Of a stretch of 64,000 nt of DNA, positions 1-64,000 are shown in pieces. How positions within the stretch are numbered: position 1 is the first letter of the stretch; every line of letters starts with the position of its first letter. The notes beneath the pieces are model-generated. The model did no database searches, was not told where the DNA came from, and saw only the letters and a list, made by a program, of their open reading frames with translations. The stretch lies in assembly GCA_001606155.1 (NCBI GenBank), contig LODT01000031.1:62001-126000 (forward strand), written 5' to 3'. The translations under genes were made by a program, and so were the position numbers. The DNA comes from Tieghemostelium lacteum. Its lineage: Eukaryota; Evosea; Eumycetozoa; Dictyosteliales; Raperosteliaceae.

Positions 1-1
1 C

Positions 2-619
2 AATAGTAGTACCAAAAAACCATTTTTCAAGAGTAACATTGTCTGTTTTATTCACCCATTTCTCAAGACAACTTGTGATTCTAAACCATTCGAATATCTT
101 AGATTGGCAAGTCTAAATATCATAGGTTCATTGATTGAATCCAAAAATGAGGATAACTCCATTCTAGCTTTTATTGAATCTAAAATTATCCCATTTCTCA
201 TTGAATCTGAAATATTTTTACCATGTCTAAGCATAATGGAAGTTGGAAGTGAACTCTCAAAAACAGCAGCAACACTCATTATCAAAAAAATATTAAACGC
301 CAATGTAGGTTTAAATTATTTTACCCAACCATCTATATTACCAACAGTGTTGTCTAGTTTGAAAAAAATGGTTGATTCCATGTACCCAGCTCACATGTCA
401 TCTAGACTTCTCAAACACATTGTCAGATGTTATCTTCGTTTGTCAGAAAATGTTAAAATTCGTTATACCCTTAAAGATTCCATCTCTGAATGCTTCTTTG
501 ATGGAAATATTGAGGCATTTATATTCAACCAAGGTGATGTTATTGTAAAAAGATGGTTTACACAATTTAAGAATAACATGCCATTTATTTATACTGATAA
601 AAAAAAGAGCAAACATTAA
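2..619 (+). CDS. cnot9: CNOT9/Rcd1-like CCR4-NOT subunit, 3' part
   Basis: The frame is open from the first bases of the window, so the gene starts upstream and only the C-terminal ~205 residues are here. Landmarks of the CNOT9 armadillo-repeat core are clear: KPFEYLRLASLNIIGSLIE, IMEVGSELSKTAATLIIKKIL and SRLLKHIVRCYLRLSENV, close to the human order and spacing. In other eukaryotes CNOT9 is a core subunit of the CCR4-NOT deadenylase and binds CNOT1 and GW/TNRC6-type partners. The copy is more diverged than usual for this very conserved protein: extra residues lie between the second and third landmarks, and the tail is basic (KKKSKH). It could be a diverged second copy; the family call itself is secure. 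Confidence 0.85.
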   Translation, partial: NSSTKKPFFKSNIVCFIHPFLKTTCDSKPFEYLRLASLNIIGSLIESKNEDNSILAFIESKIIPFLIESEIFLPCLSIMEVGSELSKTAATLIIKKILNANVGLNYFTQPSILPTVLSSLKKMVDSMYPAHMSSRLLKHIVRCYLRLSENVKIRYTLKDSISECFFDGNIEAFIFNQGDVIVKRWFTQFKNNMPFIYTDKKKSKH

Positions 620-1028
620 TTTTCGTTAATTCTGTTTCAACTTTACAAAACCACCACAAATAAATATCTGTTTTTTTTTCTTTTAGTTAAAGAAAAGACT
701 CAGGGTATACAATTTTCAGATCCAATCTGTTTATTTCAACGCTTAGCGTTATAAAATTTTATTGTAACTTTATAAAAATAAATTTTTTTATGAAATTTCA
801 TGATTAGAAAATTGGCTCCTTAGAATTTTGATATTTATTCGAATCACGTCTGACTCAAACAGCAACAGCAACTAGTACCAATTTCGAATATTTTTCACTA
901 ATCTTCTTAATAGATACCAATTAGCTGTTTATTTTTTTTTTCTTACTTAAACTAAATCATTTGCTGTTCAATTTTTTTTATAAATAAAAACAATAATAAT
1001 CAAGTTTGTAACTGATCACCAAAACGTA
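620..1028. promoter_or_regulatory. AT-rich intergenic region upstream of the FAD oxidase
   Basis: There is no supportable gene here. The stretch holds the 3' flank of the CNOT9-like gene and the 5' flank of the oxidase. It contains T runs at about 670 and 930 and a small hairpin, AACGC-TTA-GCGTT, at 738-750. No tRNA fold was found. Confidence 0.4.
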
Positions 1029-2345
1029 ATGGAACCAAAGAATGAATTAAATATTAAAGGTCAAGTTGTTTATAAAAGTAAATCACTTGCTGAATATGAA
1101 GAATTAAATGCAAGATGGAATATAGATGCTGTTAATAATCCATCAGTTATTGTTGTACCTAATGATACTGATGATGTTGTTTCCGCTGTAAACTATGCTA
1201 GAGAGAATAATTTGGAGATTGCAGTTAGATGTGGTGGTCATTCAACTCAATCTGTTACCGAAGGTGGTTTGATTGTTGATCTACGTAGATTGAGAACAGT
1301 TAAAGTTGATACTGAGACTGATACTTGTTTGGTAGAAGGTGGTTGTCTACTGGGTGATGTTGATAGGGAGACTGCCAAATATGGCAAAGCTATCCCATTT
1401 GGTCATGTTTCTCACACAGGTGTTGGTGGATTGGTACTTGGTGGAGGTATTGGAAACCTTTCTAGAATCTATGGTCTATCTGTTGACAATCTTTTGAGTG
1501 TTGAAATGGTTTTGGCAACTGGAAAAGTTGTTAAAGCTAGTAATGATGAAAATTCTGATCTCTTTTGGGCCATAAGAGGTGGTGGAGGAAACTTTGGTGT
1601 AGTTACCAAGTTTTGGTTTAAATTGAATCCTTGTAAAGATGTTTTGGTTGGAACATTTGTTTATCCAGTTCCAGTTGCCAGAGAGGCTCTTTTGGAAATT
1701 GGAAGACAACAAGATGCCAATGCTATACCAAATGAACTCTCCTACGCAGTTTCTATCACACCTAACGGTGTTGTAGTTATGCCATTATGGATAGGTGATG
1801 TTGACCAAGGTAAGGTTTATCTTGAGGCATTTTCAAAGATTGGTAGCCCAGTCGTTAGTGTTATTCGTACTGCTCCTTTTGTTCAAATTCAATCACAAAT
1901 TGATGATAAAGCTCCACATGGTTTGAGATATTATCAAAAAGGTCCATTTTTAAAGTCAAATCTAACTGCTGAGATTGTTGATAGTATCTTGGACAGTTAC
2001 CAAAAACATCCAACCAAGATATGTTCCATACTATTAACTCATCTCCAAGGTGCAGTTCAAAACTATTCAAAGACTGATACAGCTTACCATTTTAGAGATG
2101 CTTCCTATCAGATTATTTTCATGTCCATTCTACCAGATCAAAAAGATAGACAAGCTGTTATCGATTGGACTAAAGAAAGTATTCAAAAAATTGAGCCACA
2201 TCTCTACAAGGAATACATTAATACCACTGGTCAAAATTATAAGATTGAAGAAGTGTTTGGTGTAAATTATCCAAGATTATTAGAAATTAAAAAGAAATAT
2301 GATCCTGAAAACTTCTTTAGAGCATGTGCAAATATTAAAGAATAA
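1029..2345 (+). CDS. FAD-linked oxidase, berberine-bridge-enzyme type
   Basis: A complete single-exon protein of 438 residues. The N-terminal half is a PCMH-type FAD domain: CGGHS with His71 as the likely covalent FAD site, GVGGLVLGGGIG (about 131-142) and RGGGGNFGVVT. The C-terminus has the BBE-type ending with YPRLLEIKKKYDPENFF. In bicovalent family members a Cys sits in the loop before GVGG; here that loop reads FGHVSHT and has no Cys, so single attachment through His71 is expected. Relatives oxidise alkaloids, sugars or polyketides with O2, and the substrate cannot be told. No signal peptide is evident. The start has a good context (ACGTAATGG) and the gene is convergent with the next one, 75 nt away. 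Confidence 0.92.
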   Translation: MEPKNELNIKGQVVYKSKSLAEYEELNARWNIDAVNNPSVIVVPNDTDDVVSAVNYARENNLEIAVRCGGHSTQSVTEGGLIVDLRRLRTVKVDTETDTCLVEGGCLLGDVDRETAKYGKAIPFGHVSHTGVGGLVLGGGIGNLSRIYGLSVDNLLSVEMVLATGKVVKASNDENSDLFWAIRGGGGNFGVVTKFWFKLNPCKDVLVGTFVYPVPVAREALLEIGRQQDANAIPNELSYAVSITPNGVVVMPLWIGDVDQGKVYLEAFSKIGSPVVSVIRTAPFVQIQSQIDDKAPHGLRYYQKGPFLKSNLTAEIVDSILDSYQKHPTKICSILLTHLQGAVQNYSKTDTAYHFRDASYQIIFMSILPDQKDRQAVIDWTKESIQKIEPHLYKEYINTTGQNYKIEEVFGVNYPRLLEIKKKYDPENFFRACANIKE

Positions 2346-2420
2346 TCATCAAATTACTTAAACTAATAAACTAGTATTTCTTTAAAATAATTACAAAAAT
2401 ATTATTAGTTATTTTTTTAT

Positions 2421-4235
2421 TTACATAAATATTAAAAGACCTAATATAGTAAATGAAATTAAAATAATTGAAAATTGTAATTTTGACATGGATGATGGGT
2501 TATGTTCAGTAGATGAATCATCAGGTGTCAATTGAACAGAACAATCACCGCCTCTATAATTTTCATCACATTGACATTCACCTTTAACAGTATCACAAAC
2601 ACCATTCATTGAACAGTCATTTGGACATTTCATTTTATAGATGACTGTAGAGTTTTCAAATCCAGTTACTCTATCCACTGTTACTTGTACTTGCATTGGA
2701 TTGGTTATGGAGTTTTGGGGTATTGTAGATGTGAAATCACATAAAATCTTATCTGGAGATACATAAATAGCATCTGTACAATATTCGGTACCTATAGTGA
2801 CACTTAAGGATTTTTCTTCGAAATTATCACCTGTAATAGTCACTCTATATTGAGTGTCTTTTTCGATTAGTGTTGGTTTAACACTTTTTATCAATGGACC
2901 TTGGTAAGATGACTGATACCATTCACTTGTTAAAGTTAATCCTTGAAATTCTGATTTTGCAGCAGCTTTAATTTTACCAGTTCCTGCAATTAATCCATCA
3001 CAATAAGCAGTGGTTGGGTATGAGATTGTTGAATAGTTACAATTCAATAGCAATGGATCATAATCATTAACTGATACTAATAAAAATATTGTACAGTCAA
3101 TAAGATATTCACCAGTTATTGTTATTCTTGTGGATGTAATCTTTGGCAATGGTTTAAAAGATAGAATTCTAGGTTGAAGATGGAGAGGATACATATCACC
3201 TTGGTCATCAACAATAAGTGTTAATTCACCATTCTTTGCATTTTCAGGCAATTGTATTTTTACATTACGATTATCTACACTTAAAACTGTGACATTGAGA
3301 TTTCCAATTTTTGCTGAAACCATTTGGGAATCAATACCAAAATTAAAACCTTCCAGATTAAATCTATTATGATATTCAGAATCTTGTGTGACGTTATTAA
3401 TTGCTGGTGAATAGTATCTATAGTTTATGATATTGGATTGTAATGTATTATTATTGGATATTATATTTATGCTAATTTCGTTGGGTTTAACAATACCACT
3501 TCTGGTGGTAAATACTATAGAATCGTTACTGATTAAGTCCATGTCAGTAATTGGTATTTTAAATTGACCCTGGTAAACTGAAATGCTTTCAAAAGGTAGG
3601 AATTTAAAGTTACTACCAAATATAGTCAAGTTTTGTGGGTGTGTGGTAATATATTCTGATGATAGTCTTTCTATATATGGTGATAATAAAAGTGTACTAT
3701 TATAGAATACATCTTTATCACCTTCAGTTTCTATTACTGTCAAAATATCAGTATAAAATGAATTTGACCATTGACACTTTATACTAGTATCATTCACATT
3801 TGAACAATTTAGTGGTGTGGAACCTAATGATACTGTCAAATATTCAACTAAATAGAAATCAATACCATTGATTACTAAATCACCATCAAATTCAATAGAG
3901 GTGACATTTGGTTTACTAAAAATATTGAATTGTGATTGATTTGTAGTATGGTTATTATATTGAATGGTAATATCTACTAAATTGTATGGTGAGTAATCTC
4001 TGAAACTTATATTACTACATGTCAAATGACCACTGTCAATGTAACCTATAGTTGGACATTCACTAGAACCAATGAAAATGGTAGCATTAGATTCTGGAAA
4101 ATCCCTACCAAATAATGTAATTGTAGGATTTTGTTTTAATTGACCTACTGTGGAAACTGATTCAATTACAGTTTCACCATATATGGTCATATAATTTAAT
4201 ACTAAAAAAATAATACACAATTGGAATTTCAACAT
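2421..4235 (-). CDS. TIG/IPT-domain surface protein with EGF-like module, probably GPI-anchored
   Basis: A single exon of 604 residues. It starts with a signal peptide (MLKFQLCIIFLVLNYMTIYG). It is followed by several immunoglobulin-like TIG/IPT repeats, recognisable from phrases such as PTITLFGRDFPES, QNLTIFGSNF and YRVTITGDNFEE, and by many N-glycosylation sequons. Near the C-terminus is one EGF-like module (CPNDCSMNGVCD...CQCDENYRGGDC). A Ser-rich spacer and a hydrophobic end (LQFSIILISFTILGLLIFM) stop at the last residue with no cytoplasmic tail, which fits a GPI-anchor signal better than a through-membrane helix. Dictyostelid proteins of this build act in cell adhesion and recognition; a specific role here is inference. 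Confidence 0.88.
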   Translation of the reverse strand: MLKFQLCIIFLVLNYMTIYGETVIESVSTVGQLKQNPTITLFGRDFPESNATIFIGSSECPTIGYIDSGHLTCSNISFRDYSPYNLVDITIQYNNHTTNQSQFNIFSKPNVTSIEFDGDLVINGIDFYLVEYLTVSLGSTPLNCSNVNDTSIKCQWSNSFYTDILTVIETEGDKDVFYNSTLLLSPYIERLSSEYITTHPQNLTIFGSNFKFLPFESISVYQGQFKIPITDMDLISNDSIVFTTRSGIVKPNEISINIISNNNTLQSNIINYRYYSPAINNVTQDSEYHNRFNLEGFNFGIDSQMVSAKIGNLNVTVLSVDNRNVKIQLPENAKNGELTLIVDDQGDMYPLHLQPRILSFKPLPKITSTRITITGEYLIDCTIFLLVSVNDYDPLLLNCNYSTISYPTTAYCDGLIAGTGKIKAAAKSEFQGLTLTSEWYQSSYQGPLIKSVKPTLIEKDTQYRVTITGDNFEEKSLSVTIGTEYCTDAIYVSPDKILCDFTSTIPQNSITNPMQVQVTVDRVTGFENSTVIYKMKCPNDCSMNGVCDTVKGECQCDENYRGGDCSVQLTPDDSSTEHNPSSMSKLQFSIILISFTILGLLIFM

Positions 4236-4464
4236 GTTCTTAGAGTGATTGTCGCAAGGTTACAAAGTAATCAACCAATTAAAAAATTTTAAAAACGAAT
4301 TGATTTTCAACTTTATCAAATATCTCCCCTATCCCATTTTTCAAATAAAATTGGCTTCCGCAATTTATTTTTAGTGGATGAAGAGGCATTGAGGGAGATA
4401 TTTTTAAAATTTTAAGAGAATTTAATTAATGAGAAAGTGTTTTTATTAAATCAAAAAGATCTTA

Positions 4465-7353
4465 CTATAATTGATAAATATGGGCAAAACCATCATCACT
4501 TGCTGAGGCAAATTTATCACCTTGTCTACTTACGTCAATAAAGTTAATAGTATCTTCATGATCTTTACATTTTTTAATGAGAGGATTTGCCGAGGCTACA
4601 TCCCATATGCAAATATCATTATAACAGGTAATGAGAAAATCACTATTCCAAACAGCATGATTGGAATTGGAGCTGGCATCAATTAGAGGTGTGGAGACTG
4701 TTCTATCATGTTGGAGTATATGTAGGGTTCTATCAGGATATCTTAAATCAAATACAAATGTACTAAGACCACTACCAGTACTAGCTAGATAGTTTCCATT
4801 CGGTGAGATGGTTATAATATTGATATCAACTTGAGTGGTTTTAAATGAAAATACTAGTGCTTGTTTTAGTCTGAGGTCATAATAACAAACTGATTTCTGT
4901 TGATTATTAGATCCAGATGCAATTACACTAGGTTCAACGGGACTCCAACATACTGTAGATACATCATTTCTATGATCTTCAAATTTTCTATAATAATTTG
5001 GTTTTTCAATATTAAAAAGCGCCATAAATCCATTTGGAGGTGAGATATCATCATACACACCAATTCCCAAAGCAAGATACTGATCAAAGTTACCTTTACC
5101 AAATGATAAGTCCATAATAGACTCTGGGAATGGTTCACGGGTATTAGTCAATAATGTTGACTGATATGTTTCATAGTCAAGTATAATAACAGATTTGTCA
5201 ATGAACCCTGATGCCAATAATGGTTTAGAAGGGTGAGTTGTCATTCTAAGACACCCAGCCTTATCAAGGGTATACAGTTTCTCATAGTTTGCAGCATTGA
5301 ATATAGATACCGAATTGTTCCCAGCTGCAATTGCTTTGGTACCATCATTTGAAAAGTGGCCTTCTCTGGCAGAGTATTCTATATTTCCAGGAGGGCATTC
5401 AAGTTTCACTTTAGTGCCACTTTCAAAATCACAAATTTGTGGATTTTCATGGAGTGGTAGCACGAGCATCTTACTCGTACGACCAGTAGGATCAAATTTC
5501 AAATCAATCAAACCACTAGTGAATTTAATTTGTTGATAGATTTTAGATTCTTTAAATTTGTTTTCTAGTATACTTTTTCTAGAGAAACATTCTGACATTG
5601 TACCCATTTCACGTTGCATTAATGTATAGTTTAATGTCTCTTTAACCTTCTTTTTAAGATGATGTTTATGTGCAATATCAGAAAATGGCATGATATCAGT
5701 ATGTTCTTGATCTTCTGAACCTATACTTTGAAGATATCTAATAACATCAATAGGTGTTCTACCAGGTAACTGAGCACACATTATGATCAATTGTTGTTTC
5801 GAGTGATTTAAATTATTTAAATCAATATTAAAACGACTCATAATTTCAATTTCCTTTGGTGTGAATGGAAAATGAAGTTGTTCTTCAAAGTTTGGTATAA
5901 ACAATGACTTTTTCATCAATCTTTTTTGTGTTTCTAATTCATTCAACATTAATCTGGCTTTAATTGACATGAATGGTCTATATACAATCTCACCAGATCC
6001 CACAAAAAACTTTTGAAAATCCTCATCATTCTTCATAGCATTAATTATATTTATAGGCAATTGTTTTTCATTAAAAAAATCTAGTATTTCATTTCTCTGT
6101 TTAAAATTCAAATATCCTAAATTAGTAATATGTCTTTTAAATGAAATTTATCAATTATCAACCTACAAAGTTTGTAAAATCCGATAAAATAGGTTTAACT
6201 TTTTGTGGTATATTTAATTTCTGCCTTAGTTCTTCTAGAGTTGTATTTACAAAATGGACTTTTCTAACTAAAGATTCCTATAATGTATAAATGTTAATAA
6301 AGTTGTAATTTCTAAATGTGATCAATGAATACAAACTTCATTAAATTTGGGAATATTTATAGTATGTGTATTTAAAATTAATGGTATATTGTCTGTTGAT
6401 GTTTGAGGATCAATTTTGAAATTTGAATATTCAACTAGATCTCTAACCCATGATTTTAGTTTTAGTTTAGTTCTGAATTTCATTATATTTACTGGTTTTT
6501 TCTTTGATGCAGTAGATGTGACATTGATAGTTGTTGTGGTGGTGGTGGTTGTGGTTGTGGTTGTTGTTGTTGTTGGATTAGAGGGTGTTACACCTTGCAT
6601 AGGTACTGGTCCATTTGAAATTAATGTAGGTGATAATGTATGTGGTGAGGTAACAGGTATTGAGCTATTACTATTATTCAAGGGAGGACTTGCTGTTCTT
6701 CTAGTTATTATATTACTTCTTATAGTGGGTGTAGGATGATTTTGTGTTGTTGTAGTCGTCGAAGTAGTTGTTCCATTTACATTATTTTGTGGTTGTGTTG
6801 TAGGGGTAACTTGAGGTTGAGTATGTACTATAGGAGGTGTAGTTTGAGTTTGTACTATTGGTGGTGTAGTTCGATTTTGTACTGGTATTGTAGGTATAGC
6901 CTGAGCTTGTGGTGCAATTAGAGGTTGTGGTTGTACTATTGGAGGTATAATTTGAATTTGTGTTTGTACTATTGGTGGTGTAGTATGATTTTGTAGTGCC
7001 TGAGCTTGTGGTGCAATTAGAGGTTGTGGTTGTAATATTAGAGGTATAGTGTGAGTTTGTGGTTTTGGGTGTATTTGAATTGGAGGGGATGATGGTAATG
7101 GGGTAAGAGTTGGGGTAGATTTTGGTGATGAGGTTTTGGAAGGTTGTTCTGTACTTGGTTTTTTGGTTTTTGGTTGAGTAGGTACATAGGTACTTCTTTT
7201 TAAATGTTGTCCAATGAGAACCTGTAATTGATTCAATGATATATTTAGTATATCACTATCAATATCATCACATTGGTCATTGTAATCTAGTATATAATCA
7301 AAGTTATAAATATCCAATTCATCTAATTTTCTTTTCCCGCTAAAATCTGACAT
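4465..7353 (-). CDS. WD40-repeat protein with Pro/Thr-rich N-terminal half (three exons)
   Basis: Joined from three exons: 7353-6333, 6267-6163 and 6116-4465, with introns of 65 and 46 nt. The splice GTATTC...TTTAG keeps frame (NEV|FRKVHF), and the second join gives TNFVGYLNF; the total is 925 residues. The N-terminus is acidic (KRKLDELDIYNFDYILDYND). A long low-complexity Pro/Thr/Gln part with a poly-Thr run follows, then a short basic conserved-looking block (KLKSWVRDLVEYSNF). The C-terminal ~400 residues are WD40-like blades (VCWSPVEPSVIASGS, FDLRYPDRT, ITCYNDICIWDVASA). It is probably a scaffold, but I do not recognise the orthologue. The alternative is two genes, 4465-6282 and 6322-7353; the matching phases argue for one. 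Confidence 0.7.
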
Positions 7354-7544
7354 GACAAAAGTTGCATAAAAAATGTAAATAAAATAAAAAAAACTAGTAC
7401 TAAAATATCAAATTAAAAGATTTAATTTAAAATATTATAAACATCTTAATTTTAAATAAATTATTTAAAAAGTTTAATTAATTTAGTATTTATACACATT
7501 TTTTTTATTTTTTTTATTTTTATGTATGGATATATGATTGCAAA

Positions 7545-10058
7545 ATGACTGATTTTGAAATGGTTGAATATGAAACGACCCTTGATAATACAATATTAAA
7601 AGAGGATATAGAAACTATAGATGAGATGATACCAAATTCAATTCAGGATAAGAATATCCTATTTGAATTAAACCAAGATTCAGTGAGTCCAGAACTCTTT
7701 AAATCATCATTGTTTTTAAGTCTCTATTCGAATGGATTTTCTATAAATAATGTCAATAAGGTAATAATTGGATAAAAGATAGTTGATAGTTTTAAATAGA
7801 TGATGTATTAATATAGGTTTAAACATGAACAGGAAAAAATATATTCATATAAAGATAATGATTCAAAGATATTAATTAAAGCTTTGAATCAAAAGAAATT
7901 GGTACCTGAGATTGTAGAGATACTAGAGGAAACCAATCCACATTATTATGATGGTTGTATAGTTGTAGAGATTAAAGATTACAGGGGATATCCTAATGGT
8001 ACAATAGAGTCATTGGTAGATACTAAAAGATTAGTATTAAAACCAGACCAAGAAACTCTGTATTATGATATCTATCAGAGTATTCAAAAGAATCAACACC
8101 AACTCTATAATAGAAATTCAAAAGAGGCATTTGATGATTGTTTAATAGATTTTGAAAGAAATCTATTGATTGCGACAAACAGTTATCTACATTTAGGTTT
8201 GAAAAGACCAAAAATACAGGACAATATCAGTTATAATATGTCATTGAGTCAGAGAGAATCTAAAAGATTCAATAACACACCAGAGTATCAATACGATATC
8301 AGTAACCTTGATTTCACATCACCTCTCTACTCTCGGACTAATAATCTAAAGGAACAACAGCAGCCACCACAGCCTTTTCAAAAACAACCAAAATATCTAC
8401 CTCAACACATTGACATTAACAACTTTAATTTATTTCGTCTCATTACCAGCAGTCATTCTTTTGAAGCTGACAGAATCAATATACTCCAATACTATAACAC
8501 TGTACAGAATCCAAAATCCTACCCTTGTTCATTTCAATATTGTACTACTACTAGTAGTACTTCTTCTTTTTCTTCTACTTCCGATCAACAACAACCACAA
8601 CAACAACAAGAAAACGAAGATCCATTTTTAAAATATGCAACTAAACCACCTAGTATAAAACCAGTTTTAAAGTCATCACCAGAAGGAGAACAACTGAAAT
8701 CTAGAATATTTCAATATTTCTCTATTAGTAATTTGATGGTTTATACCTATGAGGTAAAACCACGTTCAACATTTTACTATCTTTATCTGTACATAACTGA
8801 GAATACCAACTTCTTTCAGGTGGTAAGACAAAACCAAATTCATCAACAACATAAATATCAACTACAACAACTACAACAAATACAACAACAACAACTACAA
8901 CAACAAAAACAAGCACAACAAGCTCAACAAGCACAACAAGCTCCACAGACACAAAGTAGTACACCACAAGTTTTATCACCTCCACAGACATCACCTCCAC
9001 CTCAACCAACACCTCCAATATCGAAAATACCTACAACACCTACTGCACCTCAAATTGGATCACCAATACAACTTAGTCAACCAACTACACAACAAGGAGC
9101 AACAACGCCAACACCATCATCATCAGTTTCAACAAATCCTAATCAACCTCTACAACCCACCCCTCCAATGTCTAAAGCACCTACTACACCTACTGCTGCT
9201 GAGAAACTTGCTGCTACAACATCTCAGTTACAACAACTGCAAAAACAACCATTAATTGCAGATATTAATATTCAAGAGAATAGTGAGTTACCTGTACCTA
9301 CTTATTTAATATTTCCAATTGGTACCACAACAGAGGCTGTCTATTTTGTTAACCATTTAAAGTATAGTTTGGAAAGAGAGAATTATCTATTATCTTGTGA
9401 TACTTTATACCCAAATCATTTAATGTCAAATCAAGCTGAATTACTAAAAAAGAGAATAGATGCAAAACATTTCGTAGCTCAACCTGTACAACCACAACCA
9501 CAACCACCACAACCACAACCACAACCTCAACCTCAACCTCAACCTCAACCTCAACCTCAACCTCAACCTGTACAGCAGCAACCTCAAATCCCGCAACCAC
9601 AACAACCACCAATACAACAGCCACAACCTGCAGTTCAACCTCAGGTTCAACCACAGATTCAACCACAACCAATACAACAAACAATTCAAAATATACAACC
9701 ACAAAATCCAATGGTTGTACCTTTTAATCCAGCACAACTGGCTCAACAGATTCAAATGAACCAAATTCAACAACAAACATCACTACAACAGATATCACCA
9801 TTGGTACCCCAACAACCACAAATGAATTTTAATAATGCTGGTCAACAAACACAACAACCATACGTAAATATTCCAACTAATATCATGACACCACTACAAC
9901 AACAACAAAATGTTCAACAGAATGTACAACAAATTTTACAACAGCAGCATCAGCAACAAGCAATTGCAAATCACCAACTTATTCAACATCAGCATCAACA
10001 ATATCAACAATTACAGAACCAATTACAACAGCAACAATATCAGCAACAAAATAAATAG
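7545..10058 (+). CDS. spt20: Spt20, SAGA complex subunit
   Basis: Two exons, 7545-7760 and 7833-10058, with a 72-nt intron GTAATA...AACAG in phase 0, give 813 residues. The join reads INNVNK|EKIYSYKDND. The Spt20 domain (about 60-165) is recognisable by KKLVPEIVEILEE, YDGCIVVEIKDYRG and LVLKPDQETLYYDIYQ, which match human SUPT20H (FAM48A) and yeast Spt20. In SAGA this subunit supports assembly of the co-activator. The rest is low complexity: two Pro/Thr repeats (PPISKIPTTPTAP and PPMSKAPTTPTAA), a Gln-Pro dipeptide run and long Gln-rich stretches typical of dictyostelid transcription factors. A folded island near 440-530 (TYLIFPIGTTTEAVYFVNH) resembles the C-terminal part of the Spt20 domain. 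Confidence 0.88.
9480..9580 (+). repeat. Gln-Pro microsatellite inside spt20
   Basis: Hexamer repeats of the form CAACCT/CAACCA encode an alternating Gln-Pro run. They are likely unstable in length. Confidence 0.85.
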
Positions 10059-10264
10059 ATATACAAAAAGTTCAAATCTAAAAAATCATCTTTTTTTTAT
10101 CCACCAAACACCATCTCTTCCAAAAAAATGTGTAAGATATTTATTTAATTTAACTAGATTTTTTATAATTTTATCATGAAATCACAAATATCTGTTAAAC
10201 TTGTAATAATTAACAATGATCCTCAAATCTAAAATTTTTTTTTTTAATTTAATCAAATTGTAAC

Positions 10265-11808
10265 ATGAAACTCTATTATCTATTTATTTTATTTATTTTA
10301 ATCCATTGTATAAATGCTCAATATTTTAACCTTAAATCATATGTAAATATAGAAACAAAGTTTGTAATCTTTTGATTTATTTTCGAAATTCTATTATATT
10401 TATTATTATTAACCAACTATTTCAAAGAAAAAATAATTATTATTGGTCATTTTATCCAAATGTATTTACTACACCAAATAAATACCCAGTTATAATATAT
10501 GCATCACAGCAGATGAATATTCAAACTGAAAAAGAAATGTCAAAGGTATTATTTACAGGTTTACCAAATTTTGTAACTTATGGAAAATGGAATAGTACCA
10601 GATATCCATTTATAATATTGGCAATACAATCACCTGATAAATCACAAATTGCCTCATTGGTGACCCAGGTAATTCCATCTTTACCAGATTTTAATAAATT
10701 TGATTTATCCAGAATTTATCTAATAGGTGAGGGTAAGGGAGCTGCCTCATGTTATGAATATTTAGGTAGTAGTGCAACAGCTGCACATTCGATTGCTGCA
10801 ATGATTACTACAAATCCTGCCAATCCCAATCTAGTTGGATCTCAATACCAAACTATTGGTACTGAACGTATACCAATTTGGAATTTAGTAGGTTCTGAAG
10901 ATCAGTGGACTCAGTATTCACAAGATTTAACAAACCTTCTAAATAGTCAATATTACCAACAACCAATTGTAAGAAATCAATATGTACCATACTACACCCA
11001 TTTCTATACATTTGAACTGTTTGATATGTATTCCCTTATTGGTAACTATATTGATATGTATACATGGTTACTACAATATAAATCAACATCTAGACCTGCC
11101 ATCTACCCAACCCTTTTAAAAAAATATGTAACAACAAGTTCCAATTTGAAATACTCATATTTTGAGTATAAACCCAATTTACCATCACAACAAGGCCAAA
11201 AGATCCCAGTAATTATATATTTCCATGGTGGAGATTCAGATGGAAACGGATCACCAATTCAATTAGATAGAATAATATATGGATCGTTACCATCTTATTT
11301 ATCGAATGGTCAAATAAATAGTAGTACTTTTCCATTTTTGGTTTTAGCACCTCAATGTGAGAATAAAAACACTCCATTTTGGGATACAGCAATACCAATA
11401 TTTGATGATTTAGTTCAGAGATATTCATCTCTAATAGATCCACAAAGACTCTATGTAGCAGGTCAAGGAAGAGGTGGATTGGGAGTTACCTATTTATATT
11501 CAACTCAAGCCAGAGCTAATCTCATAGCAGCAGCTATAATTGTACGAGTATATGACTATTGTAATAATACCATTGCAACAGTAATGTCACAAACTCCTAC
11601 ATCCAAATTATGGTTTTACACCAATTCTGGAGATCCTTATTCTTGGTCTAATTTTACTACCTCTTGGATTGATTGTCTTCAATCTAAAGGAACCAACCCC
11701 AAAACAACAATTATAAATAATAACTCCGATGATTCTATATTTACAGCATTCAATCCACAAAATACTGATAATCTCTATACTTGGTATTTAAATAATCCAA
11801 AACAATAA
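10265..11808 (+). CDS. Secreted tandem alpha/beta-hydrolase-fold protein lacking the nucleophile serine
   Basis: Exon 1 (10265-10359) encodes a signal peptide MKLYYLFILFILIHCINA and a few residues. A 68-nt intron (GTTTGT...TCAAAG) leads to exon 2 (10428-11808); together they give 491 residues (ETK|KNNYYWSFYPNVF). Two copies of the same hydrolase domain follow each other, each with a PVIIY strand, a YPFIILA or FPFLVLAPQCE strand, and a nucleophile elbow. The elbows read GEGKG (about 132) and GQGRG (about 377), where the polyhydroxybutyrate-depolymerase/feruloyl-esterase-like family has GxSxG. Both domains therefore look catalytically dead. The role may be carbohydrate or ligand binding outside the cell, which is inference. 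Confidence 0.8.
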
Positions 11809-11831
11809 ATTTTAAAATAATTATTGTATTT

Positions 11832-13532
11832 TTATTGCATAATATCAATAATGACTCCTCTTTTTGAGAGATAGCATTGAGCTTCTTTTGAAAGAAAACT
11901 ACCATTATTCAAATTTATATCAACAATTTCCTTGATGCCTACTAGCTCCCCAGCCAAATCATCTGGTATTGAATTTTTTTTCCATTGAGCAATTACTAAA
12001 GTATCAATTGATTTTAGATGTTTGATGGCTACAACTGGAAAACTATCATTAATTGTAATCTCCACTAGATTTGTTAGATAACTGTACCCCTTTTCTGTGA
12101 TTAATGGACAATTCTCTATCTTGATTTTCTTTACATTGCAAAGAACCTTCAAAGATTCGTCAGTTAAACAAGGACAGTTTGATATTTCAATTTCTTCAAT
12201 GCCACGAAGATGTTTTATACCTTTATCAGTTATATTTCTATTGTTACTAATGTGTAAAGTTTTAATAGAAACTTTAGACAGATACATTAGTGACCTATCT
12301 GTAATTTCACTACTGGATAGTACCCAAAACTCCAAATCACCTGCATTGGAATCTCTATTTTGTATTAGATTTTTTATTCCATTATCTGTATAACGGGTTC
12401 CCGCATTCTCCACCCCAAATGTTAACTTTTTAATTCTATTAAAATTTCCCATCACCTCGTCAGTCAGGAAAAATGAATCTGGTAAATGTAGATCTGTAAT
12501 CAATGAGTAATGAGAATATGGATTGTCAAGGTCCCAAAAATTTTCAATTATTTGAGTGGTCATCTCTAATTTAGGGATTTTACCAAATAGAGTTATTGCA
12601 TATGATAGTTTTAGATATTCCTGTGATGTTCCAAGATTTAACTGTTTTATATGTAAATTTTTGAAAAATGAACCTTTGACTAACATGCAATGGCAAATGT
12701 GTAATATTTCTACTTTGTCTGCCAATTGAAGTGTAAGATCAGTGATTAGTGGAAGATCTATGACAGTGAGATTTGTAACTGATTTAATGAAATATGATAA
12801 TCCAACATCAGTCACATTTTCACAATCTACAAGGGAAACTTGTATTAGACCTACTGCTGAGGATTCAGAGAGATTTTTTAGAATCTCATCAGTTATTGTA
12901 TGTCCTGCCAATGAGACAGTGTGTAACATTGGAAATTGCTTTTGTAATAAAAATTTTGGAATGTGATTCTTGTAAGGTGGAAATGTTTCACCAGGACCAT
13001 AGTAGTGTGTATTTATAGATGTAATATGATTCATATCCAATTCTAAATACTGTATTGGTAATCTATGTAAATCCAATTTCCTTATTAACTGATAGCAAAG
13101 ATTTGATCTTTGAAAAGATCTGTCACCTCTATACCTAAAAGTAATAATCAACTCATCTTTTACAACTTCATTTAGATGTTTCATTAAATTCTTTTGTTGA
13201 ACTGTTGATAGATTACCACATGTGAATTCGAATAGTTCTAATTTATCTACTCTTTTCAAATGTAGTAGTGACTCATAAGGTGGACTGTGAATGATTAATC
13301 TATGTAAACTGGATAGATTTTTTATAATTTTATCTATTGGTGGATAACCAAATCTATGTAAAATTCCACAACAATCTCCAATCTCTACTGTCACGTGCTC
13401 TAGTGATTTAGTTATTATCTTTCTATTGGTAGCTGATGTAAACATCAAGCTTAATAAATCTAATACTCTAACAATTCCATTTAATATTATCAATCTGATA
13501 TAACTATTATTAAAGATTACTTCAAATGACAT
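11832..13532 (-). CDS. Leucine-rich-repeat protein, AMN1/FBXL-like
   Basis: A single exon of 566 residues with ATG start. The middle and C-terminal parts carry Cys-containing LRRs of the FBXL/AMN1 type, for example LIQVSLVDCENVTDVGLSYF, LHISNNRNITDKGIKHL and IEEIEISNCPCLTDESLKVL. The N-terminus (SYIRLIILNGIVRVLDLLSL) is where an F-box would lie but matches it only weakly. If an F-box is present it would be an SCF ubiquitin-ligase substrate receptor. It differs in repeat type from the other F-box/LRR proteins of the window. Confidence 0.8.
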   Translation of the reverse strand: MSFEVIFNNSYIRLIILNGIVRVLDLLSLMFTSATNRKIITKSLEHVTVEIGDCCGILHRFGYPPIDKIIKNLSSLHRLIIHSPPYESLLHLKRVDKLELFEFTCGNLSTVQQKNLMKHLNEVVKDELIITFRYRGDRSFQRSNLCYQLIRKLDLHRLPIQYLELDMNHITSINTHYYGPGETFPPYKNHIPKFLLQKQFPMLHTVSLAGHTITDEILKNLSESSAVGLIQVSLVDCENVTDVGLSYFIKSVTNLTVIDLPLITDLTLQLADKVEILHICHCMLVKGSFFKNLHIKQLNLGTSQEYLKLSYAITLFGKIPKLEMTTQIIENFWDLDNPYSHYSLITDLHLPDSFFLTDEVMGNFNRIKKLTFGVENAGTRYTDNGIKNLIQNRDSNAGDLEFWVLSSSEITDRSLMYLSKVSIKTLHISNNRNITDKGIKHLRGIEEIEISNCPCLTDESLKVLCNVKKIKIENCPLITEKGYSYLTNLVEITINDSFPVVAIKHLKSIDTLVIAQWKKNSIPDDLAGELVGIKEIVDINLNNGSFLSKEAQCYLSKRGVIIDIMQ

Positions 13533-13744
13533 TATAATTAATTTTAAAATTTTAACTAACTACAATAAATCGATTTATTTGAAAAATGATTCCAGAATAC
13601 TGGTTTTTTAAAAATAACGGTAATCATGATTATTCTATTTTTTAAATTAAAATTAATTTGTTGTATCTCGTTAAGAGAATTTATTTATTAAATTACAAAT
13701 ATGTATGTGTTTGAAATGTTTTGTGAGATTTGTTGGTCAAACTT

Positions 13745-16700
13745 TTATCTTCTCTGAGGAGATGGACTAGGGACAAGATCTTCAATCATACTTTGATCTA
13801 CTTTGTTAAAAGATACATCCATTCTATTTTTGAGTTGTTCAACCAATTTACTGGTACCTGGTTTTAAAGAGAGTAGTGATACAATGGTATTTGGATTATT
13901 AACATTACTAACATATTTATACTGTTGTTGTTTTTGACTTCTTAATGCCAACGAGCTAGATTTGATTTTTGTTGCAGAAAGAGTTTCACTTTGAGCACCA
14001 GATTTGTTATTGACACCATGTACTCTAGTTTTGTAGTCCCTCAGTTCATTCATGAATGGATTGTTAGCATTAGCAATCTTGATATTTCTCAATCCTTGTG
14101 CACCGCTAGTGTGCATCATTGGACCTCCACCACCTGTTGTGGTCTTGGCTTTGAAAAGTGGATAATTTGCACTAGGTTCAGGATCATCGTATACCACTGT
14201 TCTGGCTTTTATCAATGTTTTTCTATATCCATTCATATCCATGATTATCAACTCTTCATCTTCTTTAGTAGCCAACATATGATAGAAATCAGCACGTGAA
14301 TTCTTACCCAATTGACTTACACGCTTAGGTACCAATTCAGCTTTAGAAATCTCTACAAATGTCTGATCTAATATATACTCTAGCATATGTTTACAATAGA
14401 TTCTTATTCTTTCTTGGTGTCTATCTCTAATCTTTTTCCAAGCAGCCTCAACTAGATCATCTATAAGAGACTTTACAATCAACTGATCCTTTTCAGGATT
14501 GGTACCAATTGGGAACTGTTTCTTTACAATTTTCATTTTGAAAGTTTTGAATTTAATACCCAAGCCAATAGAAGATAGATTATCATTATCAGAGAGCACC
14601 TCACCTTCGGGACCTATAAGTTGGTAGTAGTGGTATCTAGGAACTTTCAAACGGTCACATAGGTCCTTCATTAGTCTCTTTAGAGGTTGATAGGCATCCA
14701 CTTTTAATGCCTTCTTTTGCATTCCTTTGAACTCTGGGCTGTTAGGGAACCAAAACTCCACAACAAAATTACCAGTATTCTCTGGAGAGTTTAATGAAAT
14801 TAAACGTAGTTGCCATGTAGTAAACAATGTACCTAGACCATAATCATTTAAAGTGGCATTATCAAACAGTGTTCTTCCCTTCAATGTTCTCAACAAGAAT
14901 TTACTAGGCTCCAATTTAACCTTTTCACAAATCAGTGAGATAATCTTGAATACTGATGTATTGATATCCAATTTATATGACTTTCTGTAGATTCCTTTGA
15001 ACTCGTCTATAGTTGGCAACAAAAACTCCACAACTGCTTTGGGTTCAGTTGGTACCAGGATATTTCTAAATTTCTTTACAACTTCTAACAGATCAACAGT
15101 ACCCTCCCAAACATCGAGTTCAGTAAACCCAGATTCAGCCAATGATTCAAATACGGGTCTGGATTCAGGTAACTTTGCAAAACTAGATTGTTGATTACTA
15201 CCACTCTCTAACAATGCAAATCTTCTGGCTTGTAAATGAGCTAATCCTTTATTTGAGAGTTTAGCAATTGATCTACCTCTTTCCAATGCACGTACCATTA
15301 AGTCAATGGTTTTAGGTTTACTAGCAAGGAACCATGTAAGCTTATGAGTTTCAGCTTCCAGTATACTAAATAGACCCTTATTTACAATATCAATACAAAT
15401 GTCTCTTAGACGATTATGAGGAAGGATCCATTGAATTTCATAGTTTTGGGTGTCGAAAAAGAATATATTCTGTGCTGAAATGAACATGTATATAGGTACT
15501 AGTTTAATAGCTGCACTAGCTGCAGTTTGGTTGATTTGTGTAGTAGATGATGATTTTTTAGTTTTTGGATCGACTGTAGTGATGGTACCTGTAACCAACG
15601 ACTTCTGTGCAACTACAAGATTACCAGTTACTCTTTGAAGTAAAAAGTAATCCCAACCCTCTTCCTTTTTGAAATGTTTAGATTTATGTAGTTTTTTAGA
15701 GAGATGGCTAAACATGGAGAGATCTGATCTCTTCATTGATACTAAAGGTGATTGTGTGGTAATCTGTTCCTTTTCAGATTGGGTATCGAATAAAAGTGAT
15801 GGATGAATAGGTTGTAGTTGAGTTCTACTTAAACTCTTTGAATTCTGAATAGAGTTAGGTTGAGTAGATATCAGTAATGGTGATGCTGAGCTATGTGGTG
15901 ATTGTGGTGTATTTCCATTAGAAATGCTATTTGGAGTAGATGCAGATTGTGTTTCTTGACCAGATTGCTGTGACAATTGATCCTCACCTTGACCATTAAT
16001 AGTATTGGTTTCAGTACCCAATAGAGGTACCTCTAAATCAGGAAATACTATAAGATGGTTATTAATAATAGTAGTAACTGCTTCATTTCCATATTTTGAT
16101 TCAAATATAACATTCATTGAATCTGGTTTAGATTTGAATATATTAGGACCAAATACAATTCCCATATTAGAAGCATGCATCTTATTCAAATTGTTGTGTC
16201 TAACCAAAGTAATGAGTAATCTAAAAATTCTCTTTATAATTCTCAAATTCTCTGGATTGATACGACTGAGTAGATGTTGTAGTTCCTGTACTGATATACC
16301 ATCTTCACTATTACCACTATTTGCAATGTAGGAACTGAAAAGTTCATAAGGTATCAAAGGCTCATTTTGCTCTCTAATATACAATTTCAAAGCACCTGCA
16401 ACTGTATGATCATTTTGAGGGAATTCAATTTGATCACTAGTAAAAGAAGTCCAAAATAAACGAATCTGTTGTGCAGATCCTGAAATTCTAAAGATACCCT
16501 CTATTGACAATGCACTCTTTTCCAATCTACTACATAATATATCAATCAATGAATATCTTAATGGAATTGATTTAAAGTCCGATTTCAATACTCTATTCTG
16601 TACCAAATCCTCTCTTCCAGGTCTAGATTTTAGAAATTTATTCAATAAATTTACAATCGCCTGTTTTGCTGGTATTATACTATTTTAATAAACCAGATAT

Positions 16701-16777
16701 ATTAATAAACTCTAATATTGATTTAACACTTTTTACGTTTATATTTACCCATCATTTAAAAAATCATTATCTGACAT
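13745..16777 (-). CDS. RhoGAP protein with PH-like and two ubiquitin-like/RA-like domains
   Basis: A 29-nt first exon (16777-16749, MSDNDFLNDG) is joined by a 69-nt intron (GTAAAT...AAATAG) to exon 2 (16679-13745), giving 987 residues. The RhoGAP domain lies at about 30-205: the arginine finger is Arg74 in GIFRISGSAQQ, followed by VAGALKLYIREQNEPLIPY and NLNKMHASNMGIVFGPNIF. A Ser/Thr/Gln linker leads to a PH-like region (about 345-470). Two similar ~85-residue segments follow, starting FLLPTIDEFKGIYRK and FWFPNSPEFKGMQKK, each with L..T...LFDN/LSDN...GLG, resembling Ras-binding or ubiquitin-like folds. The C-terminal helical region is unassigned. It likely turns off Rac-type GTPases at the cortex; the partner is unknown. 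Confidence 0.85.
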
Positions 16778-16959
16778 GACTTTTAATTTGTAATATTACA
16801 ACAAGGGAAGATATAAATATAAAAAACCAACCCTGTACAACAGATTTTTAAAATTAAAATAAAAAAAAAAAAATCTAATCACAAAATGGAATTGATGGTG
16901 ATAAAAATCAAAGATGATGTACAACCAACCATTGAGTTTATAGATTTAATATTTACATT

Positions 16960-19900
16960 TTATTTTGGTAATTGTCTGTAGAAGATGGTATTGTTACAGT
17001 CATCAGGTTGAAATTGTTTAGTGTTTATATTGGATTTCCAGATATTTGGTTTGAGGATAGAGGTTTTGGGTGATGACAAGAAGATAGAGTAGTAAATAGA
17101 GAAAACTTCAATAGAAGAACTTTGACTTGACAATAGATCAAATATCTGTTGAACCATTGATAAATCTAGATCTTCATAAGAGTATTTAAAAGATCTGATT
17201 GCAAATTCATGTATATTAGAGTGTTGGCATGCTAATTGTACCAATGGTAATGCATATTGATGAAAATCAGGTACTGAGAACTTAATCTGTCTAAGTTGAG
17301 ATAATATAGGATTGTAAATCAATGCAATCTGGTCTCTTTGATAGACTGGATCTGAGAGTCTTACATTTACAAAATCAAAACCATCGAATGTTATCATCCC
17401 TGGAATGGATTTTAGATAGAGTTTAGGGAATTGAACTATATCATAGTGGAATGTAAGTCTCTTTTTAATGGGTACCAAATGAAGTGGTCTATGTGCTGAT
17501 TTATGATTTAGATAGACAACTAGCTCGTTGAGGTTTTGAAGTTTTAGTTTAAGAATACTGGCAATGTATTCGTCTAGATCTTCCCATGTCAGAGTTATTG
17601 TAAGATTAATTCTTTCCAATAACGGTGATTTTTCAAATAATTGTAGTACATTATTTGAATTTTTAGTTTGTGGGTTTTCAAATTCAATTTCAATGATACG
17701 TAGATTAGTCTGTCTAGTACACAGTAACCTTACCTCCATCATGTGACTATTAAATGAAATATAACTAGCTTCTAGATGGTCATGAAAGTATTTATCCATT
17801 GATTGAATTGGCATTGGAAGATACTTTAACATTTTCAATTCAACCAATTTTGGATAATCTCTCCACAGAGACAATGGATGTGATGTATTGATCTTGGTAG
17901 TCATCTTGATAGTTATATAGTTATTCAATACATCAAAATTGAAATTATTAGATAACACCAAAGAACACAGATTCATAAATGTCTTACTAACCAATGCCAA
18001 CTGAAACTTGTACTGTGAATGATAGTTTATGTCATGATAGAGAAAGTGTATAATAATTTTAAGTATACTGTGTGGTAACTGAGCTGGATATGGCCTACAT
18101 TCAGCAATACTCAATCTATAAGATTCCTGTCGTTTCTCTTCTTGATCCAATAGATATATAGAATACTTATTGGAAAATGATGATCTTATCGGCAACTGAT
18201 AATAGAACTTCTTAAAATACGGTGATTTTAAGAATATTGAAGTACTGTCAAGTAACTCTTCCAGTTTATCCATATCATCATTATCACGAATTTGCACATC
18301 ATTATACAACTTGTCCAGCGGTAATTGTAAATTTTGTTTAACAATCTCTATTGGATTTACTGGTAATTTGTGTTGAATGATACAGAGTTTCAAAGCTACC
18401 TCACAAAACTGTTTTAGTTTTTCAGGTAGTTGTAAATGGTCTTTGTCCAACATTAGTTTCTCCAAAGCTTCAATTTTCCTAAAATGGTTACTAGTCAATG
18501 AAACAAATAGTGAATCGTTTGATGGAGTGGAATAATAACTATACAACATCTCCAATATATCACAGACATTATTGTATTGTGTTGAGTATCCAATAATGGC
18601 TTTAAAGTGTTCTTTAAAGTACTGTTGAGATTTCACAGGTGATCCTTCAACTAAAGCCTTTGTGACAGCTCTACTGTGAAACAGTGCACCATTCAATTGA
18701 CTAGGTAACAATATCGCAACTTCCAATCCAAAATAATTAAATATCGTATCAGAGTAAGCACCAAGTGTCTTTAGAATTGCCTCTCTATCATAACCAGTAC
18801 TCTCTAAATTTGTAATGACAAACCACAGATAATATACAAAAGCAGATGTAAATGGACTACTTGGTAAAAACACCTGATGGCCACCACCAAGAACCCCTCT
18901 AAGATCTTTTTCAAATTGAAAAACCACTTCCAAATTATTAGGATCAAATCTCCATTCATCAGCACCAAAGAATTGAATATCTATTGTCGACCCTTGACAT
19001 AATCTCCTTATACTTCTAATTAAACTATTTTTATCATTACTATAACACTTCAATAATGCCATATAATAAAAAATTTCATTTTGGTCACCATTTTTTTCAA
19101 CAAATGTTATTCTTTCCTATTATTTCATTAAATATTAGAATCTATTGAATTAATGATCCTAGAACTCTCTAAATACCTACTTGATTTATAGATTCTTTTG
19201 GTAGAGTTTGAATTAATATATTTATAGCATAAGTATTCAGTGGTATTTTATAAATAATTAATGAATAATATTCATCAATGGATTTGATTTTACTGAGTAT
19301 CTTGTGTCGTCTAAGTTGTGATGTTGAAGAAATAAATTCTATATTGATTTTTAATATAATCCTATATAACCTACTGTTAAAATCCTGAAATCTATTATAG
19401 TGTTTTCGAATATACACCTACTCATTAAATATAGTTGAGCAATCGGATACATCAATATTAAATCTATCATGATTATAGATAATGTTAACTAAAGTAATTG
19501 TATTGTGATTTGATACACCTGCAAGCATATAATGTTTTACATAATCACTAAACTCCTGTTTATAATGATTATATAAATTGTCTAATCCCACTTTAAGTTC
19601 ATTTGATGTTTCCTAAATTTTAGATTATATTAATACTCTATTGAATTGTGATATCTCTTTTATCTACACTTACATATTGTAAAAATAGAAATAATACAAT
19701 TTTATGATACTGTTGAAAAGGTATATTCTGTTTTAAATATTCTTTTTTTGTTAACTTTTCACAGACCATAGTAATAAAGTTTTGATGATAATTATCAACA
19801 CCATCACTAATGATAGCAGGTGAGAGTGTTTTATCTATAAAATCAGAACATAATTGAGGAGCAATATCATATGTTGGTGGATCTATAAACAATGAATTAT

Positions 19901-20679
19901 AACTAATCTGTTCTAATATCTTTTCATCTTTTTCCTCTGCTATCTCTTTTAATAACTGTATAAAAGTAATGTTAACATTAACCATCATTCTTTTAGATAC
20001 CTTCCTATATTCTTACCTTTAAAAACTGAATTGATGAAGGTGAATTTACAAAAATTGGTAGTGGTTTAAGTATATTAAATATAGTGATATCTGATATTAA
20101 TCTTGAGAATACCAAATCCAGATTCTCTTGATCTTTAGATCTCAGTAAAATAAAGTAGATAATCAATCTCTGTAATTCTATTTTAGAATCCATCCATTCA
20201 TAAAATCCTTAGGTTCATATGAATAAACAAATTAGATGTGAACTATGAGAATTCTTCAATGCATGATAATGATACATACTATAGTAAAAAGTTGGATTAT
20301 CAATTATAAATCGTACCATAAATAATAGTATTTGGTCAGGTAATTTTTGGTTGAGAGGTGAGTTGTTATTCGTTTGTAAATCCTCAAAGAAATCATTGTT
20401 CTGGTCAGAACAGTATTCTCTAATCAATTTAAATTTATCTAGTGTCGTTGTAGAGCACCATTCAATGAATACCTCAATGAGATCAAGTAACTGATTAGGA
20501 TTATAGGATTGTGTGAATCTAAAGTCACTATATTTCTTATTTCCACAACTGCATTTCTCTATATTACTACATCCACAATATGCACATATTGATATTAATT
20601 CTATTGAATTCTTTATGTAAATATTCCTATAAAATTGTTTTTTTAAAAGTTGATTGTTATCCACTATAGTTGTTGTCAT
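16960..20679 (-). CDS. Large six-exon F-box protein with N-terminal Cys cluster
   Basis: Six exons join in frame: 20679-20280, 20207-20017, 19955-19674, 19612-19422, 19373-19181 and 19116-16960. Introns are 48-72 nt with GT...AG ends, and the product is 1137 residues. The last exon is open upstream of its first ATG in the same frame as exon 5 (INQ|ERITFVEKNGD), so starting at 19062 would be wrong. The N-terminus has a Cys cluster (ICAYCGCSNIEKCSCG, residues 31-46) that may bind a metal. A long helical region follows, then an F-box at about 762-805 (LPHSILKIIIHFLYH...FQLALVSKTFMNLCSLVL). The C-terminus is leucine-rich and LRR-like. It is a candidate SCF substrate receptor; I do not recognise an orthologue. 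Confidence 0.78.
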
Positions 20680-21326
20680 ATTTCTAATTATCCAATAATT
20701 AAAAAAAATTAAAATTTTTTATTTATATAAATTACCTAAAATGTTTTTCCCAGCTATTTCTTTTGAGAATTATTTATAATATAAATAACACTCCCTTTTT
20801 AAATATAAAACTTATCTATATTAGTTGTACATACAATAAAAAAAAAGAAAATTTTTATTTTTATATATTCAATGATTATAATAGAATAGATAATCAATGA
20901 TATTTAGACAAAAACAATTTTACAGGAACCTTGTGTAGAGTAAAATAAAACCCAATGTCATTTTTTAATAATAACAATAATCATTTTATATAATGGTTAT
21001 TAGGTATGATTAAATTTACACACAGTTAAGTTATCAGAATGTAATGGCAAAATCATTTTCAAAATGTATGATGAGAAATTTAAACTTTTTGGTTTACTAA
21101 ATGTTATGATATTGAATCAATTTTCCAGCCATGATACGATATTCTGAAAATGTAATCTCTTGATTGATATTATTTCTCCTAACTCTTCATTATTGTTAAC
21201 AAATATTTTTGAGTAGACTTTTTTTTGAAGTTCTAAAATTTTTTTTTGATGACATAAATGAAAAAATTAAAAAAAAAAAAAAAATTATTTTGATCATTTT
21301 CATAGATTGTTACAAACACCAACAAA
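20680..21326. promoter_or_regulatory. Divergent promoter region between the large F-box gene and ssr2
   Basis: This is 647 nt of very AT-rich DNA between divergent genes. It holds A and T homopolymers (at about 20837, 21220 and 21270) that are usual for dictyostelid promoters. I see no open frame, tRNA or clear motif. Confidence 0.45.
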
Positions 21327-22061
21327 ATGGTATGTTGAACTTTGAAGATGTATATTTAAAATAAGATGATACTAATATTTTAAATAGAATTTCAAAAGTA
21401 TTGTTACATTATTTTTAGTTGTTTTTGTCAGTTTTTGTTATTGTAACAAAGCTGAATTATTATTCCAAAAGAAGATTGTAGATGGTCCAGTTGTTGGAAG
21501 AGAATTATTAGTTTCATTTAATATATATAACGTTGGTGATGAGTATGCATTCTATATTTAGATATAATAGTAGTTGAGATGATAGATGATTATCATTCAA
21601 CTATATAGATTTTGGAGACACACGGTATATTAATATAATATATATAACATCATATTTATAGTACTGCACATGATGTATCATTTGTAGATAACGATTTTGC
21701 ATCAGAAAACGCATTTGAAATCATTTCAGGATCAGCATCTGGTAAATGGGAACAAATTTCAGCCAACTCTCATGTTTCACAAAATTTAACTGTCATTCCA
21801 AAGAATCAAGGTATTCACCCATTGACATCCACTTTATTACAATACCGTAAATCTCAAAATGAAAAGGAAGTTACAGTTACCACTGCTGCAAGTTACAGTG
21901 GAATGTACGTTGAATCCTTATATGACTATGAAAAAAGAACTTCAAAACACGTTACTGAATGGTCAATTTTTGTTTTATTATGTGTAGCTTCTGTCGGTTT
22001 ACCATACTCCATGATTAGATATTACAAAAAGAATTATGAACATGGTATCAAAAAGAACTAA
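21327..22061 (+). CDS. ssr2: Translocon-associated protein subunit beta (TRAP-beta, SSR2)
   Basis: Three exons: 21327-21329 (only the ATG), 21388-21542 and 21662-22061, giving 185 residues, close to the 183 of human SSR2. The signal peptide starts MNFKSIVTLFLVVFVSFCYC. The luminal immunoglobulin-like domain includes VVGRELLVSFNIYNVGDD, the family's counterpart of YNVG, and runs to ASYSGMYVES. One transmembrane helix follows (EWSIFVLLCVASVGLPYSMI), then a short basic cytosolic tail ending KKN. The protein is part of the TRAP complex beside Sec61 in the ER membrane. The splice between exons 2 and 3 uses GA|GTATGC, phase 2; the nearer GTGATG site would break the frame. Confidence 0.92.
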
Positions 22062-22323
22062 ATAAATTACTTTCTAAATGATTAATAACAAATAAAAAAA
22101 CAAAAATAATAATAATTAATTTAAACCACTCTTACTTCACACATTGCTTTTAGAATATTTACCTCTAATCAAATTCCATAAGATTGAGGAAGGGTATTTG
22201 GATTTGAGTTATATAAGCTCTCATGTTATCAAGTTTAAAACTAGAGGTAGAAAGAGATACAGTAATATATGTTGATAGGCATTTTGATTGGTTTTCACTG
22301 TATAGAAACTCAGTTTTGTTTAT

Positions 22324-23196
22324 TTAGGGATTTAATTTTAGGGCTTTATCCATTGTTGAGATGATTTGAACTCCAATTTGTTTTGCCGATTTGATCATTT
22401 GGATGATGGTTTGAGGTTCCAAACCTTCCATACCAGAACTCTTTTGAATGGAACAAATCATAGATTTTTGGTTGATACCTATACAGAGTTTAGAATTGAT
22501 GCACAGCTCCTCTTGAAGAGTTGAATCGATTATAAATGATGATTGTGAACCGATTTGATTCAAAGTGATAAATATAGGTACATTTTCAATGGCATCTTTT
22601 AGTGATATAACATCTTCAGGATCTTCAGAGACTTCAAATGTAATCTCTTGATATTCACTTGTAATCACTTTGATTTTAGGTAATACTGTATTATAAAGAG
22701 CAGCTCTAATTGCAATACTAAGTGCATCTAAAAGGTTACCATCACTATCTAAAACCATTGCATCTATACACAGATTCCAATAAAATTTGCCAGGTACAAT
22801 AGTAAGATATTTATCAACATCCACAACAGAGGGATGACTATAAAGTCTTTCTAACTGTTTAGCTAATTCTATATTATATTGATCAAGTCTTTTTTGTTCT
22901 GTAAATTCCGATGAAGCACTTTGACAACAGTCTACTGTAAATATAAATCTTTTTAAATCTTCTTGTTGTTTATCATTATTTGATTGAGCATTCTTAATCT
23001 CTTTAATCTCAGCTTTTACACCGACTAATACTTCGGTATCTGATATCTTTAATCTTGCACTTCCACTAGCATGTATAATCTCTCCTGTTTCTAATGAAAA
23101 ATGCCTATAATCATTTCTAGATCTTCCATCTGCTCTCAAGTTACTATTTATTCCATTCTCTATAAAATATATTTCTGTATTTGATATTTTTTGCAT
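22324..23196 (-). CDS. exosc7: Exosome core subunit Rrp42/EXOSC7
   Basis: A single exon of 290 residues, the family's usual length (human 291). The RNase PH fold is recognisable: NLRADGRSRNDYRHF, ASGSARLKISDTEVLVGVKAEI, DSDGNLLDALSIAIRAALYNT and DATLQEEL near the end. In the eukaryotic exosome this subunit is a catalytically inactive member of the six-subunit ring through which RNA is threaded for 3' to 5' decay. Compared with the human protein there is a charged insertion (KNAQSNNDKQQEDLKRF) around residues 68-84. It is convergent with ssr2, with about 260 nt between the ends. Confidence 0.93.
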   Translation of the reverse strand: MQKISNTEIYFIENGINSNLRADGRSRNDYRHFSLETGEIIHASGSARLKISDTEVLVGVKAEIKEIKNAQSNNDKQQEDLKRFIFTVDCCQSASSEFTEQKRLDQYNIELAKQLERLYSHPSVVDVDKYLTIVPGKFYWNLCIDAMVLDSDGNLLDALSIAIRAALYNTVLPKIKVITSEYQEITFEVSEDPEDVISLKDAIENVPIFITLNQIGSQSSFIIDSTLQEELCINSKLCIGINQKSMICSIQKSSGMEGLEPQTIIQMIKSAKQIGVQIISTMDKALKLNP

Positions 23197-23421
23197 ATTA
23201 CTCTCGTTTTAGTTTTTATTTAAAATAAAAACAAATTTAGAAATTATTAAAACAATTAATCTGCACAAACATTTATTTATTAAAGTATTTTTGAAATTGT
23301 ACTTTAAGGAATGGATATAATTGGAATTTAGTACTTAAAATATAAGAAAACATATTTAAAATAATAGGTTTTTGAAATACTAAAAAAGGCAATTAAAATA
23401 GAGGGTTCAAAACTAATGATT

Positions 23422-24472
23422 TTACATTCTCAATGATTTAATTTTTAAATTTTGATTTTGTAGTTCAGCAACAGCATCTTCATAACCATATTTCAAAAGA
23501 ACAGCACTATGATCAAAATCTAAAAATGTTCCAGGAAGTTTTTGGGTTGGGTAAAAGAGATTAAATGTAGCTGATGGGAATGCTTGTTTGGCAGTTTCAA
23601 TATCTTTCATAAAGATATTGTGTGTAACAATTGTCCATGATCTTAGGAGTAATGGAATAGTACTTTCTGAAGAAACATTCATTGATGCCTCTGGATTTCC
23701 AACACCCAAAATGATATCGATAACAATTTGATCAGCACCAGTATCAGCACATAATCTAGCAGTATCTGTGATTGGTGTCATATATGTTTCACCACCATCT
23801 ACATAGGTATCACCATCCTTCTCTACAGGTGGAAAAATTCCAGGAACTGCAGCAGAAGCATAAACACCTTGGATTATATTTGGATCAGATTTTTCAAAAA
23901 TTGTAAATAAACCAGTAGTCAATGAAGTTGCACCAATCAGTAATGATCTATTACTACTTTGTAGTGCCTCTACATTTACATATTTGTGCAAAAACTCAGA
24001 GAGAGCCTCTGTATTATACATTCCTTGTTTAAATAATATACCCTCTAAAATACCTCCTGGTATCCAGTTATTGTATACTTGTGATTTGGATATATTCAAC
24101 CATTGTGAAGTAAGGAAATCGGAAGCAGCTTTTTCATTTCCAACACCAAACATTGCAATACTAGCTGCATTGATTGCACCAGCTGAAATACCTGTGACAA
24201 AAGACCATTGATTTTCTTCAGCTGGTCTATTTGCAACTAAAGCTGCAATAACTCCAGCTATTTAATAATCATGATCAATTGAATTCATTGTTAATATCAT
24301 CATCATTTAAATATTTTTGATCAATTTTATAAAAATATAGATTTTATTTTATACCTTCAACAGCTCCTCTATCACCTGCGCCACTAAGTGTTACAGCTCT
24401 ACATATACTCTGTCCATATGAGTAATTTATAAATACAAATATACAAGTAATAAATAAATAGATATTTTTCAT
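23422..24472 (-). CDS. Secreted patatin-like phospholipase
   Basis: Exon 1 is 24472-24355 and exon 2 is 24257-23422, with a 97-nt intron in phase 1, giving 317 residues. A signal peptide (MKNIYLFITCIFVFINYSYG) precedes the patatin fold. The oxyanion-hole motif is a variant, LSGAGDRGAVEAGV, the nucleophile elbow is GISAGAINA, and the catalytic Asp lies in DGGETYMTP. All catalytic residues are present, so an active lipid acyl hydrolase outside the cell or in vesicles is likely. The second coding exon alone would lack the nucleophile, which is why the spliced model is chosen. Confidence 0.9.
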
Positions 24473-24518
24473 TTTTAAAAATAAAAATTTTAAAAAAATA
24501 AAATCAATTGCATTATTC

Positions 24519-24554
24519 TTTAGAAAAGTTTTCTAAACTTTAGATCCGATGTGA
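24519..24554. repeat. 36-nt duplicated element, copy A
   Basis: It begins with a near-palindrome TTTAGAAAAGTTTTCTAAA and runs on to a GATCCGATGTGA end. It is identical over 36 nt to 28888-28923. The second part is the 3' end of the coding relic described at 24533-24620. Confidence 0.85.
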
Positions 24555-24620
24555 TCACAAGTAGTATGTGTAGGATGATTTACCATTGCCACAAAGTCAA
24601 CTTGATCAACACCAACATAA
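24533..24620 (-). pseudogene. Orphan C-terminal exon relic
   Basis: On the minus strand a splice-acceptor-like ATAG is followed by 28 sense codons and TAG. The peptide starts YVGVDQVDFVAMVNHP and ends HTTCDHIGSKV. Its amino-acid make-up is protein-like, and the last six codons and stop recur at 28902-28920. No upstream exon could be built, so it looks like the last exon of a gene lost by rearrangement. The family is not recognised. Confidence 0.45.
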
Positions 24621-24743
24621 CTATAAATGTAGAATATCAAAAAAATTATTTGTTAATCCAGAATATATGGATGGTCTTAGCAAAATAAAATTTAAAGTCT
24701 GAACAATTTATTAGAAAATAGAGCTAATATTAGTTTTTTATTT

Positions 24744-27700
24744 TTAATTTGAACAAGTTGGTTGATATTTACATTTTTGGGAGGTGGTTTGAGCTAGAAT
24801 ACAACGATGAGGAGATTTACATGTTATATCAGCACAGGTAATACAAGAATATTGTTTAACACATTTATAGATTTGATTTGATTGTTCTTTACAATCATAA
24901 CCTAAAGCACATGATAATTGAAAACATGATTCACCTTGATACACATCATTTTGATTTACACAGATATGAGAATTTGGTAAACATATTTGCCCTCTAACAC
25001 AAATGCAATCATTGATAACTGTGTTGTTTTGTTGAACATGAGTAGAGGGCGATGTTGTAGCAGTAGCTGTGATTAATGGGGGACTGCCAGTGGTTGTTGC
25101 ATGTACAGTGATTTGTGGAGTACTTGTTGAAACAGTACTTGTTGCAGTACTTGTTGAAACAGTACCTGTTGCTGTACCTGTTATTGCAGTACCTGTTATT
25201 GCAGTACCTGTTATTGCAGTACTTGTTATTGCAGTACTTGTTGTAGAGTTTGAAGTGACAGGTGGTGTATTTGTTGTAGTAGTAACTGTAACTGGTTCAG
25301 AGGATGTTGTGTTTGTGGTTGGTGATGTAGCAGTAGCAGTGACTGGTGATGTAGCAGTGACTGGTGATGTTGCAGTAGCAGTGACTGGTGATGTTGCAGT
25401 AGCAGTGACTAGTGATGTGGCAGTAGCAGTGACTGGTGATGTTGCAGTAGCAGTAGCTGGTGATGTTGCAGTAGCAGTGACTGGTGATGTAGCAGTAACA
25501 GTGACTGGTGATGTAGCAGTGACTGGTGATGTAGCAGTAGCAGTGACTAGTGATGTGGCAGTAGCAGTGACTGGTGATGTTGCAGTAGCAGTAGCTGATG
25601 ATGTAGCAGTGACTGGTGATGTAGCAGTAGCAGTGACTGGAGATGTAGCAGTAGCAGTAGCTGGTGATGTTGCAGTAGCAGTGACTGATGATGTAGCAGT
25701 GACTGGTGATGTTGCAGTAGCAGTAGCTGGTGATGTAGCAGTAGCCGTGACTGGTGATGTAGCAGTGACTGGTGATGTAGCAGTGGCTGATGATGTTGCT
25801 GTAGCAGTGGCTGGTGATGTTGCAGTAGCAGTGACTGGTGATGTAGCAGTGACTGGTGATGTAGCAGTGGCTGATGATGTTGCTGTAGCAGTGACTGGTG
25901 ATGTAGCAGTGACTGGTGATGTAGCAGTGACTGGTGATGTTGCTGTAGCAGTAGCTGTGACTGGTGATGTAGCAGTAGCGGTGACTGGAGATGTAGCAGT
26001 GACTGGAGATGTTGCAGTGACTGGAGATGTTGCAGTAGCAGTAGCTGGTGATGTAGCAGTAGCCGTGACTGGTGATGTAGCAGAGGCTGGTGATGTTGCA
26101 GTAGCAGTGACTGGTGATGTTGTGTTTATAGTTGGATTAGATGTAAATATTTTAATTGTATCATTAATTATATTTAAATAAGTAATTGAAATTGTAACAA
26201 TGGTTGAATTTCTTTTTGTTTTATACAAGATGTTGGATAGACTATGTAAAAAATTTGGATCTCTATTTGTATTAAATACTTGTAGCTCACCATTTGAAAT
26301 ACTAACAACATCAGATGATATATTGCTGGATGATGAAAATGATAATTGATCAGATGCATCAATACTATCCAAAACTTTAAAAGTAATGAATTGAACATTA
26401 CAAGCAGATGAAGTTGGATTAAAATTAGATTCTAAGAAACGATATTCACCATTAGAACTATATGCAATAGAGGTATTAATGATATTCAACGATGCTGAGG
26501 TTATAGTTTTTTCACCAAATAATATATAATTCTCACCATTATTAAAGTATATTATTAAATCTTGAATACCATCATTATTAAAATCAGTCCAAGTGGGAAA
26601 ATCAATTGCAGTGTTTAATATTGTAAAACCTCTACAATCACCAAATAAAGGAGATGTTTTGATATTCAAATCATAAACAGATGGTAATTTCATGGTGTTT
26701 CCAAATACACCCCAAGTATATCCAAGAGAATAAACATTACATGATATATCAGATATACCATCTGCATTAAAATCACCAACATTCATAGAAAAGCATATTT
26801 CTTGAGGTGAAGATACATCTCTGACCCATTTAACAACTTCAGAAGAATTACCACTGTTGATATCAAAATGAGATTCCCAAATTCCACCTCTTTTACCATA
26901 AATCATATAAATTGATTTTGAATCCTTACTTGCTACAGCCATATCTTGTAATCCATCACCATTGAAGTCACCAAAACCAGTCTGAAGTATATATTTAAAT
27001 TCATTAGCCTGTATATCCATTGTAAAACCATTAGTACCATTTAATACTGGATTGTATTGAGTTGGATATTTTTTTAAACCAAAAATAACATTACCAGTAC
27101 CATCCGAAAGTATTACCAAATCATCAATACCATCATTATTCAAATCTCCACAACCAAGATTTATAGTATTTCTCTGATTCATAATATGTCCATAATTTCC
27201 ACTTGATACATATTTAATATCAAATTTACCAGTACCAGCTTGGAATTGAAACTTTTTACCATTATCAAGTCCATAGAGTACAAAAACTTCTTCAATGGTA
27301 TTAAATATCAAATCATTTATACCATCTCCATTATGATCGCATAAAACTTGATAGGAAGCGTAGTGGGTCTGGAGAGAGCTAACATAATCAATTACAAATC
27401 CACCAAGTCCATCAAAAGTTGAAAAATCATTCTTAAATGGTCCTGCATTGCCATAAATTATTTTTAATTGACCGTTTGACACTCGAATTATAATTTCATC
27501 ATATCCATCATCATTTATATCTCCACATAGAAAGTAATTCCGAAGATCATTTTTAGTAATGTCAATACTGAAACCATTGATTCCGTCAATCATTGAAACT
27601 TTTAAAGGTCTCAGACCACCATATCTTGAGATATCACCAAAAAATACATATAATTTATTTGTTTGAAAATGAGATATTATAAAATCCTAATTTTATATTT

Positions 27701-27905
27701 TGGTTAGATTATATAAATATGTACAAAATTTAAATTAAAAACTTACTTGCTTACCATCACCATTAAAATCAAAACCTCCAATTTTATATTCAGAATAAAG
27801 TTCTAAACGATAACTATTTGTATCATTAAGTAAACTCTCTGATGTTGGGAAACCAATATTTATAGATATCTTTAGAATAAAAATTAGTAAGATGAATAAA
27901 TACAT
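24744..27905 (-). CDS. Secreted FG-GAP propeller protein with Thr/Ala stalk and Cys-rich tail, copy 1
   Basis: Exon 1 is 27905-27747 and exon 2 is 27686-24744, with a 60-nt intron, giving 1033 residues. A signal peptide (MYLFILLIFILKISINIG) is followed by seven FG-GAP calcium-loop motifs: FDFNGDGKQD, GDINDDGYDE, CDHNGDGIND, GDLNNDGIDD, GDFNGDGLQD, GDFNADGISD and TDFNNDGIQD. That is the number in an integrin-alpha beta-propeller. A small beta domain ends near 570. A stalk of SPVTA and TATA repeats (about 572-925) follows, then a tail with 14 Cys (CVRGQICLPNSHICV, SCALGYDC, CKSPHRC). No membrane anchor is seen, so it is probably extracellular or matrix. The intron splits the first calcium loop in all three copies. 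Confidence 0.88.
25310..26125. repeat. 18/24-nt coding minisatellite, stalk of copy 1
   Basis: Mixed 18-nt (GGTGATGTAGCAGTGACT type) and 24-nt units are repeated about 38 times and encode TSPVTA and TATSPVTA. They keep the frame because all units are multiples of three. The pattern also leaves a long valine-rich open frame on the plus strand, which is a shadow. Confidence 0.9.
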
Positions 27906-28015
27906 CTTTTATGAAAGAAAGAATAAATAAAGAGAATTTTTGAAGAGAATAGTGTTAAGTTTGTTGTTTATAAAATGTGTTTGAAAAGTGTGTGATTAAA
28001 TTTTTAAAAAACACA
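27906..28015 (-). promoter_or_regulatory. Conserved upstream region of FG-GAP copy 1
   Basis: The plus-strand text GAAGAGAATAGTGTTAA, then AAAATGTGTTTGAAAAG and GTGATTAAATTTT, recurs before copies 2 (36256-36365) and 3 (39635-39745) with few changes. The copies therefore were duplicated with their promoters and are probably regulated alike. Confidence 0.6.
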
Positions 28016-28090
28016 TATTAATTAATTGTTCACAAAACTATAGATTATCATTTTAAATCACACAAAAAATTTTAAATCATAGGTCATTTA

Positions 28091-28825
28091 CTACCCTTTT
28101 TCTTTTAATTTTTTAATAATGTGAAAATTTTGGGAGGTGGATTGAACTAGAATACAACGATGAGGAGATTTACATGTTATATCAGCACAGGTAATACAAG
28201 AATATTGTTTAACACATTTATAGATTTGATTTGATTTTTCAATACAATCATAACCTAAAGCACATGATAATTGAAAACATGATTCACCTTGATACACATC
28301 ATTTTGATTTACACAGATATGAGAATTTGGTAAACATATTTGCCCTCTAACACAAATGCAATCATTGATAACTGTGTTGTTTTGTTGAACATGAGTAGAT
28401 GGCGATGTTGTAGTGGCTGTGATTAATGGTTGGATACCAGTTGCAGTAGTGGTGACAGGTGGTTGAGTTCCAGTGGTTGTTGTAGTACCTGTTGTTGCAG
28501 TACTTGTTGTTGTACCTGTTGTTGCAGTACTTGTTGTTGTAGTACCTGTTGTTGCAGTACCTATTGTTGTTGCATTACTTGTTGTAGTAGCAGTTATTGG
28601 TGAGGTACCTGTTGTTGTATTGGTTGGGGTTGGTACACAATTCTTGATGATATCATCCTCTGGATATTCACAAATGTTATTGTTCAATCCAAATATTTTG
28701 AGAATAAAGAATTGAGGAGCTCCAAGACCCAATGTTACTGCACCTTTTTGACAAATAAAAATTCCAATTTATGAGGATTGCTGTTTGGGTCTTTTGAAAT
28801 ATTGAAATCTGCATGGAAGCCATCC
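28091..28825 (-). pseudogene. Truncated FG-GAP/PA14 paralogue relic
   Basis: On the minus strand this starts inside a PA14 domain. It matches the end of the PA14 domain of copy 3 (KDPNSNPHKLD region, then FILKIFGLNNNICEYPEDD). It continues through a Thr-rich stalk and a Cys-rich tail. The signal peptide, propeller and first part of PA14 are absent. The far end also differs: the final KCKYQPTCSN is replaced by an unrelated basic end. The 642-nt frame that remains (28732-28091) is open, so the damage is recent or the sequence still varies in frame. There is no plausible start, so I treat it as a relic. Confidence 0.7.
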
Positions 28826-28887
28826 TCAATATACAATCAGTTTTATAATAAAAAAAAAAAAATAATTTATCTAGAATTGCATGATAA

Positions 28888-28923
28888 TTTAGAAAAGTTT
28901 TCTAAACTTTAGATCCGATGTGA
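28888..28923. repeat. 36-nt duplicated element, copy B
   Basis: It is identical to 24519-24554, including the near-palindrome. It lies just beyond the broken 5' side of the 28091-28825 relic, so it marks a rearrangement joint. Confidence 0.85.
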
Positions 28924-28995
28924 ATTTGGGAATTTATTGAATACCACCAATGTATGGTGGTTTTAAAAACCATAATATTTTCCAATTCAAATTGA

Positions 28996-30545
28996 CTAAA
29001 AATGATCAATAAGAAAATCGTAGTGGATAGGGTGAGGGAGATTGGCTTTTGGAATTAATTCAGTATAATTAGTGCTAAATCTCAACAGTTGTGAATTTGA
29101 TAGTGTCTCTTTTAAACTTTCAAAATATTGAGGTGATGGGAGTGGTGGTTCTGTTATTTTAGGCAAGGAGAGGGATCTTATTGTTTTGTTATTATTGATA
29201 ATGTTTAAGAAGATTTCATAGATACCTTCTGTGTATATATCATATGATGGGAAATACAGAGCTGTAATAGTTTGATTGTTTATAATTTCATTTTCCAGTT
29301 TTTCTAGACAGTTTTCAGCCTGTACATAGAGAGTGGTAATGGTAGGATGTTGAAGTTTCAGAATTTCTTTATACAAGTAATTATTATTACAATCCATATT
29401 CAAACATGTGAGGGTTTTGTTCTTGTTAATACTGGATACCAGTGTATCAATCTCTGTATTATTTAAATCTACCTTAAAGATAGTTAAAGATGTAAATGGT
29501 AGATTTAAATCTATCAAATCAGAAAGGTATTCAAAATTTCTTTGGACTAGTCCTACCTTGAGTTCTCTGATATTCACACTATGGAATCTCTTTATAGATT
29601 CACAAACTGACTTTGTTGGAATGTGAATTGAAATTGTTCGCAAAGAGGATACACAATTCCAAGATTCCACTAACCTATTTGAATCTCCAGTTTCACCATA
29701 CAAAAATTTTAATTTTTGGTTTATGGTGACTAAAGATGGTGGTAGAGTACCTGAAATATTAGATACACTAAGTTTAGTTAGATTGGGATGATTCAACATT
29801 TCAAAAAATGAATGAGTAGTGGTTGTATAGTTTAAAGTCGATATTCTTAAACTCTCCATTTCCTCTATATTTCTAATGACCTGAAAGAGTTTATCATAGT
29901 TTTCCATTAACCCATACCCACAGGGTGTAGATGAAAGATTTAATGATTTAGGCTTAATTTCATTAACCATTGTAATAATATCGTCAATTGATATTCTAAC
30001 ATTCACCAATTTAATCTTTTTTAAATTTTTAAATTGTCTGATAGTATTCAATAGGTATACAGAGGTCAATGCAAGTGTTTCAATCTGTTCAAATGATTGC
30101 ATACTTGAAATTGAATCTATATAGTTTTCAAATTTTCTATCACTATTTCTAAAACCAAAACCTAATTTCTTTTATAGATTTTAGTTTTAAGTCAATATCT
30201 CAATTTCAATGTAATAATAAATACCTTACAAAATGTGATTTTATTAATATGACGATGTTTTAATAGATTAAATGCATCATAGACGTTATGGTCATTTATA
30301 AACAACATCATATAGATATTTGTTATATCTCTGTCTAATAGTATATTTATTCTTTTTATCATTCTAAAATCCTTTACTTCACCAAAATCCAATCGAATCT
30401 TTGGTAATATTGTAGACCTCCATTCTCTAGATACTAATGATACCTTCTTTAAAAGTGAAAATAAATTAATTTGATATTTTATATTGGATGATATAATGTT
30501 TAATATCTGAATAATTAAATAATTTGGTATTATTTTATTTGTCAT
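28996..30545 (-). CDS. F-box/LRR family protein A
   Basis: Exon 1 is 30545-30225 and exon 2 is 30168-28996, with a 56-nt intron (GTATTT...AAAAG) in phase 0, giving 497 residues. The join reads ITFCK|KLGFGFRNSD and lines up with the neighbouring paralogue. The F-box-like N-terminus is IPNYLIIQILNIISSNI...FSLLKKVSLVSREWRSTILPKI. LRR-like repeats follow (SLNMDCNN type and LTKLSVSNISGTLP). The shared motif LKPKSLNLSSTPCGYG (about 160) recurs in the next two genes. It is a probable SCF receptor; the target is unknown. Confidence 0.82.
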
Positions 30546-30612
30546 TTACAATCACAAAATCAATTAAAAAAAAAATAAAAAAAACTAGTTGGGGAGAATA
30601 ATACAAATTTAT

Positions 30613-32178
30613 TTAAAGGTGGTCAATTAAAGCATCATAAAACAAAGGAAAATCATAGTATCCTATTCTCTTATCCTTTTGTCGATATCCACTCATTTTA
30701 ATTTTTAAAAGTTGTGGACTATTGGAGATTACCTTTTTTAATTTTTCATATTGAGTTTCATTGAGCACTTGAGATTCTGTAGGTGATGGAAATTCAACAT
30801 TTATCAGTGTCTTATTATGTTTGAGAATTTTTAAAATTGCTTTGAAACTACTGTCAAATTCCATTGGTCGAGTTCTAATTGAAATTGCTGAAAATGTAGT
30901 ATTTTCAGAAATCTCTTTTACATAATCTTCAATAGTAGAGGAATTGGTGTTTAAGGTTAAATGATCATAATCTTTATCAGTAATTTTGAGAAATTCTTTC
31001 AAAAACTCTGGTTCCTCATTTGAAAATTTAAATGATGTGATGGTCTGATTGGATTTTATACTCTTTAGTAGGGGTTCATAGTTTGTGTTGGTTGAAATGG
31101 GTGAAGAAATATTTAGCATTTTGAATGATAGATTTTTTTGATCTAACAGATCAATAAAAACCTTTAGGTCATCTACTTTATCTATATCCAGTTTCTGTAG
31201 ATTTACACTATGAAACTTTTTAATACAATCAAGTGTTTGTTGATTGAGTAAATCAATTCGTAGGGATTTTAGAGATGATTGGCAATCCCAAGCATCTACA
31301 ATTAAATTGGTACTGTCTATATCACTATAGAGCTTTTTCAATTTACTATTTCTAATGACTAAAGGGTTTGGCATTTCTCCCTTTAGATTGGTAACTGAGA
31401 GAATGGTAAGACTTGGATGATGTAACATATCCACAAAGGATTTATTAGTAGTTACCAGAAAGTAATTAAATACTTCAAAACTCTCTATGGTATCAATCTC
31501 TCTAATCACATTAAAGAGTCTATCAAAATTTTGATCTGAAATACCATATCCATAGGGTGTAGATTGAAGTGTTAGTGTTTTCGGTTTAATCTGCTTAACC
31601 ATTTCAATAATAGGGTCCAATTGAATTCTAAGACTACTAAGATCAATACTAGTAAGTTTTTTGAATGCAGAGAGGTGCTCTATTAGATTAACAGAAATTA
31701 TATTTATAGTTTCAATATCTCTAAATGATTGATAGTTTTTTATGGTTTCCATAAATTTTTGATAAGATGTTTTATCTTCAATATATCCTCCTAACCCTAA
31801 AGTGTGTATTGGTTTATAGTGATCTGGTGGAGACCATTCAATTTTATCCATATGAAGTTTCAAACTGTCAAAAGTAACTTGACTACTTTTAGCATTCAAT
31901 AGAAGTGACATTACTTCATCTGATTGATCTTGAATGTATAGATCAATAGAAAGATTGACAAAATCTCTTTGTAACAGTTTATCAATTCTCCTCATAATCT
32001 CTTCATCTCTAACACAATGAAATTTAATAAAAATCCTTGGTAAGATAACATCTTTCCATTCCCTAGATACCAATGATACTTTTTGAATTAAAGAAAATAC
32101 ATTATAGTTGTTTTTTATATTAAATGATACTATATTTAAAATATCAATAATTAAATAATTTGGAATCCTTGTACACAT
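30613..32178 (-). CDS. F-box/LRR family protein B
   Basis: A single exon of 521 residues with ATG start. The F-box-like region is IPNYLIIDILNIVSFNI...FSLIQKVSLVSREWKDVILPRI. The family motif IKPKTLTLQSTPYGYG and LRR-like repeats follow. It lies 67 nt from protein A and 70 nt from protein C, all on the minus strand, as expected from recent tandem duplication. Unlike A it has no intron at the site after the first ~107 residues, although the sequence around it aligns. Confidence 0.85.
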   Translation of the reverse strand: MCTRIPNYLIIDILNIVSFNIKNNYNVFSLIQKVSLVSREWKDVILPRIFIKFHCVRDEEIMRRIDKLLQRDFVNLSIDLYIQDQSDEVMSLLLNAKSSQVTFDSLKLHMDKIEWSPPDHYKPIHTLGLGGYIEDKTSYQKFMETIKNYQSFRDIETINIISVNLIEHLSAFKKLTSIDLSSLRIQLDPIIEMVKQIKPKTLTLQSTPYGYGISDQNFDRLFNVIREIDTIESFEVFNYFLVTTNKSFVDMLHHPSLTILSVTNLKGEMPNPLVIRNSKLKKLYSDIDSTNLIVDAWDCQSSLKSLRIDLLNQQTLDCIKKFHSVNLQKLDIDKVDDLKVFIDLLDQKNLSFKMLNISSPISTNTNYEPLLKSIKSNQTITSFKFSNEEPEFLKEFLKITDKDYDHLTLNTNSSTIEDYVKEISENTTFSAISIRTRPMEFDSSFKAILKILKHNKTLINVEFPSPTESQVLNETQYEKLKKVISNSPQLLKIKMSGYRQKDKRIGYYDFPLFYDALIDHL

Positions 32179-32248
32179 GTAAAAAAAAATTAATAAAAAA
32201 AAAACTATTATTAGGGAAAGCTATCAAATAATCAAATTTATATAAATT

Positions 32249-33816
32249 TTATTTTCTATCATCTATTAGTCTTTTATAGAATAATGGATATTTGATTGGT
32301 TTTGTAAAGGATGTTTGGGGGAAACCAGACATGTGAATGGTTCTCCATTGAGGTGATTGTGATAATGCATTATCTAAACTATCTAATTGATTTGGTGACA
32401 GTTGTTCATGTACTATAGGTTGTGGAAAGTTAATATGTAACAAAGTTTTATTATTAGCTAAAATAGAGATTATAGATTGAAAACCAGAACCATTATTAGT
32501 GAATTTAAAGATTATAGATAGACTTCTTAGTGACTTATTATTAATGATGTCTTGTTCGAATTCCTCTAGAGTAGTCTCGTGAGGATAGTCCATTGTGAAG
32601 TCTATGAGCGTTGGGTGATCTAGACGTAGAATTTCTTTAAATACTTCATGATTATCATCAGCTAATTTTAATGATGTTAAATTATTGTTTAATTTTAGAC
32701 TTTTAACTAACATTTCTGGTATTGATTTATCATGACCGCAAAACAAGGTTGATAACTTTTTCAAAGATAAATTAGAAGCAATCAAATCGCACAGCACTGA
32801 AAAATCAAATCTAGTAATTACCAGGTTTTTTAGATTCTTGTTATGATAGGCTATTAGGTTATCAACTGTTTTCTTTGTTAATAGATTTACATTTATAGTC
32901 TTTAGATTGGATATACATTGCCAGTAATCTGATATGTTATAGTTAGCTTGGTCATAATAGATTCTTTTCAGTACTGTGTTTCTGATTTCAAATGTAGGTA
33001 ATTCATCTGGTAAATTTGAAATCAATGATAGTTTAGTGATAGTTGGATGTTGGAGTATTTCAATAAATGAAGTCGCTGTGAATTCCATAAAGTAATTAAA
33101 GATTTGAAATGATGTGATGAAATGACACTTCATGACCTCTTTAATAAGACTATCATAATTGGTGTCATCATCATTATTATAGGGTGTAGATTGCAGTTTT
33201 AGTGATTGCGGTTTAATACTATAAATTAAATCTATAATTTTGTCCATTGTAATTGTAAAATTATTAAGACTTATATGCTTTAGGTTCCTAAAACAATCAA
33301 TGCAATTCAAAAGACAATGAGATAAATGAAGTATTTCAATATTGTGAAGTGATTTAAAACCTTTAATCAAATCAACAATCTGTTGCTGATTTTGATCACT
33401 TACTGTAGGTCCACAAACAATTCCCAGTTCTTTTACATATTTAAAATTGTCAGTTAATCTTTCCATTAAGTCTAAAGTCATATAATTAAATCTTATTACA
33501 CCAAAGTTTATATTACTGATATTAGGGTGATTAAATAAACTAATTGACCTATCTGCTGAGAATTAATACATAATATAAATAGAGACAATTTTGTCAAACC
33601 TCTATTCAATAGATTATCAATAGCTCTATAAAAGAATCTATCTATAGGAGTTTTTCTTCCAAAATCTATGTGTAATCTAGGTAATATACTGTCTTTCCAT
33701 TCTCTTGATACTAATGAAATAGTTTCAATCAAAGAGAAATTATTAATAGGGGATCGTATTGTTGAAAACAATATATTTAAAATATCGACTATCACATAAT
33801 TCGGTAACAACATCAT
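32249..33816 (-). CDS. F-box/LRR family protein C, with a frame break or small intron
   Basis: The N-terminus (LPNYVIVDILNILFSTI...FSLIETISLVSREWKDSILPRL) and the C-terminus (family motif IKPQSLKLQSTPYN, then LRR-like repeats) lie in two frames that change near 33555-33600. A 44-nt GT...AG intron at 33599-33556 would join them into 507 residues. It would, however, remove LTKLSLFILCINS, which aligns with the conserved stretch of A and B. The other reading is a one-base loss near 33556-33569 in a dying gene or an assembly error. The span as a whole is certainly one gene. Confidence 0.65.
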
Positions 33817-33847
33817 GACAATATTGCAAAATCCACGTTTTTTATTT

Positions 33848-36255
33848 TTAATTTGAACAAGTTGGTTGATATTTACATTTTTGGGAGGTGTTTAGAACTA
33901 GAATACAACGATAAGGAGATGTACATGTTATATCAGCACAGGTAATACAGTAGTCTTGTTTAACACATTTATAGATTTGATTTGTTTTTTCTATACAACG
34001 ATAACCTAAAGCACATGATAATTGAAAACATGATTCACCTTGATACACATCAAATTGATTTACACAGATATGAGAATTTGGTAAACAAATTTGTCCTCTA
34101 ACACAAATACAATCATTATTAACTGTGTTGTTTTGTTGAACTTGAGTAGAGGGCGATGTTGTTGCAATAGCGGTGACAGGTGGTTTATTAGCAGTGGTTG
34201 TTGCAGTGGTTGTGATTGGTGGAGTACTTGTTGAAACAGTACCTGTTGTTGCAGTACCTGTTGTTGCAGTACCTGTTGTTGCAGTACCTGTTGTTGCAGT
34301 ACCTGTTGTTGCAGCACCTGTTGTTGCAGTACCTGTTGTTGCAGCACCTGTTGTTGCAGTACCTGTTGTTGCAGTACCTGTTGTAGCAGTACCTGTTGTT
34401 GCAGTACCTGTTGTTTCAGTACCTGTTGTTGCAGTACTTGTTGTTATAGGAACAGTAGCTGGTTTGGCGGATGTTGTGTTTATAGTTGGATTAGATATAA
34501 ATATTTTAATTGTATCATTAATTATATTTAAATATGTAATTGAAATTGTAACAAAGGACGAATTTCTATTTGTTTTATACAAGACGTTTGATAGACTATG
34601 TAAAAAATTTGGATCTCTATTTGTATTAAATACTTGTAACTCACTATTTGAAATACTAACAACATCAGATGATATATTGCTAGATGATGAAAATGATAAT
34701 TGATCAGATGCATCAATACTATCCAAAACTTTAAAAGTAATGAATTGAACATTACAATTTCCAGATGAATTTGGATTAAAATTAGATTCTAAGAAACGAG
34801 ATTCACCATTGGAATTAATAGAGGTATTAATTATATTCAACGATGCTGAGGTTATAGTTTTTTCACCAAATAATATATAATTCTCACCATTATTAAAGTA
34901 TATTATTAAATCTTGAACACCATCATTATTAAAATCAGTCCAAGTGGAAAAATCAATAGCAGTGTTTAATATTATAAAACCTCTACAATCACCAAATAAA
35001 GGAGATGTTTTGATATTCAAATCATAAACAGATGGTAATTTCATTGTGGTCCCAAATACTCCCCAAGTATATTCAAGAGAATAAACATTACATGATATAT
35101 CAGATATACCATCTCCATTAAAATCACCAACATACATAGATAAACATATTTCTTGAGGTGAAGAAACATCTCTGACCCATTTAACAACTTCAGAAGAGTT
35201 TCCACTGCTGATATCAAAATGAGATTCCCAAATTCCACCTTTTTTACCATATATCATATAAATTGATTTTGAATCCTTACTTGCTACAGCCATATCTTGT
35301 AATCCATCACCATTGAAGTCACCAAAACCACTTTGAAGTATATATTTGTTTTCATTAGCCTGTATATCCATTGTAAAACCATTTGTACCATTTAATACTG
35401 GCTTATATTCAGCATATTTATATGTTTTTAAACCAAAAATAACATTACCAATGCCATCCGAAAGAATTACCAAATCATCAATACCATCATTATTCAAATC
35501 TCCACAGCCAAGATTTATAGATTTTCTATAATTCATAATATGTCCATAGTTTCCACTTGATACATAGTTAATATTAAAATTACCAGCTTGGATTGGAAAC
35601 TTTTTACCCTTACCAAGTCCATAGAGAACAAAAACATCTTCATTGGTATTAAAAATCAAATCTTTTATACCATCTCCATTAAAATCACATAAAACTTGAT
35701 AGGAAGCGTAGTGGGTCTGGCTAGCACTAACATAATCAACCACAAATCCACCAATTCCATCAAAAGTTGAAAAATCATTCTTAAATGGTCCTGCATGGCC
35801 ATAAATTATTTTTAATTGGCCGTTTGACACTCGAATTATAATTTCATCATATCCATCATCATTTATATCTCCACATAGAAAGTAATTCCGAAGATCATTT
35901 TTAGTAATGGCAATACTGAAACCATTAATTCCGTCAATCATTGAAACTTTTAAAGGTCTCTGTCCACCATATCTTGAGATATCACCAAAAATACATATAG
36001 TTTATTTGTTTGAAAATCTGATATGATAAAATCCTAATTTTATATTTTGGTTAGATTATTTATGTACACCATATAAATTTCAAATTAAAAACTTACTTGT
36101 TTACCATCACCATTAAAATCAAAACCTCCAGTTTTAAATTCAGAATTAAGTTCTAAACGATAACTATTAGTATCATTAAGTAAATTCTCTGAAGATGGGA
36201 AAGCAATATTTATAGATATCTTTAAAATAATAATTAGTAAGATGAATATATACAT
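33848..36255 (-). CDS. Secreted FG-GAP propeller protein, copy 2 (one-base frame break)
   Basis: Exon 1 is 36255-36097 (signal peptide MYIFILLIIILKISINIA, first calcium loop) and exon 2 is 36033-33848. The layout is the same as copy 1, but the stalk is a 15-nt repeat encoding ATTGT units, with the Cys-rich tail after it. At about 35987-35991 the run reads CCAAAAATAC where copies 1 and 3 have one more A. Exon 2 is therefore one base short, and the frame from the signal peptide ends a few codons later. An inner ATG (MIDGINGFSI) opens the rest, but without a signal peptide. It is either a young pseudogene or a homopolymer read error; the remaining 697 codons are intact. Confidence 0.75.
34215..34450. 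repeat. 15-nt coding minisatellite, stalk of copy 2
   Basis: About fourteen units of GTTGTTGCAGTACCT type encode ATTGT pentapeptides on the minus strand. The unit length and encoded peptide differ from the stalk of copy 1, so the repeat was replaced or expanded independently. Confidence 0.9.
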
Positions 36256-36562
36256 CTTTTATGAATAAATAATAAACAGAATTTTTGAAGAGAATAGTGT
36301 TAAAATTGTGGTTTAAATAAAATGTGTTTGAAAAGAGGGTGATTAAATTTTACAAAATCATTATTAATTAATTATTCACACAAAGCTAATTGCATTATCA
36401 TTTTTTTTTAAATCACAAGAAATTTTCAAACATAACTCCAGTATATTTTAATGTGAAAAATGTAATAGGACCAAATATTTAAATCAGAGTTTAATTAATT
36501 GCTGAATGGATGGTTTTGAGAAACCAAATTAAAGATAGATAGATCTGAAGTTTATTATTATT
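36256..36562. promoter_or_regulatory. Upstream region of FG-GAP copy 2
   Basis: The first ~110 nt match the upstream regions of copies 1 and 3. The remainder, up to the end of copy 3, is AT-rich with no gene seen. Confidence 0.5.
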
Positions 36563-39500
36563 TTAATTTGAACAAGTTGGTTGATATTTACATTTTTGGG
36601 AGGTGGATTGAACTAGAATACAACGATGAGGAGATTTACATGTTATATCAGCACAGGTAATACAAGAATATTGTTTAACACATTTATAGATTTGATTTGA
36701 TTTTTCAATACAATCATAACCTAAAGCACATGATAATTGAAAACATGATTCACCTTGATACACATCATATTCATTTACACATATATGAGAATTTGGTAAA
36801 CATATTTGTCCTCTAACACAAATACAATCATTGTTAACTGTGTTGTTTTGTTGAACATGAGTAGATGGCGATGTTGTAGTGGCAGTGATTAATGGTTGGA
36901 TACCAGTTGCAGTAGTTGTGACAGTTGGTTGAGTACCAGTGGTTGTTGTGGTAGCTGTTGTTGCAGTACTTGTTGTAGGAGTACTTGTTGTAGCAGTACT
37001 TGTTTTTGCACTACCAGTTGTTGTAGTACTTGTTGTTGCAGTAGCTGTTGTAGCAGTACCTGTTGTAGCAGTACTTGTTGTAGAAGTAGCAGTTATTGGT
37101 GAGGTAGCTGTTGTTGTAGTGGTTGGGGTTGGTACACAATTCTTGATGATATCATCCTCTGGATATTCACAAATATTTTTGTTCAATCCAAATATTTTAA
37201 GAATAAAGAATTGAGAACGTCCAGGACCCAATGTCACTGCACCTTTTTGACAAATAAATATATCCAATTTGTGTGGATTACTGTTTGGATCTTTTGAAAT
37301 ATTGAAATCTGCATTCCTTTTAAAGTTGGAACGATCGATAGAGTCCATAACCAATTGGTTGTCCATGAATGCTGACATTTCATAATTGGTTCCAACGAAT
37401 GAAATTCCATTTCTTTCAGTTGTGTTGGCACAATACCAAAGTCTCATAACCATACACCAATTGTAGTTTGAGAATTCTCCTTCTTTTCCATATCCATAAT
37501 TATCGATTATTTTTAATCCATATTCAGTTGATCCGACAAAGTTAAAGCTACCATCAGAATCAGAACGAGTAAAAAGTGAATAGAAGTCTACTTCATCAGA
37601 AATATATTTTCCAAATGATTTGTTGAATCTGTTTGAATAGGTTTGAGAACTCTCTATCCAAACCTTTTCAGTTGCATGGATTGGAGTTGTCATATTCAAT
37701 TTTGGAAGATAACAATTGTCAGCTGTCAATTGTGGTGCTGTGAAACCTCTCAATCCCATTCCACTGGTGACATGATTCTGTTCAAGATTGAAATCAGTTT
37801 CATTCTTCAAATGATCAATGAAATACGATGGTGCTCTAAATGGAAGCCAGGATGTTGTGTTTATGCTTGGATTAGCTGTAAATATTTTAATTGTATCATT
37901 AATTATATTTAAATATGTAATTGAAATTGTAACAATGGTTGAATTTCTTTTTGTTTTATACAAAATGTTGGACAGACTTTGTAAAAAATTTGGATCTCTA
38001 TTTGTATTAAATACTTGTAGCTCACTATTTGAAATACTAACAACATCAGATGATATATTGCTAGATGATGAAAATGATAATTGATCCAGTACATCAATAC
38101 TATCCAAGACTTTAAATATAATGAATTGAACATTACAAGCAGATGAAGTTGGATTAAAATTAGATTCTAAGAAAAGATATTCACCATTGGATTTATAGGC
38201 AATAGAGGTATCAATGATATTCAAAGATGCTGACATTATAGTTTTTTGACCAAATAATATATAATTTATACCATTTAAAAAGTATACTATTACATCTAGT
38301 ATACCATCATTATTAAAATCAATCCAAGTGGACCAAATAACTTTTGTATTTAATATTATAAAACCTCTACAATCACCAAATAAAGGAGATGTTTTGATAT
38401 TCAAATCATAAACAGATGGTAATTTAATTGTGGTTCCATATACTCCCCAAGTATATCCAGGAGAATTAACATTACATGATAAATCAGATATACCATCTCC
38501 ATTAATATCACCAACATACATAGATTTGCATATTTCTTGAGGTGAAGAAACATCTCTGACCCATTTAACAACTTCAGAAGAGTTTCCACTGCTGATATCA
38601 AAATGAGATTCCCAAATTCTACCTTTTTTACCATAAATCATATAAATTGAATTTGAATCCTGATTAGCTACTGCCATATCTTGTAATCCATCACCATTGA
38701 AGTCACCAAAACCACTCTGAAGTATATATTTGAAATCATTAGCTTTAATATCCATTGTAAAACCATTAGTACCATTTAGTACTGGATTGTATTTAGTTGG
38801 ATAAATTTTTAAACCAAAAATAACTTTACCAATAACATTCGAAAGTATTACCAAATCATCAATATTATCATTATTCAAATCTCCACAACCAAAATTTATA
38901 GATCTTCTCTGATTCATAATATGTCCGTATGTTCCATTTGATACAAAGTTAATATCAAATTTTCCAGAATTGGTTGGAAACTTTTTACCATTATCAAGTC
39001 CATAGAGAACAAAAACTTCGTCTTCGGTATTAAATATCAAATCTTTTATACCATCTCCATTATGATCGCATAAAACTTGATAGGCAGCGTATTCGGTCTC
39101 CAGAGTATTAGTATAATCAATTATAAATCCCTCAATTCCATCAAAATTAGAAAAATCATTCTTAAATGGTCCTGCATTGCCATAAATTATTTTTAATTGA
39201 CCGTTTTTCACACGAATTATAATTTCATCATATCCATCATTATTTATATCTCCAGATAGAGGGTAATTCTGAAGGTCTCTTTTAGTAATGGCAATACTGA
39301 ACCCATTGATTCCATCAATCATTGAAGCTTTTAAAGGTCTCTTACCACCATATCTTGAGAGATCACCAAAAAATACATATTGTTTTTTTGTTTGAAAATC
39401 TGATATGATAAAATCCTAATTTATTATTTATGTTAGTTTATTTATACACTATATAATTTCAAATTAAAAACTTACTTGTTTACCATCACCATTAAAATCA

Positions 39501-39634
39501 AAACCTCCAGTTTTATATTCAGAATTAAAATCTAAACTATAACTATTAGTATCATTCAGTAAACTCTCTGATGTTGGGAAACCAATATTTATAGATATCT
39601 TTAGAAAAAAAATTAGTAAGAGAACTAAATACAT
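36563..39634 (-). CDS. Secreted FG-GAP propeller protein with PA14 (fibro-slime type) domain, copy 3
   Basis: Exon 1 is 39634-39476 and exon 2 is 39415-36563, giving 1003 residues, intact. There is a signal peptide (MYLVLLLIFFLKISINIG) and seven FG-GAP calcium loops, one weakened to CDHNGDGIKD and another GDLNNDNIDD. At about 575-795 sits a PA14 domain of the kind called fibro-slime in the dictyostelid prespore-cell-inducing-factor (Psi) proteins (APSYFIDHLKNETDFNLEQ, DEVDFYSLFTRSD, HKLDIFICQKGAVTLGPGRS). Copies 1 and 2 lack this domain. A short Thr-rich stalk and the shared Cys-rich tail end the protein. PA14 domains usually bind sugars. It is secreted and has no anchor. Confidence 0.88.
36930..37110. 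repeat. 15-nt coding repeat, stalk of copy 3
   Basis: Degenerate GTTGTAGCAGTACTT-type units encode ATTST/ATTGT pentapeptides on the minus strand. The stalk is shorter than in copies 1 and 2. Confidence 0.8.
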
Positions 39635-39940
39635 CTTTTATGAAAGAATAAATAAATAATAAAAAGTAATTTTGAAGTGAATAGTGTTAAATTTATTGTT
39701 TACATAAAATGTGTATAAAAAGTGTGTTATAAAATTTTACAAAAAAATATAAAAAATCTATAGATTACTTTTTTTTATATAAATCACACAAGAATTTACC
39801 ACCATTGCTTCTGTAGATTTTACATCTTTTTATTATTTAATGTGATAAATGTAGTAAGACCAAATATTTCAGTTTAGTAAATCAGAGTTAATTAATCCTA
39901 AATTATTTTGAGAAATTAAATAAACATTGTTTTTATTTTT
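39635..39940. promoter_or_regulatory. Upstream region of FG-GAP copy 3
   Basis: The first ~110 nt are the third copy of the conserved upstream block. The rest is AT-rich with no gene seen. Confidence 0.5.
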
Positions 39941-39944
39941 ATAA

Positions 39945-40365
39945 TTTAAATAAGTTGATATTTACATATTTGGGAGGTGTTAGGAACTAGAATACAACGA
40001 TAAATCTGTATAGGAATACAAGAATCTTGTTTAATAAATTTATATATTTGATTGTTCTATAACCTAAAGCATATAAATATTAAAAAAATGATTCACCTTG
40101 ATACCCATCAAATTGATTAACCAGATATGAGAATTTGATACTTATATTTTCACGCTGTATTTTGCAAAATAAAAAAAAAAGTGATTACTTCAATTTAGCG
40201 ACTAATAAGAATGATCAACTAAGAGGTAATTTTCAGTGTTTTCCAAATGTTTTGATACCTCTCAATCCCATTCCACCTTCATGCTTATGTTCAAGAATGA
40301 TATCAGTTTCATTCATCAAATGATCAATGAAATAAGATGGTGCTATGAATGGAAGCCTCAATAAA
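39945..40365 (-). pseudogene. Decayed FG-GAP/PA14 paralogue relic
   Basis: Two islands of similarity remain. On the plus strand, 39945-40140 resembles the region encoding the Cys-rich tail (TTGGGAGGTG, TAGAATACAACGAT, GATTCACCTTGATAC), and 40245-40365 resembles the start of the PA14 domain of copy 3 (CTCTCAATCCCATTCCA, AAATGATCAATGAAATA). They are in the expected order on the minus strand, with the propeller, stalk and most of PA14 lost. No usable frame remains. Confidence 0.65.
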
Positions 40366-40488
40366 AAAATAGGTAATTTATAAAGATTAGAAATATTTGA
40401 TATTTAATTAAATTATTTATTTTTATCTTGTGAATATTGAAAATTAATATGGTTATTGTGTTGTTTTTTTAAGTGTGATGAGTTATCA

Positions 40489-43400
40489 CTATTCAGAAGA
40501 GGAAGATGAAAAAGTGTCTTCCATAGATTTTGAATCTCTAATACGTATTAATTCGTCCCAAGAACCTTGAGATGAGGTAAATTCTTTTTCAGCTTGGGTC
40601 AGTATTACAATGGCTTGTGAGCATGTTGGTCTATTGGTTGGATCACGATCCCAACATGAGCTAATAAGAGATCTCAAAGATTGAGGACATGTAGGTGGAA
40701 TAGTAGGTCTAAGATTATGATTGGCTGTGTACAACATGATTTGAAATTCATTTAGGTTCTTGTATTCTCCATATGGATGTAGATATCGCTGATTGATCAC
40801 TGAATATACTAGTTCCCAAAAGACAACACCTAGTGAGTAGACATCAGATTTCTCTGAATATTCTTGACCTTGAAAGACCTCAGGTGCACAATATGCAGAT
40901 GTACCTCTGGTCTTATTCAATGTCATCTGATTGGACTTTGTATTAAATCGACTCAATCCAAAATCAGCTACTTTTATCCTGTAGTCTTTGGAAACCAGGA
41001 AATTGAGAGTCTTTACATCTCTATGCACAATCTGTGGTTGAGATAAATGCAAGCAACTGATTCCCTTTAATAACTGATGCGAAACTGAAAAGAATCTGTC
41101 CCAAGTAAACTTCTCTTGATGTAGAACCTGATAGAGACTACCTTTTTGACAATATTCCATCACTAGACATATTCTAGGTTCCAATACTACACCATATAAA
41201 CCCACAATCAAAGAAGACTGTAAACTTGCTAAAACATTAAATTCTTTTAGAAACTCTTCTCTATTGTGAGCTTCATCAGCAGATTTTAAAACTTTTATAG
41301 CAACCTCTCTGCCACGATACAGACCTTTGTAAACTTTCCCGCTGATACCAGATCCAATCTTATCGGTGTACTCTAAATCTTGTTGAGATATAATCCACTT
41401 TCCATTTTTAACATCCATATTCTCCAGTTCTTTCAAAAGGTCAATAGCACCTGCAGTTACAGCTGGTGGTCCAGTGACTAGAATCTTTTTGTTCTTTAGG
41501 GCATACAATAGTTTTTTATGTTCTTCATCATAACAACCAATAGCAGTCATCATTGTTTCATCGAGTCTAGAAAGAGAGCCTTCTTGTGCAATCTCTTCCA
41601 AAATCAAAGCCATACGATACTGTAATAGATTGGACATTGTCAGTGAGTTTATAATGATTTCTAGACGTCTTAGTAGATCTACAATATCAGGTTGATTAAT
41701 TTCCTCAGCCAATGTCAATGGAGTTTTCTTTTCTTTGGTACTTAGTAGAGTTGGATCAGCACCTGCTGTTATCAATATCTTTAGAACATCTAAACGACCA
41801 AGTCTCACCGCATAGTGCAATGGTGACTCACCAGCAATAGTGATAATATTAACATTGGCATTATTCTTCAACAGTACATAAACCATCAATAAACGAACAG
41901 AATGATTAAATATAGCCTTATGCAGTGGTGTTTCTCCATTATTATTCTGAGCATTCACATCGGCACCCTTTTCAATCATCACCTGAGCAACCTTTTGACA
42001 TTCAGGAGATCGGAATCTCTGACAAAAGTAATGTAATGCAGTGTTACCATCCATATTTCTAACAGATACCTTCAAATTTGGAGTCTTTAGTAACTGTAAT
42101 ACAATGGTATCTAGTATATTCTCAGAACTGACAGCAACATGTAATGGTGTATATCCCTTATTATCACACTGATTGATTTCATCAGACTTATTACTATTGT
42201 AGTACTCTAGTAACAACTGAATCATATCAATATCATTACTTTTAATGACTCTAATGAGAGGTGGTTCATCAAACTGTCCTGATATTCTCTCCAAAGTCAA
42301 TATACTATTATCAATGGACTTTGATCTACGATTTTGTTTTGGATTGTGTACTGATATACGTGATTTCTGTTGATTAAGTACTTGTTTAATACCATCTAAA
42401 TTCTTATGATTGATACTCTCAGATAATAATAGTTTCTCTTGATGAAGTAGTAGTGCCTCCAAAATTTCAAAAACCTCATCTCTATGTAATAATAAACAAA
42501 ATTGATACTAATTATTATAAATTAAAATAAGAATTAGTTTAATTGAAAAATAATGATAATACATTATTTGAATTATACATACATCTCTACCTTCAGTTTT
42601 TACTAGAATACCATTGGGAGCTAATCCAGATTTCTTTTCTATTGATTTTATATTTGAGAATGGTATTACTTTTTGTCTGGTTGATTTATTCTTATCAAAT
42701 ACTAAACTATCATAAAAACATAGGTAATTTTCAGATATATACAATTTACCATGTTTCAGTACTACAGAACCTTGGTAACCACAACTGTAACTTATCAGTA
42801 AAGTTTCATCTGGAGGTATCAGACTCTTGAAACAATTATGAAAGTCTTTTATACTATTTTCAATTGAATTTCTCTTTTTACTATTATTATTATTATTAAA
42901 TGGTGAACTATTATTATTATTTGGACTTTGTGATACTTGATTTGGTGAATTTACCAAACCATTTAAATTTCCATTACTATTACTATTAGTTAATGTTGTT
43001 GATGGTGGTGCCATAAATGCATTACTAGAACTATTATTTAAATTATTTTTAGATAAAGTTGGATCTGTACATTGTTCATCTATATTTTCTATTGATGTTG
43101 AATTATTAATATAACTACTATTATTTGAATTTCCTATATTATTATCAATATTATTATTATTATTAGTAGTATTATTATTAGTCGATATATTGTTATTTTC
43201 AATATTATTGTTATTATTATTGTCCGATTGTTGTGGTTGTTGTGGTTTTTGTTGTGTTTGTTGATCTATTAATATAGAAGGTATATTTTCATTTGATTTT
43301 CTTTTTGGAGGTGAAATGGAACATGAATCTATAATTTTAGGACAACAAAGTTTGTGAACAGAATAACCACATTCATTACAAATGTAACCTTGTTTACCAA

Positions 43401-43779
43401 TTACACTCCAAATGAATTGACTACACAGTTGACATCTAGTAGGTTGAGTAAAATATTTTAATTTAAAATCATGTGATTTCTTTTTACCCTGGTTATTAGT
43501 CAAAGACATGTTACTACCACTACTTGGTGTATTTCCATGACTGTGACTATGTTGAATTGACCCACTACTACTACTGTTATTGTCATGATCCATCACATGT
43601 AAATTTGGAGATGATGTTGAATTGGCTATTGGTGAATTACAATTACTGATACTCAGTATCTGTAATGACGATGTTGATGATGTCGATGATGACAATGGTG
43701 TTGCTTGTATTGGTGGTGATGTTGGTATATAACTAGGTGAAAATGATTGTGATACTACTATTGGTATTCCTACTGAATA

Positions 43780-43814
<35 letters not shown>

Positions 43815-44706
43815 ATGGTGTTGGGGGTAAAGGTGGCAAATTAGATTGAGAACCACTACTTGTTAAATCCCTTTCTTTTGGGGTAATTCCAGGATTTATA
43901 AGTGACTGAGGTGTGGGTGGAAGTGGTGGAAATGTAAATTTATCAAATCTAGTTGTTCTTTGTAATTCTGTTATTGAATTGGATTTTACTCTCCTTTTAG
44001 GTTGTTGTTGAGATTGCGAGTTTTGATCATCTAATGGTGGAGATTGTTGTTGATTTTGGTTTAAAACAGTATTTGCACTCTTTTGAACACCATCACTTGA
44101 ACTATTACTATTGGTAATCTTTGAAGACTCTTCCAACTGTTGATTCAACATTGTAATATCACCTTCAGACAAAGTTTTTTGCAGTATATTTGTTGGTAAA
44201 TTATTTAAATCTATTTTCTTTCCTCCACTTCCAGGTGATGATAATTTACCATTTCCATTATTGGATGATGGTGGTGATGCAGATAGTTTCTGTAAATATC
44301 CAGGTGGTTTAGGTAAAGGTTTTTGTTGATTTAGATTATTACTACTAGCGCTAGAGTAAGGTACGGCATTAGATTGACCTCTCTGACGATTATTAATGTT
44401 AATAGGTGGTAATGCTGAAGAAATTGGTGATCTAATATTAACAGGTGAATTACTAGCTGAAATACTTTGATGTTGTGGTGTATTCAAATGTTTACTAGAA
44501 TTAACATTGTTGTTTTCCTGTGCTATATGATTTTCTAATTCTTGATCTTGACCAATTACCACTACAACATTACTCTTAGTTGTCTGTTGAACTTGTTCTA
44601 GTGGTTTAATTGGAGTTGTATTGTTGGAGGTACTAGTATTTCCTGTTGTTGAATTATTCGAACTAGTTGTTGTTGATGTCCCATGAATTGGAGATTTGAG
44701 GGACAT
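40489..44706 (-). CDS. C1-GRAM-ankyrin-TKL protein kinase
   Basis: Exon 1 is 44706-42583 and exon 2 is 42507-40489. A 75-nt intron (GTATGT...AATTAG) joins VKTEGRD to YQFCLLLHRDEVFEILE, which completes the GRAM domain (F..LLHRDE.F..L), so the two frames are one protein of 1380 residues. In order: a long Ser/Asn/Pro-rich region; a C1 zinc finger at about 405-460 (HDFKLKYFTQPTRCQLC...HKLCCPKI); a GRAM domain at 610-730; ankyrin repeats at 785-975 (GYTPLHVAVSS, GETPLHKAIFNH, GESPLHYAVRLG); and a kinase at 1083-1345. The kinase has GSGISGKVYKG, VAIKVLK, HRDVKTLN, DFGLSRF and CAPEVF, all needed for activity. It is probably a membrane-recruited signalling kinase. Confidence 0.88.
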
Positions 44707-45366
44707 TTTTTTATTTTTTTTTTTTATTTGTAAAGTGACTTCCTGCTTGCAAATAACCTTTTAATTCCTGTTTAATTATTTGTGTGAATTAATTGATTTG
44801 CTCTATGCTTATTTTACAAAAAAAAATTTATCATTAGTATATATTAAAAAAACAACAATAATAGAAATAAATATTAATAATAAAAAAAAATATATAAAAA
44901 ATTATTATTATTGAGTGTGTTGATGGGGGTTCACACTCATTTTCACACTAAAAAAACAACCCTCCTCAGGTATGTGATGAAGGTTTTCACAAGAGTGAGT
45001 GTGACAATAGCATATAATAAACACTAAAATGATGAGAAAAAAACTGTAGAGACTCATCATATTTTTTTGTTTTGTGTTTGTTATGTTTTTATTTATATTC
45101 TTGTTATTGTTGTTGTTGATGTGTTTTATTTTCTATTTTCTAAATTGATTTCTAGAGTGAGATTAATGATGTCAAATCAATAAATCTATACTTTGGAATA
45201 AACAGATTTATTGTATTAACAAAATTTTATTTTTATCTATTTTTAGTTTAAATTAATTTAATTCATATAAATAAATATTCGTTTAAAATTGGTAAACTCG
45301 AATTACTATAATTACTATTTTAAATAAAATATATTTTTTCAATTAATTGATATTGAATTTATAAAT
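44707..45366. promoter_or_regulatory. Upstream region of the kinase gene with TGAGTGTG hairpin
   Basis: This 660-nt gap is the 5' flank of the kinase and the 3' flank of the formin. It is AT-rich except for a GT/CA patch at 44911-45005. That patch has a perfect 8-bp stem TGAGTGTG/CACACTCA (44912-44919 with 44932-44939), a G-rich 12-nt loop, and a third copy, TGAGTGTGA, at 44996-45004. G/T-rich and CACAC elements are common in dictyostelid developmental promoters. A small RNA cannot be excluded. Confidence 0.4.
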
Positions 45367-48300
45367 TTATTGATCTGGTGAATTGAAATTTATGGTATCA
45401 GCTCTGGAATATTTTTGTCTGGCTCTCATTACAACAGTTAGAGCTTTAGCGGCGACATTTACATTGATATTTGGATTTGGACCACCATTTTCTGATGGAG
45501 TTGTAGGTTTAGTTGTTTCTTCTGTTGGTTTTTTAGATTTTAATGCACTTTTAAGTTTTGAACTTGTAGATTTTGATGTACTAGTTGTAGTTGTAGTTGT
45601 AGTTGTCGATGAAGGTGGTGAGATGCTACTGCTACTACCAGAAAGAGATGATGTAGAACTACCAACTATATCATCAATACTAGAGGATGAAGGAATAGAG
45701 GAAGAAGGTACAACTTTCTTTTGTCTTCTCTGTTTGAATGCGTCACCATCACGTACAGATTGCATGATATCGTCAACCATTGCATCAAGTACCACTGCAG
45801 ATGACCCTTTTCCTTGTGAACTCTTTCCATTTAGACTTGTGCTACTACTGGACATCTTTTTAACAGCTTGAATTTTCTTTGCTTTGAGTTCGTCTCTTTT
45901 CATTGCTCTCTCAGCTGCCTCTTTCTCTCTCTGGAAATCTTTCCAAGATTTATCAAAAGTCAGTATGAAACGATTGATAAACGAAAAGAACTCTTCAGAA
46001 GGTGTCTTTGGTTCCTCTCCAAAGAGCATAGTAATCTTTTCAAATTGTTTCTCAGCTTCTCCGTATTGCTCCTGTGCAATCTTCAATTCAATCTTTGCAT
46101 CCTTTATAAATCCATCAATAGTATGGAAAAAGTAAGTTTCATCTTTAGTTCTCTTCATTTTCTCTAAACCACTAATCACAGCATCCAAATCTTTCTTCAA
46201 AGTATTCAGCTCTCCCATTATAGTAGATAACGATATCTTACTAGCCTCAGCCACCAATGATAAATCTTGAATAAACTGTAATGATTCTGGGAACTTTTGT
46301 TCAATTTCACTAATTACATAAACTAAAAGATTTGACTTATTATTAAATGTTTTGGTATCTGTTAACTATAAAAGTCATTTATAATTAGTATCTATAAGAT
46401 CTTAAGTGTTTAGATAGATCAATATACAAACTTTTAATAAACCATCTAATTTAAAACCATAACAGTCACCTCTTGAGGTGCCTCCATTTAAAAAGTTACC
46501 TATAATTAGAATGACTTCTATAACTTTAAGGAAATGTTTTGAAGTTTGGATTTGGTCTAGTGCTTTACAGAAGAGGTCTAAATCAGGTTTGATTTCTTTT
46601 AGTTTATCAGGGAATGATGATTTCAAAATAAAGGCTTTAACTCTTTCGTGGAGATAGGTGACAGTTTCAATCTCTAATAAGAACTGTTCAGGTTTAGCTA
46701 GTAATTTAGTATCGGAATTCTGTTTGAGGAAATCTCTGATGGCTTCCATATCTTCCTCAGTTGGTAAATGCTGTTCTAAACCTTTAAGTGACTCCAAAGT
46801 AAACAGTTCTTCATCTAGTGTATAAATTGCATTTTTAATGTCATTTAGAGAACATTTAAATTTACTTAAATAGATTGCCAAATTCTGTGATTTCTTTGGA
46901 TCGATAACAGATACACTTCCAGGTTTCAATATTACTCCACTAGCTGCCAAACTACTCTTTTTATCACCTGCACCTCCGAGACTCTTTAGATCCTTTGTCT
47001 CAGGAGTTGAGAATAGGTTCTCAATTTCTTGAATATTCAACCAATCTGTTTTTATATTACCTAAATTACAGAATATAGTTTCACCTAGTTTTCTATTGGG
47101 GATCTTTGTCCATTGCAACTGTTTGACTTTTATAACTGGTTTGGAAATTTGGAATTTTGGTGCGTTGGAAGGTAATTTGTTACCACCGGTAAGTGAGGAT
47201 AAAATACCTCCTTTGCCCATGGGAGGTGGAGGTGGAGGTGGTCCTCCTCCATTCATTGGAGGTGGAGGTGGGGGAGGAGGTCCTCCACCATTCATTGGAG
47301 GTGGTGGTGGAGGTGGAGGTCCACCAATAATAGGTGGTGATGTAGTTTCGGAAGTACTATTATTATTACTATCAACAATACTATTAACCTCATTTGAGGA
47401 TGTAGAAGGTGTAAGATTTGTAGGTGAGGTGGTTACTTTAGTTGCAGATGGTTCTTTTTTTAAAATTGATTTTGGTGGTTTGGAATCTGATGATTTTGGT
47501 GGTTTTGAATCTGATGATTTTGGTGGTTTGGTTTTTCCTGGTTTTGGTGGTTTTGATGAAGTTGCGTTACTACTATTCGATGTGGAAGTTGTACTACTAT
47601 TACTACTGCTATTGTTACTATTATTGGTATTGGAAGTGGAGGTAGTTTCATCTTTTGTAGGTGGTTCAAAAGATGGCATACCAGGAGGTGGTGTAAAAAA
47701 ATTTGAATCTAAACGACGTATAGTTTGTTTTTTAAGATTTTGAATCTCTTGATCTTTCATTTTTACAGTGGCAAACATGTTGCTTTTCAAAACGGAGGTT
47801 TCTTGTTGTCTAGAAGCAAGTTCTTGAGTTGCAACATTTAAATCAAATGAAACCTTTTTCAATTGATCTTTGGTTTTGGAGAGCTCTTCTAGTACCTGTT
47901 GATACTCAGATTGCAAAGCTACACTAGGTGCTACAGATGCCAATAGATCGTCTAATCCAATTTTTTCACCTTCTTCTCCTATGAGAGGTTTGTTGAGTGT
48001 GACTTGTTGAATGAGTTTCTCAATGAGGAACCAAGTGAGCATACTGGTATCAGAGTCTGATGGTACCGACAGTAGACACTGAAGAATGTGTAAGAATGGG
48101 TGATGTAGGGGACGTTGTTGAACCTGTTTGTGGATGGCTTCAAAGACCTCTTTAGGATCATTGATATTGAAATCTAAACCTGCAAATTGTTCACTGAGTT
48201 CCTCTTGATCAGTTCTAGCTTCGTCTTCATAGACATCAATTTGAGTGAGTAAATCAGGGTATTCATCATAAGGTAGATTCTTATTGTCTTTAATCAGATC

Positions 48301-49241
48301 GTCTAATTCCAATCGAGAGAACTCTGTTCTCAATTGAACTCTTTCATCGATTTCCTCTGAACTATTGACAAGACCATTAATCAAAGACAGACATGTAGTT
48401 AGATACTCTTTGTCGTCTTTCATCTTTCTCATAGATTCAACGAGATAGGTGAATCTAAATCTCTCTTTTCTCTGCTGTTTGAAATGTGTCATTGCTTCGA
48501 GGACTAGTTGATAACCCTTCGAAGAGATGATACAAACAGCCGTCAGAATCTCGAATACCGAACATCTAGTATCCACTTTCTGACAATCCATTGACAGAAT
48601 CAACTTTGACATTGAATTCTCCGCTGCTAAAGCTCTATCAATTCCATACTTTGTATTAAACAGTGATAATAGACATGTAACTGTAAGTGACTGTAATATC
48701 ACATCTCCATTATTCTGAATTCCTCCATGATTAGTTTGTTTTTCAATGTGAACTAGAACATCTAATAGTGCTTCAATACCTCCACAATCAATATATGATT
48801 TACTCCACTGTGCTGGTTTACTCTGTAATGTCGAACATAACGACGCTAAAATCTCTATATTTGGAAGTAATTTTATAGTATTTACAAAAAATTCTGGAGT
48901 ATCTACTGCTTTTCCTCTCTACATTAATTCAAAGTATATAAAAGTGAGTGGGAGTGGGTTCTAACTAAAATTTTAATAAATTTTTTACATACATCTGAAT
49001 CATTTAATTTATGATCACCATTCATTGATGGTGAATAATCTGGATTCATTGAATTATAAACTGAAGATGTAACACCAGGTGGTGAAAATGATGAATATGC
49101 CATAGAATATCTCTTATTGGCTTTAGCTGGAAGTGATTGTAGAAATTCATTTTCATTCAATTCCAAACTATCTCTATTACCATTTGAAATACTACCACCT
49201 GTTTTTCCACCTTCTTTCTTTTTTCTAGAAAATAATCTCAT
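45367..49241 (-). CDS. Diaphanous-related formin (GBD/FH3-FH1-FH2-DAD)
   Basis: Three exons, 49241-48993, 48918-46432 and 46365-45367, give 1244 residues. The joins read LNDSD|RGKAVDTPEFF and LDGLLK|LTDTKTFNN, the second inside FH2 where related formins read KLxDTK. Exon 2 is open from its acceptor, so internal starts are not needed. The GBD/FH3 armadillo region spans about 80-430, then a coiled coil. FH1 is three runs of 7-8 Pro separated by MNGGG (about 609-665), followed by FH2 (VKQLQWTKIPNRKLGETIF...VILIIGNFLNGGTSRGDC). A DAD-like motif is near 1100 (VLDAMVDDIMQSVRDGDAF, then basic RRQKK). It nucleates actin filaments under Rho-GTPase control, and the DAD implies autoinhibition. Confidence 0.92.
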
Positions 49242-49589
49242 TTTACTCTTTTTTCTTTACTATCCAACTAAACTAATATTACTGATAGGTAAACTTCTGC
49301 CTGATTAGTGATTTTTTTTTTGTTTGATGGTAAAATTTGAATTTAATTTATCAATCAAATATAAAGTAAATAAATAAAAAAAAATGTAGTAGTAGTTAAA
49401 AAAAAATAATAAAATGATGTAAACCTAAAAATAGATAAATAAATAAAATAAATAAATGTGTGTTTGTGTAAAAAGAATATTTGTAACAAAAAAAAAATAA
49501 AAAATTTTATGTAATTGATTTTTGGATTTATTTTTTTTTATTTGAAAATGGTGAATTCAAATAAAATTTCAATAAAAAAATTTGATTAA
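49242..49589. promoter_or_regulatory. Upstream region of the formin gene
   Basis: These 348 nt of A/T-rich sequence, with long A runs (for example near 49490) and AAATA repeats, lie between the formin start and the aminotransferase end. No gene is seen. Confidence 0.4.
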
Positions 49590-50990
49590 TTAATTGTTGT
49601 TTTGAGAGTTTGGATGTGATTTAATTTTTAAAAGATTTTCGTGAGCCTTATCGAGAACCTCATCTTTTTTACAGAAACAGAATCTAGCATAGTTGGCAGA
49701 TTGGTGTTGGTGATCCTCAGAGTAGAATGCTGATGGGGGAATAGCAGCAACACCAATTTCGGTGGTTAACCATCTACACATATTCCAATCTCTAAGATGT
49801 TTACCCATACCTGTAATAGAGGTATTCTTACCGTCTTCACCATTCAATTGAATCTTACTAGTATCACCTAGTACAAAATAAGCACCTTGAGGTACAACTG
49901 GATCGAAACCAGCTTGAGTTAGAGTATTTACAAGTTTATCACGTTTCTTTTGATAACTTGATTTAAACTCTTCAAAATATCCAATAGATTGCGCCTTCTC
50001 AATGGAGATTGCAACGGCTTCTTGAGCTGGATTAGGAGTACTAAATGGAATGTATTGATGTGTATTTGCAATGGCTTTCAAAATGGGTTTAGGTCCTATA
50101 CACCACCCAATTTTCCAACCTGTGATAGAGAAAGTCTTTCCTGCTGATCCTATTGTGATTGTACGTTCATACATATCAGGAAGAGTTGCAAATCTCTCAT
50201 GTTTGTTTTGGTCAAATACCAACCATTCATAAACCTCATCGCTTATCACCATAGCTGATGGATGTTTTCGTACTATATTTGCAATTTCTTCTAGTTCTTG
50301 TTTACTGTATACTTTACCCACTGGATTATGTGGATTATTCAATAACAATAATTTAGTTTTCTCTGTAAATGCTTGTTGAAGTTCATTCATATCAAGTTTC
50401 CAATCAGCTGATGATCTCCCTTGTCCCTTCTGTCTATTCTCTCTTAGTGTTACATACTTTGGTATACCACCAGCCATCAATATGGCACCTGTATAGATAT
50501 CAAAATAAGGTTCAATCAAAATCACTTCGTCACCAGGTGACACTACAGATTGTATAGTTGCAAATATACCTTCTGATGCACCTACAGTTGTAACAATCTC
50601 AGTCAAAGGATCAATTTCTCTCTTAAACAATGGTGAATACATTTTAGAAATTGCATTCACAAGTCTCAAATGTCCAGCTGAACGTGCATATTGATTCAAT
50701 CCACCTTTTTCAACAGATTCTATCAGTGCATCTGTTACAAACTTTGGTGGTTCAAAATCTGGAAATCCTTGTCCCAAATTTACGGCCTTGTATTGTATAG
50801 ATAATGGTGAGAATTCTATTTCAAATTCCTATATTAATATAACTGTAATTTATCACATCTATTCCTGTAATATAATATATTCTAACTCTTTATTCATACC
50901 TAACCAAACTGAAGGTTGAAATGAACTAGTTTGAAGAGATGGTTTAAAATTAAAATTTGACATTAACTTAATACAATGTCTTCTAAACAT
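49590..50990 (-). CDS. ccbl: Kynurenine aminotransferase / cysteine-S-conjugate beta-lyase
   Basis: Exon 1 is 50990-50900 and exon 2 is 50815-49590, with an 84-nt intron in phase 1, giving 438 residues. The chosen acceptor (GAAATAG) restores SVWLEFSPLSIQYKAVNLGQGFPDF, which follows the family pattern (W.EF..LA...VNLGQGFPDF). The nearer ATATAG acceptor would give a stop. This is a fold-type I PLP enzyme: NNPHNPVGKVY, ISDEVYEWLVFD and the PLP lysine in SAGKTFSITGWKIGW (about 255). It transaminates kynurenine and glutamine-type amino acids. The N-terminus MFRRHCIKLMSNF is basic and could be a mitochondrial presequence; a second Met follows at residue 10, so two forms are possible. Confidence 0.92.
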
Positions 50991-51206
50991 AATGAACTGC
51001 AAAAAAATTTATACTTAAAAAAAATATATTAATTTAAAAAAAAATTGTAGAATAAAATAGATCTTAAAGAAAAAATATTATTCCTTATTCTAAAGGTGTA
51101 AATAATAATTATTATTAACTTTCAAAGCTGTGTATAATAATTTGTTTTCAGATTTAAATTATAGATTGAAATTTCAGATTTTTTTATTTTTAATTTAATT
51201 GTAAAA

Positions 51207-52847
51207 ATGATTCAAAGATATTTAATTAGTAAAATTTTTGAATATTTGTATCATAACTATCCAAATAATCGAAAAAGGTTATATTCATTAATTCAATTAT
51301 TGTCAAAAGATTTTAGAGATAATGTTGCCCCTTCATTTGGGTATTCTCATATAATAAATAATAAGAAACAACTAGAAGAGTTTTTAAAATACAATCATTA
51401 TGGTCCTAGAATGAAATTGACATTGAACTATATAGAGTTCATTGAATTTACAGAAGAATTCAATTGTAAATTTGTACCTTATATATCACAGTTGTATGTC
51501 AGTTATAAACACAACTTGGACTACTTCACTAAATTCTATGAATCTAAATCACTAGTTCATCTAGTTTTATCAAACTCACCTCTGGATATATCAAATTTCT
51601 TAGATTCTCTATCTCAATTGGACCAATGCCCTATACTTGATACTCTAGAGTCACTGGAATTCAATGTACTTTCACAGCATGATAGCCAACAAGTTGACTT
51701 TTGTAAAGTTGCCAAAGCATTTAAGGAGTCAAGTAAGATACATACTATCAAGGTACAAGGGTTAATCCATTTTTCTGTAATTGAAAATGCTAGCATGTTA
51801 CTGAAATTCACAGGACTAAAGGAAATTCTATTGTGTAATGTGAATAATGTGGTATATGTAGTTCAGAGTATATTTTCAGATCACCGATCACCAATTGAAA
51901 AACTCTCTATTGAATATAATTTTATACCTGAAGAAACAGAGATTACCACTATTTTATCTGAATTGGTAAAAAGTAACAATTTAACAGATTTGAACATAAA
52001 TATGGCAAAAGTTTCTGTGGGGGAATTAGTGGGGTTTCTAAATGAAGCTAAATCTCTTAAATCAATTTCAGGTAGTTTCTTAATGCTTGAACAAGACATA
52101 CTGTTGCCTACAATTCACAGTAAATCGTTGGAACATATGAATATAGATATGAATTATAATTCAAATAATGAGGAATTTGATATTCACAATCTATGGACAA
52201 ATTCAAGAATTGTAAGCACAACTCTAAGTAAACTTGATAATCCTCATCAATTTCAATTTTTAGAGACTATTAGATATTCTCTAAAAAATCATGACTTAAC
52301 TTACATTTGTAATATAATTAAGTTTAATATGAAGTCTCTGAAGAATTTCACAATTTTAAATCCAAGGAGACTAAAGTTTACAAATTTTGATCCATTATAT
52401 GAATCATTATCACATAATAGTCACTTGGAATCATTTCATCATAATTTATTCGTTCCCCATAAAATATTAAAAAGGTTTATACTATCAAATCATAAATCTA
52501 TAAAAGCAACATCCTTGATGTGTTTGAAACCATATTCATTAGCTAAATTCTCATCAATTATACACAATAATTCAAAGATTACTAAATTGGAAATTATATT
52601 AATAGGTGAAGTCGAAAATGTTACACCTTCTCTTTGTACAATACTCAGATTAAATCACATTGAACAAATTACATTCCGCTTAGATTTTAATCATATCAAC
52701 CCAATAGAATCTGGAATGGACCAATTGATAGAAGTTATCAAAGAGAATATATCACATCTATATCATCTTGAATTTATAACATTTGGTGAACTTACGCTTA
52801 CCAAATACTGTAAAGACAACTTTTTTAATTTAAATAAAATCAAATAA
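51207..52847 (+). CDS. F-box/LRR-like family protein D
   Basis: A single exon of 546 residues. The N-terminus (MIQRYLISKIFEYLYHNYPN...LYSLIQLLSKDFRDNVAP) is F-box-like. The rest is leucine-rich with irregular LRR-like repeats (LVHLVLSNSPLDISNFLDSL, LTDLNINMAKVSVGELVGFL). It belongs to the same wide family as the cluster near 30 kb but lacks its STPYGYG motif. The function is unknown; a substrate receptor of an SCF ligase is the likely type. Confidence 0.8.
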   Translation: MIQRYLISKIFEYLYHNYPNNRKRLYSLIQLLSKDFRDNVAPSFGYSHIINNKKQLEEFLKYNHYGPRMKLTLNYIEFIEFTEEFNCKFVPYISQLYVSYKHNLDYFTKFYESKSLVHLVLSNSPLDISNFLDSLSQLDQCPILDTLESLEFNVLSQHDSQQVDFCKVAKAFKESSKIHTIKVQGLIHFSVIENASMLLKFTGLKEILLCNVNNVVYVVQSIFSDHRSPIEKLSIEYNFIPEETEITTILSELVKSNNLTDLNINMAKVSVGELVGFLNEAKSLKSISGSFLMLEQDILLPTIHSKSLEHMNIDMNYNSNNEEFDIHNLWTNSRIVSTTLSKLDNPHQFQFLETIRYSLKNHDLTYICNIIKFNMKSLKNFTILNPRRLKFTNFDPLYESLSHNSHLESFHHNLFVPHKILKRFILSNHKSIKATSLMCLKPYSLAKFSSIIHNNSKITKLEIILIGEVENVTPSLCTILRLNHIEQITFRLDFNHINPIESGMDQLIEVIKENISHLYHLEFITFGELTLTKYCKDNFFNLNKIK

Positions 52848-52983
52848 AATTACAATTTATACAATATCTAAATTGGTAATAAAAAATATTAGATATTGAT
52901 TTTATATTTAAATTACATTAAATATAGATATATGAATAAATTTAAATCTTTTTTATTTTTTTTTTTTATTAATTTTATTTTTG

Positions 52984-55055
52984 ATGTCATCCCCACATTG
53001 CAATAGTTCGTCTGAAGATGAAGAAGAGATAATTGAAGAAGAAGGGAACATTGTTACCCCAATAAAGACTCAAAAAACAGAAGACCTCAATAGTTCTCTT
53101 GGTACACCTACATCTTTCCCCAAGACAGTACCAAGTCTTGGTGGATTGACTTTTGATAGGTCCTTATTGAACAACAATACAAATTCAACAAATAATGGAC
53201 AACAAAAAAGAAATAAAGTTAATAATAGTAATGAATATGAACCATCAGATGAAGAGATACTCAAAACATTGAGTACACCAGAGGATTTAAAATTGATAAA
53301 TACAGAATTTCAAAGAGGAGGTAATGCAACTAGTGCCACAGGTTTTGGTAGTAAAATTCTACAGAGTATGGGTTATCAAGCTGGTGAAGGTTTAGGTATT
53401 GATAAAAGTGGTAGAGTTGAACCAATAGCGCATACACATCCTCAAGGAAAAGGTGGTGTCGGTGCAGAAGTTGGTTTACCTGATTTTTACAAAAAACAAA
53501 AACATGATTTATCTTTAGAGGAACTAGCATTTCCTTATCGTCAGGAGGTTGAATATATTCAATCGGATGGACCAGATTCATTTGACTTACCAGAGGATCT
53601 ATTTAGTCACTTGAAATTAGGTGAAAAGGGACAAGAACCACCAAGAGGTGAATACTGTCCAATAGAGAAAATTGATGAACTAGAAAGACATAAATCAGGT
53701 TTAGATAATCTAGATCCTAATATATTTCATCATGCCAGAAGAAAATCGAATCCCTATGAGTCTATTAAAGGTGCCATATTCCTAAATAGAGCTGCTGTCA
53801 AAATGGCTAATCTTCAAGCTTTAACCAATGTTTTGACACCTCTAGCTCCAGTTCCTGAAAAAACGAAAGAATTTATATATTTTGCAGATGTTTGTGCAGG
53901 TCCAGGTGGATTCACAGAGTATACCTATTGGATGAAAACAGATGGTGGAAAATTAATTAATGACTATGGAAAGGATTTAAATGATTTGGTTAAAGGTTTT
54001 GGGTTCACTCTAAAAGGTGATTGTGACTGGAATTTTAATAAGTTCTCTAAAGAGATTCCTCACGATAATTTTGATGTCTCTTATGGCGAAGATGGTACCG
54101 GTGACATTTTAAAAAGTGAAAATATTAGAAATTTCTCGGAGAGAGTTAGTCAAGGTACCAATGGAAAAGGTTTGAATTTCTTTATGGCAGATGGAGGTGT
54201 TTCAACAGATGGTAATCAAAACAAACAAGAATTCCTTTTACAGCATTTGGTGTTGTGTCAGTTTCTGACCATGTTTGAGACTTTGGGTGAAAAGGGTCAT
54301 TTCATCTGTAAGATCTTTGATACTTTTAATTCATTTACGGTGGGGTTACTCTACTTGGTATTTAAGAGTTTTGGTCAATTTGCAATTGTTAAACCTTATA
54401 CCAGCAGACCACTGAACTCTGAAAGATATGTAGTTGCTAAAAATCTCAAACAGTACAGACCAGAGAAATTGATAAAATATCTACACCATATTAATGAGAA
54501 GATCAATAGTGGCCATAGTGTATTGGAAATTATCAATAAGTGTGATGTTGATCCCAGATTTGAAGAGTACATTAGTAAGACCTCAAAACAAATCTGTGAG
54601 AAACAAATTAAGGCTTTTGAATTCTTTAAAAAGTATGTCGAAGATGAAAACTTGGTTCAACCTGACCACGAAGAAATTAGAAAATATTGTCTAACTGAAT
54701 GGGGTTTACCACAAGAAACCTCTAGAGCTCCATTTAGAAATAGAGGTGGTTTCCATAACCAAAATAGACATAACCCATATGGTAACAGAGGTAATTACAA
54801 TAACGTAAACAATGAAAATGGTGGTTATAATAATAATAATAATAATTTTCAAAATAATAGAGGTGGTTATCAAAATAACAGAGGTAACTATCAAAATAAT
54901 AGAGGTAATTATCAAAGAGGTAGAGGTAATTATCAAAATAATAGAGGTTTTCACCATAATTCTGGTGATTCTCAAAATATTAATCAAGGTAAACCTAGAT
55001 ATAATAATAATCCAAGATTACCACAAAATAGTAATCAACATTACCCCTATAATCC

Positions 55056-55086
<31 letters not shown>

Positions 55087-55305
55087 TACCCCTATAATCC
55101 ACAACAATTCCAACAATATCCATACCAACAACAGCAACAATTATTTAACCAAGTTAATAATCTACCCCAAGAACCTTCAGAATCTCCTAAAAAAAGACCA
55201 AGAGAAGAAGCACCAGAAGCTAAACCACTTCCAAAAATTGATGCAACTAATCCAGATATACTTAAAGCTGTGGCTAGTAGAAAAGTTGTCAAAGAAAAAC
55301 AATAA
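52984..55305 (+). CDS. cmtr1: Cap-specific mRNA 2'-O-methyltransferase 1 (CMTR1)
   Basis: A single exon of 773 residues. The frame opens one codon earlier at a TTG, and the ATG at 52984 is the real start. After an acidic start (SSSEDEEEIIEEEG) comes a G-patch at about 112-165 (ATGFGSKILQSMGYQAGEGLG). A RrmJ/FtsJ methyltransferase follows: SAM motif DVCAGPGGFTEY and the K-D-K-E tetrad at about Lys273 (RAAVKMAN), Asp402 (MADGG), Lys442 (ICKIFD) and Glu480 (NSERYVV). It methylates the first transcribed nucleotide of capped mRNA in the nucleus. Dictyostelid additions are an RGG/Asn-rich region (about 580-670), a Gln-rich part and a basic KKRPREE near the end that may be a nuclear signal. Confidence 0.93.
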
Positions 55306-55374
55306 AATGTGTATTGTTAATGATGACAAAAATACTCTAGTTTGGATTTTTTTTAATTTTCGTTTTATAATGTG

Positions 55375-56409
55375 ATGGGAGACAACAATGAAGATATTAT
55401 TAAAACGTTAAAAAACAAAGGATTAGATAAAAACGTGAGAGTATTAAAAAATGAGAATACAGGTGCAATAGTTTATTTAGTAGGAACACATCATTTATCC
55501 AATCACTCAAGTAAAGAACTTAGAGATGTGATTGAGATTGTAAAACCAGATACAGTATTTTTAGAACTATCTTTAGATAGAAAGATATTGTTAGTATTAG
55601 ATGACAAAACTCTATTGGATTCACTCAATAAACGACCAAAATTGAGATGGTTCAATGACAGTATTGTAGATTTCACCTTGTCATTAGTCAATGTAGTAAT
55701 GTATTACAGTTCAAAATTTACAGATCAGATACCAACTCCGATAATTGGTAATGAATTTAGAATTGCTAATCAATACGCTCAAAAAAATAAATGTAAATTG
55801 GTATTGGGTGACCGTGACCATAATGCAACTTATAATAGAATTGCAAATTCATTAGATTGGTCCACACTATTGAAACTTAGTGTATCAGCTTTAGCTGGTC
55901 TATTCTATTTATCTACCAATAGTAAAGAAACTGTAGTTAAACAATATAATCTAGAAAATCAAAAGTATCTTGTTGATTTAGATCAATATGAAGGATACGC
56001 ATTTCCAGAACCTGTAAATAAAATTTTGGTAGATGAAAGAGATAGATTTATGGCTAGCACACTAAGAGATCTAAAAGAAAGTAAAAGAATAATTGCAGTG
56101 GTTGGTAAAGGTCATGTAAAAGGAATTTCAAAGTATTTAAATGAACCAACTGAAGGTTTCTATCTACGAAGAGATCTTGAAGAATTTACCGAACCTACCT
56201 TTATATCAAAATACTCTTATCCAATAATGTTAGCAACTCCCATATTATCGGTATCAGCATTGCAAACCTACGCTATAAATAGATTTCTATTGTATAGAAA
56301 ATTACCAGTCAATAACCGACAAAAGCTCATATGCTTTTCATTATTGTCTGTTGCTAATACATTTTTATTAGGTAGAACATTAACATCCATACAAAATAAA
56401 TTTGATTAA
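55375..56409 (+). CDS. trabd: TraB-family protein (TRABD-like)
   Basis: A single exon of 344 residues, starting at the ATG at 55375, since the preceding GTG is in frame but unlikely. TraB/PrgY family landmarks are VYLVGTHHLSNHS (about 33-45), KPDTVFLELSLDR and the late VVGKGHVKGI, which hold the conserved His and Glu residues. Two hydrophobic segments near the C-terminus (PIMLATPILSVSALQTYAIN and the stretch after KLICFSLLSV) suggest a membrane anchor, as in TRABD, which is reported at the mitochondrial outer membrane. The gap to cmtr1 is only 69 nt on the same strand. Confidence 0.88.
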   Translation: MGDNNEDIIKTLKNKGLDKNVRVLKNENTGAIVYLVGTHHLSNHSSKELRDVIEIVKPDTVFLELSLDRKILLVLDDKTLLDSLNKRPKLRWFNDSIVDFTLSLVNVVMYYSSKFTDQIPTPIIGNEFRIANQYAQKNKCKLVLGDRDHNATYNRIANSLDWSTLLKLSVSALAGLFYLSTNSKETVVKQYNLENQKYLVDLDQYEGYAFPEPVNKILVDERDRFMASTLRDLKESKRIIAVVGKGHVKGISKYLNEPTEGFYLRRDLEEFTEPTFISKYSYPIMLATPILSVSALQTYAINRFLLYRKLPVNNRQKLICFSLLSVANTFLLGRTLTSIQNKFD

Positions 56410-56546
56410 AGTGGGTGGGATAGTTGGAATCCATAAATTTAAACAGTTAAATATAGTTGGGTGGTTTATTTTGTAACAAATGTATTTTTTACAATAAATT
56501 AAAACAATAATGTTGGGAAAATGAACACAAAAAGTTGGAGTGGGAT

Positions 56547-59500
56547 TTAACCAAATTTGGGAAGATATGAAATTAAAATTGATTTCCAATCACTTTCTGA
56601 ATTGGTTGAACAATGATTTTGGTAAAAATGGAAAAATAAGTTTCTTAGTTCCAGTAGTCTCTTTTTTCTTCTTTCTTCAATCTCTTTTGGACTTAGATGT
56701 TGACTATTATGTGTATGTTTTTTACTATCATTATTAGTCTGTTGAGTAGTAGTGTTATTTGAAGATGTTTGCTGTTGTTGTTGTTGTTGCTGTTGCTTTT
56801 GATGATTATTCTTTATGATACTTTCAAAATGCTTATTGGTATCATGTTCAAATGAGAAAGTTAACATATCGGAACTATAGTCGTCTTCTTCATCTTCAGA
56901 GGTGATAGTATTCATTTTAGTACTGTGTGTTGATTTTTGGACAATATCGTCATCATCAGGTTCAGAGTGTTCGCTAGCACTATTAAAACTACTTGGTTGG
57001 AAAGCTTTAGGAGTTGATCCTAGAGAATTGGTACAAGATGATTTTTTTTCAGTGAAGCTACCCATTAGTTGCCAGCTTCCACCAATTTCTTCTTCAGATC
57101 CTCTTCTTTTTTTGATACCATTTGGAACATCAACTGGAATACTAGAGCCAGCCAATGATGGTGAAACCTTTTGGAAACTACCATTGTGATAGAAATTATT
57201 TGTGGAATTCTTGTCTATAATTAGTGGGTTACTAAGTGGAGTAGATGGTGCTGATATATAGCTACTACTGGCACTATTAGAAGTGGTATTATTATTATTT
57301 TGAATCTTATTTAAACCAATAAAAATCTTTGGAGAATTACTTAGTGGAGTTACTGGTGCTGATTGGCTGATATCTAAATGAGATTTACCCCAACTACTTC
57401 CAGTAGGATAACTTGATATATTATTATTACTATTACAATTTGGTTTGTTGTTTTTAAAATTAACATTATTGTTATTTGTTAATTTGGTATTAGTTGGTTG
57501 ATATTGACGATTATTATTATTTAATAAATTACTATTTGTTGTTGTTGCCTGTTTAATATTTTCCTTTAAATTTACATTTTGTGGTTGTTGAGGTTGACTC
57601 TGTTGTTGAGATTGAACATTCTTTGTAAAATGGTGAACTGAAAAATCCATAGATGTAATATATTCAAGGAAATAAAAACAAAAATAAAATATATCTTCAC
57701 CTCTACTGGCTCTGTCAGATAGTTGATGACTAAATAAGAACCAATCATAGGCAACTGTTAAAACCAACATTTCCCAAGGTTCCAAAGAGTTGTGAGCTTC
57801 ACCATCAGCCCATAAACTTATTCTTATTAGAGATACAAACAATGGAGTTCTATCCCATCCTGAAATACAATGTACTAACAATCCAGATGGATTAGAATCA
57901 TCAGATATATATTTTAATAATAATTTAAAATAATTTTGAGTTAGATAAACTATATTTAATAAATAAAAATTATTAGTAAATCTGATGATATTTTAAATTT
58001 TAATATATACATACTTAGATCCCAAGTTTTATATTGTTCCCATGGAATAGTATGTAATGAATAATCAGGATGAATATTTAATTCAGCAGGATCCTCAGTT
58101 GAATCCCATTGATAAACCAAATCATGACCATTATGTTTATTCTTACTGAACTCTGCAAAGAATTCTACACCTGGATATGGTGTTGATGCAATTACAAAAT
58201 CTTGATATCTCTTGTGCATATCTACCTTTTCAGATGAACACACAAAGAATCCAAATTTCTTTTTCTTATTTTCAACCATCAAATCACATATATATCTAAC
58301 ATTTAGATGTCTAATTACTAGAATATCCTTATTTCTTAGAATATCCATGTTTTGAGCTCCATCATCTTGTTGTTGCTGTTGTTGTTGATATGGCTGATGT
58401 ACCAATACTGGTGGATTTGGTAAATCATCTGGACTCATGACACTACTATTCAATAGATTATCATTTTGTAATAATTGTAATTGTAATTGAGGTTGAATAA
58501 TTGTAGATTCTCCCATATTATTATTTGTGCAAATAGATTGACTAATATTATTATTACTACTATTACTACTACCATTGGTATAGGTAGAAGCAGATATAGT
58601 TGGTGAAATAGATGGGATAACTGTAGATGCAAATTGTTTTTTCATACTATTGACACCTGATTGCAACATGTATTCTAATTTCTGAGATAATGTTGATGAT
58701 CTACAAATATTCTTGTGATGATAGAATATTACTGGAAATGGAAATCTTGTTCTTACTCTTGCAAATCTACTCTGTGAAATCAGTTTTTGCAAGTGATGTG
58801 TATGTTCTGTTGTATTTCCATTACCATTATGATGATGGTGATGATGACCATTACTGGAAAATTTTAATTTATCTTTATCTTTTTCTTTACATTGTTGACA
58901 CTGAGTATTCAGTTCTCTCTCTATAACTATCAACTCTGGTGGATAAGTTGCACACAATTCACCATCTTTATTATTGATAGTTGAAATTACATAATCTTTC
59001 TCAAACAGTGAATTTACAATACTCTGATATTTATATAGTTCCTATATATTAATTAATTATCATCCATATTTTCATTTGAGTTTGTTGGGTTAGGGGGTTA
59101 AGTGTTGAATTTAAAAAATTGTGGGTAGTGGTGGAGATTTTTGTATTTTTTTTTTTTTTGTTAGAATGAAAATTAAGAGAGGTTAGATTATTTGAATAGA
59201 AAAAATATCATATAAAAAAGGAGATTCTTTATAATAAAATCATTGTAGTGCCCCTTAAGTTTTTGTGTTAATATTTACCTCTTCTCTTTTACCGTGAAAT
59301 GTTGCTTTGTATTTACGAAAATAGGAAAATAATTCACCTATTTCCACTGATTGAGATTTAATATTTTCTAATAGATTCTCACCAATTGCAGTTGGATTTG
59401 TACTATTATTAATGGTGTTAATAACATTAAAAATAGTTGAAGGCTGTTGTTGATTTTGTTGTTCTAATAAATTTGAAAGAGAAATAGGTTGTTGTTGTTC

Positions 59501-59941
59501 TGTTGATTTAATAGGTGTTATATTTAAACTGTTTACAGTACTCTGAATTGGTGAGTTTTTTAGACTGAGAATATTCCTTTCCATCATTTCAGGAGTTATA
59601 CCATTATTACTGTAACTTTCATTAATGATTAATGTTGATTCTGAGAGTACCTCTACTCCATCGTCCCTGGTCTCTTCATATTCTTCCTCATCATCGTCCT
59701 CCCTACTAATCTCGTCATCCTCTTGATATCTCTTTCTGTTAGCTTGAATTAAAATAGCTCTTGAAGATGTGTTATTATTATTATTATTGGTACTATTTAA
59801 AATACCTGTTGTTGTGCTGCTTGTTGAATTACCAATAATCAATGGTGATGATTTATATGAATTTTGACTAGAAATTTGAAGATCCATTATAAATGGTAAT
59901 GAATCCTTATCAGAATGGTCCCCAGATGACGAAATTGTCAT
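56547..59941 (-). CDS. mtmr14: Myotubularin-related phosphoinositide phosphatase MTMR14
   Basis: Exons 59941-59279, 59041-58015 and 57949-56547 join in frame (1030 residues) through introns of 237 and 65 nt. Exon 2 matches MTMR14: FPFPVIFYHHKNICRSSTLS, RYICDLMVENKKKKFGFFV and CSSEKVDMHKRYQDF, then IPWEQYKTWDL. Exon 3 gives SGLLVHCISGWDRTPLFVSL with the CX5R active site (Cys about 591) intact, then LWADGEAHNSLEP and YDWFLFSHQLSDRASRGE. It removes 3-phosphate from PI3P and PI(3,5)P2 and limits autophagy in animals. Compared with the human protein it has a long acidic, Ser-rich N-terminal region and a ~350-residue Asn/Ser-rich C-terminal tail. It is convergent with the TraB gene (137 nt). Confidence 0.92.
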
Positions 59942-60492
59942 ACCTGTAGTTAAATACCTTTTGAAAATTAATTAAAAAAAATAAAAATAAAAAAAAAATA
60001 AAAATTTAATTTTTTGGGTTTGCAGCTTAATTGTTGTATAAAAAAACGATTAATATCTTCTCTTAAACATAAATTATAATTATTAATTGAAATATATTTA
60101 AATTATGATTTAAATCAATTTAAACTTGATTTTTAAAAAAAAAAAAAAAAAAACAAAAATAATTAAGTTCAAAAATCCCAAATTATTAAGATAAAAATAT
60201 AAATTAAATCATATCCTTTAAAATCATCTTCAGATACATACATTTTAAATTGATTTTTCCTTTTCTATTTTAAATTTTCATCATTAATTAACATTTTCAT
60301 TTCTGATTGCAATGAAAGAATGGGGGTATTAAAAATTCCTATGAATAGTAAATTAAAAAAAATTGATAAATAATTATTCATTTTACAAATATATATATTG
60401 ATTTTTGATGTTATTGAGGATTTAAATTAAATAAAAATAGTAAAGATATTTTTTTTTTTTAACATTTTTTTATAATTTAAAGAATAGATAGA
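59942..60492. promoter_or_regulatory. Divergent promoter between mtmr14 and F-box/LRR gene E
   Basis: This is 551 nt of extremely AT-rich DNA with an A run of about 18 near 60139 and T runs near 60450. No open frame, tRNA or distinct motif is seen. Confidence 0.45.
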
Positions 60493-62187
60493 ATGACTCT
60501 ACCACAATATCTATTAGTAAGAATATTTCAAGAGAGTGTTGATACATTTTATAAATCAATTAGTGCTTCAACAGTGAAACATTGTTTATGGATTATAGAA
60601 AGATTCTCACTAGTTTCGAAAATGATAAAATACGAAGTGGTGTCAAAACTAGTGGTTGACCTTACTGTTATGGATAATTTTGAAATTAACTATATGAGAA
60701 AGTTACAAGGTTTAGGTGTAAATTTCAATTTAAAATTGAATTTGTGTAAACAGACTTATGTACCTAACCTTTACTCGAAAGCTAATATAACTTATTTGAT
60801 GGTATCGGAAATGGATGGCTTAGATTATCAATTTTGGAGACAAGAATGCAAAGGATTATTGAAATCATTGTCATTGTCAAAGTATATGGAATCTGTAGAA
60901 TATCTATTTTCAGATGAGAAATCACCTCTATTAGAATTTGAAGATTCTTTAGAGGAAATAAAAACCTATGTAGTAAAAAAGAAAAATACTGCTTTGAAGT
61001 GGGTTTATGATATTAGTTTTTCAGTTTTATCTAAACTAAAGAAACTTTATAAATTGTCATTGAATTCACCTTCAGATTCAATTTCTTTGAAATCTTTGGA
61101 ATCTCTACCAAGACATCTGCAAGTACTACTTATAAGCAACTTCTCTATACCCGTTGAGACTTTAGTTGAACTTTTATCTTGCCAGAACTCATCTCTAAAA
61201 TCACTGGAATTGAATAACAATAAAATAACAGAACAAACTCCACCAATAATTTGGAATAATGAAGTGAGATGCAGGGTCCACAAAAGTATGTTTCAAGCAC
61301 TCTCATTAAACCAAACTCTTCAAACATTTTATGTTACTGATAATTCAAGAGAAATGGCATTGATAGATTTGGTATCACTGTTAAATCAAAATACTACATT
61401 ACAGTCACTGAAAATCTATATAAGACATACACACCCACTACCAGATTCACTGCCTATACCAGTAGTCACAAATCAAACACTAAAGATATTTGATAGTGAT
61501 AGAGGTGTACTTAACACCATTGAATCTATATGGAAACAACCAAATTCTCTAGAACATCTTTTCATTAGAAAAGAAAATATCCACATTTCAAATTTTGAAA
61601 CACTAAAATCTATAGACATTGATAGTGATAGTACCAATTTGGAAGTATTTGTAAACTCAAATACAATCACTAAGATTACAAATTTAAAAAAACTAATATG
61701 GTGGGGTAACGTGGAACCAAACTCATTACACAGTATTATGGATAAACTACATGTCAAGCATATAGAATTGACTGGTGTTTTTGATAACTTTTCAGTTGCT
61801 TGTGAACTGATTAATTTGAATCATTTCCATCTCAGAAAACTGACTGTTTCGTCAGTGGTGGATATTGATAGTTTGCAACTAAAAAAAGCATTAGAAAACA
61901 ATTGGTATATTACATCTTTGAAAATTCCAATTATTACTAAGAATAGAGAAGGTAATATTTATCTTAAGAATCTATGTGGTATCATATCGCTGGAAAAATC
62001 TCAAATTACAAAACTTTTAATAGAATACCCTGTGAAAGATTTTGTGTTGTCTGATATTGAAATACAATTATTCAAAAATGCAATCAGGGATAATAATTAT
62101 AAATTAAAGGTACTAGTAACTGGTTATGAAAAATGTAGAGATATTAATAAGATACTTATTGAAAATTATATTTATAATAAACTCTAA
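60493..62187 (+). CDS. F-box/LRR-like family protein E
   Basis: A single exon of 564 residues. It starts MTLPQYLLVRIFQESVDTF with IIERFSLVSKMIKYEVVSKL, an F-box-like layout. Leucine-rich repeats follow (LKKLYKLSLNSPSDSISLKS, SSLKSLELNNNKITEQTPP, NTTLQSLKIYIRHTHPLP). It is convergent with gene F at a gap of 45 nt. It is probably an SCF-type adaptor; the target is unknown. Confidence 0.82.
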   Translation: MTLPQYLLVRIFQESVDTFYKSISASTVKHCLWIIERFSLVSKMIKYEVVSKLVVDLTVMDNFEINYMRKLQGLGVNFNLKLNLCKQTYVPNLYSKANITYLMVSEMDGLDYQFWRQECKGLLKSLSLSKYMESVEYLFSDEKSPLLEFEDSLEEIKTYVVKKKNTALKWVYDISFSVLSKLKKLYKLSLNSPSDSISLKSLESLPRHLQVLLISNFSIPVETLVELLSCQNSSLKSLELNNNKITEQTPPIIWNNEVRCRVHKSMFQALSLNQTLQTFYVTDNSREMALIDLVSLLNQNTTLQSLKIYIRHTHPLPDSLPIPVVTNQTLKIFDSDRGVLNTIESIWKQPNSLEHLFIRKENIHISNFETLKSIDIDSDSTNLEVFVNSNTITKITNLKKLIWWGNVEPNSLHSIMDKLHVKHIELTGVFDNFSVACELINLNHFHLRKLTVSSVVDIDSLQLKKALENNWYITSLKIPIITKNREGNIYLKNLCGIISLEKSQITKLLIEYPVKDFVLSDIEIQLFKNAIRDNNYKLKVLVTGYEKCRDINKILIENYIYNKL

Positions 62188-62232
62188 TTCATAAGAGGTA
62201 TATTTTCATTGATTAGTGTATTTTGAAAACAT

Positions 62233-64000
62233 TTATTTAATTAATGGAATAATATTCAAGAATAAATCTTGAAGATTTTGATTTTGAGAGAGTAGGCTAT
62301 CAATTTTGTCTCTGTACATTGGTCTATCTTCTTTATTACACTTTAGCATTTCACTAATGGTGTTCTGGTAGGAAAGGGTTAGGAGATGTTTGCAGTCTTT
62401 GATAATGGTCTGAACAGATTGTAAACTTTTCAGTGGATATACTGAAAGATCCATAATTGAAAGATATTCAATGGTGGTATTCTGACAAATGGCTTGGAGT
62501 AAATCGGCATTGATAAACTCAACAATCTCCAGTGTCTTAATAGTAGCATGTTGTGATTGGAGGAACTGTACTAAAAAGTAACTTGATGGAAGACTTCTAG
62601 ATACCAATGAAAGTAACTTTAATGTTTTGTTTTTACTGAGACTTTGAAGAAATTGGTCGTAGTAGTCTTGATACTTTTTCAAATCCAATGGATTAACATT
62701 AAAATGTGTTTCATTGCCAACCTGTGCACCACTACCACCATTTTCCAGACTTTTAGCAGCTGTATTTATATTCTTAATCTCATTTTCATCACCATCATCT
62801 ACAAAATCATCATCATCATCATATTCCCCATGACCATATGGATCATTATTGACAACTTCAAATGGTTGGGTAGTATCAACTGAAGAATCTTTAATTCCTA
62901 AATATAGTTTCTCTAAACTTGGGAATTTATCTAAAGAATTTCCGAGGACAGGTAATTGATCAAGTGTTATTGAAACATCAAGTAGAGAGAGATTACACTT
63001 CATTGATTGAATGGTATTCAATGTTGACTTGTTAAGACTTAGTAGGTAAAGTTTCTCTAATGCTGATATTATAGCCTGTCCTGATGGAAATAGTTTATCT
63101 AATGGATAACCAACATGATATACTAGTTCTTTTAAAGTAGTGTTATTTACTATAATTTTATCAGTTTTAGTAGGAGTGGTTGTGGAATTGGTTTTTTCGT
63201 CTTGGTTTTCTTCTTCATCTTCATAGTCCTCTTCTTCTTCGTCTTCAGAATCTTCATCTTCCTCACCTAATTCTTCATCAAGTTCTTCATCAGAACTCAA
63301 GCCTTCAGTTGGATGGAAGCCATAGTTACCACTTAAAGGCATGGTAAGTGATAAAGTTTGCAAAATTGTATTTTCATTTAATAGTAATGCCAAAGCATTT
63401 CTATCAGCAGCATAGTTTTCATCAGCTGTTATACTTAGTGATATTAGGGTTTTATGTGTTCTAAGAGGTTCGATAAAGATGGTATCAGTCTTTGTGAATG
63501 CACCAATAAGGAGTTTAAGTTCAGTTAGAGATGGACAATCCTTGAGGATTGAGTTATAGTCTACAGAAGATAGAGTATCTAAATCCAAATCCAATTTACA
63601 TAGACTCTTAATAGGTATAGCATCCAATTTAAATGAATTAGATTGTTCTTGAATTTTCAGTGATTCTACTGGTACTTGTAGTCCTAGAATATCCTTTCTA
63701 TAGGATTTATAGACATTAGTAGCTTCAATCTCCTTGAACCCCTTTTCAGCATAGACTTTTGAAAGTTTTACAATCTTGACTAATGCATCTTCATAGTTGT
63801 TAGAATCGATATCTTTCTGTAGTTGTACAATACGGCTTTGGTTACAACACATTGCCAATATCTGTGCGTTTTCAACTACTTGATTTTTCTGTAGTTCAGC
63901 ATTACCAGTAATCAATTGAAATACCTTTAATAGATTTTCATTTAATTTATCATTTTTAGTTCTCTTTACATTTCTGATCAAATAAGATTTGATGAACTTC
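62233..64000 (-). CDS. F-box/LRR-like family protein F, 5' end cut by the window
   Basis: The frame stays open to the window edge (KFIKSYLIRNVKRTK before the first in-window candidate codon, a TTG), so the true start lies outside. At least 588 residues are present. LRR-like repeats are seen (CPSLTELKLLIGAFTKT, HKTLISLSITADEN, NTILQTLSLTMPLSGN). They are interrupted by two acidic low-complexity inserts, one rich in Glu/Asp/Ser (EELGEEDEDSEDEEEE) and one Asp-rich (EYDDDDDFVDDGDENE). The inserts are probably flexible loops within the repeat solenoid. Confidence 0.8.
   Translation of the reverse strand, partial: KFIKSYLIRNVKRTKNDKLNENLLKVFQLITGNAELQKNQVVENAQILAMCCNQSRIVQLQKDIDSNNYEDALVKIVKLSKVYAEKGFKEIEATNVYKSYRKDILGLQVPVESLKIQEQSNSFKLDAIPIKSLCKLDLDLDTLSSVDYNSILKDCPSLTELKLLIGAFTKTDTIFIEPLRTHKTLISLSITADENYAADRNALALLLNENTILQTLSLTMPLSGNYGFHPTEGLSSDEELDEELGEEDEDSEDEEEEDYEDEEENQDEKTNSTTTPTKTDKIIVNNTTLKELVYHVGYPLDKLFPSGQAIISALEKLYLLSLNKSTLNTIQSMKCNLSLLDVSITLDQLPVLGNSLDKFPSLEKLYLGIKDSSVDTTQPFEVVNNDPYGHGEYDDDDDFVDDGDENEIKNINTAAKSLENGGSGAQVGNETHFNVNPLDLKKYQDYYDQFLQSLSKNKTLKLLSLVSRSLPSSYFLVQFLQSQHATIKTLEIVEFINADLLQAICQNTTIEYLSIMDLSVYPLKSLQSVQTIIKDCKHLLTLSYQNTISEMLKCNKEDRPMYRDKIDSLLSQNQNLQDLFLNIIPLIK

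Follow-up and report, generated by a model that had tools for sequence, protein, structure and literature searches.

Putatively secreted FG-GAP propeller proteins with loops diversified on one predicted face in the social amoeba Tieghemostelium lacteum

A tandem array of FG-GAP repeat genes in a 64,000-nucleotide stretch of Tieghemostelium lacteum DNA (contig LODT01000031.1, positions 62001 to 126000; hereafter the window, numbered from its first letter) raises the question of what a set of apparently secreted proteins with differing spacers does for this amoeba, and which part of the protein varies most from copy to copy. Three genes, each with a two-exon plan, and two partial relics all lie on the minus strand of the window, in agreement with a sequence-only reading that had counted three complete or nearly complete genes and two relics:

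24744 to 27905, minus strand: copy 1, open gene, 1033 aa (exon 1 27905-27747, intron 27746-27687, exon 2 27686-24744)
about 28091 to 28829, minus strand: relic 1, the end of a PA14-like domain, a stalk and a tail that retains 12 of 14 Cys
33848 to 36255, minus strand: copy 2, frameshifted (exon 1 36255-36097, intron 36096-36034, exon 2 36033-33848; one-base frame break at a T run near 35990)
36563 to 39634, minus strand: copy 3, open gene, 1003 aa (exon 1 39634-39476, intron 39475-39416, exon 2 39415-36563)
about 39900 to 40365, minus strand: relic 2, the start of a PA14-like domain and a decayed tail

The first exon of copies 1 and 3 comprises 53 codons encoding a hydrophobic start and the first Ca loop, and is followed by a 60-nt GT-AG intron in phase 0. 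Judged by hydrophobicity, the N-terminal start of the copies is a putative signal peptide, and it is on this hydrophobic N-terminus that we propose secretion. After residue 35, no 19-residue stretch of copies 1 and 3 matches the hydrophobicity of that peptide (1.25 vs 2.24 and 1.53 vs 2.19), consistent with the earlier remark that no membrane anchor is seen. The reading frame of copy 2 breaks early in exon 2, at a run of T with one base fewer than its counterparts in copies 1 and 3; this may be a sequencing error, since the presumed source assembly was built from 454 reads. The parts of the encoded proteins are located as follows:

38216 to 39415, minus strand: copy 3 propeller, exon 2 part (Ca loops 2-7 at 39250-39224, 39067-39041, 38881-38855, 38704-38678, 38509-38483 and 38320-38294)
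37871 to 38215, minus strand: copy 3 conserved region after the propeller, about 115 aa, without a family
37130 to 37849, minus strand: copy 3 PA14-like (fibro-slime type) domain
36956 to 37088, minus strand: copy 3 stalk, 15-nt repeats x 8.9 (TRF)
36566 to 36832, minus strand: copy 3 14-Cys tail
34237 to 34445, minus strand: copy 2 stalk, 15-nt minisatellite x 13.9 (TRF)
33851 to 34117, minus strand: copy 2 14-Cys tail
25320 to 26120, minus strand: copy 1 stalk minisatellite of TSPVTATA-type repeats (TRF periods 24/42/66; units of 18 and 24 nt)
24747 to 25013, minus strand: copy 1 14-Cys tail

The FG-GAP models PF13517 and PF01839 match all three window copies above the Pfam cut-off, NCBIfam matches of the propeller all fall below cut-off, and there are at least 126 FG-GAP_3 matches in the genome at E 0.01. 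Seven calcium-loop motifs, as first read from the window, recur by regular expression in 28 of the 31 spliced models from across the genome, all except L009 (in which the fourth loop, DLNNDDIDD, is missed), L010_1706 and the truncated L015. Those of copy 3 are spaced 59-65 residues apart, the first lying across the exon junction. Seven FG-GAP repeats point to a seven-bladed, Ca-stabilised propeller of the FG-GAP/VCBS type. A structure model, a check that had been named at the outset (AlphaFold2, three window rows, exon 2 part only), reached pLDDT 28.5 and pTM 0.19 and was too poor for use. The region that follows the propeller may resemble a cadherin/CSPG-like sandwich.

The stalk of the family is Thr-rich (Thr/Ser/Pro-rich) and variable, and may be glycosylated. 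Spacers measure between 71 and 380 aa in 17 of the 18 close genes listed, a length that for two of them includes the PA14-like domain. Both the 18/24-nt minisatellite of copy 1 and the 15-nt minisatellite of copy 2 had been described correctly from the letters, as had the common tail: 27 of 28 modelled tails carry 14 Cys in a single spacing pattern, L013 having an extra Cys, and three of the 13 gaps vary in length from branch to branch. The tail has no Pfam family, its matches in a PDB profile search are at chance level (best E 0.14), and it is present on several kinds of extracellular proteins, tails of related type also ending PA14+CTDC (15 Cys at one such locus), CTDC-only and CAP proteins of the same genome. 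We suggest that it probably holds the proteins in an extracellular matrix or sheath.

The middle domain of copy 3 had been called PA14, a name that neither Pfam nor NCBIfam returns for this part but that profile comparison favours. At E up to 1, none of 18 middle domains is matched by the Pfam PA14 model, which finds 20 other places in the genome, 18 of them above its cut-off. When aligned with the PSF-type PA14 domains of the same genome (hhalign), the middle domain scores a probability of 90.5 (E 1.4e-6, 137 columns), vs 0.2 (E 0.34) for the propeller as control, which argues for a remote PA14/fibro-slime relative. A PDB profile search with this domain gave chance-level matches (best E 0.081), and its model alone had a pLDDT of 42.6, too poor for use, with 0 of 305 Foldseek hits from it (E up to 10) passing E 0.001. 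Middle parts had also been thought interchangeable; they do differ, and the domain is common to other architectures, including genes that lack a propeller, but free interchange is not seen, as the PA14-like domain is joined to an intact close propeller in one sister pair only (copy 3 and a gene on C31) and otherwise in relics.

The window genes are part of a genome-wide family of some thirty secreted-type proteins, comprising at least 20 close genes (15 intact, 5 of 20 broken) and 12 more distant members at about 40% identity. One further family gene encodes more than 6,200 aa, with 17 copies of the middle domain of copy 3. We rejected a family of pseudogenes as the main reading, given the 15 of 20 close genes that are open and omega values of 0.35-0.60 outside the loops.

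Among the close genes, variation clusters in two kinds of blade loop, those joining strands 4-1 and 2-3; the Ca and 3-4 loops are conserved. Counted from the first Asp of a Ca loop (copy 3 numbering), one variable window covers the residues 13 to 4 positions ahead of it and the other those 11 to 19 positions beyond it, and mean entropy over 20 rows is 1.57 (4-1) and 1.32 (2-3) vs 0.20 (Ca loop) and 0.46 (3-4). Offset-averaged entropy in 14 of the 15 intact close genes peaks on both sides of the Ca loops, with the observed variance reached by none of 5000 random anchor sets (18 of 5000 for the eight genes of clade B), and each loop occurs as 17-20 distinct sequences among the 18-20 genes scored. 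The initial picture of modular, apparently secreted proteins in many copies with varied spacers thus stands in outline, but it is the head, through its 4-1 and 2-3 loops, that varies most. In propellers of this type the DxDxDG motif sits in the strand A-B loop (PMC8023676), and integrin alpha has a 41 loop close to the ligand pocket on its top face and a 34 loop on its bottom face (PMC4563375). By this topology and the motif register, on which the placement depends because the structure model failed, the variable loops would form one face opposite the Ca loops. The variable windows show no enrichment in N-glycosylation motifs (18 in 133 sites vs 77 in 298 sites, 20 rows summed). We considered loop shuffling through gene conversion and dismissed it as a main cause: of 162 loop segments, just 3 are far from the sister yet near-identical to a non-sister, one being a gap artefact of the frameshifted copy and another having a close cousin as the donor-like gene. 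Blades keep their order.

Tree-based codon analysis of 18 genes (MGK+F3X4) gives a loop omega of 1.53 (2dlnL 13.4 vs omega 1), with 0.54 in the rest and 0.48 in the post-propeller region, and plain structural windows give 1.34 (2dlnL 8.8). Neutral AT-rich simulations have means of 0.91 and 0.93, and none of 80 reached 1.53. Across seven sister pairs, with loop offsets for each blade taken from the other six, omega is 1.41 in the loops (95% 1.04-1.95), 0.60 in the rest and 0.35 in the Ca loops. Counted against these values are a loop omega of 1.04, not different from 1, under GY+F3X4, a fit worse by 94 lnL; an NG86 neutral expectation of 0.94-1.17 vs 1.41 observed; an omega of 1.20 (0.81-1.88) for the 4-1 loops alone; and a signal in the more distant genes (clade B) that is weak (eight genes, omega 1.02) or absent (four genes, omega 0.38). 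When copies 1 and 2 are compared, the top windows show no excess (Fisher p 0.61). Codon runs with +G4 were set aside because their likelihoods were lower than those without it, pointing to a fitting failure. Omega above 1 in the loops holds under the better-fitting codon model.

The explanation that we prefer, at roughly even strength, is that these are secreted modular binders in which selection has diversified the propeller face of the main branch into a recognition repertoire. The propeller would be a Ca-stabilised binding head and the variable Thr/Ser/Pro-rich stalk a spacer, to which one lineage adds a PA14-like domain, with the Cys-rich tail, of a type common to other matrix-type proteins of the genome, probably fixing the proteins in the extracellular matrix or sheath. 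Among the 20 genes of the main branch, selection on amino-acid changes would have diversified the face opposite the Ca loops copy by copy, so that the family would act as a repertoire in which a single scaffold carries different binders, with surface glycans or proteins of bacteria or other cells as the most plausible ligands. More tentatively, and as a possibility that we regard as doubtful, germline-encoded, matrix-held propeller binders with a ligand face under positive selection may constitute an unrecognised system for recognising microbes or self/non-self in an amoeba that presumably lacks TgrB1/TgrC1, the common tail type displaying PA14, CTDC and CAP heads in the same matrix.

It seems unlikely, but deserves the most weight among the alternatives, that these are ordinary structural or adhesive matrix proteins expanded in one lineage without a recognition repertoire, whose top loops drift under relaxed constraint because they face no fixed partner. 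The GY loop omega of about 1, clade B values near or below 1 and the five broken copies among the 20 close genes are all compatible with such drift, and lineage-specific expansions are common in dictyostelids (PMC8535579); against it, the MG model and the neutral simulations place clade A loops above neutrality, and the 3-4 loops of the other face are conserved (entropy 0.46). Two narrower forms of the recognition repertoire are less probable still. Lectin-like heads, acting as opsonin or defence lectins on surface glycans of bacteria or prey, would have a counterpart in the Psathyrella velutina lectin, whose seven-bladed propeller carries the same Ca motif and interacts with monosaccharides (PMC3123361, PMC8023676), and a within-genome repertoire fits many different ligands, but Trp is depleted at the variable sites (0.2% vs 0.9%), and we consider this version distinctly unlikely. 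Self/non-self or kin recognition at aggregation, replacing TgrB1/TgrC1, is quite improbable: the extracellular face is diversified, and Table 3 of PMC4931340 gives tgrB1 for group 4 only and tgrC1 for D. discoideum only, but a membrane anchor is not seen in copies 1 and 3 and the diversity observed is among paralogs of one genome.

If the recognition repertoire is real, a diversified FG-GAP propeller face serves a social amoeba in a way already familiar from the diversified scaffolds of immune and incompatibility families; among the matches listed from the open literature, we found no such use of secreted FG-GAP proteins. It would also provide concrete genes for microbe or kin recognition in group 3 dictyostelids, in which, going by the published table, the D. 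discoideum Tgr system is absent, and it draws attention to the Cys-rich tail.

Among known systems, the head resembles the integrin alpha propeller in its seven blades and D-x-[DN]-x-DG Ca loops; a profile search gives weak similarity to integrin alpha-V chains, at best E 1.5e-3 for the whole sequence and with no stretch passing on its own. Unlike integrin alpha, the family has Ca loops in every one of its seven blades, is variable at top-face positions and carries a stalk and a Cys tail. No transmembrane segment is seen in copies 1 and 3, and integrin leg (thigh/calf) domains have no Pfam match in the three window copies at E 0.1. VCBS/PVL-type propellers belong to the same superfamily by motif; the 80 prokaryotic loci kept are 21-35% identical, the best being 28-32% over residues 1-414 (the propeller), and among the matches listed nearly all end near the propeller end. 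The dictyostelid PSF/psi matrix proteins (PA14 + Dicty_CTDC) have a PA14 to which the middle domain is remotely related, although the GDDDVWV core present in the three PSF domains compared is missing from it, and the family is without CTDC repeats and has a propeller head. The hnwd proteins of Podospora are intracellular. They too are a gene family, for non-self recognition, diversified on a propeller scaffold (PMC2873952), but one of WD repeats that diversify by repeat instability (PMC2873952), whereas in the family described here blade order is kept.

The three genes and two relics claimed in the sequence-only reading were confirmed in the sequence, and the identity of the propeller as FG-GAP holds, models having matched above cut-off in all three window copies. 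The features are as follows, relics being decayed family members.

27905-24744, minus strand: copy 1, two-exon propeller gene
~28829-28091: relic 1
28996-33891, minus strand: about three putative tandem leucine-rich-repeat-like genes
36255-33848, minus strand: copy 2, two-exon propeller gene
39634-36563, minus strand: copy 3, two-exon propeller gene with a PA14-like (fibro-slime type) middle domain between propeller and stalk
~40365-39900: relic 2

In the window copies, exon 1 encodes the first Ca loop after a hydrophobic start, and exon 2 the remaining six Ca loops followed by the stalk and the C-terminal 14-Cys tail. A scan for a membrane anchor, covering copies 1 and 3, found none. The frame of copy 2 is broken by one base within a T run close to the start of exon 2. 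The stalk repeats agree with their earlier description as 18/24-nt and 15-nt minisatellites, except that copy 3, credited with a PA14 domain and short stalk, carries a 15-nt array too. The leucine-rich-repeat-like genes lie between copies 1 and 2, and three of their frames have a VSREW motif close to the start.

The window is C26:62001-126000 of a 23.33-Mb assembly (43 contigs), a search of which with copy 3 gave at least 67 matches (48 of 148 candidates scored), from which 31 gene models and two genes taken in their open frames make up a family set of 33. The propeller tree of these 33 rows contains a starred clade A (support 100/100) of 20 genes with 71-91% identity to copy 3, including the window copies; 12 more distant genes (clade B) are 38-42% identical to copy 3, and the propeller of one very large gene 35%. 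Copies 1 and 2 are a sister pair (99/97), as are copy 3 and a gene on contig C31 (100/98), the latter pair being the first branch within clade A in the tree as drawn. Clade A is spread over eleven contigs, some genes in tandem pairs, and 15 of its 20 genes are open from start to tail; the broken ones are copy 2, the truncated L015_1862 and L022, L017 (exon 1 start out of frame) and L020_570.

Seven Ca loops were recognised by regular expression in 28 of the 31 gene models, and we infer a propeller fold. Prokaryotic matches, the best of 80 kept among at least 101 confirmed loci, reach 28-32% over residues 1-414, which is the propeller; a few of those kept extend to ~445 and one to 497. The ~115 residues after the propeller, which have no family assignment, show conservation in clade A (omega 0.38-0.48). 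The 4-1 and 2-3 loops of a four-stranded antiparallel blade share one face, the 1-2 and 3-4 loops being on the other, and diversification in clade A is one-sided: mean entropy over 20 rows is 1.57 in the 4-1 and 1.32 in the 2-3 loops, 0.20 in the Ca loops and 0.46 in the 3-4 loops. Entropy has two peaks per blade, at -13 to -4 and +11 to +19 relative to the Ca loop's first Asp. For 14 of the 15 intact genes (L010_1706, with its seventh loop unrecognised, left out), the variance of this offset profile is 0.324; random anchors give 0.081 (SD 0.024), and none of 5000 sets reached the observed value. Clade B peaks are lower and broader; there the observed variance is reached by 18 of 5000 random sets for 8 genes and by none of 5000 for 12 genes. 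PMC8023676 assigns the Ca loop to the A-B (1-2) position of a blade, so the first variable window would cover the 4-1 loop plus the beginning of strand 1, and the second the last part of strand 2 plus the 2-3 loop. In integrins, the alpha subunit has a 41 loop on its top face, close to the ligand pocket, and a 34 loop on the bottom (PMC4563375); the pocket is made by upper-surface loops (PMC5076510), and the FG and GAP motif spans the strand A start and strand B end (PMC8023676). This motif is by eye largely lost in clade A.

Selection was estimated over 86 loop codons; so that no site was picked for being variable itself, the offsets for each blade came from the other six. Loop omega from seven independent sister pairs is 1.41 (1.04-1.95), or 1.20 (0.81-1.88) for the 4-1 and 1.80 (1.15-3.10) for the 2-3 loops, with 0.60 in the rest of the propeller, 0.35 in the Ca loops and 0.38 after the propeller. 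Tree-based codon models of 18 clade A genes (L015 and L022 excluded) give loops 1.53 under MGK+F3X4 (lnL -3179.8 versus -3186.6 at omega 1), the rest of the propeller 0.54 and the post-propeller region 0.48; GY+F3X4 gives 1.04 with a poorer fit (lnL -3273.8). Unselected structural windows (133 codons) have omega 1.34 (lnL -4416.4 versus -4420.8). In simulations of neutral evolution, two AT-rich mutation schemes give averages of 0.91 and 0.93 with a maximum of 1.18, so none of the 80 runs attains 1.53. Copy 3 differs preferentially in the variable windows from copy 1 (p 1.8e-5), copy 2 (p 0.0024) and its C31 sister (p 3.1e-4). Against selection above neutrality count the NG86 neutral expectation of 0.94-1.17, the clade B loops (omega 1.02 in 8 genes, 0.38 in 4) and the absence of a preferential difference in these windows between copies 1 and 2 (p 0.61). 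Sister-pair dS is 0.20 in the loops, 0.12 in the rest and 0.054 in the Ca loops, and loop omega is pushed down because loop dS is raised. This rise from the Ca loops to the variable loops of clade A exon 2 possibly stems from gene conversion of conserved tracts.

None of 18 middle domains had a Pfam match at E up to 1. In profile comparison they align to three PSF-type PA14 domains from this genome (probability 90.5, E 1.4e-6), against a control at 0.2 and E 0.34. By its middle domain, copy 3 falls with its C31 sister, a relic on C2 and domains 1 and 2 of an array gene located where C35 begins (100/99); no propeller was seen upstream of that array. The propeller of the same pair sits in clade A, so the middle domain was exchanged between genes of different build, in one direction or the other; the other 18 close genes may have lost it or never had it. 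Another relic, on C38, combines the end of a propeller with the start of a middle domain.

The large gene (C26:695459-714265; L024, L025), starting at C26:695459 on the window's own contig, encodes at least 6,227 residues comprising a propeller, 17 PA14-like domains in a partly alternating A-B array, and stalks, and is cut within stalk repeats by the contig end. C27:1-1739 holds a TSPVTATA stalk and 14-Cys tail, as expected of a giant-type gene end, and could be the end of a gene of this type.

The tail had no significant match in Pfam or PDB, and a clade B tail as query found 53 places in the genome at E 0.01. The C27 start is one of six non-propeller places examined; of the others, one on C30 has PA14 and Dicty_CTDC by Pfam and a tail with 15 Cys; two on C24 have Dicty_CTDC alone, one tail with 15 Cys and the other interrupted by an in-frame stop; and those on C8 and C23 (L130, L131) have CAP and tails of ~10 Cys. 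These last two are CAP (cysteine-rich secretory) proteins with a hydrophobic start, a Thr/Ser stalk and a shortened Cys tail. Tails on non-propeller heads are related, not identical, to those of propeller genes. A tandem cluster on C31 (C31:1509500-1530600, L027 in part) combines PA14-like middle domains, stalks and 14-Cys-type tails, with no propeller match within it. Modules are thus shared, and the T. lacteum genome has several head, stalk and tail combinations, such tails being found on PA14 plus Dicty_CTDC, Dicty_CTDC, CAP and middle-domain genes.

The propeller proteins would be anchored in the matrix and bind ligands, and we put at about even the chances that the family is a diversified, matrix-held recognition repertoire. 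Searches of open-access papers for FG-GAP proteins in dictyostelid or related contexts turned up no description, and the study comparing D. discoideum with D. purpureum (PMC3188802) gave no match to the term FG-GAP. Published D. lacteum counts, in the section of PMC4931340 that lists them, include PA14, Dicty_CTDC, FOLN and TIG proteins, with FG-GAP absent from that list. That dictyostelids have a class of lineage-specific expansions showing positive-selection signals is known (PMC8535579), and the propeller family may be among the lists of that study.
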